Source: Minisyncoccota bacterium
GTDB lineage: Bacteria > Patescibacteriota > Minisyncoccia > JAHIHE01 > JAGLIN01
Assembly (NCBI GenBank): GCA_023142995.1
Contig: JAGLIM010000005.1
Location: 1 to 40,778, forward strand
Reading direction: 5' to 3'
DNA: 40,778 nt
Shown: one piece after another, positions 1-40,778 of the stretch
Numbering within the stretch: the first letter of the stretch is position 1
Layout of the letters: each line of letters begins with the position of its first letter
Notes under the pieces: generated by a model
What the model was told of the DNA's origin: nothing
Databases searched by the model: none
The model's input: only the letters and a program-made list of their open reading frames with translations
Position numbers and translations under genes: made by a program

Positions 1-19
1 CATAAAGTCGAACAATATT
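1..19 (+). repeat. Half copy of 63-bp palindrome family (cut by window edge)
   Basis: The CATAAAGTCGAA arm and the terminal AATATT of the dispersed palindrome are present. The other arm would lie left of the window. Confidence 0.8.
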
Positions 20-60
20 TATCTTACAGTAATATTTTCAATATTCTTCAATCTTTCTAT

Positions 61-123
61 GATATTTTTCGACCTTGTGGAGAAATCATATGCGTAGAGC
101 TCTCCATAAAGTCGAACAATATT
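61..123 (+). repeat. 63-bp imperfect palindrome, copy 1
   Basis: Arms TTCGACCTTGTGGAGAA and TCTCCATAAAGTCGAA flank a variable ~15-base loop containing ATGCG. The right end is AATATT and the left end is the slightly worn GATATT. It lies downstream of hypC (minus strand). The gap 124-233 holds nothing else I recognise. Confidence 0.9.
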
Positions 124-233
124 TAAGGTAAATTGTTAAAACCTAAAATAACAGAGATTATGAAACAAATCCGTCCTAAATTTTACAAATAAATTTGCAA
201 TAACAAAAGCTATATTTTAAAAAGTTTTTTAAA

Positions 234-440
234 CTATTTTCCAATCAAATCAAAAATTTCCTTTGCATCCTTTCTTGTTAATTTTTGAATCGCAAACCCT
301 GCATGAACAATCACATAATCATCTTTTTTAACATTAACCAAAGAAATATTAACTTCTCTTTGTATACCATCAAAATCAACCAACGCTATGTTGATTTTTT
401 TGTTTATAGATCTGATTTTTCCTGGAATCGCAAGGCACAT
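234..440 (-). CDS. hypC: HypC/HybG/HupF-family hydrogenase maturation chaperone
   Basis: The 68-residue protein starts MCLAIPGKI, the HypC signature. After removal of Met1, Cys2 is the residue that in this family contacts HypD and carries the Fe(CN)2CO group to the [NiFe]-hydrogenase large subunit. The beta-barrel motif VDFDGIQREVNISLV and the segment DYVIVHAGFAIQ are also typical, and the length is normal. It lies about 30 bases downstream of the superoxide dismutase gene on the same strand, so the two may be co-transcribed. No hydrogenase subunit or other hyp gene is visible, so its client must be encoded elsewhere or be absent. I see no clear Shine-Dalgarno site. The spacer before it contains an 8-bp tandem repeat. 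Confidence 0.9.
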   Translation of the reverse strand: MCLAIPGKIRSINKKINIALVDFDGIQREVNISLVNVKKDDYVIVHAGFAIQKLTRKDAKEIFDLIGK

Positions 441-446
441 AAGATA

Positions 447-481
447 AGTTAGAGAGTTAGAGAGTTAGAGAGTTAGAGAGT
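447..481. repeat. 8-bp tandem repeat (GTTAGAGA) x4 between sod and hypC
   Basis: The unit GTTAGAGA is repeated about four times. The first copy on the minus-strand reading supplies the last codons and stop of the dismutase gene (Thr-Leu-stop), so changes in repeat number could alter the extreme C-terminus or the spacing to hypC. A similar word (CTCTAAC) recurs at about 24097-24120. Confidence 0.85.
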
Positions 482-1093
482 CAGCCTTCCAAGCCTCTCA
501 CCTGCTTTTTCCCAATTCACAATTTTCCAAAACGCTTCAATATATTTTGAGCGGTTATTTTGATAATCAAGATAATAAGAATGCTCCCACATATCAAGCA
601 CTAATAATATTTTAAATGCAGGATAAATATTTGTGTTATGCTTTTCAATCTGCATTAGAAGAGGTCTTTTTGTGCATTTACAATAAGCTAAAACTGCCCA
701 TCCAGAACCTTCAACGCTCAAAGCAGTCGCCGTAAATTCTTTTTGAAATCTTTCCAAGCTTCCAAACTCATCATTGATAATATTTAACAATTCTCCATTC
801 GGCTTATCATTTCTATTTTCTGCTGGAATAAGATTGTTCCAAAAAAGAGAATGAAGAAGATAACCGCCCAGATTAAATGATAGATCTTTCAAAGTTAACT
901 TCATATCTAAATCTATATTTTCACTCCTGGCTTTGTCCATTTTTTCAAAAGCTGTATTAACACCTGTAACATATCCTTGATGGTGTTTTTGATGGTGCAA
1001 ATTTAATTGTTTTTCAGAAATATACGGCACAAGCGCATCATAAGCATACGGCAGATCAAACAGTTTATAAAACTTTTCCTCGCTTGTATCCAT
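473..1093 (-). CDS. sod: Fe/Mn-family superoxide dismutase
   Basis: This enzyme dismutates superoxide to oxygen and peroxide, probably in the cytoplasm (no signal peptide). The metal ligands are visible by alignment with the family: H33 in LHHQKHHQGY, H81 in YLLHSLFW, and D167 and H171 in LVLDMWEHSYY. The 206-residue length is normal. The second-sphere position usually occupied by Gln is H152 within MQIEKHNTNIYP, as in archaeal-type and some actinobacterial enzymes. Metal choice (Fe, Mn or either) cannot be settled from sequence. It is the first gene of a likely sod-hypC pair. The start ATG at 1093 gives the usual N-terminus and has no obvious ribosome site. The minus strand carries a TATAAT-like box (about 1144-1149 on plus) some 50 bases upstream. 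Confidence 0.95.
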   Translation of the reverse strand: MDTSEEKFYKLFDLPYAYDALVPYISEKQLNLHHQKHHQGYVTGVNTAFEKMDKARSENIDLDMKLTLKDLSFNLGGYLLHSLFWNNLIPAENRNDKPNGELLNIINDEFGSLERFQKEFTATALSVEGSGWAVLAYCKCTKRPLLMQIEKHNTNIYPAFKILLVLDMWEHSYYLDYQNNRSKYIEAFWKIVNWEKAGERLGRLTL

Positions 1094-1191
1094 ATTTTTA
1101 ATTTTAATGTTTTAAAATAGCAAAATATTAACTCCCAATTTGTTATAATAAATTTATTATAGCAAAAACCGCCAATAAAAGCGAATAAAAT

Positions 1192-1229
1192 AAAAAAAAG
1201 TAAGGAAACAGATTAATAACCCGTTTCCT
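1192..1229 (-). terminator. Rho-independent terminator of the S8 protease gene
   Basis: On the minus strand the stem AGGAAAC/GTTTCCT (1229-1223 with 1209-1203) is followed closely by a run of eight T (1199-1192), about 20 bases after the protease stop codon. Confidence 0.7.
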
Positions 1230-1251
1230 CTTGTTTCTCTTATTTTTCGTT

Positions 1252-4251
1252 TTATTTTTTACCTTTATTCTCCTTAAATTTGTTTGTTACTTCTTCTATG
1301 TCCTCTCCTCCTAAAGAGGACACAACCATTACATTCCCTGGATTGGTAGTAACATTTTCAGCTGTCAATCTGAAAAAATCACCTTCAAAATTATAGGTCA
1401 TTTGCCCATAACTCAATCCATCAGAAGTATTAAATACTTCTAAAACTGCTGCTCCTCCATCAGAGCTGGTAGCTTGGAATTTTATCTCGTCTTTTTTGTT
1501 GTCATACTGCGCTTTAGTCACAGTTACAATATCAGTTGCAACTGCTTCAACAGTAGCAGTATCCATGGCTATCGCTCCACCATTATCAGTTACGATTAAA
1601 GTAACCGTATAGTTTCCGTCTGCGCTATAGGAATGGCTTACAATAGCTCCTGATACGCCTGTACCATCACCAAAATCCCATTCAAAGGAAACAATATTTC
1701 CATCAGGATCAAAAGATTCTGATCCATCAAAAACAACTTGTTTTCCAACAAAGAAAACTTGGTCCTCTCCAGCATTTGCTATTGGAGGTTGGTTTGGATT
1801 AACGGTTATAACAACTTCATCTGTCGCTGTCGCCCCGTTGTCGTCTTGGACTACTAATGTCAAATTATAAGTTCCAATTGGGAATTCATAATTTAGCAAA
1901 GCGCCATTGCCAAGAGCTACTTCTCCCTCGTACCAGACAAACAAAGCTATCTTCTCTCCATCAGGATCAAAGGATTCAGAACCATCCAGAGTTACAGTTT
2001 CAACACCATTATTGTCCCCGTCACTTACTGTCTTGTTTTGCCCCATTGAAATTGGCAGAAGATTCCCTTCAGAACTTTGATCGTATACTAGCACATCATC
2101 AACATACCAGCCTTCAAAATTGTTCGCAATATTATCCTTCGTGTCAAAGAAAAATTTTATCTGAATATTGTCTTGACCAGTATAGGAAGATATATTAACG
2201 ATATGTGTGTTCCATTGAAGCATTTGGTCACCCGATAATAGAGCAAGATCGGTGAAAATACCATCTACTCCTATTTGGACCTTCCTTTGATCCCAATAAG
2301 TTCCAGCACCTTCCGTTTGGTATAAATATCCAAACGACAAGGTGGCTGAATCAAGATCTGAAAGATTGATCATCGGAGATGTTAAACTTCCAAAATTAGA
2401 AGCCCCTGTACTATATGTATAATCTGGGTATCCAGTATTATACGCATAGCTTGAAATGGGACTACTAGATCTATAAGTCTCATGATGCCATAAACCATCA
2501 GAAGTCCATCCCGATTCACTGCTTTCCATATCATCGCTAAAAGCTACTACAGGAGTTATTGTACCTCCTGAGGCAATATTCGAAAACCCAGCGACATTTC
2601 CAACATTGTCAACAGCTTTTGTTGCGAAATAATACATTGTGTCAAATTTCAAGTTTTCAACAGTGAAATTCTCCATAGATCCAGAAATCCCAGGAATAGG
2701 TTCTCCAGTTGCTTGCAAAGCATCATCCCAATTTATGTCCGTTATTTCTTCTGTTGAATATCGAACATCATAAGAACTTGCAACACCATCCAAGTCATCA
2801 TCACCAACAGCCGTCCATGTCAGATCAATAGAGGTGTACTCAACTCTTGTTATTACAAGATTTGTAATATCTGCAGGGGAAACGCTATCATCTTCAAGAG
2901 CGTTATATGCATTAAGCCTTCCACCACTTACGGTTATACCGTCCATTGACGGAACAACATCAACACCACCAAGTAATCTTGCTTTTATCTCATCACTGTC
3001 AAGATCAGGATATTGCGCCTTGATCAATCCTGCCACACCAGCAACATGCGGGCAAGCCATTGAAGTTCCGCTATAAGCTCCATATCCACCATTTTTCAAT
3101 GTTGAATTGATAGAAACTCCAGGAGCTCCAAGATCAACAGACTCTGGTCCATAACAAGAGAAATATGCCTTGTTATCATTATGATCTGTTGCCGCTACTG
3201 CTACAATATTTGGAACATCATAGCTAGCTGGATAACGCGGGTATAAATCATTATTAGAACCACTGTTACCAGCAGCTGCAACAAATAAGATTCCAGCATC
3301 ATCAGCAACTGCTATAATATCATATAGCGCCTGAGAATAACCTCCGCCGCCCCAGCTGTTACTTATAATGTCTGCGTCCATTAAAATAGCGTACTGTATA
3401 GCTAAAATACAGTCGCTGGTATACCCATAACCTCCAGAATTAAAGGCTTTTATTGGCATTATGCTGACATTCCAATTAACACCAACGACACCAATGTTGT
3501 TATTGCCGATTGCACCGATTGTTCCGGCGCAATGTGTTCCATGATTATTATCATCCATCGGATCTCCGTCATTATTACAGAAATCATAACCATAGACGTC
3601 ATCAATAAAGGTGTTATTGTCATCATCCACACCTGGTATTCCGTTTAATTCAGCCTCATTGATCCACATATTCGCAGCTAAATCTTGATGAGTATAATCA
3701 ACACCTGTATCAACCTCAGCAATTGTAACATTCTCGCTTCCTGTCTCCACATACCATGCTTCAGGAACGTCAGTATCTGCATCCACCGTTCCGCCTGTTT
3801 GTCCTGTGTTATGCAAGCCCCAAAGACTTGAAAAACCTGGATCGTTTGACATCACATCTATGCTACGCACATAATCTGGTTCGGCATAGGCAACACGAGG
3901 ATCATTGTTAAGTTCTTCCAGAACATCCATTAAGTTCTCTTCCGAAGAAACTTCCATGAAATGTAGCCTGTCAAGACCACGCAGTTTCATTGCCTTTTCA
4001 GCCTTTTTATTCTTCTTTGAATCTGCTTTCAGGACTTTTTCAGCTAATTTCAGCTGATGTTTATCCATAAAAGCATCAAGAGAAACTCCTTCATTGAGCT
4101 TAACAATAACTTGTCCAGGAGCATACTCCACTGTCATTCTATTCTCACTCGCATTGTCTCTGACAATGCGGTCGTTCGCGTTATCATTGCTTAATGCTTG
4201 AGCTGGAAACCCAAAACTAAAAACAACGATTGACGCCATTAAAATTGCCAA
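1252..4251 (-). CDS. Secreted subtilisin-like serine protease (S8) with Fn3, MAM/immune-inhibitor-like and PKD domains
   Basis: This is an exported multidomain protease. In order: a signal peptide ending near PAQA, a propeptide (VIVKLNEGVSLDAF), and an S8 domain at about 140-450 with catalytic D181 (EVDTGVD), H237 (NNHGTHCAGT) and S397 (SGTSMACPH) plus the oxyanion Asn in AAAGNSG (about 329). Then comes a fibronectin-III-like segment at about 460-555, a jelly-roll (MAM/immune inhibitor A-like) segment starting at DDMESSESGW, and two PKD-type domains, each with DGSESFDPDG (the second also WDFGDG). No membrane anchor is seen; the end is lysine-rich. Residue 1 as annotated is TTG. A better start may be ATT at 4266-4264, which gives the positive n-region KK of the signal peptide and has GAAGG seven bases upstream, just after an in-frame TAA. 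Likely role: extracellular protein degradation or processing of surface proteins. Confidence 0.93.
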   Translation of the reverse strand: MAILMASIVVFSFGFPAQALSNDNANDRIVRDNASENRMTVEYAPGQVIVKLNEGVSLDAFMDKHQLKLAEKVLKADSKKNKKAEKAMKLRGLDRLHFMEVSSEENLMDVLEELNNDPRVAYAEPDYVRSIDVMSNDPGFSSLWGLHNTGQTGGTVDADTDVPEAWYVETGSENVTIAEVDTGVDYTHQDLAANMWINEAELNGIPGVDDDNNTFIDDVYGYDFCNNDGDPMDDNNHGTHCAGTIGAIGNNNIGVVGVNWNVSIMPIKAFNSGGYGYTSDCILAIQYAILMDADIISNSWGGGGYSQALYDIIAVADDAGILFVAAAGNSGSNNDLYPRYPASYDVPNIVAVAATDHNDNKAYFSCYGPESVDLGAPGVSINSTLKNGGYGAYSGTSMACPHVAGVAGLIKAQYPDLDSDEIKARLLGGVDVVPSMDGITVSGGRLNAYNALEDDSVSPADITNLVITRVEYTSIDLTWTAVGDDDLDGVASSYDVRYSTEEITDINWDDALQATGEPIPGISGSMENFTVENLKFDTMYYFATKAVDNVGNVAGFSNIASGGTITPVVAFSDDMESSESGWTSDGLWHHETYRSSSPISSYAYNTGYPDYTYSTGASNFGSLTSPMINLSDLDSATLSFGYLYQTEGAGTYWDQRKVQIGVDGIFTDLALLSGDQMLQWNTHIVNISSYTGQDNIQIKFFFDTKDNIANNFEGWYVDDVLVYDQSSEGNLLPISMGQNKTVSDGDNNGVETVTLDGSESFDPDGEKIALFVWYEGEVALGNGALLNYEFPIGTYNLTLVVQDDNGATATDEVVITVNPNQPPIANAGEDQVFFVGKQVVFDGSESFDPDGNIVSFEWDFGDGTGVSGAIVSHSYSADGNYTVTLIVTDNGGAIAMDTATVEAVATDIVTVTKAQYDNKKDEIKFQATSSDGGAAVLEVFNTSDGLSYGQMTYNFEGDFFRLTAENVTTNPGNVMVVSSLGGEDIEEVTNKFKENKGKK

Positions 4252-4353
4252 TATAGCTTTTTTAATGATTTAACCTTCTTTGTTTTGTACTATCTATGCA
4301 GTCACGCAACGAATATACAGCGAGGTCTTCGCCTTGTAAATTTTCGTCTTGCT

Positions 4354-4408
4354 CAGATAGCCAGATCATTTGCTAATAGTTACCATTAACATTTAATCTG
4401 GCTATCTG
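4354..4408. promoter_or_regulatory. 13-bp perfect inverted repeat in the divergent spacer
   Basis: CAGATAGCCAGAT (4354-4366) and ATCTGGCTATCTG (4396-4408) are exact reverse complements separated by 29 bases. They lie between the divergent protease and lipoprotein genes. This could be a stem in the protease leader mRNA or a repressor/activator site. No T-run follows closely enough for me to call a terminator. Confidence 0.5.
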
Positions 4409-4501
4409 AAAACACTTTTTTAAAAGAACACTTTGATAGTGTATAGTATTTAAAAAACTTGTCAAGAAACAATTAATTTAATTAATTTATAGCAAAAGTT
4501 C

Positions 4502-4530
4502 TTGACAGGAATCTTATGTTATGTTAATTT
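4502..4530 (+). promoter_or_regulatory. Sigma-70-type promoter of the lipoprotein gene
   Basis: TTGACA (4502-4507), a 17-base spacer, and TAATTT (4525-4530) preceded by TG (extended -10 form). The start codon is about 75 bases downstream. Confidence 0.5.
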
Positions 4531-4605
4531 CAACTTAAGTTTTGCTGAAAAGGCAAATTATATAATTTAAAAACGCAGAGAAGCAAAAAAAAGGAGATGT
4601 ACAAA

Positions 4606-5190
4606 ATGCTGAAAAAAGTGATGATAGCAACAACGATACTTGCGGTTTTTGCAATTTCAATGGGATGTATAGGCGTAGCTCCTATGGCACAACAAGATGA
4701 AACAGCAACTACTACCAAAACAGCACCTATTGCTGCCGAAACAAAGTTGACTGAAATGGAGAATCTTCAACTGTTCCTGAAGGAAGATCAAACAGACAAA
4801 ATGAACTATGATCCTTATGAACAAAAAGGATTAAATTTCCTTTCAGGAGCAAAATTCGTGAGAGCTCTTGCTGAAAATGCAACAGAACAAGGGATTCCTA
4901 TGGGCGCAATAGCGCCAAGAAATACACAAGGAGTTGGAAGAGCAACAACTCATAGTGAACCTATGAGTTACGCTATAATCAATAACAAATTTATAGTTAT
5001 TGATCCTGTAAATGATCAAATCTACAGCCTTGATGAACTTCTTGGAAATTGTGGAAGATATATTTCCATAATACCTGACGCCCAAATGATGCCAAGTTTT
5101 GGACCAAGAAGCAGAGGGATTGACATTGATCTAGAAGGAGAATACAATGAAAAACAATTGGTAAAAGAATTCAAACCAATAACATCATAA
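4606..5190 (+). CDS. Small exported protein, possible lipoprotein, function unknown
   Basis: I do not recognise this family. The N-terminus is a clear signal sequence (MLKKVMIATTILAVFAISMGC). A Cys follows ISMG, which resembles a lipobox although Ser at -3 is unusual, so the protein is probably exported and perhaps lipid-anchored. A Thr/Ala-rich linker follows, then a soluble domain of about 140 residues with no motif I can name. I chose ATG 4606 rather than ATG 4597: GGAG at 4593-4596 touches 4597 directly but stands nine bases before 4606. The gene has its own promoter and a strong terminator, so it is a single-gene unit, divergent from the S8 protease. Confidence 0.75.
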   Translation: MLKKVMIATTILAVFAISMGCIGVAPMAQQDETATTTKTAPIAAETKLTEMENLQLFLKEDQTDKMNYDPYEQKGLNFLSGAKFVRALAENATEQGIPMGAIAPRNTQGVGRATTHSEPMSYAIINNKFIVIDPVNDQIYSLDELLGNCGRYISIIPDAQMMPSFGPRSRGIDIDLEGEYNEKQLVKEFKPITS

Positions 5191-5223
5191 GTTTATACTC
5201 CTTTGCAAAAAATATATCTTATC

Positions 5224-5252
5224 CTATGACACCAGCTGTCATAGTTTTTTTT
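5224..5252 (+). terminator. Rho-independent terminator
   Basis: Stem CTATGACA (5224-5231), loop CCAGC, stem TGTCATAG (5237-5244), then eight T. It lies 34 bases after the lipoprotein gene's stop. Confidence 0.9.
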
Positions 5253-5317
5253 ATTTTACAATACTATCTAGCATTAACATCAAACAAGAATTAATTTTTA
5301 CTACAAAAGACAAAATG

Positions 5318-5326
5318 TGTTATAAT
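5318..5326 (+). promoter_or_regulatory. Extended -10 box for the DUF2330-like gene
   Basis: TGTTATAAT fits TGnTATAAT. The start codon is 29 bases downstream and no Shine-Dalgarno site is visible, so the transcript probably has a short leader. Confidence 0.55.
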
Positions 5327-5355
5327 ATGGTTGTATTTATTACTAATCAAATACT

Positions 5356-6708
5356 ATGTTTAAAAAAATACTTTCTGGATTTTTAATTGTTGCTTTTTTA
5401 GCGCCAAGTCTTGTTCTGGCTGACGGAATGATGATCAAGCCTGACCCTTATGGAAATCGCTGGGATTTTGTAAGTGAAAATAATCAACAAGCTTACATTA
5501 GTTATGAAGACGGCTTAGAAAAATTAATTTTAAGTATTGGAATAGACGAAAAAGACAGCGAAGCGGTTTGGGTCTTTCCAGTGCCAGCAAATCCCGAAAA
5601 AGTTGTTATTGATATTTTGACTGAAACACCAAATATAAGAGGCGAAGAAATAAATAAAAAAGCAAAATCAGAATTAGAAGACATTAAAGAAGCACTGCTA
5701 ATGACTCAGATTTATCCCGCATTTTTTACATCACTTACCAGAACAACCACATTATCAATACAAACCAATAAAGGCTGGGGACTTAGCGAAGATGGATATA
5801 GACACCAGACAGATGTAACAATATATGAACATTTAGAGAAAGAAGGAATGACCACCGAAATTATTACAGCCAGAACAAGCAAAGGTTTGCAAGAATATTT
5901 TAAAAGTAAAAATTTGAATATAGGACAAGACTCAATTCCAGCGCTAAATCACTATATCGGTAAAGAATTTACTTTTATCGCTTCCTGGATCTCAAAGAAT
6001 TCCACAACAAGATCTACATCAAAACAAAAAGGTGTTTTTGTTACCTTCCCAACAAAAAAAATATATTATCCTCTAATACTAACTAGTGTTTATGGCAGCG
6101 AAAGAATTCCAACAACAATCAGAATAATGGGATTTGTTAGCCCAAAAGTCTTTAAAGACATAAAAAGTTACACAGAAGTAGAATATTATGTTGACACTTA
6201 TTTTCATTCAAATATAGACAATTTTTATAATGGCAATACAGAAAATGTAAAATACACGAAAATTGAAATGAATGTTCCTTCAAAATTGCTAACTCAAGAC
6301 CTATGGATAAGTACGAGAGAACCACTTGGAACGTTTTTTCCTTTATTTATAAGCCAGCATCCATTTACAGCAGGAGTTATTTTGTTGATCTTGATCTCAA
6401 TATTAACTGGAATATTAGCAAGCTTTATTGTTTTTCGCGAAGCAAGAAGTAGAAAAGGAATTCTCAAATTCAGTTTACTTGGCCTATTTAATTGTTTTAC
6501 TATCATTGCTTTGATTATTAGATTGCATCCTCTAAAAATAAAAAAAGGTGATCAAAAAGATCAAGAATTAATTAATGAATTAAAAGAGCAAGGATACATA
6601 ATACATAGAAAAGATAGCAAAAGAAAAATGATCTTTGTTTCTCTTTATTCTATAGTCTATATCATATTAGTTATCTTAATTATTGGACTGATAGAAAAAA
6701 GTTTGTAA
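5356..6708 (+). CDS. DUF2330-like exported membrane protein
   Basis: The 450-residue protein has a signal peptide (to about LVLADG), then an extracytoplasmic domain whose start (DGMMIKPDPYGNRWDFVSENNQQAYISYEDG) resembles the DUF2330 family: short DGM motif, conserved Trp, and a QxAxIxYxDG strand. Three predicted membrane helices follow near the C-terminus (about 335-358, 370-390 and 425-447), separated by basic loops (RSRKG, KIKKGDQ). DUF2330 proteins have no established activity. The gene has its own promoter and terminator and therefore looks monocistronic. Family assignment is by pattern recall and moderately sure; the exported, C-terminally anchored topology is seen in the sequence. Confidence 0.75.
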   Translation: MFKKILSGFLIVAFLAPSLVLADGMMIKPDPYGNRWDFVSENNQQAYISYEDGLEKLILSIGIDEKDSEAVWVFPVPANPEKVVIDILTETPNIRGEEINKKAKSELEDIKEALLMTQIYPAFFTSLTRTTTLSIQTNKGWGLSEDGYRHQTDVTIYEHLEKEGMTTEIITARTSKGLQEYFKSKNLNIGQDSIPALNHYIGKEFTFIASWISKNSTTRSTSKQKGVFVTFPTKKIYYPLILTSVYGSERIPTTIRIMGFVSPKVFKDIKSYTEVEYYVDTYFHSNIDNFYNGNTENVKYTKIEMNVPSKLLTQDLWISTREPLGTFFPLFISQHPFTAGVILLILISILTGILASFIVFREARSRKGILKFSLLGLFNCFTIIALIIRLHPLKIKKGDQKDQELINELKEQGYIIHRKDSKRKMIFVSLYSIVYIILVILIIGLIEKSL

Positions 6709-6730
6709 AAAACCTTACAAAAACAAATTT

Positions 6731-6765
6731 AAACGCTCCAGTCTTCTGATTGGAGCGTTTTTATT
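6731..6765 (+). terminator. Rho-independent terminator
   Basis: AAACGCTCCA (6731-6740) pairs exactly with TGGAGCGTTT (6751-6760), followed by T-rich sequence. It ends the DUF2330-like transcript. Confidence 0.9.
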
Positions 6766-6857
6766 ATAGAAAGCTCTGAAAATACACAGCTTTTAATTAT
6801 AATTTTGTGATATTTCAACTAGTCTAAGCCTCTAAGTGACTCTAAAAGCCACTTAGA
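6765..6857 (+). repeat. Copy of TATAGAAA-CTCTGAAAA repeat (paired with 9256-9349)
   Basis: About 90% identical by eye to 9256-9349, including CAGCTTTT and the CTAAG hairpin (CTAAGTG 6832-6838 with CACTTAG 6850-6856). The right-hand inverted end next to the 9.3-kb copy is missing here. A degenerate version of that end is found at about 7474-7492. Confidence 0.75.
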
Positions 6858-7023
6858 AACTACAAAATATAAATAAAACCATGTTTTCAAAAGTTCTTTA
6901 ATAGCATAGCCGATATTATCTTAGTTAGTTTGACATATTAGTCAGACTGTTGCATAATATACATCATAACCTATATTATAACACATACTATGTTTATTAT
7001 CAAGCTGAAATGATCATTTTACC

Positions 7024-7039
7024 TGTTTCACATAAAACA
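7024..7039. promoter_or_regulatory. parS-like site 1
   Basis: TGTTTCACATAAAACA differs from the ParB consensus TGTTNCACGTGAAACA at two positions. Confidence 0.5.
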
Positions 7040-7074
7040 TTACTATCTAATTTTAATTACAACTTTATAAATTA

Positions 7075-7152
7075 TTAGATAAAGATAAATATTATCTTAA
7101 AATGACAAAAAGTGAAATTTAAAAAGCGGAGAAATGTAAAAGCAAAAGAGTA
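7075..7152 (+). repeat. Family C repeat, partial copy
   Basis: The TTAGATAAAGATAA...TTTAAAAAGCGGAGAA portion matches the right half of the copies at 9458-9590 and 13371-13501, in the same orientation. Confidence 0.6.
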
Positions 7153-7377
7153 TAAAAACGAAGAAATCTGAGAATAAAGGAACGTAACAACGCTATTTAT
7201 TGATATTATCCTTAAAACAAGCCGCAATATCGATTTTTCTATTAAAGTCTTCAAAAGCAATAAACATAGCTATTCTTAAAGATAAGAAAAAAAGAAATAC
7301 CACACTGAATTAAATTCAGCATGAACTTCAACGGAAATCCATGATATATGACACGCTCAACCAGAGTCTTTACGACC

Positions 7378-7414
7378 TGCTTCGCCAGAGTCTCCGACAG
7401 AGACTCTGGCGTGA
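7378..7414. repeat. Strong hairpin (CGCCAGAGTCTC family)
   Basis: GCTTCGCCAGAGTCT pairs with AGACTCTGGCGTGAAGC with one bulge. Related words (CTCAACCAGAGTCT, CAGCCAAAGTCTC) occur at about 7351, 8911 and 21413, so this is another small dispersed repeat. Confidence 0.7.
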
Positions 7415-7498
7415 AGCATCATCTCAATGTGTCTTCTTATCAGAACCACCTAACAGGAGAGCAGGGTATCTATTAGTTTCTCAAAGGTTTCTTTAAAT

Positions 7499-7514
7499 TG
7501 TTCCACATGAAACA
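7499..7514. promoter_or_regulatory. parS-like site 2 (one mismatch)
   Basis: TGTTCCACATGAAACA matches the ParB consensus TGTTNCACGTGAAACA at all but the central G. Confidence 0.65.
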
Positions 7515-7530
7515 ATATTATTCATTCTTA

Positions 7531-7888
7531 TACTCCTTCGCTTTTCTAAATAAGATTCTTTATTTTTACAAATATTATTTTTATATTAATATTAGTGGTC
7601 TTTAATTATAATAAAGCTACGGCGTATATACTGTTTAAAAAAGAAATGTAGTATAAATTACGATTCTATGTATTTTTCAAAATTCTTCTCAATTTATTCA
7701 GTCTTCAGAGAATATCTTCTATTTTTGATCAAAATAAAAATCTTGATTTTAAAAAAATAAAGAAAATGCTTAAATCCAATATTTAGTGATATTTGGCTAA
7801 GAATAGCACAAAACGGTAATATTCAAGAAAAATAAGAAGATGGCTTGAATATCCAGCTTTTGGCTATAATTTTGTGGTATTTTCAATT
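7531..7888 (+). repeat. ~358-bp direct repeat, copy 1 (pairs with 8518-8873)
   Basis: By eye it is about 85% identical to the second copy over its whole length, with one block of about 55 bases (around 7790-7845) essentially unchanged. The first ~110 bases are an inverted copy of repeat family C (TTATACTCCTTCGCTTTTC ... GGCGTATA). Confidence 0.85.
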
Positions 7889-8047
7889 CAACGCTGGTTT
7901 TCTTTAGAAAAATCTAAAACTATATCCATTCTATCATTTATCTTTTTCTCTAGACTAAATAAACCAAAAAAAATCATCTCCAACTCTTAATTCCAAGATA
8001 TGATCCTATCGTATTTTAATATGTACACTTGTTATTTTAGATATGGA

Positions 8048-8067
8048 AGTGGATAACTTGTTGATAA
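8048..8067. promoter_or_regulatory. Two adjacent DnaA-like boxes
   Basis: AGTGGATAA (8048-8056) and TGTTGATAA (8059-8067) are each one mismatch from TGTGGATAA, the reverse complement of the DnaA box TTATCCACA, in the same orientation and two bases apart. The pattern GTGGATAACTTGTTGATAA is common at bacterial origins. No exact box was found in the window. Confidence 0.45.
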
Positions 8068-8485
8068 CTAAATCAACTGATTATTATAGAATTTTACAAC
8101 TATTCTATTAGTAAAAGCAGAACAAAAAGATATATAAAGAAACTGTTTTTATTTGAATTTATAGAATATTTGAATTAATTTGATATTAAATTCTGATTTA
8201 CTGTTATATCAGCAAAAAATTAGCATTTTCAACAATAAATCATTTTCCTTTATACTTACTTCAAATCTTATAATATAATGAAAAGCTAACAAACAAGACT
8301 ATACACACTTAGATTAGATGTAGACAATTTATAGATGCCTCGATCCTTAAGGTTTATCTTGAATTTATTAGAATATCTTTTTTAAATAATAGAAAAGTAA
8401 ATTTTGTTAGAAATAAATTATTGCGCTATCAATTCCTCAATAAACTCAAAGTGAGCTCTTTTTTATCAAAAAAGTAATTCCATGA

Positions 8486-8501
8486 CGTTTCATATGAAAC
8501 A
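8486..8501. promoter_or_regulatory. parS-like site 3 (weak)
   Basis: CGTTTCATATGAAACA has a perfect palindromic core but three mismatches to the ParB consensus. Confidence 0.3.
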
Positions 8502-8517
8502 TTATAGTCTGATTTTA

Positions 8518-8873
8518 TACTCCTTCACTTTTCTGAATAAGATTCTTTATTTTTACAAATATTATTTTTATATTAATATTAGTAGTCCTTATTACAATAA
8601 ACTTGCGGCATATATACTGTTTAGAAAAGCTATATAGTACAGATTACAATTCTATGTATTTTTCAAAATTCTTCTCAATTCGTTTAATTTTCAAAAAATA
8701 TCTTCTATTTTTAATCAAAACAAAAATTTTGACCTTAAAAGAATAAAAAGATGCCTGAATCTAATATTTAGCGATATTTGGCTAAGAATAGCACAAAACG
8801 GTAATATTCAAGAAAAATAAGAAGATGCTTTAAATATCTAGCTTTTGGCTGTAATCTTGTGATATTTTCAATT
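8518..8873 (+). repeat. ~356-bp direct repeat, copy 2 (pairs with 7531-7888)
   Basis: Second copy of the duplication, offset by 987 bases. A parS-like palindrome lies just before each copy (7499-7514 and 8486-8501), so the duplicated unit probably includes the site. Confidence 0.85.
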
Positions 8874-9130
8874 AAAGACTGATTTATCTCAGAAAAACTA
8901 ATAACCTGCTCAACCAGAGAGTCTCTCGCTAGAAGATTCTGATAAGAAAATACATTAAAATGATACTTTGCATTTATCCTTTTTTATCTTGATAATTATC
9001 AAATGAAAATAGAAAGAACTTTATTATTTAGTATAGCTATTTTAAGTATAATCCTTAGAAATTACCAATTATTTCTGTCTTCTAGATTAAAAATCTCTTT
9101 TAGAGTCAGAAATACCAGTTTAACTGACAA

Positions 9131-9170
9131 AAAGCCTCTGAATGGCTTTAGAAAGCTATTTAGAGGCTTT
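9131..9170. repeat. Long hairpin (AAAGCCTCT family)
   Basis: AAAGCCTCTGAATGGCTTT folds back on AAAGCTATTTAGAGGCTTT with a two-base loop. The stem is about 19 bp with a few mismatches. The same family appears at 9316-9352 and, worn, at 6826-6857. Confidence 0.75.
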
Positions 9171-9175
9171 GTTGC

Positions 9176-9258
9176 GCTTTTATACTCCTTTACTTTTTAC
9201 TATTTCAAGACAATACTTATCTTTATTTAAAATTAGTTATAAGCTTGCGACATACTAT
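9176..9258 (-). repeat. Family C repeat, inverted copy
   Basis: Its reverse complement starts TATGTCGCAAGCTTATA and ends AAAGGAGTATAAAAG, matching the copies at 9458-9590 and 13371-13501. Confidence 0.7.
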
Positions 9259-9404
9259 AGAAACCTCTGAAAAACACAGCTTTTGATTATAATTTTGTAA
9301 TATTTCAACTAGTCTAAGCCTCTAAATGGTCCTAAAAGCCACTTAGAGGCTTTGGTTTGAGGTAATAAATAAGAGATTCGTTTAGTTTTTCAGAGGTTTC
9401 TATA
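9256..9404. mobile_element. 149-bp MITE-like element with 20-bp perfect terminal inverted repeats
   Basis: TATAGAAACCTCTGAAAAAC (9256-9275) is repeated exactly in reverse complement at 9385-9404. Inside is a hairpin (AAGCCTCTAAATGG, 9316-9329, with CCACTTAGAGGCTT, 9339-9352). No coding frame is present. The left ~94 bases recur at 6765-6857. If mobile, it depends on a transposase elsewhere. Confidence 0.65.
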
Positions 9405-9457
9405 CAAAATTGTTTGGACAAATGAGTATAAACACAATGATTCCTCTTTCTTTCGTA

Positions 9458-9590
9458 TTTATACTCATTTGCTTAGATAATGTTGTATAATACGCCGCAA
9501 GTTTATATTAAAATCAACTAATCTTAAACAAGAATAAGCATTGTTTCAAAATAACAAAATTAGAATTTTAAAAGCGAAGGAACATAACAC
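9458..9590 (+). repeat. Family C repeat, full copy
   Basis: About 130 bp, roughly 85% identical by eye to 13371-13501. It starts ATTTATACTC and ends AAAGCGAAGGA-TATAA, with the internal marker TATAATACGCCG. Confidence 0.8.
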
Positions 9591-9632
9591 CCTATATTCT
9601 TAGCAAAGGAAGAAATTTATAAAATAATAAGA

Positions 9633-9648
9633 TATTCCACGTAGAACA
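9633..9648. promoter_or_regulatory. parS-like site 4 (weak)
   Basis: TATTCCACGTAGAACA keeps the central CACGT but has three mismatches to the ParB consensus. Confidence 0.3.
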
Positions 9649-9657
9649 GTTCATTGT

Positions 9658-11160
9658 TTATTTTCTTTTGTTATTATTCACTAGCATAAACCCTAAAACA
9701 AGCCAAAATATTAACCGTCCTTGCTGTAATGTCCAAAAATAATGATCAAATAAACCTATAAATAAAAAAGAGAGAAATATTGTCAACAAATAATAATTAA
9801 ATCTTCTATTAAAGATTATTTCACTTGAAACAATATTTAATGAAATTGAAATAGTATATATCAGAAAAAGAAGAAAAAATAGCAATCCAATAATTCCAAT
9901 TTCTGAAGCAATTAAAAAATAGATATTATGTGCTGGTTGATATTGCCATGGCTCAAGTTTTTGGTTGATATTGTTTTCTTCAAGATATCCGTCAATCTGA
10001 AAAACAAAAGTTCCCAAGCCAGAGCCAAAAAAAGGGTTATTTGAAATTATTTTATTTGAGACATTATTATAGAACAATCTATCAGATAAAGCATAATTAT
10101 TAGGAGATCTATTATCAACACTTAATAAATTATCACCAATTCTTGCTTGTATAATGGAAAAATTAGAGATTGTCAAGACTATTAGTAGCAGAATAACAAT
10201 AAATAATTCTTTAAATTTAATTATAGTATTCTTAACTAATGTTTCGCGTGAAACATTAGTTAAATAAGTTATAGATATAATAAGCAAAATTATAACTGCT
10301 AAAATGAAACTGAACCAAGAAATTCTCGAAAAAGTAAGAAACAATGCAGAGATTTGTATAAATATTATGACTATCCAGAACAATGAACATATGATACCTT
10401 GACTTATACCGTCTTTTGTGTTGTCATATGAACTAAATAATTTATAATTTGCCAGTTTACTTGACAAATAACCATTTTTACTTTCTAAATATAATAATAT
10501 CGTAATTAATATTGTAAGAATTAAAAAACCACCAAGAACATTCGGATGAGGAAATGTCCCATAAGATCGAACTATTTTCTGTCCCTCAAACACAAACTTC
10601 GCAACACCAGAAATATCAGCCCCTATTAAAGATTCTCCTGTTAATTTACGCAATAATTCTGATTTAAAGAAAGATTGCTGAGTTGTAAATTGAGAAATTG
10701 CAATTACCCCTTGCACAAAACCTGAGATAGACAGAATTAAGAGAGAGTTGAGCAACCATTTTGCTTTATTTAAGTTAAAACAAACATACAAAGACAACAA
10801 AATTAATTCTAATAATTTCAAAAACCAAAAAAGGCTAATTTCAAAATAATCTCTTTTAATAATTAAATTTAAACCCAATAATAAAACAAAAAACAAGAGA
10901 TATCTCCAAATCTTGTTCTTATTGACTATATTTTTAAATTTATTAAGATCAAGTCGTTGAATTAAACTTTTGTTTAAAGTAAGCCATAAAAAGAAAGTTA
11001 TAATCAATAATATATCAGAAAGATAAAGAAAGAACGTCGCATATTCAGTAAATGCACCACTATAAAACGAATGACCAGTCAAAAAGACCCTCCTTGTTTG
11101 AAAAGGGATTGAAAATAGGAAAAAATAGAAGAAATATATGTGTAAATTCTTTAAATTCAC
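9658..11160 (-). CDS. O-antigen ligase/polymerase-family (Wzy_C) multispanning membrane protein
   Basis: The 500-residue protein is almost entirely hydrophobic, with about 10-12 predicted helices. The Wzy_C hallmarks are in the C-terminal half: a large periplasmic loop with LSDRLFYNNVSNKIISNNPF and GSGLGTF, then QPAHNIYFLIASEIGIIGLLFFLL, which matches the HNxYLxxxxExGxxG motif. Family members join or polymerise undecaprenyl-linked glycans outside the membrane (O-antigen ligase WaaL, polymerase Wzy, or pilin glycosyltransferases). Which activity applies here cannot be told, and no other glycan genes are adjacent. Given the surface proteins at 28-41 kb, protein O-glycosylation is one possibility. 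Two parS-like sites lie inside the gene. The start at 11160 has no evident ribosome site. Confidence 0.85.
   Translation of the reverse strand: MNLKNLHIYFFYFFLFSIPFQTRRVFLTGHSFYSGAFTEYATFFLYLSDILLIITFFLWLTLNKSLIQRLDLNKFKNIVNKNKIWRYLLFFVLLLGLNLIIKRDYFEISLFWFLKLLELILLSLYVCFNLNKAKWLLNSLLILSISGFVQGVIAISQFTTQQSFFKSELLRKLTGESLIGADISGVAKFVFEGQKIVRSYGTFPHPNVLGGFLILTILITILLYLESKNGYLSSKLANYKLFSSYDNTKDGISQGIICSLFWIVIIFIQISALFLTFSRISWFSFILAVIILLIISITYLTNVSRETLVKNTIIKFKELFIVILLLIVLTISNFSIIQARIGDNLLSVDNRSPNNYALSDRLFYNNVSNKIISNNPFFGSGLGTFVFQIDGYLEENNINQKLEPWQYQPAHNIYFLIASEIGIIGLLFFLLFLIYTISISLNIVSSEIIFNRRFNYYLLTIFLSFLFIGLFDHYFWTLQQGRLIFWLVLGFMLVNNNKRK
9817..9832. promoter_or_regulatory. parS-like site 5 (inside CDS)
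   Basis: TATTTCACTTGAAACA has two mismatches to the ParB consensus. It lies in the ligase-family gene. Confidence 0.45.
10240..10255. promoter_or_regulatory. parS-like site 6 (one mismatch, inside CDS)
   Basis: TGTTTCGCGTGAAACA differs from the ParB consensus only by G for A in the centre. It lies in the ligase-family gene; parS sites inside genes are common in bacteria. Confidence 0.65.
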
Positions 11161-11355
11161 AGATCTTATTGAAATTAGATTAGATTTTATAAATATAACT
11201 TATAACAAATTAGAAATAGTCTTTGCGAAGATAAGCATGAAACAAGTCCTTGTGGTAAAAATTTATGATATAAAAGAAAAAACAGAATTTTATTAGTTTT
11301 TTAGATATTCTAAAGAAACAAAGAACAAGAATATAAGATATAAAAAAACAAGGAT

Positions 11356-11603
11356 ACAAGATACAATAAGCAAATTATCCGCCCAAGACGCTGTGCTCAT
11401 CTGGAAAGGTACTATCCCTTACCCTAGTATTTAATTCTCAATAAACAATAAATATTTAAATCTACTCAATATTTTTCGACCTTGTGGAGAAATTTAGATG
11501 CGTATAGTTCTCCATAAAGTCGAACAATATTTTAAACATGATCATTTGAATGTTTGGTTATTGATTATTTTTTGGTTATTGTATCTTGCTTGTTGTATCT
11601 TGT
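11356..11603. repeat. 18-bp inverted repeats enclosing palindrome copy 2
   Basis: ACAAGATACAATAAGCAA (11356-11373) matches the reverse complement of 11586-11603 at 17 of 18 positions. Related AAGAATATAAGA words extend both arms. This, plus the 63-bp palindrome between them, is all I see in the 650-base gap 11161-11807. Confidence 0.6.
11468..11531 (+). repeat. 63-bp imperfect palindrome, copy 2
   Basis: Both arms are intact (CTTGTGG first, CATAAAG second) with AATATT at both ends and the loop centre ATGCG. It lies between two minus-strand genes. Confidence 0.9.
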
Positions 11604-11807
11604 TCTTATATTCTTTACGCACTTAGCACTTCAAAGCTTCCTTTGCGTGGTTCAATCTTATTCTACAACCAAATCATACTTGTGTCATCTATTTTATTTC
11701 AATTTGACCATAATAGTAAATATACAATATTAAAAAGCGTGTTTCATATACTATTATAGCTATAAATAACTAATAGTTTAGACTATAGTTATAAAAAAGA
11801 TCCGCGC

Positions 11808-12896
11808 TTATGCTACGGATCCAAGCTTCCATAAAGGACTTACTTTATGGTCAATTTCTTTTCCATCTAAAGATCTTACAATCTCTACTGCCGACAACTG
11901 ATATATCCACTTGAAATCATCTTCTGTCGGCTTTCCAGCACGTAATACTTCTGCCAGTGAATCAACTTCTTCGTCAACTAGCATACCAACGACAAATTCA
12001 GACGCTAAATTTCCACATAGATTTTCAGATTTAAAAAATTCAAGAACTATCTTTAAATTTTCCACCTGATACAGTCTTTCTTCTCTAAAATCTAACACTT
12101 TATAGTATTCTCTATACATTCGATCTCTTAGAATCCTGAATATTTGTGCTTCTCTTTCAGAAAAAGATATCCTGCCTTCTTTTCGGCTTTCCTTTATAAG
12201 CGCGTTTATACAGGCATATGTTCTTTCTGTTCTTGTCTTTCCCAATCTATCAGCAATTTTGGAAATACTTTCAAAATCCACCCAGTCAGGCTTACAAATA
12301 ACAAGCTCCTCTATATCTAAAAATAAATAAGCTAATTTATCTGCCAGAACAACCACACTTACTTCATTTGGTTGATCTTTTTCAAGATATAGCTCTTCAT
12401 TATTTCTAGAATGATTAAGAATTCCAGAAAGAACTTCCCAAGTTAAGTTCAATCCTTTCCCATTTCTTTCAACCAAGTGCAATATGATCAAAGCATTAAG
12501 AGCATGATCCAGCTCAAGAAACCTTTCTCCATTATGACCGAAAGGCGTGTGCCCTAAGTCATGTCCTGCGGCAATTGCCTCGCAAAGCCTAACATTTAAT
12601 CCTAACTCTCTGGCAATTATTCCAGAAATTATTATAGTAAGATCAATATGAGTTCTCCTATTGCTAACATGCGGATTAACAGGACCACCAAAACCGTTAT
12701 TTCTAGAACGAACCTGCATTTTTAAGCTAATCCTTCTCATAGCCCAAGAGTTCGAAATTTTATACAGATCTCGATCCCATTCACTCAAATTAGAAAAATT
12801 GGAATTTTCTTTAAATTCCCTTCCTCTAGAGATCTCTAATGGAATCAATCCTTGGTCATAAGCCTCTATTTTTCTTTGTAAAGAACGTTTTTTCAT
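11808..12896 (-). CDS. dgt: Deoxyguanosinetriphosphate triphosphohydrolase-like HD protein (dGTPase family)
   Basis: HD-domain nucleotide hydrolase converting dNTPs (typically dGTP) to nucleoside and triphosphate. It shows the family layout: an N-terminal WDRDLYKISNSWAMRRISLKMQV (compare the usual RRLxxKTQV), a first metal ligand H83 in RRTHIDLT, H112-D113 in GHDLGHTPFGHNGE, and a downstream Asp (about 186) in LADKLAYLFLDIEEL. At 362 residues it is within the normal range. The start at 12896 is supported by AAAGGAGGG about seven bases upstream and by a promoter further up. Substrate preference is inferred from family. It is likely a single-gene transcript. Confidence 0.92.
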   Translation of the reverse strand: MKKRSLQRKIEAYDQGLIPLEISRGREFKENSNFSNLSEWDRDLYKISNSWAMRRISLKMQVRSRNNGFGGPVNPHVSNRRTHIDLTIIISGIIARELGLNVRLCEAIAAGHDLGHTPFGHNGERFLELDHALNALIILHLVERNGKGLNLTWEVLSGILNHSRNNEELYLEKDQPNEVSVVVLADKLAYLFLDIEELVICKPDWVDFESISKIADRLGKTRTERTYACINALIKESRKEGRISFSEREAQIFRILRDRMYREYYKVLDFREERLYQVENLKIVLEFFKSENLCGNLASEFVVGMLVDEEVDSLAEVLRAGKPTEDDFKWIYQLSAVEIVRSLDGKEIDHKVSPLWKLGSVA

Positions 12897-12948
12897 TCTT
12901 ATCCCTCCTTTTTTTGTTTTATATTCAAATCATCAAATCCTTAACAGC

Positions 12949-12977
12949 AATATATACTTTAAGACCAATTATGTCAA
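12949..12977 (-). promoter_or_regulatory. Sigma-70-type promoter of the dGTPase gene
   Basis: On the minus strand TTGACA (12977-12972), a 17-base spacer, and TATATT (12954-12949). The start codon is 52 bases further on. Confidence 0.7.
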
Positions 12978-13370
12978 TAAAAACTTCTTAGATTTTATGG
13001 GTCATACGCGATTTAATCCTATTTAATTTTCTTGTTTTATTTTTCTATTCTCAAAGAATTCTGAATGTAGCGGTAGCGAAACATCGTCCTGAACGGAGCG
13101 GCAGCGAAGTAAAGGATCCAGTGAGAAGTTTCAAAAAATATAATATATAATTCTGTGAGATTAAAATCGGGATTCTTCGTTTCGTTTCACTACACTCAGA
13201 CAAATCGGGACTGTCCCCAAATTACAAAGCTCAAATTGTTCCAAATCAAGCTCAAAATCCAAATATCAAATTACATTTAGATTTTGTCATTTGGATTTTA
13301 AAACTAAAAGCAGTTGACAACATTTGAATTTAATGATAGCTTAATATGATGTCATAAAAAATTATGGCAG

Positions 13371-13501
13371 ATTTATACTCTCTTGCTTAAATAATTTTGT
13401 ATAATACGCCGTAGCTTCATATTAAGAATCAACTAGTCTTAAATAAAGATAAGCATTTTCTTAAAATAGCAAAGTGGAATTTTAAAAGCGAAGGAGTATA
13501 A
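13371..13501 (+). repeat. Family C repeat, full copy
   Basis: Matches 9458-9590 in the same orientation (TATAATACGCCG marker, AAAGCGAAGGAGTATAA end). The rest of the 750-base gap 12897-13644 holds the dGTPase promoter and worn words such as GTTTCGTTTCACTACACTCAG (about 13178-13201). I see no gene. Confidence 0.8.
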
Positions 13502-13644
13502 TGTGGAAATTGTACTTTAATAAACAATCTTTTGTCCTAAATAGAGCTTAAGGATTATAAAAGCTTTATTTTGGCCAAAGGATTTATAGAAATCCTTAAG
13601 ATGCCTACAAACAATGAATAAATGAACAAACGGAGGAGAAAATA

Positions 13645-16389
13645 ATGAATACAAATAAGATTGCCGGATGCTTTGCATTAGCAACTGGATTGCTATTAGC
13701 AGTGTTATGGCTAACTAACCTTGTGACAAAAGTATCGGTAGACTATTGGTGGTTTAAATCTTTAGACTACCAGCAAGTATTTGTGACCAATTTAACGGCA
13801 AAGTTTTTAACATTTGCCATAGTCACTGGAATTGTGATGATAATTCTTCTGAAACTGGCAAACATGAAATTAATAACCAGTTTCATAGGAAGCGAAAGAT
13901 CTATACTCGAGAAAATCAATAAGTTGGATCCATCTGAACGCTGGGATAAGAACAAAATTAATGAGCTTAAGATCAAGATTTTTGCGCTAAAAGTATTCAA
14001 ACCAGTTGTAATATTAGTTTCAATTTTGGTTGGATACATTTTCAGCTCTCACTTGTGGTATAAGATCCTTGTGTTCCTGAACAAAACGACTTTTGGAGTT
14101 TTAGATCCAGTATATCACAATGATATTTCGTTCTATATCTTTACGCTACCGCTGATTAGAACAGTTCAATGGTTACTGCTGATATTATCAGTCCTAGCGG
14201 TAATAATATTGTCAGCAAGAGCGCTTAAAGATAAAGAAGATAAAGATAAAAATGGTGATGAAGATGAAGATAATTCTTTCACTATACCACTCTATTGGAG
14301 ATCAATTTGGGCAGTTATAGCAGTAATTATAGCCTCTATGTACCGGACTGGAAGATATTCGATCCTCCAAGACCCATCTGGAGCAGTTTATGGCGCAGGA
14401 TATATTGACATTGTCATTTGGAAACCATTTTATCCAATAATGACAATATTACTGATAATAGTAGCTTTGTCTTGTTTATTGATCAAAAAAGAGTCTTATG
14501 TAAAGATTATCAAGACTAATATTGGATTGATCAAGCAACCAGCTATTATAGCTATAGTAATAATATTGGTTCCAGCTTGTTTTGGAGTTTCTGCATGGGT
14601 AGTTGATGGTACAAAATTGACTCCAAATGAAGAAGAATTAGAAAGACCATACCTTCAAAGAAATATAGAATTTACGAATTACGGCTTTGGAACAGACAAA
14701 ATAAATGTAACAGATTTTCCTGTGAATAATTCTCTAACACTTAGTTCGTTAGACTCAGAAACTGTGAAAAAAGCCAGAGTTGTTGACTATGTTCCAGCAA
14801 CAAAAACACATAAGCAAGAACAAGAGATAAGAACCTATTACAGTTTTGGGAATCCAAGCATAGACAGATATGAGATAAATGGAGAAATAAGACAAGTCAT
14901 AGTCAATCGCAGAGATTTAAATATAGATGCTCTTGAAGATAAGGCAAAAACGTGGGTTTCAAAACATTTGGGCTATACTCATGGAATTGGAGCTGTTATG
15001 TCTCCTGTGGATGAAGTTGAAGATAATGGCAGATTGAAGTATTTTGTAAAAGATATTCCGCCTCAATCAAGTGTTCCAGAAATAAATACAACAAGAACAA
15101 GGCTTTATTACGGAACACAAGAAGAATATAAAATTACAAATACAGATCAATCTGAAATGGATTATTCCATAGAAGCAGGTACTGCTTATAATACCTACGA
15201 AGGAACTGGGGGAATAATTCTTAATTCTCCGTTTAAAAAATTTGCGATTGCTTGGCAGAATGATTTCTTTGGCATAATGATGTCTGATTACATTCAAAGC
15301 GAAAGTAGATTACATATCATCAAAGGAGTTGAAGAAAGAGCAGAAAAGATCGCGCCATATCTGAAATGGGATAGTGACCAGCATTTCTTCATTGATAATA
15401 AAGGGAACGGATATGTTATGCTAACAGGCATTTCATGTAGTAATAGTATGCCATATTCAGAGCCTACAGATCTAGAAGGTCAAGAAGTCAACTACGCCAG
15501 AGAGTCTGTTAAGGCAATTTTGGATGTAGTAAATGGTAGTATCACATTCTATGTCTATGAATATGATCCGATGATAGCAACATCTTCAAAAATTTATCCT
15601 GAGCTTTTCAAAGATAGTTCAGAAATGCCGGAAAAATTCAAGAAGCATGTGAAATTCTCAGAACAATTGTTCATTACGAGCATAAATGTATTCAATACAT
15701 ACCATATGAATGACACTTCCTCTTTCTATAAAAGAGAGGATGTTTGGGTACCAGCAGTTGAAATGTATCACGGAGAGCAAACTCGTATGGAACCCTATAA
15801 TGTTCTTTTGGATATTGATGGCAAGGTTGAATTCATTCTAATGCAACCAGTAACACCAAGAGGAAGAAATAATATGATTGCCTGGTATGCAGTATTCCAG
15901 GACCCAGAACGCTATGGAGAAAAGATCGTCTATGTCTTCCCGAAAGGTGAGCTCATAAGCGGTCCAATTCAAATTGAAGCAAAGATCGATCAGGATGATA
16001 TGCTCTCTCGATTGATCACCCTCTGGGGAAGTGAAGGATCAGGATCTCAAGTCCTGAGAGGAAATCTTCTGGTTTTGCCGATAGATGGTTCTTTAATATA
16101 TATTGAGCCGATGTATCTATCAGCAGAACAAAATGCTATCCCAGAGTTAAAAGCAGTTGTTGTAGCTTACAACAATAAATTAGGAGTTGGAAGAACTGCT
16201 GGAGAAGCTTTGAGAAAAGCAATTCTCGGAGAGGGTACTTCTATTGAAGAACTAACAGGAGATAGAGAAGATGTTCCTGATTATAAAGATGTCTCAGGAG
16301 CAATGATAATAGGAGAAGAAGGAAAAGGATATACAATAATAATTCAAGATGGAAACGGTAACGAAATTGAAAGAATAGAATTGCCATAA
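13645..16389 (+). CDS. UPF0182 (COG1615-like) large membrane protein
   Basis: The 914-residue protein has about seven predicted helices in the first 340 residues, interrupted by a strongly acidic cytoplasmic loop (KDKEDKDKNGDEDED, about 195-210). A long extracytoplasmic domain follows. Family-like segments include WWFKSLDYQQVF, YRTGRYSILQDPSGAVYGAGYIDI, ERPYLQRNIEFTNYGFG, and near the end QVLRGNLLVLPIDGSLIYIEPMYLSAEQNAIPELKAVVVAYNN. UPF0182 proteins are about 900-1000 residues and have no assigned biochemical function. The start ATG has GGAGGAG eight bases upstream. It is the first plus-strand gene after the strand switch at about 13 kb and stands alone, ending before a convergent NAD kinase. 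Confidence 0.9.
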   Translation: MNTNKIAGCFALATGLLLAVLWLTNLVTKVSVDYWWFKSLDYQQVFVTNLTAKFLTFAIVTGIVMIILLKLANMKLITSFIGSERSILEKINKLDPSERWDKNKINELKIKIFALKVFKPVVILVSILVGYIFSSHLWYKILVFLNKTTFGVLDPVYHNDISFYIFTLPLIRTVQWLLLILSVLAVIILSARALKDKEDKDKNGDEDEDNSFTIPLYWRSIWAVIAVIIASMYRTGRYSILQDPSGAVYGAGYIDIVIWKPFYPIMTILLIIVALSCLLIKKESYVKIIKTNIGLIKQPAIIAIVIILVPACFGVSAWVVDGTKLTPNEEELERPYLQRNIEFTNYGFGTDKINVTDFPVNNSLTLSSLDSETVKKARVVDYVPATKTHKQEQEIRTYYSFGNPSIDRYEINGEIRQVIVNRRDLNIDALEDKAKTWVSKHLGYTHGIGAVMSPVDEVEDNGRLKYFVKDIPPQSSVPEINTTRTRLYYGTQEEYKITNTDQSEMDYSIEAGTAYNTYEGTGGIILNSPFKKFAIAWQNDFFGIMMSDYIQSESRLHIIKGVEERAEKIAPYLKWDSDQHFFIDNKGNGYVMLTGISCSNSMPYSEPTDLEGQEVNYARESVKAILDVVNGSITFYVYEYDPMIATSSKIYPELFKDSSEMPEKFKKHVKFSEQLFITSINVFNTYHMNDTSSFYKREDVWVPAVEMYHGEQTRMEPYNVLLDIDGKVEFILMQPVTPRGRNNMIAWYAVFQDPERYGEKIVYVFPKGELISGPIQIEAKIDQDDMLSRLITLWGSEGSGSQVLRGNLLVLPIDGSLIYIEPMYLSAEQNAIPELKAVVVAYNNKLGVGRTAGEALRKAILGEGTSIEELTGDREDVPDYKDVSGAMIIGEEGKGYTIIIQDGNGNEIERIELP

Positions 16390-16487
16390 ATTAAGACAAT
16401 TCACTGGAAGAAAGTGCTTAACAGCAATGTTAAGAAAACACTCTTTTCCGTTTTTTTTTCGTTTATTAATTGCCTTTACCTTGCCAT

Positions 16488-16550
16488 AATATTCTTCGAC
16501 CTTGTGGAGAAGTCATTCGCACAGAGTTCTCCATAAAGTCGAACAATATT
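16488..16550 (+). repeat. 63-bp imperfect palindrome, copy 3
   Basis: Intact arms and AATATT ends. It sits between convergent genes. The same 334-base gap (16390-16723) also has a CTTAACA/TGTTAAG hairpin (16417-16434) and a CCCCCT-TGTC-AGGGGG hairpin (16652-16667) that resembles the repeats around the DUF559 gene. Confidence 0.9.
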
Positions 16551-16723
16551 TAATGACTGTTGATTTTCATCTAACTTTTATAAAAAGAGATAAAATTTTA
16601 TAATTTTTTAAAAAAAATTGGCTTTTCTTAGTTATTCTTCAAACCCCCTAACCCCCTTGTCAGGGGGAACCGAGAGTAAATCAATAGCCATTATTTAGGC
16701 TTTGGTGTTTTTCAAAGACTGTT

Positions 16724-17515
16724 TTAAGATATTTTTATAAAATAAGTGTGATTTTTAGATTTTCTTATTGATATGCTATTATTTTCAGCAATTTTACAAT
16801 CTCTTTGTCCATCGGCTATTATAGAAGGTAAATTTTCCTTGAAAACATTAAGTATTTTTATTTCAAAAACTGCTCTAGTTGAAATTATGAAAGATTTGGT
16901 ATTTCTCATCAAATGATCAGAATCAAAGTTAGCGTTATTAGCAACTACGGAAAAAACATCGCTCATTAACATTGGACCTCCAGCATTGATATTATACCCA
17001 GTAGATCCAGTTTTAGTTGAGATAATAACTCCATCTCCACTAATTAAGGCTTTAAAAACCCTTTTCTCTATTGATACTTTCATTTCAAGGAAAACAGTTC
17101 TGCTTATCCCACCAATAGTAATTTCGTTTAAAGCATCAAAGCTTTTGATCTTTTTCCCACTACTTATAACATCAGCACAAACTCTGCTTCTTTTTTCAAT
17201 AATATACTTCCCTTCAAGAATCTTTTTGATTTTATCATACGTCTCACCTACTTTAATATCACATAAAAATCCTTTATGTCCAAAATTAATTCCAACAAGC
17301 GGAATTTTATATTTCATAATTCTATCAGCAGTTCTCAAAACTGTACCATCTCCGCCAACAGTAACAATGAAATCCAATCCTTTGTCTAATGTTTTTTCAT
17401 CTGGATTAATAAAGGCTTTATGCTTATTCTTCTTAAGCCATTTTGCGATTTTCAAAGATGGACCTTCTGTTTCTGGTTTTCTTTCTTTATTAAATATTAT
17501 TCCTATTTTTTTCAT
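16724..17515 (-). CDS. nadK: NAD kinase
   Basis: Phosphorylates NAD to NADP with ATP or polyphosphate, in the cytoplasm. The 263-residue protein has the diagnostic GGDGTVLR (54-61, catalytic Asp56), LNEITIGG, and SGDGVIISTKTGSTGYNINAGGPM motifs. The length is typical of the compact bacterial form. It is flanked by same-direction copies of the 63-bp palindrome (copies 3 and 4), convergent with UPF0182 and divergent from the porB gene, so it is transcribed alone. The start at 17515 (MKKIGIIFNK) fits the first beta strand of the Rossmann-like fold. Confidence 0.96.
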   Translation of the reverse strand: MKKIGIIFNKERKPETEGPSLKIAKWLKKNKHKAFINPDEKTLDKGLDFIVTVGGDGTVLRTADRIMKYKIPLVGINFGHKGFLCDIKVGETYDKIKKILEGKYIIEKRSRVCADVISSGKKIKSFDALNEITIGGISRTVFLEMKVSIEKRVFKALISGDGVIISTKTGSTGYNINAGGPMLMSDVFSVVANNANFDSDHLMRNTKSFIISTRAVFEIKILNVFKENLPSIIADGQRDCKIAENNSISIRKSKNHTYFIKIS

Positions 17516-17608
17516 TTCCTTCTATTTTAATGGATCAGTTACATTCTACATTTAATTTATATTTATGTCATCTTTTACACTTTAACTAATATTATTTGAT
17601 CTTCTTAT

Positions 17609-17672
17609 AATATTATTTAACCTTGCTCCGAAGATCACTCGCGCAAAGTTCTCCATAAAGTCGAACAATATT
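17609..17672 (+). repeat. 63-bp imperfect palindrome, copy 4 (GGAGC variant arm)
   Basis: The left arm reads CTTGCTCCGAAG instead of CTTGTGGAGAA, so the inner part cannot pair with the right arm. Copies 8 and 9 share this variant. It lies between divergent nadK and porB. Confidence 0.85.
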
Positions 17673-17714
17673 ATGATACAACAAAATCATCTATTTTCAT
17701 TTTCTTAAATCTTC

Positions 17715-17723
17715 TGTTATAAT
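17715..17723 (+). promoter_or_regulatory. Extended -10 box upstream of porB
   Basis: TGTTATAAT fits TGnTATAAT, with TTTCAT 17 bases before the -10. The start codon is about 120 bases downstream, so there would be a longer leader than at other genes here. Confidence 0.45.
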
Positions 17724-17842
17724 AGATTAAGTTTCAAAAACACAAATGCGAAGTAGGAACGAGGCAGTGCCTCGTCTCTACAAGGTTGTAGACATTGAAA
17801 TTCCTATGCAATAAATTAATAAATATATAAATTAAAATAACT

Positions 17843-18796
17843 ATGAATCTAATAGAACTATCTCAAAAAGAAGAAAGGTTAACTTCTGGACATAGACTTT
17901 GCGCAGGATGTGCTGAACCTATAAATATAAAATTCATTTTAGCAGCAATTGATGAACCAGTTGTTATAATCAATGCTACTAGCTGTCTTGAAGTTGCAAC
18001 TACGATTTATCCTTACACAGCCTGGAAAGTACCTTGGATCCATAATGCTTTTGAAAATGCTTCCGCAACAGCCAGTGGAGTTATTGAATCATATAGAGTT
18101 CTGCTTCGAAAAAAACCGCAAGACAGACCAGATTGGGCAAAAGATCTTCCAGAAAATATTAAATTTCTAGTGATTGGCGGAGACGGTGGAACTTACGATA
18201 TCGGACTTCAGAGCTTATCTGGCGCACTAGAAAGAGGGCACCAGTTCCTTTATGTCTGTTATGACAATGAAGCATATATGAACACAGGAAATCAAAGGTC
18301 AGGCGCCACTCCCAGAGGATCTCATACCACAACTTCTCCTGCCGGAAAAGTGCATCAAGGGAAAAGAGAATATAAAAAAGACTTAACAGCGATAATTGAA
18401 GGTCATCACATTAATTATGTTGCTCAAGGTTCAATTTCAAATTTTGCTGATCTAATTAGAAAAGCAAAAAGAGCAATGGAAGTTGACGGACCATCATTTA
18501 TAAACCTCATTAGTCCTTGTCAAAGAAGTTGGGGATTTGATCCGTCACAAACAGTTCAGATTTGTGATTTAGCTGTTCAATCTAATTTTTGGCCACTTTA
18601 TGAAGTTGACCATGGAAAATTTACTTTAAATTATGAACCAAAAGAAAGAAAAACAATGCTTGAGTGGTTTAAATCTCAAAAAAGATTTAAACATCTCCTT
18701 AAACCTGAAAACGAAGGACTTGTTCAGGAAATTCAAGAGCATATTGATAAAGAATTCACAAGAATTAAAAAAAGAGCAGAAGATTGTAAGGAATAA
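17843..18796 (+). CDS. porB: 2-oxoacid (pyruvate):ferredoxin oxidoreductase, beta subunit
   Basis: The thiamine-diphosphate-binding subunit that decarboxylates pyruvate (or a related 2-oxoacid) to acyl-CoA and reduces ferredoxin. It shows the TPP motif GGDGGTYDIG (112-121) with the Mg-binding stretch DNEAYMNTGNQRS (141-153), and four Cys in the positions expected for the proximal [4Fe-4S] cluster (C20, C23, C48, C226). KxxWxPxxxxAFENASATASG-type residues are conserved, as in PorB. At 317 residues the length is normal. No alpha, gamma or delta subunit is next to it: nadK runs the other way upstream and an MFS gene follows. The partners must therefore be elsewhere. The exact substrate is inferred. 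Confidence 0.93.
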   Translation: MNLIELSQKEERLTSGHRLCAGCAEPINIKFILAAIDEPVVIINATSCLEVATTIYPYTAWKVPWIHNAFENASATASGVIESYRVLLRKKPQDRPDWAKDLPENIKFLVIGGDGGTYDIGLQSLSGALERGHQFLYVCYDNEAYMNTGNQRSGATPRGSHTTTSPAGKVHQGKREYKKDLTAIIEGHHINYVAQGSISNFADLIRKAKRAMEVDGPSFINLISPCQRSWGFDPSQTVQICDLAVQSNFWPLYEVDHGKFTLNYEPKERKTMLEWFKSQKRFKHLLKPENEGLVQEIQEHIDKEFTRIKKRAEDCKE

Positions 18797-18915
18797 TTTT
18801 TGCAAATATATTTTTTTATCATTTAAAATTTCCACTTCATCTAAAGTTTCCTCTTAGAAAGCTCAAGAGAGAAAATAGGCAAGACAACACTTTAAAGATT
18901 CTATCAGATATTTAG

Positions 18916-18950
18916 ATGTTAAAATGTTAAAATGTTAAAATGTTAAAATG
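18916..18950. repeat. 8-bp tandem repeat (GTTAAAAT) x4 ending in a start codon
   Basis: GTTAAAAT is repeated four times, and the last unit's ATG is the MFS gene start. Each earlier ATG opens only a four-codon frame (ATG TTA AAA TGT TAA). There is no Shine-Dalgarno site. Copy number could influence translation initiation. Confidence 0.85.
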
Positions 18951-20135
18951 TTTAGTCTATTTTCAAGTCATTATTTGAGACACAATACAAGACATGAAAT
19001 AACAGAGTTATATATTTCTATAGCTATCAAAAATTTTGCTTTTTCAATGATCGCAATTTTTGAACCGTTATATCTATATAATTTATATAATTCCATTTCA
19101 ATAGTTTTTCTATATTACGCTGCTGTATACACATTATATTTTGTTCTTCTTCCGCTCGGAGGGAAAGCTGCCGCAAAATATGGATTTGAGCATTGTATTT
19201 TCTATAGTATTCCGTTTGCAATTTTGTATTTTTTATCTCTTTCACAAATCCCTAATTACAGCTGGATGATATTTGCTACGATTATGCTCGTTGTAATTCA
19301 TAGAATTTTATTTTGGCCATCCTATCACACAGACTTCGCGCATTATAGCGCGTCAGGATTTAAGGGAAGAGAAATGAGCACAATGACCTTTATTTCTACT
19401 GTGGTCACAATAGTTGGACCAATAATTGGAGGACTAATTCTCACAAAATATGGATTTGAAACTCTTTTTATAGTTGTTTCAATAGCAAGTTTAATTTCCA
19501 TTATTCCTCTTTTTGCAACTAAAGAAAAATTTGAACCTCATAGCTTTTCATGTAGAAAAGCTTTCATAAGAATACTAAAGCCTTATGGAAGATATAAAAA
19601 AAGAAATTTGATAGCATATTCTGCTTTTAGCGAAGAAACGGTCTTCTTAATTGCTTGGCCAATTTTTATATTTCTTATATTAAAAGAATTCTATTTAATT
19701 GGAATTTTAATGGGCATATCTGCACTACTTATTGCAATTATGAATCTCTATTTTGGAAAGCTATCTGATAAATATGATGCAGAAAAAAGAAAAAGGTTAC
19801 TAGCATCAAGCACTTGGGTTTATTCTATTTTCTGTTTCCTGCGTCCTTTTGTAGGAAGCTGGTTCAGTATTTTGTTTGTTGACTTTTTTTCCAAAATATC
19901 AAAGATGGGAATAGTATATCCTATTTTTACTTTCATATACAGTGGTGGCGGAAGACGTAAAGATTTTCTGGAATATGTTATGTTTTTTGAATTATCTCTA
20001 TCACTCGGTAGAATTATAATTATCTGGACCGTATTTTTCATATCCTTATATCTATCAGGACCTATTTTTTACTTCACAATATTTACATTATCCGGCCTAT
20101 GGGCACTCCTATTCAGATCAGCGAAATTTGAATAG
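18948..20135 (+). CDS. Major facilitator superfamily (MFS) transporter
   Basis: A 395-residue polytopic membrane protein with about 12 predicted helices and the MFS layout: after helix 2 a GGKAAAKYGFEH loop in place of the usual GxxxDRxGRR, and in the second half a clear GKLSDKYDAEKRKRLL loop between helices 8 and 9. GPIIGGLILTKYGFETLF resembles motif C (gPxxGg) of exporters. The transported substrate cannot be predicted. The N-terminus (MFSLFSSHYLRHNTRHEITELY) is cytoplasmic. The start codon is formed by the last unit of an 8-bp tandem repeat and lacks a ribosome site. It follows porB by 150 bases and has no obvious functional link to it. Confidence 0.85.
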   Translation: MFSLFSSHYLRHNTRHEITELYISIAIKNFAFSMIAIFEPLYLYNLYNSISIVFLYYAAVYTLYFVLLPLGGKAAAKYGFEHCIFYSIPFAILYFLSLSQIPNYSWMIFATIMLVVIHRILFWPSYHTDFAHYSASGFKGREMSTMTFISTVVTIVGPIIGGLILTKYGFETLFIVVSIASLISIIPLFATKEKFEPHSFSCRKAFIRILKPYGRYKKRNLIAYSAFSEETVFLIAWPIFIFLILKEFYLIGILMGISALLIAIMNLYFGKLSDKYDAEKRKRLLASSTWVYSIFCFLRPFVGSWFSILFVDFFSKISKMGIVYPIFTFIYSGGGRRKDFLEYVMFFELSLSLGRIIIIWTVFFISLYLSGPIFYFTIFTLSGLWALLFRSAKFE

Positions 20136-20296
20136 AAATTGACTAAGATTAAACAACAGTGTATAACTAAATTATTCTATCAGAACACAAAAGAATCTTG
20201 TTTGTCCTATAGATATTAGGTAATTCGTTGACAATTTATTGTCATTCTAAAGAATTCCATAGTCTAAAATTATTTAAATAAAAATAACAAATAACA

Positions 20297-21364
20297 ATGC
20301 AAAATCAAGATCAACTAATCAAATATGCAATTTGGATATTTATATTTTCATTGATACTCAAGCCTTCGCTTCTTTTTTGGATCATCTTTGGAATAGTCTT
20401 TCTTCTCCCTATATTTCTTGCTATCAAAGAAGAGTCAAAGAAAAAGGGGATTAATCTCAATTTTTCAGGAATGAAAGATGGCAAACAATTTTTTTCTTCA
20501 AATGATTCAACACAATTTATTAATAAATTAAGTTCTACAATTATGGACAAAAAAGCAACAAGTACAGCTATAGTGATCATTATAGCTATTATAGTTTTAG
20601 CTAAATCTATTGTTATTATTCCAGCAGGAGAAACTGGTGTTTATCATCTTTTTGGAAAAGTGAAAGATACTGAAGTGAAATCTGGCTTTCATCTTGTTAA
20701 TCCTCTCGCAAAAATTACAAAATTGAGCATCAGAACTGAACAATATACAATGAGCATCGCTAGAGAAGAAGGTCAAAAAATTGGCGATGATTCAATTGAT
20801 GCTCTTACAAACGAAGGCCTCACAGTAAAGTTGGACATTACAGTTTTCTATCATCTTGTTGAAGACAGCGCCTCTAATGTTTTCAAGGAGCTTGGCACTG
20901 ACTATCAAGAAAAGATCATCAGACCTGAGATTAGAAGCGCCATTCGAGAAGTTGTTGCTGGATATGATTCAAAATCAATTTATTCTGATAAAAGAGATGA
21001 GATCATCGCAACGATCAGACAAAAAATGACAGACAATATTGAGCCAAGAGGAATTGCGATTGAACAAGTTCTCCTTAGAAATGTGATCCTTCCAGCAAAA
21101 CTTGATGCCAGTATTCAAGAAAAATTGCAAGCAGAACAAGAAAGCCAAAGATATGACTTTATTATTGAGAAAGAGAAAAAAGAAGCTGACAGAAAAAGAA
21201 TTGAAGCAGAAGGACAAAGAGACGCGCAAAGAACAATTAATGAAAGTCTGACAAAAGAATATCTGAACTATCTCTATATAAGAGAATTAAAAGATAGAGA
21301 AGGAACGATATATATACCAACTGATACTGAAAACGGAATGCCAATGTTCAAAGGAATACGATAA
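20297..21364 (+). CDS. SPFH/prohibitin-family membrane protein
   Basis: A 355-residue band-7 protein. Two hydrophobic segments (about 11-40 and 92-108) are followed by the SPFH domain beginning IPAGETGVYHLFGKVKDTEVKSGFHLVNPLAKI, then an amphipathic, charged coiled-coil region (QEKLQAEQESQRYDFIIEKEKKEADRKRIEAEGQRDAQR), the usual prohibitin order. Such proteins form large ring-like membrane assemblies and often modulate the FtsH protease (as HflK/HflC do). An ftsH gene is found 5 kb downstream but not in the same operon, so any link is inference. The first membrane segment plus basic loop is an extra N-terminal region compared with classical prohibitins (about 270-300 residues). Confidence 0.9.
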   Translation: MQNQDQLIKYAIWIFIFSLILKPSLLFWIIFGIVFLLPIFLAIKEESKKKGINLNFSGMKDGKQFFSSNDSTQFINKLSSTIMDKKATSTAIVIIIAIIVLAKSIVIIPAGETGVYHLFGKVKDTEVKSGFHLVNPLAKITKLSIRTEQYTMSIAREEGQKIGDDSIDALTNEGLTVKLDITVFYHLVEDSASNVFKELGTDYQEKIIRPEIRSAIREVVAGYDSKSIYSDKRDEIIATIRQKMTDNIEPRGIAIEQVLLRNVILPAKLDASIQEKLQAEQESQRYDFIIEKEKKEADRKRIEAEGQRDAQRTINESLTKEYLNYLYIRELKDREGTIYIPTDTENGMPMFKGIR

Positions 21365-21376
21365 AATAAAAGTAAA

Positions 21377-21407
21377 AACTGTTCCTAGCCAGGAACAGTT
21401 TTTTTAT
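21377..21407 (+). terminator. Rho-independent terminator of the SPFH gene
   Basis: AACTGTTCCT (21377-21386), loop AGCC, AGGAACAGTT (21391-21400), then a T run. Confidence 0.92.
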
Positions 21408-21448
21408 TCCCGCTCAGCCAAAGTCTCAGATAGGGACTCTGGCTAGTC

Positions 21449-21513
21449 AATATTGTTCGACTTTTTATGGAGAACTATGCGATGTTTACTTCTCCACAAG
21501 GTCGAAGAATATT
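21449..21513 (-). repeat. 63-bp imperfect palindrome, copy 5
   Basis: Reverse polarity (ATGG arm first, CACAAGG arm second), with AATATT ends. Two extra T in the first arm (CTTTTTATGG) lengthen it to 65 bases. It lies just after a CAGCCAAAGTCTC hairpin (about 21413-21445). Confidence 0.9.
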
Positions 21514-21574
21514 GGAAAAAATACATAATACATAAAATCATACAAATCTCAATTTTAGACAAAATATTTAAATT

Positions 21575-21602
21575 TTGAACAAAGCTTGTCAAATGTTATA
21601 AT
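21575..21602 (+). promoter_or_regulatory. Promoter of recJ
   Basis: TTGAAC (21575-21580), a 16-base spacer, and TATAAT (21597-21602) with an extended TGT. The start codon is 32 bases downstream. Confidence 0.6.
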
Positions 21603-21634
21603 AAAAACATAAATTATAAATTATTTTTTCTTTT

Positions 21635-23464
21635 ATGCAAAAACGATGGTTAGTGAATAAAAAATATCCTGAGAAATTCGCAAAAAAGTTTCCAGAGTTC
21701 TCTTCAACTGTTCTACAACTTCTCTGGGACAGAAAAATCAATAACCAAACTCTTATTGATGAGTTTTTTGGTCATGATTATAAACAGAATATCCATGACC
21801 CATATCTAATGAAAGATATGAATAAAGCTGTGAAAAGAATTTTCAAAGCTCTTGAAAATGATGAAAAGATCACAGTTTATGGAGATTACGATGTTGACGG
21901 AGTTACTTCCTCGGTCGTTATGATACAAACATTAATTGAACTTAAATCTATTATAAGCCAAATTAATAGAGAAGATGCTAAAAAGTTCATAAGCATCTAC
22001 ATCCCAGACCGTGAGGTTGAAGGATATGGATTGAACAAAAAAGCAATAGAAAAGATCAAAAAAGAAAAAAATGATCTGATCATCACGGTTGATTGTGGAA
22101 TTTCAAGTTTCAAAAACGTAGCACTCATTAATAAGCTAGGAATGCAGGTTATTATCACAGACCATCATCATGTTCCTGAAAAGATCCCAGAAGCACTGGC
22201 AATTATAAATTCCAGACAAAAAGACTGTCCCTATCCATTTAAGGAACTTGCTGGAGTTGGAATTGCTTTCAAACTTGCTCAAGCGCTTATTGAAAATTTG
22301 AAAAATTACGATTCTAAAAAGCTACAAACTACAAACTACAAGCTAAGTCCTGGTTTTGAAAAATGGCTTTTGGATTTTGTTGCGCTTGGAACTGTGGCTG
22401 ACTGTGTTGATCTTGTTGGAGAGAACAGAACCTTACTGACTTATGGACTTATTGTTATTAATAAAACTCAAAGAATTGGAATTAAAAAGCTTATCCAGGC
22501 GATAGGAACAAAAACAAGAGTAAATGGAAACATCACTGAAACAAAATCAATTAACTCAACTTCAATTGGATTTATGCTAGCGCCACGGCTTAACGCAGCA
22601 GGAAGAATGGATCATGCCAACACCTCATTCGAACTTTTGATTTGTGAAAACAAAACTGAAGCAGAAGAACTTATCAGCAAATTAGAAAAAAACAATCAAA
22701 GTAGACAGAAGATCACAGAAGAAGCAATGAATGAAATTATAGATAGAATCTCCAAAAAGAAAAAATTGCCAAAGATCATCATTGAATCAGATCCAAATTG
22801 GAAGATTGGAATTGTCGGACTAGTAGCTGGAAAATTAGCTAATGAATATTCCAGACCATTTTTAGTTCTACAATCTCAAGAAGATTTGTTTGCTGGATCA
22901 GGAAGAAGTATTCCGGAATTTAATTTGATTGAAGCAATTGAAAAATGTAAAGATATGTTAATTAGTTTCGGAGGACATTCTCAAGCTGCAGGATTAAAAT
23001 TCGAAAATAAAAATTTTAAAAAAGTAAAAAAAGAACTTGAAAGTATTGCTGAGAAAACGCTCAAAGATGAAGACCTGATCCCATCTATCAAAATTGACTG
23101 CCAGATCAAGCAAAATCATATTGACTGGAAACTATTCAATGAAATTGAAAAATTCGAACCCTTTGGACAAGGAAACCAAAAACCTGTTTTCATTATCAAA
23201 AAGCTTGAAGTACATGAAATTAGAATCGTGGGAAAAGATAACACTCATTTAAAATTATGTTTTAAGTCTTCGTCAAAAGATAGCATCAAATATTTTAAAG
23301 CTATTGGATTTCGTCTTGGAAAATTAGCCAAGGAAATGCCAGAGGACAAACCTGCTCTTCGCTGGGGAGATATTGTTGATGTTGTTTTTCAATTAGAAGT
23401 AAACGAGTGGAATGGGAATAGAGAACTGCAAATGAATGTATTAGATTTGAAGATTAGTGAGTAA
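21635..23464 (+). CDS. recJ: Single-stranded-DNA-specific exonuclease RecJ
   Basis: A 5'-3' ssDNA exonuclease of recombination and mismatch/base repair. The DHH phosphoesterase motifs are intact: YGDYDVDGVTS (82-92; D84, D86, D88), VDCGISS (about 152-158), and ITDHHHVPE (DHH at 176-178). The DHHA1 half has LAPRLNAAGRMDHA and SFGGHSQAAGLKFE. A C-terminal OB-like domain follows, and the 609-residue length is normal. The stop codon lies inside the 45-bp inverted repeat that bounds the DUF559 cassette, so the last codons (KISE-stop) were either rebuilt by, or served as, the insertion point. Confidence 0.96.
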   Translation: MQKRWLVNKKYPEKFAKKFPEFSSTVLQLLWDRKINNQTLIDEFFGHDYKQNIHDPYLMKDMNKAVKRIFKALENDEKITVYGDYDVDGVTSSVVMIQTLIELKSIISQINREDAKKFISIYIPDREVEGYGLNKKAIEKIKKEKNDLIITVDCGISSFKNVALINKLGMQVIITDHHHVPEKIPEALAIINSRQKDCPYPFKELAGVGIAFKLAQALIENLKNYDSKKLQTTNYKLSPGFEKWLLDFVALGTVADCVDLVGENRTLLTYGLIVINKTQRIGIKKLIQAIGTKTRVNGNITETKSINSTSIGFMLAPRLNAAGRMDHANTSFELLICENKTEAEELISKLEKNNQSRQKITEEAMNEIIDRISKKKKLPKIIIESDPNWKIGIVGLVAGKLANEYSRPFLVLQSQEDLFAGSGRSIPEFNLIEAIEKCKDMLISFGGHSQAAGLKFENKNFKKVKKELESIAEKTLKDEDLIPSIKIDCQIKQNHIDWKLFNEIEKFEPFGQGNQKPVFIIKKLEVHEIRIVGKDNTHLKLCFKSSSKDSIKYFKAIGFRLGKLAKEMPEDKPALRWGDIVDVVFQLEVNEWNGNRELQMNVLDLKISE

Positions 23465-23522
23465 GCTACGTTTGTAACACACCCCAACCCCTCTCAAGAG
23501 GGGTGTCCGCGAAGCGGACGGG

Positions 23523-23936
23523 ATGTGTAAAAACAATAATATGCGCAAAATAATACCATATGATCCAAAACTAAAACAAATAGCAAAGAACTTAAGAAAT
23601 AATAGTACTTTGTCAGAAGTATTATTATGGCAACATCTAAAAGGCAAAAAAATGAATGGATATGATTTTCACAGGCAAAAACCTATTGCCCGTTATATCG
23701 TTGACTTTTTTTGTAATGAACTAATGTTGGTAATTGAAATTGACGAGATAAGTCATGATGATAAAATAAATAAAGATATGAAAAGACAAAAACAAATAGA
23801 AAATTTTGGAATAAGTTTTTTGAGATTTAATGATATTGATGTGAAGAAAAATATGGAAGGGGTTGTTGTGGCAATTGGGGAATGGATTGATAGATACAGC
23901 TCTAACACACCCCAACCCCTCTCAAGAGGGGAATAA
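23523..23936 (+). CDS. DUF559 (Vsr-like endonuclease fold) protein
   Basis: A 137-residue protein of the DUF559 family, related to very-short-patch-repair (Vsr) and PD-(D/E)XK nuclease folds. It shows LRNNSTLSEVLLWQHLKGKKMNGYDFHRQKPIARYIVDFFCNELMLVIEIDEISH. The pattern F-x-R-Q-x-P-I-x-x-Y-I-V-D-F-x-C followed by (V)IEIDGxxH is diagnostic. Here the usual Gly after EID is Glu (EIDEISH), a minor oddity. The C-terminal residues SNTPQPLSRGE are encoded by the flanking repeat. Nuclease activity is predicted for the family but little tested. The gene is enclosed by 45-bp inverted repeats between recJ and comM and is probably the passenger of a repeat-borne cassette. Confidence 0.88.
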   Translation: MCKNNNMRKIIPYDPKLKQIAKNLRNNSTLSEVLLWQHLKGKKMNGYDFHRQKPIARYIVDFFCNELMLVIEIDEISHDDKINKDMKRQKQIENFGISFLRFNDIDVKKNMEGVVVAIGEWIDRYSSNTPQPLSRGE

Positions 23937-24027
23937 TCTATCTTAATGCTTCGCCTGACCCCTCTGGAAAGGGGAATAATCTATTTTAATGCTTCGCCTG
24001 ACCCCTCTGGAGAGAGGAATAATCTAA
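23932..24027 (+). repeat. 43-bp tandem repeat, 2.2 copies
   Basis: Units 23932-23974 and 23975-24017, then a start of a third (AATAATCTAA). Each carries CCCCTCTGGARAGRGG, a hairpin related to those in the terminal repeats. Confidence 0.85.
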
Positions 24028-24144
24028 TGACAAAATAAATAAATCAAATAAATTCCCCTCTTGAGAGGGGTTGGGGTGTGTTACAAACGTAGCTTACTCT
24101 CTAACTTTTTACTCTCTAACTTTATTAACTTTTAATCTAAATTT

Positions 24145-25668
24145 ATGCTTTCAAAGGTAAATTCATGCGCGGTTATCGGGCTGGATTGTGAAGGAGTGGA
24201 AGTTGAATTGGATATAACGGCAGGACTGGGAAATATTACAGTTGTAGGACTTCCTGACACTGCTGTACAAGAATCAAAAGAAAGGGTTCGAGCAGCAATC
24301 AAAAACTCTGGCTTTTCCTATCCGACTACAAGAATTACGATTAACCTTGCTCCTGCTGATATTAAAAAAGCAGGACCTGCATATGATCTGCCAATCGCAA
24401 TCAGTATTCTTTCAGCAACAGATCAAATTTCTGCCAATCTAAAAGACAGTCTTTTTGTGGGAGAACTCGCTCTTGATGGGAAGCTAAGACATACTAATGG
24501 AATTTTGCCAATTACAATTTTTGCCAGAGATAAAGGATATAAGAAATTATACATTCCAAAAACCAATGAATATGAAGCTAGTTTAGTAGAAGGAATTGAT
24601 ATAATTCCTGTGCATAGTTTGCTTGAACTTACTGATCATCTGGACGGTACAAATATTATTAAACCTGTTAAACCATATGATTTAGAAGATGTCACTGAAA
24701 AGAATGATTTTTCAATTGATTTTGCTCATATTAAAGGACAAGAACATATTAAAAGAGCTCTTGAGATCGCAGCTAGCGGGGGACACAATGTTTTAATGAG
24801 CGGACCTCCAGGAACTGGAAAAACTCTTTTAGCTCGCGCTATCCCTACTATCCTCCCCAAGATGACCAAAGAAGAAATTCTAGAGATCACAAAGATTTAT
24901 AGTATTGCTGGACTTTTGCCAAGCGACAAACCTTTAATTCAAACTAGACCGTTTCGAACTCCACATCACAGCGCAAGCTCCGTTTCTTTGGTTGGCGGAG
25001 GATCATTCCCAAAACCAGGAGAAATAAGCCTAGCTCATAGAGGAGTTTTATTTCTAGATGAACTGCCAGAATTTCCTCGTAATATTCTAGAAAATTTACG
25101 CCAGCCTCTTGAAGATGGAATAGTAACGATCAGTAGAGCACAAGGAACACTTACATTTCCAGCAAAATTTTCTCTTATCGCCAGTATGAATCCTTGTCCC
25201 TGCGGTTATGCCAGCGACCCTGACCGTGATTGTGATTGCTCACCAACACAGATCATCAAATATCAAAAGAAGATTTCTGGACCATTGATTGACAGAATTG
25301 ATCTGCATATTGAAGTTCCACGAATTAATTTTGAAAAATTGTCAAATAATGATCTTGCTGAAAATTCAGCTTCAATCCGCAAAAGAGTTGAAAAAGCAAG
25401 AAATATCCAATTAAAAAGATTTTCTAACAAAAAGATCATTTCAAATTCAGAAATGAATTCTCAACAAGTGAAAGAATTTTGCAAAATTGACGAACAATCT
25501 CTTGAAATTTTGAAAACTGCCGTTAGCCAATTTCAATTAAGCGCCAGGTCATACTATAAAATGCTCAAACTCGCCAGAACGATCGCTGATTTGGAAGGAA
25601 TAGAAGATATAAAAAGCTCGCATATCGCTGAAGCGTTACAATATAGACCGAGAAGCAATTCATATTAA
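24145..25668 (+). CDS. comM: YifB/ComM-family Mg-chelatase-like AAA+ ATPase
   Basis: A hexameric AAA+ helicase-type ATPase. ComM promotes branch migration during natural transformation in Vibrio. It shows the N-terminal Lon-protease-like fold domain (GLDCEGVEVELDITAGLGNITVVGLPDTAVQESKERVRAA), Walker A GPPGTGKT (220-227), Walker B VLFLDELPEF, and the Cys-rich insert NPCPCGYASDPDRDCDCSP characteristic of YifB. The C-terminal helical lid ends QLSARSYYKMLKLARTIADLEG. At 507 residues it is full length. It lies just after the DUF559 cassette. Together with T4SS-type pilins downstream it could belong to a DNA-uptake capability, but no com genes are visible here, so that is inference. Confidence 0.95.
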   Translation: MLSKVNSCAVIGLDCEGVEVELDITAGLGNITVVGLPDTAVQESKERVRAAIKNSGFSYPTTRITINLAPADIKKAGPAYDLPIAISILSATDQISANLKDSLFVGELALDGKLRHTNGILPITIFARDKGYKKLYIPKTNEYEASLVEGIDIIPVHSLLELTDHLDGTNIIKPVKPYDLEDVTEKNDFSIDFAHIKGQEHIKRALEIAASGGHNVLMSGPPGTGKTLLARAIPTILPKMTKEEILEITKIYSIAGLLPSDKPLIQTRPFRTPHHSASSVSLVGGGSFPKPGEISLAHRGVLFLDELPEFPRNILENLRQPLEDGIVTISRAQGTLTFPAKFSLIASMNPCPCGYASDPDRDCDCSPTQIIKYQKKISGPLIDRIDLHIEVPRINFEKLSNNDLAENSASIRKRVEKARNIQLKRFSNKKIISNSEMNSQQVKEFCKIDEQSLEILKTAVSQFQLSARSYYKMLKLARTIADLEGIEDIKSSHIAEALQYRPRSNSY

Positions 25669-25739
25669 TAAAAGTCCTGGCAAACTAATAAATTTCTATT
25701 TCAAAAATTTTCTGCCCAACCATAAATTACAAAATCCTT

Positions 25740-25802
25740 AATATTTTTCGACCTTGTGGAGAAATTATATGCGCAGAGTTCTCCATAAAGTCGAACAATA
25801 TT
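25740..25802 (+). repeat. 63-bp imperfect palindrome, copy 6
   Basis: Intact arms and AATATT ends, with the CTTGTGG arm first. With copy 7 (opposite polarity) it brackets the 75-aa gene. Confidence 0.92.
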
Positions 25803-25849
25803 ATGGCAATTGAACAATATTTTAATCTTTTTATTTATAAAACAAAATT

Positions 25850-26077
25850 ATGGAAAATGAAAAACAAATTTTAGAGATCTTAAAACAAAATCAGGAAATT
25901 TTAAAACAGACCCATAAGTCTGTTGAGAAAACAAGAAAATACATTCTTTATAATATGATCTTTACAATAGTAGTATTTGTTTTACCAATAATCGGACTTA
26001 TCTTTGTTATTCCTGTATTTCTAAATTCATATATAGGATCGCTTGATGGACTGATGTTAGTTTATTACTATATCTAA
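25850..26077 (+). CDS. Small membrane protein with N-terminal coiled coil, unknown
   Basis: A 75-residue protein of no family I can name. Residues 1-30 (MENEKQILEILKQNQEILKQTHKSVEKTRK) form an amphipathic helix/coiled coil. One or two membrane segments follow (YNMIFTIVVFVLPIIGLIFVIPVFL). It ends with a tyrosine-rich tail. A short protein with this plan is plausible as a membrane-bound oligomer. The coding call rests on the clean hydrophobic pattern and the own AT-rich leader; no strong ribosome site is present. The gene is bracketed by inverted copies of the 63-bp palindrome. Confidence 0.65.
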   Translation: MENEKQILEILKQNQEILKQTHKSVEKTRKYILYNMIFTIVVFVLPIIGLIFVIPVFLNSYIGSLDGLMLVYYYI

Positions 26078-26097
26078 AATATCGTTTGACTATCCTA

Positions 26098-26160
26098 AAT
26101 ATTGTTCGACTTTATGGAGAACTCTACAATGTTTACTTCTCCACAAGGTCGAAGAATATT
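26098..26160 (-). repeat. 63-bp imperfect palindrome, copy 7
   Basis: Reverse polarity, both arms intact, AATATT at both ends. A best-preserved example. Confidence 0.93.
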
Positions 26161-26196
26161 GAGTGGAAAAATATTGAATAATATATTGAATAACCC

Positions 26197-26225
26197 TGTA
26201 CAAAATAAAAAATTTATATTATAAT
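26197..26225 (+). promoter_or_regulatory. Putative promoter of ftsH
   Basis: TGTACA (26197-26202), a 17-base spacer, and TATAAT (26220-26225), about 95 bases before the start codon. Confidence 0.45.
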
Positions 26226-26318
26226 AATATAAATTTAAACATACAATAGAAGATAGCTATTTTAACTAACTATACGTTCTTTTATTTGTTGAATTAATTC
26301 AAAATAGTAAAAAACTAA

Positions 26319-28178
26319 ATGAAAAAGATTAATAAGAAATTACCAAAAAGTCCGATAAAAAATGATCTAACTAAAAATTTGTTAACCATAGTTCTTCTTT
26401 TCATTTTTATCTCCGCTCTTTTTTCCATGACAGATCTATCAGAAGAAAAACCAGTAGAAATCTCTATGAGCCAGCTTGTTCAGCAAGTTGATGAAGAAAA
26501 AGTTAAAGAGATCATAGTCAAAGATGATAAAGTTGAAATTACACTTAATGATGAGAACAATACAAAACAAACTGTATTAAAAGGAGGAATATCTTCTCTT
26601 GAAGATGAACTTATTAATGTCCACAAACTATCGCAAGAAAAAGTTTATAAAGCAAATGTAATTAATAAAGATAAGACTGGAACTGAAAAATTTCTTATTG
26701 CTTTTGGTCCCTCACTTTTATTGTTCTTACTTGTTGGAGTTCTTCTATGGATGATGCTTGGTCAGGCTCAAAAACAAAACGGACAAGCAATGTCATTCGG
26801 AAAATCAAAAGCAAAATTTCTCAAACCAGGAGAGAAAAAAACAACTTTTAAAGATGTTGCAGGAGTTAAGGAGGCAAAAGAGGAATTGCTTGAAATTGTT
26901 GATTTTTTGAAAAATCCAAAGAAATTTTTAAATCTTGGAGCAAGGATCCCAAGAGGTGTTTTACTTCTAGGTCCTCCAGGAACAGGAAAGACTCTTCTTG
27001 CTAAAGCTGTTGCCGGTGAAGCAAACGTACCATTTTTCAACATTTCAGGTTCTGAATTCGTAGAAATGTTTGTTGGAGTTGGAGCTTCAAGAGTTCGAGA
27101 TCTTTTCAAAAATGCTCAAAAACACGCACCTAGCATTTTGTTCATTGATGAAATTGATGCTGTTGGAAGACATCGAGGAGCAGGTCTTGGCGGAGGACAT
27201 GATGAAAGAGAACAAACTCTAAATCAAATTCTGGTTGAAATGGATGGATTTAATACTGAAACAAACGTAATTGTTATGGCAGCGACAAATAGGCCAGATG
27301 TTCTTGATCCAGCTTTGCTTCGTCCAGGAAGATTTGACAGAAGAATCATACTTGATCTTCCAGACATCAATGATCGAGAAGCGATCTTGAAAGTACACGC
27401 AAAGAACAAGCCAATAAACAAAAATGTTAATCTTCGAAAGATCGCTGAAAGAACTCCTGGCTTTTCTGGAGCAGAATTATTCAACCTTCTGAACGAAGCT
27501 GCAATTTTAACAGCCAGAGAAAACAAGAAGATCATTGATGAAAAAGAAATATTAGATTCAATTGAGAAAGTAATGATGGGACCTGAGAAAAAAAGTAATC
27601 TTCTCCTGAAAGATGAAAAAGAGATCACCGCCTATCATGAAGCAGGACATGCCCTGCTTGGACATATTCTGCCAAAAACAGATCCAGTCCACAAAGTTTC
27701 CATAGTTTCCAGAGGACGAGCTGCTGGATATACTCTTAATTTACCAGAAGAAGATCGGCATTTCCATTCAAAATTAGAATTTTTAGATAATCTGGTAATG
27801 CTTCTTGGCGGGTATACAGCAGAACAGTTAGTCTTTAACGATCTAACAACTGGAGCCAGTAACGATCTCAGCAGAGCAAGCAAAATAGCCAGAGAGCTTG
27901 TAACAAAATATGGAATGAGCGAAAAAATAGGACCTGTTGTTTTTGGTCAACATAACGAAACAGTATTCCTGGGCAAAGAAATCCATGAACAAAGAACTTA
28001 TAGCGAAAAGGTGGCTGCCGATATTGATGCTGAAGTTGATAGAATAATCAAAGAAGCTTTAAAACGTTCAGTTGACCTGATTAAAGAGAACAGAGGTAAA
28101 TTAAACAAAATCGCCAAAGAGCTTATTGAAAAAGAAACAATTGAAAAAGAAGAATTTGCAAAATTGATGGATAGTTAG
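26319..28178 (+). CDS. ftsH: ATP-dependent zinc metalloprotease FtsH
   Basis: A membrane-anchored AAA+ protease degrading misfolded membrane and some regulatory proteins. In order: cytoplasmic start, TM1 (about 20-37), extracytoplasmic domain, TM2 (about 126-147), and an AAA module with Walker A GPPGTGKT (218-225), pore loop FVGVG (251-255), Walker B ILFIDE (273-278), and the SRH segment [18 protein letters not shown]. The peptidase domain has the zinc motif HEAGH (440-444) and the third-ligand region [10 protein letters not shown]. At 619 residues it is a normal length. The start codon has only a weak purine-rich leader. The SPFH protein encoded 5 kb upstream is the type of partner known to modulate FtsH. 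Confidence 0.98.
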
Positions 28179-28191
28179 CATTAAACAAGTC

Positions 28192-28254
28192 AATATTGTT
28201 CAACTTTATGGAAAACTATGCGATATTTACTTCGGAGCAAGGTCGAAGAATATT
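28192..28254 (-). repeat. 63-bp imperfect palindrome, copy 8 (GGAGC variant arm)
   Basis: The second arm reads TTCGGAGCAAGGTCGAA. The first arm has two substitutions (CAACTT, GGAAAA). It lies 13 bases after the ftsH stop. Confidence 0.88.
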
Positions 28255-28337
28255 TATATCTTAATAACTATTTCCATTACTATGATTAGTACCATTTTTT
28301 TAATTTTATGTTTTTTGTTAAATAATAAAGTAAAGAT

Positions 28338-28703
28338 ATGAAAAAACTATTTAATAAAAATTTATTATTTTCGTTCTTTTCGATTCTAATTATATTTTTG
28401 ATAGCAGAAACAGCCTATGGTCAATGCGGACCAGCTTTAGGCGTTCCTTGCAATCCTCTTGAAGGTACGGTTGGAGATATACCTGAAGCGATCACTGTCG
28501 TTATTAGATATTTATTATCCGTTATTGGAATTGTATCTTTAGCTTTCATAGTCATTTCTGGAATTAAATATATGATGTCTGCTGGAAATGAAGAAAAAAT
28601 GAAATCAGCCAAAGAAGCTCTTTATTCTTCCGCCTTTGGTCTTGCACTAGCGCTTATGGCATATACGATCTTAGAGATAATAGTTGAAGTTTTAAATGCG
28701 TAA
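28338..28703 (+). CDS. T4SS-pilin-family small protein (VirB2/TrbC-like)
   Basis: A 121-residue pilin-like protein. A signal peptide (to about ETAYG) is followed by a short extracytoplasmic segment with two Cys (CGPALGVPC). Then comes the two-helix pilin domain: ITVVIRYLLSVIGIVSLAFIVISGIKYMMSAG, the conserved basic loop NEEKMKSAKEALYSS, and a second helix ending LEIIVEVLNA. This matches the type IV secretion pilin family widespread in Patescibacteria. It is the minimal form of the domain found at the C-terminus of the large proteins at 30674 and 36953, all ending in VLN. Assembly into a filament is inferred. No VirB4/VirB6 homologue is in the window. Confidence 0.85.
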   Translation: MKKLFNKNLLFSFFSILIIFLIAETAYGQCGPALGVPCNPLEGTVGDIPEAITVVIRYLLSVIGIVSLAFIVISGIKYMMSAGNEEKMKSAKEALYSSAFGLALALMAYTILEIIVEVLNA

Positions 28704-28795
28704 ATAATTTCTGTCCTGTACAAAATCTTAGACTTTCTTTCTTCTCGCGTAAAATTTAGATTTTTACAAATACACAAAATAATATTTTAGAAACA

Positions 28796-28833
28796 AAAAA
28801 AAGTAGGATCAGGCTCGCAAGCTTGATCCTTTT
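28796..28833. terminator. Bidirectional terminator between convergent genes
   Basis: GGATCA (28806-28811) pairs with TGATCC (28824-28829), with an inner GCT/AGC extension. A-run on the left and T-run on the right suit both the pilin gene (plus) and the DUF3267 gene (minus). Confidence 0.7.
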
Positions 28834-28866
28834 GGTTGATTCCAATTAATTTTAATTTTGTTATTT

Positions 28867-29424
28867 TCAAACTCTCACTGTATACCCTGCAAGACTAGGA
28901 TGATCTTTCATTTGTTGATCAGCTGGTAACGAATATAACAGTTGAAACATCAATAGATCTCCTATTGAACCAGCTATCATCGTTAGTCCAAACAAAACTA
29001 CTGTTCCAGATCCTATGATCAGTCCGATACCCAATGGTATCAAACCAAGCACGATAAAAGGCATAATAAGCGATCTTTTGAAGCTTGAAACTTTTAATTC
29101 CGCATCGCAATGCACATATGGTGCGGGAACTATAGTCCACCACTTTATTCCAAAACTTATCTCTTCCTTTTTTGCCCCTTCCATTCTGAAGACTAAAGCA
29201 TGAAGTGCTTCATGCAGAACAATTGCTATTATAAGAGATAGCAAAAAGTACAAAAGATATGAATGAGAATAAATATCATTCCTTATAACCTCTTCTCGTA
29301 TTAGATATCTGAATGGAAAAACAATCACAAAAATTGCCACAATTGTCGAAACGACATACACTTTCCTCATCGGAATAATTAAGTTTGATTTTTCCATTTC
29401 TTCTCTCTCTTTTTTAGTTGCCAA
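28867..29424 (-). CDS. DUF3267-family putative membrane zinc metalloprotease
   Basis: A 185-residue integral membrane protein with about four predicted helices. The second helix carries the zincin motif HEALH (in IVLHEALHALVFRMEGA), and a helix near the C-terminus has GSIGDLLMF, an Asp placed like the third metal ligand of site-2-type proteases. This combination fits DUF3267. A substrate is not known for the family. The start is TTG at 29424: AAGGAGGAG lies a few bases upstream, so the alternative codon is well supported. It is transcribed convergently to the pilin gene and shares its terminator. Its place in the pilin/surface-protein locus could mean processing of exported proteins, which is speculative. 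Confidence 0.75.
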   Translation of the reverse strand: MATKKEREEMEKSNLIIPMRKVYVVSTIVAIFVIVFPFRYLIREEVIRNDIYSHSYLLYFLLSLIIAIVLHEALHALVFRMEGAKKEEISFGIKWWTIVPAPYVHCDAELKVSSFKRSLIMPFIVLGLIPLGIGLIIGSGTVVLFGLTMIAGSIGDLLMFQLLYSLPADQQMKDHPSLAGYTVRV

Positions 29425-29565
29425 TTTCTCTCCTCCTTAAATATAATTATACTTACATATAATCATAAAAAATTAATTTTGTCAATCCAGCAAAAAGACA
29501 TTATTAAAATATCCAAAAGTGTAGATTTAGATTTCAGGCTTCTGTTTTTTAAAAACTAATTGGGC

Positions 29566-29594
29566 TTGACAAATTTTAATTTTTGTTATATATT
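29566..29594 (+). promoter_or_regulatory. Strong sigma-70-type promoter
   Basis: TTGACA (29566-29571), a 17-base spacer, and TATATT (29589-29594). It drives a leader with a very good ribosome site and a 21-codon frame, then the 29938 gene. Confidence 0.75.
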
Positions 29595-29623
29595 GTTTAG
29601 AACAAAGGAGGGAAATAAGTTAT

Positions 29624-29689
29624 ATGCTTATTGCAATTGTTCTTTTTAAAAAAACAAAAAATGTTGATTTATTTGCGGTTTTGTACTAA
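29624..29689 (+). CDS. Possible 21-aa peptide, unknown
   Basis: This frame has an excellent Shine-Dalgarno site (AAAGGAGG at 29604-29611) and a consensus promoter 30 bases further up. The encoded peptide is MLIAIVLFKKTKNVDLFAVLY: hydrophobic start, then KKTK, then a hydrophobic tail. It could be a leader peptide, a small toxin-like membrane peptide, or non-coding. It precedes palindrome copy 9 and the 29938 gene by about 250 bases. Confidence 0.4.
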   Translation: MLIAIVLFKKTKNVDLFAVLY

Positions 29690-29774
29690 TCTAACTGTAG
29701 ATACTTTGGATGGATTTTTGTAATTATCTTTGAGATTATTCGATATATAAAGAAGTCTATTATTTTTGAAATAT

Positions 29775-29837
29775 AATATTGTTCGACTTTATGGAGAACT
29801 ATATGCGCATGACTTCGGAGCAAGGTCGAACAATATC
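29775..29837 (-). repeat. 63-bp imperfect palindrome, copy 9 (GGAGC variant arm)
   Basis: First arm intact, second arm TTCGGAGCAAGGTCGAA. The loop centre ATGCGCAT is itself palindromic. It sits within the 29.4-29.9 kb leader region. Confidence 0.9.
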
Positions 29838-29937
29838 ATAAATGTAATTAAAGAAATCCACTCCAAAGTAATAAAGGAGGGATGTGTATAGTTTAGGAAT
29901 AGAACAAACAAATAATACAACACAGGAGTGAAAGATA

Positions 29938-30471
29938 ATGGCAAAGAAAACAGGAACGTTAGGACCAGTAGGAGAAGAAACTGGTAAAGGAAGTGTCTTC
30001 AACCAGATTTACGATTTGATTGGAGGAAAGTATCTCATCATAGCTATCGTTTTAGTAGTTGGAGTAACTGCTATTGGAATGGCAGGGTTGACAACCAGCA
30101 ACGTAGAAGAACCAGTATTGAAATCAGATTTTACTCCGTTTTCGGAGACTGGCACAATAAGATTCCTCAACACACAATTAGGACATCCTGTATCGGAAAT
30201 TCTATCTCCCGCTGAATTGGGACTAGGAGTTGAAAAAACAGATGTTGGTTATGTAATAACCAACAGTAACGAGAAATTTGTTTTTTTAACATTTGACACG
30301 CCAGATGAATCTGGTTCTGTCATAGTAGGACCAAACGAACAAATAACAACTCCTCATGACATTGCAATGGGAATGTCATTCCCTGATAAACGCGGAATTA
30401 TAGGAACCCCAGAAAAATGGGGATTCATTTCCGTTGAGGATTACATCGATATAACGAAATTGATACGATAG
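29938..30471 (+). CDS. Bitopic membrane protein, unknown function
   Basis: A 177-residue protein I do not recognise. A Gly/Lys-rich cytoplasmic N-terminus (MAKKTGTLGPVGEETGKG) precedes one membrane helix (about 32-51, LIIAIVLVVGVTAIGMAGL). An extracytoplasmic domain of about 120 residues has no Cys and no motif I can name. The start has AGGAG eight or nine bases upstream. The strong promoter and two GGAGGG sites upstream suggest high expression. As part of the pilin-domain locus it could be a structural or accessory factor, but that is position-based inference only. Confidence 0.75.
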   Translation: MAKKTGTLGPVGEETGKGSVFNQIYDLIGGKYLIIAIVLVVGVTAIGMAGLTTSNVEEPVLKSDFTPFSETGTIRFLNTQLGHPVSEILSPAELGLGVEKTDVGYVITNSNEKFVFLTFDTPDESGSVIVGPNEQITTPHDIAMGMSFPDKRGIIGTPEKWGFISVEDYIDITKLIR

Positions 30472-30673
30472 TATCTCTTTCGTTTTTTTATTTATACACT
30501 CTAAAGAGTAAACTCCACAAATTTTAATTAGAATTCATTACTGAGCTAAAACTTGTGCCCAATTTATCTAACAAATTCAAAATAAACAAGCTTATTTCGT
30601 CTCTAAATCATTTACTTTACTTGCAATTAAAAACTCTGTATAATATAAATAGTTTTATAGTTAACACAAAATT

Positions 30674-32635
30674 ATGAAAATACAAAAAGCAATTATTTTT
30701 TCAGTTGTTGTTGTTTTGTTGTTCACAACAATAAGCAACAACAGGATAGAAGCTGCTACAGATTATGGTAATTATATAAAAGTCAAATTAGATATTGGTG
30801 ATTCAGAAGTTTTTGAAGTAAAACAAACCGCAGGAGTAGCCGGTACTTTTAAAGTATCAGATACTTCCTATACCCCAGGCGGAACAACATATGAATGCGC
30901 TCTATTCTTGACAGAAGAAGATGATCTTGCCTGCGATGATGAATATGTAACATGGGTAGTGAATCAAAATGTAATCGGCAGAGGAATTGATCTAAATGCT
31001 GATACCACACTTGGAAGAATACATTGTTGTGGTGGTGGCAATCCAGCTTGTGATAAACACTGGGCTTTTACTGATATATGCGGTGATAGATGTGACTGGA
31101 CCGAAGGCGGAGGATCGGGAGCGGGAGATGTTTTCTCTCAAAATTATGGCGTTCTTTGGACTGATCTGTGTGCTGGAAATTGTACCTTGCTCATACCATC
31201 AGGAATACCAGGAGTAATAAGTTATGATTTCGCCAACGAAATTTTATGTGAGACTACATGGAAAAGATGTGACGATCCTCTTCCAACATGTTATACATAT
31301 AACAGTCGTGAATACGCGTGTACTGGAGCAATTGGAGGTATGACCTGGGATAACTGTACTGCAGCTGGAAAGAATTGTGTAGGCGGAGCTTGCGTAGCAG
31401 TATCAGGTCTAGCTTTAACCGCATCAGCTAGTCCTACTGCCATAAATGTTGGAGCAACTTCAACAATTACCTTTATAGCTACTAAAAGTAGCGTTGGTGT
31501 TGCAGGAGCAACGGTGAGTGGGATTTCAGTTTCTGCAGGGGGAGGAACTGTTTCAGCTAACAGTTGCACTACCTTTTTGATGGGGGAATGTTCAGTTACT
31601 TATACTGCCCCAGCAGGATCTACTGTTGCCACTATCACTGCAACAAAAGCCACTAAAGTTGGAGAAACTGACAGTGGCTCAGCAAGCGCTATAGTAACAG
31701 TAGCTTCTGCTGATTGGGAGTGTAGCCCACTTGGTCCTGATTATGCAGATACTTGTACAGGCTTTCCTGTTACTGATATGGGTTCTTGTGCATCGTTAAA
31801 TGGTGCTGGTCCTGGCTGTGCTGGCGTCTGGCAAAATTGCGGTTCTTTAGGCTGTGATGCCGGTTGCAATGGAGCTTGTGGAACTTGTGTTACTAAATAT
31901 CAAGCTTGCAAATGCAGTTGTGGCGGAGCAGCAACATGTAATAATGATGGAGTAGCGAATAATGGAGAAACTGGAGTAGATTGTGGCGGAGGTGGATGCG
32001 ATCCTTGTGCAGTTTGTTCTCCTAATGGATGTAATAATGATTGTCCTGCTAATTGTGACGGACATGATGATCCAGATTGCGCGGGAGCTTGTTTAGATCC
32101 GTCTTGTGGAACAGATATGGATTGTTGCACTAATACTCCTTGCATTGCTCCTCAAGTATGTAACACAACATCAGGAGTATGCGTTGACTGTTTAATTCAT
32201 GCTGATTGCGCTGGAACTGATGTTTGCTCAAATAATGTTTGTATTCCTTGTACTGGAGAAGGAAATACTCCTGCTTCTTTTGATATTTCATTATGCTGTG
32301 CTGGTCTAGATTTATGGGACAAAGATGGTACTGGAACTCCTGTTTGTACATCTGCCTGTAATCCTACTATTGGTTTTTATTGTAATACTCTCCGAGGATC
32401 AGTTGACAATATTGCACAAGCAGGAGAACAACTGATTGGATATATTCTAGGAATTATAGGATCTGTGGCACTACTTTTAATAATAATAGCAGGAATTATG
32501 TATATGACTGCTGCAGGTGTTGAAGAAAAAATTGTATCTGCAAAGAAAATTCTTTCTGGAGCAGTTATCGGACTTGGAATTGCACTTCTCGCATTCAGTT
32601 TGCTTCAAGTTATTATGACAGTATTAAATATGTAA
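30674..32635 (+). CDS. Large Cys-rich surface protein with Ig-like domain and C-terminal T4SS-pilin domain
   Basis: A 653-residue exported protein. It has a signal peptide (about 1-28), then a beta-rich region with Cys pairs (CCGGGNPAC, CGDRC), and a bacterial Ig-like (Big_1-type) domain at about 243-345 (TASASPTAINVGATSTITFIAT). A cysteine-rich stretch at about 350-555 includes DGVANNGETGVDCGGGGC and CNTTSGVCVDCLIHADC, motifs common in secreted CPR and myxobacterial proteins. The last ~78 residues are the pilin domain: two helices around AAGVEEKIVSAKKILSG, ending TVLNM. I infer a modular surface protein tethered or polymerised through its pilin domain and cross-linked by disulfides. TATAAT (30639-30644) lies 30 bases before the start. 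Confidence 0.85.
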   Translation: MKIQKAIIFSVVVVLLFTTISNNRIEAATDYGNYIKVKLDIGDSEVFEVKQTAGVAGTFKVSDTSYTPGGTTYECALFLTEEDDLACDDEYVTWVVNQNVIGRGIDLNADTTLGRIHCCGGGNPACDKHWAFTDICGDRCDWTEGGGSGAGDVFSQNYGVLWTDLCAGNCTLLIPSGIPGVISYDFANEILCETTWKRCDDPLPTCYTYNSREYACTGAIGGMTWDNCTAAGKNCVGGACVAVSGLALTASASPTAINVGATSTITFIATKSSVGVAGATVSGISVSAGGGTVSANSCTTFLMGECSVTYTAPAGSTVATITATKATKVGETDSGSASAIVTVASADWECSPLGPDYADTCTGFPVTDMGSCASLNGAGPGCAGVWQNCGSLGCDAGCNGACGTCVTKYQACKCSCGGAATCNNDGVANNGETGVDCGGGGCDPCAVCSPNGCNNDCPANCDGHDDPDCAGACLDPSCGTDMDCCTNTPCIAPQVCNTTSGVCVDCLIHADCAGTDVCSNNVCIPCTGEGNTPASFDISLCCAGLDLWDKDGTGTPVCTSACNPTIGFYCNTLRGSVDNIAQAGEQLIGYILGIIGSVALLLIIIAGIMYMTAAGVEEKIVSAKKILSGAVIGLGIALLAFSLLQVIMTVLNM

Positions 32636-32705
32636 AATAATAAATTGCTAAATTGTTGCATTGCTAAATTGTTAAATATTTTAATTTTCAATAAAATTAA
32701 TAATA

Positions 32706-33254
32706 ATGAAAAAAATAAACAGAATATTTTTAGCTTTATTCACAGTTCTATTTATTAACCTATCACTAATTGGATTTTCACATAATGCTAATGCGGCTCT
32801 TGGTAATCCAACTTGCGCAGCAGGCGATGGATGCAGACCAACTTGTCTTGCTGAAGTTGGAGTTGAAGATGCTGATTGTTTACCTGGCTGCTCAGTATCC
32901 GGCTCTGCAGGATTGATTCCTTGTGGAAGAAGTTGCGATGATCCAGACACTGTTAACTGGCAAGAAGATTCTCCCTGTAATCTTTGTTTTATGATTCTAA
33001 TGGGACAATTAATAATTGAACTTCTTCTTAAACTTGCTTCTGTTTTTGCCATATTAGCAATCGCTTTTGGTGGATTTCTTTATATGTTTGCCGTAGGAAA
33101 CTCCGCTACTACCGATAAAGCAAAATTAATGATCAAATATGTTCTTATTGGTTTCTTAATAGTCTTTGCCTCTTGGGCAATAATCAACACCTTACTGACA
33201 ATGTTTGGCTATATTGATCCAGTAGGTGGAGCATGGCATTCTGTAGATTGTTAG
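32706..33254 (+). CDS. Type-2 T4SS-pilin-like protein with Cys motif
   Basis: A 182-residue exported protein. A signal peptide (to about NANA) is followed by a short Cys-rich segment, then the signature IPCGRSCDDPDTVNWQEDSPCNLC, then two membrane helices around GNSATTDKAKLMIKYVL. It ends GYIDPVGGAWHSVDC. The same arrangement (PCGRxxDDPxT...CxxC, GNS...K.V..GFLI, GYxDPxGGxW..V.C) is found at the end of the 34338 gene product, defining a second subtype of the pilin domain distinct from the VLN-ended one. A conserved Cys at the extreme C-terminus suggests it is outside the cytoplasm and disulfide-bonded. The protein may be a pilin subunit. A terminator follows the gene. Confidence 0.82.
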   Translation: MKKINRIFLALFTVLFINLSLIGFSHNANAALGNPTCAAGDGCRPTCLAEVGVEDADCLPGCSVSGSAGLIPCGRSCDDPDTVNWQEDSPCNLCFMILMGQLIIELLLKLASVFAILAIAFGGFLYMFAVGNSATTDKAKLMIKYVLIGFLIVFASWAIINTLLTMFGYIDPVGGAWHSVDC

Positions 33255-33280
33255 TTTATCTCTATATGATTGATATTTTG

Positions 33281-33310
33281 AAAGCCTCTTTTTGAGGCTT
33301 TTATTTTTTT
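33281..33310 (+). terminator. Rho-independent terminator
   Basis: AAAGCCTC (33281-33288), loop TTTTT, GAGGCTTTT (33294-33302), then a T run. Confidence 0.9.
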
Positions 33311-33355
33311 AGCATATGTTATATAATTAAGATATGAAAATACATAATCATATAT

Positions 33356-33422
33356 AAGATTATTCGACTTTATGAAAAACTGCGTGCACGTGACTTTCTT
33401 CTCCACAAGGTCGAAGAATATT
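33356..33422 (-). repeat. 63-bp imperfect palindrome, copy 10
   Basis: Reverse polarity. The left end has decayed to AAGATT and the first arm to ATGAAAAA. The second arm is intact with AATATT. Confidence 0.85.
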
Positions 33423-33440
33423 GGTTGGTTAAAAGATATT

Positions 33441-33463
33441 AATATTGTTCGACTTTATGAAAG
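33441..33463 (-). repeat. Half copy of the palindrome
   Basis: AATATTGTTCGACTTTATGA only; the other arm is missing. It is immediately followed by copy 11 in the same polarity. Confidence 0.8.
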
Positions 33464-33472
33464 CTATATTAT

Positions 33473-33536
33473 AATATTGTTCGACTTTATGGAGAACTCT
33501 ACGCGATTGACTTCAGAACAAGTCCGAAAAAGATTA
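33473..33536 (-). repeat. 63-bp imperfect palindrome, copy 11
   Basis: First arm and AATATT intact. The second arm is worn (TTCAGAACAAGTCCGAA) and the right end is AGATTAT. It lies 30 bases before the next gene. Confidence 0.82.
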
Positions 33537-33565
33537 TAAAAAATTAAAAAATTATATTCTCTAAA

Positions 33566-34192
33566 ATGAGCAAATTTTATTTAACCAAAATATTCATATT
33601 TATTATCCTGTTTATTTTTTTGATTGGTTTTATTTTTTTTCCAAAAGAAAGAAGTGAACCGGAATTATCACAAAGTGAAATTGAAAGACAGCAATTAATC
33701 GAAAATGTAAGAGAGCAAGAAAAGCTTAATAAAGAAGAAAAGAAATTAACAGAGAAAGAACAAGTAAAGACATTTGCTGAGAATTTTACTAAAATTTACT
33801 ATTCCTATGTTTTGGGCAGCTTTTCAAATATTGAGTCCCAATATTATTATATGACTGATGAAATGAAAGATAAGGAAGAAAATAAAGTTGAGAAAATGAA
33901 AAAAGAAATAGAATATCAGCCACAAAAATATTTTACTGTCAGAGCAAAATTAGCGAGTTCTACTTTTACGTTTTACGATAAAACAAAAGCAAGTCTTGAA
34001 ATAGACTTAGATATTGATAATTTTGCTGGCGCGATGGCACAAAGAGATACATTAGTCTGGGTTGATGAAAATGGTAATTATTATGAAGGGGATGAAACAG
34101 AACTTATTACAAATACAACTGCTAAAAACATTAAAATAGATCTTGTTAAAATTGATGATCAGTGGAAAGTAGATAGAATTGAAGAGAAATAA
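33566..34192 (+). CDS. Membrane-anchored NTF2-like protein, possibly VirB8-like
   Basis: A 208-residue protein with one N-terminal membrane helix (about 8-26), then a long charged helix/coiled coil (LSQSEIERQQLIENVREQEKLNKEEKKLTEKEQ). A compact alpha+beta domain follows (FAENFTKIYYSYVLGSFSNIESQYYYM ... LVKIDDQWKVDRIEE) with the outline of an NTF2-like fold, as in VirB8/TcpC or other periplasmic T4SS scaffold proteins. I see no motif that proves VirB8 identity. Its position among four T4SS-pilin-domain genes favours a secretion or pilus role. It is set apart from its neighbours by palindrome copies on both sides. Confidence 0.65.
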   Translation: MSKFYLTKIFIFIILFIFLIGFIFFPKERSEPELSQSEIERQQLIENVREQEKLNKEEKKLTEKEQVKTFAENFTKIYYSYVLGSFSNIESQYYYMTDEMKDKEENKVEKMKKEIEYQPQKYFTVRAKLASSTFTFYDKTKASLEIDLDIDNFAGAMAQRDTLVWVDENGNYYEGDETELITNTTAKNIKIDLVKIDDQWKVDRIEEK

Positions 34193-34215
34193 ATTTTATT
34201 GCCAATTAGCATTAC

Positions 34216-34301
34216 TTCTCCATAAAGTCGAAGAATATTTATAATATTATATTATTGTATTCCGACATCGTACTCAAATATTGTTCGACCTTGTGGAGAA
34301 C
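34216..34301. repeat. Two half palindromes in everted order
   Basis: The right half (TTCTCCATAAAGTCGAAGAATATT-type, 34216-34239) precedes a left half (AATATTGTTCGACCTTGTGG, 34277-34301), separated by 37 AT-rich bases. The order is the reverse of a normal copy, as if a circle or tandem pair had been opened at the loop. The 34281 open frame runs through this, so its upstream part is not coding. Confidence 0.75.
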
Positions 34302-34337
34302 TATATTAAATTAACAAAACAAACTAATTTTATAAAT

Positions 34338-36296
34338 ATGAAAAAAACAAAATTACTGGGACTTTTAATAATTGTTTTAGGATTGTTCTTTGCGAAAAAC
34401 CAAGAATTATTACATGCTTTTAGTCTTGTAACTGTCTGCCAAATGCCACTGACAACTTTCTCAGATGGCAATCCAACTTTTGATGTTTCCTTTCCTCCTG
34501 GAGGTGGAACGACTTGTCTTACAATTGCGGATTGTCCCAAGGTTTTACTTCCAGCTAATGGAACTGTTTATAGTGTAAAGGTTGATATGGAGCTTACTGA
34601 CCCAACTTCAGAGATTGGAACGCCATATATCTGGATTCCAAATTCAGGCAGTAATACTTTAGTACAACTTAGAACCTCGGACGGAACTATGGTAAAATTA
34701 TATCAAAATAGCATAGATGGATTTCCAGCTTCTGCTTTTAACAACCCTTCTAGAATTACTGTAATGCCAGGAGGAGATACTTATGTCGCTAATAGAGGAA
34801 ATCAATATACAACTCGCTTAACACCAAATCCAGCACCTTCAGAAGAATATAGTTATGGAGGACAACTAGATATGGGGGCTGGAGAAACTCTTGTCAGAGC
34901 CGCTACTTTTGACAAAGATGGAAATATCTGGACAGGCACTTGCAATTCAGCATCAGGTCTTGACAAAATTAAAGTGTTTTGCGGTAATATTAGCTCTTGT
35001 GGCATCTTTCCTATTGGAACAGAATTAGCTTCTCTTTCAAATGGAATATGCAATTATGGAATGATTGGAGATGGTTATGGTTTTGTCTGGGGAGTAGGAA
35101 ACAGTACATTAGTAAGTTATAGCTACGCTGCTGGAGTAATCACACAAGTAGACAGTCACGCTGTTGCAAATTCTTATGGTCTTGGAATTGACAATGACGC
35201 AAATATTTGGGTTGCAAGATGGAAAGTTAATGGTAGCGCTTTTAAAATTGTGAGAGATACAACAGGAAATGTTATTAGTAGTATAGATTATCCTTCTGGT
35301 GTAACTGGTGGAGGAAGGGGAATCGCTGGAGATAGGGACAATAATAATTGGTTGGTAATTGATGATGACACTGTAGCCTGGACGACAAATCCATCTCGAG
35401 TTATAAAATACAGCAGTGCTGGAACTGTTATCGGAAACTTCGTAACAGGAACAGGAGCTACTGGAGCAGCAATTGACTTTGATAACAATGTCTGGGTGGT
35501 AAATTATGGCGGAGATGGTCCGAATTTTATAGATCCTAATCTTCCAGATGCTACATGTTATAATCAAGCTAATGATGGTATGGTTTATAATGGGGGCACT
35601 GTAACAAAACTTCAATCAGATGGAACCGTAATTGCAACATATCCTACTTGTGGTAATAATCCCTATAACTATTCTGATATGACAGGACTGCGAACAGTAC
35701 CTAAGTCTATAGTAATTGGTGGAGCAACTGTTCCTATTTCTGCTGGAGGAACTTTTGATATATGCACAGATGGAACTGGAACTTGTACTGACGGAACAAA
35801 TTGCGTGACAATTACTACTTTTTTATCAACTTGCTCTCCAGACGCGTCTGGAGATTGTGAAGTTCCTCTTGAAATCTTTTCTATGCAAATTGGCGATTAT
35901 ACTTTGAAAAATTTGGAAATAATATATGGAAAACAAACACCCGTAACAACTGGTGGTATTATACCATGCGGAAGAGCTTGGGACGATCCAGCAACTGCAT
36001 GGGATGATAGACAATCTTGTGATTTTTGTTATATAATGATGCTCTTAAATCAAATAACTAATTTTTTAATCAAAATTGCAGGAATAATAGCTGTTTTAGC
36101 AATAATTGTAACAGGATTCTTATTTATAACTTCCGCTGGAAACTCTGAAAGAAAAAATAACGCAAAAACCACACTTAAATGGGTCATACTTGGATTTTTA
36201 ATAATATTCTTATCTTGGTTACTTATTGATTTTCTTTTAAGCGCATGGGGATATTTAGATCCACTTGGAGGAAAATGGGATGTTGTTTGTGATTGA
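34338..36296 (+). CDS. Beta-propeller surface protein with C-terminal type-2 T4SS-pilin domain
   Basis: A 652-residue exported protein. I start it at ATG 34338 (MKKTKLLGLLIIVLGLFFA, signal peptide) rather than 34281, because the upstream frame is repeat sequence. Residues about 80-420 hold a beta-propeller like NHL/virginiamycin-B-lyase proteins, with recurring blades such as GSNTLVQLRTSDG, ATFDKDGNIWTGT, GIDNDANIWVARW and AIDFDNNVWVVNYGG. After a Cys-containing beta domain comes IPCGRAWDDPATAWDDRQSCDFC, then two membrane helices and the GYLDPLGGKWDVVCD end. That tail is homologous by eye to the whole small protein at 32706. Likely a propeller-type binding head on a pilin-like anchor; its ligand is unknown. 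Confidence 0.85.
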   Translation: MKKTKLLGLLIIVLGLFFAKNQELLHAFSLVTVCQMPLTTFSDGNPTFDVSFPPGGGTTCLTIADCPKVLLPANGTVYSVKVDMELTDPTSEIGTPYIWIPNSGSNTLVQLRTSDGTMVKLYQNSIDGFPASAFNNPSRITVMPGGDTYVANRGNQYTTRLTPNPAPSEEYSYGGQLDMGAGETLVRAATFDKDGNIWTGTCNSASGLDKIKVFCGNISSCGIFPIGTELASLSNGICNYGMIGDGYGFVWGVGNSTLVSYSYAAGVITQVDSHAVANSYGLGIDNDANIWVARWKVNGSAFKIVRDTTGNVISSIDYPSGVTGGGRGIAGDRDNNNWLVIDDDTVAWTTNPSRVIKYSSAGTVIGNFVTGTGATGAAIDFDNNVWVVNYGGDGPNFIDPNLPDATCYNQANDGMVYNGGTVTKLQSDGTVIATYPTCGNNPYNYSDMTGLRTVPKSIVIGGATVPISAGGTFDICTDGTGTCTDGTNCVTITTFLSTCSPDASGDCEVPLEIFSMQIGDYTLKNLEIIYGKQTPVTTGGIIPCGRAWDDPATAWDDRQSCDFCYIMMLLNQITNFLIKIAGIIAVLAIIVTGFLFITSAGNSERKNNAKTTLKWVILGFLIIFLSWLLIDFLLSAWGYLDPLGGKWDVVCD

Positions 36297-36374
36297 TCTA
36301 GTTGTTTTGAAATTATTAGTTGTTTCTAATAAATTGAGTTATACAAGTTACATCATTTCTGATGTTGTCCGAGT

Positions 36375-36412
36375 CTGGACAATTATGGTAGTCCATTGAC
36401 AGAATTGTCCAG
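36375..36412. repeat. 10-bp inverted repeat
   Basis: CTGGACAATT (36375-36384) and AATTGTCCAG (36403-36412). The flanking word TTTCTGATGTTGT recurs at about 40733, beyond the last gene, and may be a worn relic of the 63-bp palindrome. Confidence 0.5.
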
Positions 36413-36517
36413 GTTAATGATATTGGGAGTATTTGAATAATAATATCGGCAAGATATTGAAATAAATTTAAAAAAACTAATTCCAAAATCAATAAACATC
36501 ACCAAAACAAAATTTAT

Positions 36518-36941
36518 ATGGCAAAACAAAAAGCAAAAAAAAATAGCTATTTATATTGATAGCAGTAATTTGTATTATAAATTACGAGATTTAGAATTGC
36601 CAAATATTACTTACTTCCATTATGGTGATTTTGCGAAATGGTTGGCACATAGCAATAAAATTACGGCAAAGAGGTATTATGTTGGAGTGGTGCGAGCAAA
36701 AGAAAATAATAAAAAAGGGCAGAAACTTCAAAGAAACCAAGTAAGACTCTTTAATTGGACTCCTTACGAAAGTGAGGGTGAAGTTTCACAGGACTAATGA
36801 AATTCATTAGTCCCGTGATATTTCAACCTTGCTTTCGCAAGGACTCCGATTATTCATTCATCTTTACATCGCCCAAAGACGGCGATTATCATCTCATCAG
36901 ATACTGATTTAGTTCCCGCTATTGAAAAAATAAAAAACTAA
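36518..36941 (+). pseudogene. NYN-domain (LabA/DUF88-like) gene, frameshifted and internally disrupted
   Basis: The start ATGGCAAAACAAAAAGC runs into a stretch of nine A. One base fewer would continue as IAIYIDSSNLYYKLRD, the first catalytic-Asp strand of NYN/PIN-like nucleases. The frame then reads through RYYVGVVRAKENNKKGQKLQRNQVRLF and stops at 36797. After about 65 bases containing a perfect hairpin (GGACTAATGAA/TTCATTAGTCC, 36791-36813), a different frame encodes KTAIIISSDTDLVPAIEKIKN, the second catalytic-Asp motif of the family, and ends at 36941. The middle of the domain is missing. Either the gene is dead, or the A-run is a slippage or sequencing error; the internal loss argues for decay. 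Confidence 0.8.
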
Positions 36942-36952
36942 TCTTAACTAAT

Positions 36953-39900
36953 ATGCAAATCTCAAAAACAAAACTATTCCTCCATCTTTTTATCTCAAGT
37001 TTCTTTTTGTTTGGGTTAACTGGGATAACTAATGCTGCTGATATTTGGGTAACAGTTCCCGTAACCGCTACAACAATAAATTCTGCGATTGTTTCGGCGC
37101 TACCGGGGGATTGTGTGATAATTCCTGATGGGACATACAGCGCAATAGGACAAATAAAAGTTCCTGCTAGTATTGACGGAACAGGCGTAAGTCCGATAAC
37201 ATTAAAATCCGCAACACCCGGAGGCGTAACCTTTACGGGTAATTGCGCATCTCCGCTTATATTCATTCAAGGAGATTGGTGGGTTATTAGAGATTTTAAA
37301 TTTGTGGATGTTTCAGAGGTTGGAGATGCAAGTACATATGGAATAGCTCTGACAAATGTTAATAATACAAAAATAACAAATAATTATTTTCAGAGATTTG
37401 GCGATTTGGTAAATGTAGGCAGACAAAATTGGCCGATTTGGGTTGGTAAGAATGGTAATACGAACGGTATTAGAATTTATCACAATACATTTATTGATAA
37501 CGAAGCGATGAATATTCATGTAAGCGCCAAACTTGGAGCAATTGGATTAAATACACAGATAGATCATAATTTTTTCAAAAATACTTTTGATGATAATTCC
37601 AATGCTATGATGATTGGTTCTGGCGACTCTATTATAAATGAGAGTATGGATCTTTATACTATTGTTGAATATAATATTTTTGAAAATATGTATGGTGATG
37701 AACCAATATCAAATAAGAGTTCAAGCAATAATTATCGTTATAATGTCTTTAAGGAATCAGGGGGTCAGAGTAACAGAGGTCTGGTTTTGCGTGGCGGTGA
37801 TGATTGCACAGTAGACGGTAATTATTTCTTTGATGTTGAAAAAAATAGTATTAGAATACATGGAACAGGACATAAAATAATCAATAACTATTTTGAAAAT
37901 CCCGCTCATAACGCAATTTTGTTAGCAGAGGGAGGGATAGCGTATGCAAATGTTTCTGATATTCTTATCGCCAACAATACAATAGTTAATGCTCCGCTTA
38001 GAGGAATTTATATTGGCTGGTGGCCAGGTGGAAATATAAAACCAAATAATTTAACATTCAAAAATAATATAATAAAATCATCAACAGGAGCATTAGTTAG
38101 AGACGAAGGTCATACAGGAACATTTATATGGGAAAACAATTTACACTATGCTACGGGCGGAGCTACTTATTGGCAAAACGCAGGAGGAGTTCCTGAACCG
38201 ACAGGCATAGCCCATGCAGATCCAAATTTTACATTTGGATATGGCATCCAAAGACTGCAATCAACAAGCAATAACGCTATTCAAAAAGGAACTCCAGTCG
38301 TGGGTATAACAGACGATATAGACGGACATTTAAGAGATGCTACTAATCCAGATATTGGGTGTGATGAGTATTCTGGTTCTGCTCCGATAAGAAGACCGAT
38401 AACAGAAAATGAGGTTGGAGTCAGTTGGCTTATGGCAACTTTGCCTACTTGCGATTACTACATCAAAAACGGCGGAAACGACACCACAGGCGATGGGTCA
38501 ATAGGCAATCCTTGGGCAACGATTACAAAGGTAAACACACAAAACTTCGCAGACAATGATGTGATTTGTTTTGAAAGGGGCAGTACTTTTACCGATGCCA
38601 CGCTTACTCTTAACAGCACATCTGCCGGACGAAGTGGAATTGTTGTTCAGGATTATGGGGTGGGGAGTAAACCATGGATTAATGGAAATTCAGTTCAGCC
38701 AATTCTTATTAATCATGCCTTGATTGATTTGACATTGAGAAATATAGATATAAGTGGTTCTGATACTGCTGGAAATAGATGTAAAATTAATTATGTAGAT
38801 GGAATTGTAATAGACGGAATTGATTATGATGGACACAAGGGTTCATCATCCTACATAAGATCAAACGCCATGGCAGTATCTCGTGTTGATGGAGATATTG
38901 AAATTAAAAATTGTACATTGCAAAATGCAATAAAAGATACTTTTCTTAATTCAATAACTGCATGGGGATCAAATGACGCTCACGGAATTGTAATGTATTA
39001 TGCGGGCGATGCAAATGTTAAATCTTCTGGCACGGTAAATATTCATAATAACACAATTTTTAATATATATGCGGATTGTATGCAACTAGCAGGAATGAAT
39101 ACAACTGTGAATGTACACGATAATACTTTGTATAATTTTGGCGAGAATGCGATTGATATGAAACATTCAAAATATATAGATTTTTATAGAAATGATGTAT
39201 CGCATAATGATTTTGGTGTTGCTGGAGGTGGAGGAGGGAAAGGTTCTTCAATGGTTACATCTGGACTGTCTGCAAATTGGACAACATTTAAAGCTAGTAA
39301 TAATATTGTGCGAGATAATTATTTTCACGATACAAAATTTATGGGTATTGCTACACCTGGAACTGACGCTATTATTAAAAATAATTATATAAAAGATTGC
39401 TTTCTTGGTTTATATATAACATCGTCAGGTGCGCAAGCGTATAATAATGTATTTAATTTGACCACAGATGCAACTACCGACCCTTTGTATTCTGGAAGTT
39501 ATAATGGGACTCAGCTATCTGGAATACGTGTTTACCATGGATATGCAAGCAATAGTAAGATATATAACAACACATTATATCTCTCGTCGGGAGATTATCT
39601 GTATGGTATTGCTGTTCAAGCAAACACAAATTCGACAGGACATATAATTAAAAACAATATAATACGCATGGCAAATAATTCTGCTTCTGTTTATCCATTG
39701 TATATAGAAGACTACGACAATTCAGGAAATTTACCAACAGTCCAAAACAATCTATTATACGGCACGCATTCCAATAGAGTAAGAATTGAAGAAACACCAG
39801 GAAGTTGGAAAACATACAATTCCTCAGATCAAGCATTATGGATAGCCGCCGGTCACACAAATGCTCTTTTCACAGATCCTCTCTTTACTAACCCAGCCAT

Positions 39901-40717
39901 AGGTGATTTAACCCTCCAAACAACCTCCCCAGCCATAGACACTGGCGCAGATCTCGGCGCTCCATATAACGAAGGACTAAATATATTATCTACTTGGCCA
40001 AACGGTGTTTTTACATTAGATCAAGGTAGTTACGGCACAGGATGGGAAATAGGAGCTTATGTTGATGCTAATGTTCCTATTCCTACCTGCGCTTCTCTCG
40101 GAGGCACCTGTTGCGCTCCACTCCAAATCTGTTCAGGAGGATCCGCAGTAACCTCATTATGTGGTAATGTCTGTTGTGTCGGAGGAACTTGTACAAATGT
40201 AGCTGCTACTAATACTTGTCAGAATCAAGGATATCAATGTTGCGCTTCTTGTCAATCAGGACCTCATTTTGAATATAACGGTAATTGTTCTGGGCAAGTA
40301 TGTTGCGCAGTTTGTTCTTCACCTCCAACTCCACCACCTCCAACTTGCCAGAACCAAGGACATAAATGCTGTTTTTCTTGCCACACAGGACCTCATCCAA
40401 TATATGATGGTGATTGTCTTGGCGGACGAATATGTTGTGATACTTGTCCTCCTCCCCCAAAAGTTAGTATGAAAAACTTTATCTCAGTATTAAATTTTTC
40501 TAATCTCGTTGAAAACTTCTTAATTTGGACATTATCTATTATTGGTTCTTTATCTCTTTTGATAATTGTTGTCGGAGGAGTGATGTATATGGGTTCCACT
40601 GGAGATGAACAAAGGATTATTACAGCCAAGAGAACTGTTATTTATGCTACAATAGGACTAGGACTAATTCTTAGCGCTTATGCTGTGATTATGGTGTTGG
40701 GAAAAGTGTTAAATTAA
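36953..40717 (+). CDS. Giant surface protein: PL6-like polysaccharide lyase, second beta-helix, Cys-rich repeats, C-terminal T4SS-pilin domain
   Basis: A 1254-residue exported protein, the largest in the window. A signal peptide (1-28) is followed by a parallel beta-helix (about 30-470) that reads like family PL6 (chondroitinase B/alginate lyase). In particular, DEPISNKSSSNNYRYNVF and GLVLRGGDDCTVDGNYFF match the catalytic Lys (K255) and Arg (R280) regions, and E250 fits the calcium-binding Glu. The usual His after Arg is Gly. A second helix (about 446-1030) begins YYIKNGGNDTTGDGSIGNPWATI. Next are two ~33-residue Cys repeats (CQNQGYQCCASC..., CQNQGHKCCFSC...) separated by SSPPTPPPPT. The last ~76 residues are the VLN-type pilin hairpin (TGDEQRIITAKRTVIY). 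Enzyme activity is inferred. Confidence 0.85.
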   Translation: MQISKTKLFLHLFISSFFLFGLTGITNAADIWVTVPVTATTINSAIVSALPGDCVIIPDGTYSAIGQIKVPASIDGTGVSPITLKSATPGGVTFTGNCASPLIFIQGDWWVIRDFKFVDVSEVGDASTYGIALTNVNNTKITNNYFQRFGDLVNVGRQNWPIWVGKNGNTNGIRIYHNTFIDNEAMNIHVSAKLGAIGLNTQIDHNFFKNTFDDNSNAMMIGSGDSIINESMDLYTIVEYNIFENMYGDEPISNKSSSNNYRYNVFKESGGQSNRGLVLRGGDDCTVDGNYFFDVEKNSIRIHGTGHKIINNYFENPAHNAILLAEGGIAYANVSDILIANNTIVNAPLRGIYIGWWPGGNIKPNNLTFKNNIIKSSTGALVRDEGHTGTFIWENNLHYATGGATYWQNAGGVPEPTGIAHADPNFTFGYGIQRLQSTSNNAIQKGTPVVGITDDIDGHLRDATNPDIGCDEYSGSAPIRRPITENEVGVSWLMATLPTCDYYIKNGGNDTTGDGSIGNPWATITKVNTQNFADNDVICFERGSTFTDATLTLNSTSAGRSGIVVQDYGVGSKPWINGNSVQPILINHALIDLTLRNIDISGSDTAGNRCKINYVDGIVIDGIDYDGHKGSSSYIRSNAMAVSRVDGDIEIKNCTLQNAIKDTFLNSITAWGSNDAHGIVMYYAGDANVKSSGTVNIHNNTIFNIYADCMQLAGMNTTVNVHDNTLYNFGENAIDMKHSKYIDFYRNDVSHNDFGVAGGGGGKGSSMVTSGLSANWTTFKASNNIVRDNYFHDTKFMGIATPGTDAIIKNNYIKDCFLGLYITSSGAQAYNNVFNLTTDATTDPLYSGSYNGTQLSGIRVYHGYASNSKIYNNTLYLSSGDYLYGIAVQANTNSTGHIIKNNIIRMANNSASVYPLYIEDYDNSGNLPTVQNNLLYGTHSNRVRIEETPGSWKTYNSSDQALWIAAGHTNALFTDPLFTNPAIGDLTLQTTSPAIDTGADLGAPYNEGLNILSTWPNGVFTLDQGSYGTGWEIGAYVDANVPIPTCASLGGTCCAPLQICSGGSAVTSLCGNVCCVGGTCTNVAATNTCQNQGYQCCASCQSGPHFEYNGNCSGQVCCAVCSSPPTPPPPTCQNQGHKCCFSCHTGPHPIYDGDCLGGRICCDTCPPPPKVSMKNFISVLNFSNLVENFLIWTLSIIGSLSLLIIVVGGVMYMGSTGDEQRIITAKRTVIYATIGLGLILSAYAVIMVLGKVLN

Positions 40718-40778
40718 TTAGATAAATAACATTTCTGATGTTGTTCGATTTTTGCTGATTAGCTTTGGGATATTTATG
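40718..40778. other. Window end: short intergenic sequence
   Basis: Contains TTTCTGATGTTGTTCGA, a worn copy of the palindrome arm also seen near 36355. A terminal ATG at 40776 could open the next gene, but nothing can be said about it. Confidence 0.4.

Follow-up and report, generated by a model that had tools for sequence, protein, structure and literature searches.

Polysaccharide lyases of family PL6 for which structures are available, such as the alginate lyases BcelPL6 (6qps), AlyGC (5gkd) and Patl3640 (7o77) and chondroitinase B (1dbg), are right-handed parallel β-helices. R216 of BcelPL6, a substrate arginine, is 98% conserved and the corresponding arginines are important in AlyGC and AlyF, H271 is 95% conserved and its mutation kills BcelPL6 with almost no effect in AlyGC and AlyF, and a Ca-independent PL6 enzyme exists (PMC6879350). 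As AlyGC and AlyF tolerate this mutation, H271 is a common but not a defining feature of PL6; likewise, the pairing of R216 with the subsite arginine R294 is not universal, since chondroitinase B carries a phenylalanine at the R294 position. In another β-helix family (PF08480), the Methanosarcina disaggregatase acts on methanochondroitin, in which it cleaves the linkages between uronic acids (PMC12369344). Patescibacteria, some of which are reported to parasitize methanogens (PMC10936435), have arrays of variable VirB2-like pilins, with multiple variable pilins per genome, and VirB2 is treated as a small protein (PMC12102498). How Patescibacteria pass through the coat of a host is largely an open question.

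The window analyzed here is a stretch of 40,778 nucleotides from a metagenome-assembled genome (MAG) of 1.48 Mb in 95 contigs that is 96% complete. An open frame on its + strand (36953..40717) encodes a protein of 1254 amino acids, in which a signal peptide (amino acids 1-29, MQISKTKLFLHLFISSFFLFGLTGITNAA, hydrophobic stretch 8-26; 36953..37039) is followed by a PL6 domain (PF14592 Chondroitinas_B match at amino acids 39-347, 98.7-100 bits; 37067..37993), a second β-helix domain (amino acids 498-1045, Beta_helix PF13229; 38444..40087), a Cys-rich stalk delimited by its Cys positions (amino acids 1046-1165; 40088..40447), and a VirB2-like T4SS_pilin anchor delimited by a PF18895 match and hydropathy (amino acids 1184-1245; 40502..40687), all on the + strand. 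Unlike the PL6 enzymes named above, to which it is about 20-25% identical, the window protein is thus fused to a second β-helix, a Cys stalk and a pilin-like anchor.

The first-pass annotation had read a PL6-type polysaccharide lyase from motifs at about amino acids 235-345, and every motif it quoted is there: YGDEPISNKS at 247, LVLRGG at 277, GTGHKIINNYFEN at 304 and ILIANNTIVN at 337. The location holds, but the domain is larger than proposed, with the Pfam match covering amino acids 39-347 and the family similarity spanning amino acids 23-489 (to approximately window position 38419, + strand) in tblastn comparisons with Actinomycete proteins, one of which is annotated as PL6. Scanned alone, the domain matches PF14592 with 100 bits (E 1.7e-28, cut-off 24). 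The match is absent from the whole-protein Pfam scan and is recovered by the domain-alone scan or by a profile search of the genome; HMMER's filters probably discard it there because the protein is repetitive. A phmmer search of the PDB returned the PL6 structure 6qps at 2.6e-15 and chondroitinase B at 8.9e-10, and a four-sequence profile built from the window protein and three related PL6 proteins of loci L051 and L052 matched 15 distinct PL6 chains with E-values of 2.6e-58 to 5.7e-17 (7o77 2.6e-58, AlyGC 5gkd 4.9e-57, BcelPL6 6qps 1.3e-52 and chondroitinase B 1dbg 1.6e-29, with 7o84, 8bwk, 7dmk and 5z9t also among them). Furthermore, all of the 23 best Foldseek matches (ranks 1-23) of an AlphaFold model of the domain are PL6 structures, with a TM of about 0.5-0.64 for most, which gives the domain the right-handed parallel β-helix of the solved enzymes to the extent that a model of moderate confidence (pLDDT 54, pTM 0.66) allows. 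The best-matching families are therefore PL6, not a non-enzymatic β-helix family, and membership of the domain in PL6, judged from sequence, is solid.

Active-site residues were mapped by alignment to BcelPL6 and chondroitinase B, with residue roles taken from PMC6879350. K255 (codon 37715..37717, + strand) aligns with the catalytic lysine (BcelPL6 K249, chondroitinase B K250) and R280 (codon 37790..37792, + strand) with the catalytic arginine (R270 and R271, respectively), so that the catalytic pair proposed at these positions lines up in sequence with that of both enzymes. The chondroitinase B residues N213, E243 and E245, which we take to be its Ca ligands, correspond to N217, D249 (a Glu to Asp replacement) and E250 under an ambiguous gap placement; the expected Ca-site glutamate does fall at position 250, and, compared with the relatives, the Ca loop lacks one residue. 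The span that holds N217, D249 and E250 (37601..37702, + strand) also includes the position of a lost substrate arginine: BcelPL6 R216 is replaced by Ser226, or by Gly under another gap placement, and by His in a paralog on contig C55. The subsite arginine R294 of BcelPL6 has its equivalent in R301, and the asparagine ladder is filled within the aligned range by N144, N178, N206, N241, N264, N290 and N312, with Asn in place of Cys at its first two positions. G281 occupies the position of BcelPL6 H271, in agreement with the first-pass annotation, which had numbered E250, K255, R280 and G281 correctly and had remarked on the missing histidine. This position is also Gly in the C55 paralog and Arg or Thr in Chitinophagaceae PL6 proteins. 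The window protein thus has in common with the solved PL6 enzymes the catalytic Lys and Arg, the Asn ladder, the R294-equivalent subsite Arg and, subject to the gap placement, the Ca-site ligands, and differs from them in the absence of R216 and H271 equivalents and in its shorter Ca loop. We consider the PL6 domain likely to be enzymatically active on the strength of these alignments, with less certainty than had been implied, because the R216 equivalent is also lost.

Our preferred reading, which we hold to be probable, is that a Patescibacteria cell secretes the protein as a PL6-family lyase, which stays tethered to the membrane and likely thins matrix locally for contact. The Sec signal would export the protein, and the topology suggests that it is retained in the membrane by the Cys-rich stalk and the two-helix VirB2-like pilin domain, both β-helices lying outside. 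By analogy with the aligned residues of solved PL6 enzymes, the PL6 helix would bind a uronate-containing polymer, a Ca ion at N217, D249 and E250 would neutralize the uronate carboxylate, and β-elimination would proceed with K255 taking the C5 proton and R280 helping to expel the leaving sugar. Its likely role would be to thin, locally, the polysaccharide matrix that surrounds a host cell or a biofilm cell so that contact becomes possible, rather than to provide food. With its recognizable catalytic pair, the putative membrane-held lyase offers a specific enzyme for assay, and knowing what it cuts would give an indication of the host.

The gene has two mosaic paralogs in the same genome, on contigs C55 and C56, which carry the same signal peptide. 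The C55 paralog shares the start of the stalk with the window gene, its contig ending inside the gene, and carries a PL6 domain followed by a different second β-helix; the C56 paralog (1235 amino acids, L034:8282-12025, + strand) shares the stalk and the anchor and carries two other β-helices in place of PL6. The second helix of the C55 protein and the first helix of the C56 protein are 60% identical. As a separate observation, the two β-helices of the C56 paralog are related to each other and have DNA words of up to 44 nt in common. Between the window and C55 PL6 domains, a breakpoint scan placed a nucleotide divergence of 45.6% within amino acids 127-278 (37331..37784, + strand) against 4.6% outside this segment, with a log-likelihood gain of 170 compared to 15.7 for the best of 20 codon shuffles, and the flanks contain exact runs of up to 179 nt between the two PL6 genes. 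The exchanged segment covers the Ca site and the Lys, and Arg280 lies just past its end. We attribute this pattern to recombination, either by exchange of a cassette or by gene conversion of the flanking sequence, and not to gradual drift. The genes neighboring the two PL6 loci are homologs of 43% and 62% identity, from which we conclude that the loci duplicated long ago and exchanged sequence recently. Taken together, the comparison shows the gene to be a member of a small mosaic set built on one signal/stalk/anchor frame, which carries β-helix cassettes exchanged by recombination.

The mosaic also bears on the alternative that the protein is a PL6-derived adhesin, which would hold on to uronate polymers at the surface of a host or a biofilm but leave them uncut. 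Counted against a lyase and in favor of an adhesin are the loss of the R216 and H271 equivalents in both PL6 paralogs and the shortened Ca loop, and large mosaic surface β-helices on a Cys-rich stalk suit adhesins as well. However, the C55 paralog keeps E, K and R despite the divergent segment around the active site, and both paralogs retain the Lys, the Arg and all of the Ca-site positions (three) despite a 46% nucleotide difference around them, which argues against a pure binder, in which selection for their retention would be weaker. The retention of E, K and R would be consistent with selection for catalysis, and the missing His is found likewise in the Chitinophagaceae PL6 proteins. We therefore regard the adhesin as rather unlikely.

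For the C-terminal part, the first-pass annotation had proposed a pilin-like anchor. PF18895 (T4SS_pilin) indeed matches amino acids 1184-1245, with two hydrophobic helices placed by hydropathy at 1189-1207 and 1232-1250; the match scores 28.8 bits in the genome search and 27.1 bits for the tail alone against a cut-off of 26.6, and in the whole-protein scan it falls under this cut-off with 23.5 bits. The genome encodes many T4SS_pilin proteins, and its small stand-alone pilin on contig C44 is 49% identical to the anchor. The stalk contains 24 Cys and two copies of a CCxxC...GPHxxYxGxC unit. The neighbor upstream in the window is an NHL/β-propeller-like protein (34281..36296, + strand) that has a pilin anchor of this type as well (PF18895, 43 bits); a homolog of this neighbor, 43% identical, lies near the C55 PL6 gene. 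The listed TTG start of this 671-amino-acid neighbor at 34281 is probably unused, and an ATG at 34338 gives it a typical signal peptide start (MKKTKLLG). In all, four more T4SS_pilin-like C-termini are found upstream of the PL6 gene (window 28338-28703, 30674-32635, 32706-33254 and 34281-36296), the ectodomain being NHL/propeller-like in one of these proteins and Cys-rich in another.

The anchor belongs to the same family as the VirB2-like/T4SS_pilin proteins described in Patescibacteria, which come as variable sets (PMC12102498), and it is a true T4SS_pilin match close to a stand-alone pilin; all of this would suit a decorated pilin, whose VirB2-like domain polymerizes into or caps a T4SS-like pilus with the lyase on the filament. 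Such an arrangement, which is compatible with lyase activity, is nonetheless unlikely: unlike the small protein of those studies, the window pilin anchors a protein whose outer part exceeds 1100 residues, and a load of this size is hard to fit in a helical VirB2 filament except at its tip.

A genome of the same family (G009) has a similar signal peptide and conserves the stalk and the anchor, with another β-helix-like domain as cargo. Two sister genera (G002 and G006) encode PF08480 disaggregatase-related β-helix proteins, several of which end in a T4SS_pilin-like anchor (L100:2355-4574, L110:796-2955, L112:607-2874 and the fragment L114:814-1581, − strand), with a T4SS_pilin match under the curated cut-off for L110 and above it for L100, L112 and L114; no pilin match was found within the stretch examined for the G002 proteins L107 and L109. 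Among 14 control genomes, PF08480 occurs in Methanosarcina only. The L100, L110 and L112 proteins have the layout of the window protein, a glycan-enzyme-like β-helix followed by a T4SS_pilin anchor, but their cargo comes from another β-helix family, related to the methanochondroitin-cutting enzyme and not to PL6. As disaggregatase-related β-helices share the anchor type in sister genera, a pilin-anchored platform with matrix-cutting cargo can be read from these proteins, and they and the mosaic paralogs suggest that display is general. We put forward only tentatively the broader proposition that, in one Patescibacteria family, an anchor derived from a pilin, combined with a common signal and stalk, serves to display interchangeable polysaccharide-cutting β-helices (PL6 here, disaggregatase-related in sister genera), and that the family swaps rung cassettes near the active site by recombination to track the chemistry of the host matrix. 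The relation of the sister-genus cargo to a methanochondroitin-cutting enzyme is a lead only, to methanogenic archaea as hosts.

The ribosomal protein uL30, whose loss is a trait of Patescibacteria, is missing from this genome and 36 relatives and is present in 13 of the 14 controls. Considering (i) this absence, (ii) the many T4SS_pilin proteins, and (iii) relatives with genomes of 0.5-1.5 Mb, the genome points to Patescibacteria, and the host association that had been suggested for this organism fits such a genome. A real PL6 core was found in no other genome of three overlapping samples of relatives (141, 380 and 384); the other PF14592 matches in relatives were rejected as PL6, as they extend no further than roughly profile position 90, the part that forms the β-helix cap. 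To judge by titles and the openings of abstracts, the literature on Patescibacteria or Parcubacteria with alginate lyase holds no apparent report of such an enzyme.

The nearest named sequences come from Chitinophagaceae and Actinomycetes at about 30% identity, which suggests an old transfer or an unsampled source. The closest sequences found are the Chitinophagaceae PL6 proteins of L051 and L052 and a similar protein of L102, at 29-35% identity over the domain; those of L051 and L052 also lack the active-site His, but keep the R216 equivalent. The L052 protein ends in a Por_Secre_tail sorting domain instead of a pilin-like anchor and has an alginate-lyase-family gene nearby. This gene (L052:11075-12250, + strand, Alginate_lyase PF05426) is accompanied by SusC/SusD-like and sulfatase-like genes in a likely uronate utilization locus. 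A phage origin of the PL6 gene was rejected, as the phage collection contained no PL6 match, and a viral-contig scan with a Chitinophagaceae PL6 query gave no matches. The one IMG/VR match, L102, has a PL6 gene with a type IX secretion signal domain nearby and Bacteroidota-type neighbors, and looks like Bacteroidota DNA, not a virus. Contamination as a simple answer was likewise rejected, given that C55 holds the only GroEL and that G009 shares the signal, stalk and anchor.

PL6 genes elsewhere (in Streptomyces and Chitinophagaceae) adjoin sugar-uptake or sugar-use genes, as would be expected if uronate oligomers freed at the surface were taken up and fermented, but this is improbable here, as a search covering the KDPG/KHG aldolase route did not find that enzyme in the 96%-complete genome. 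A chimeric assembly of near-identical paralogs or strains, in which the joining of PL6, second domain and anchor is partly wrong, could be suspected in a MAG of 95 contigs with exact runs of up to 179 nt between the PL6 genes and a C55 contig that ends inside its copy, but it is very improbable, because C56 independently has the same architecture with its own cassettes, C55 carries the single-copy GroEL and is not an obvious contaminant, and the paralog copies, whose shared flanks differ by about 5%, are not collapsed.

The second β-helix varies among the paralogs. In the window protein, its N-terminal part resembles lacto-N-biosidase-type β-helices (phmmer, 7v6m 3e-8 and 6kqs 1e-4), and a profile of four such second domains also retrieves 6kqs; the comparison with GH136 lacto-N-biosidase is confidently aligned for this N-terminal part only, and a single-sequence model of the domain was too poor for use (pLDDT 32). 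With this domain as the query, the viral-contig scan gave no matches. Elsewhere in the window (1252-4251, − strand), a subtilisin-like protease that carries fn3 and PKD domains in addition to Peptidase_S8 (197 bits) would be a further degradative enzyme that is likely secreted or held at the surface.
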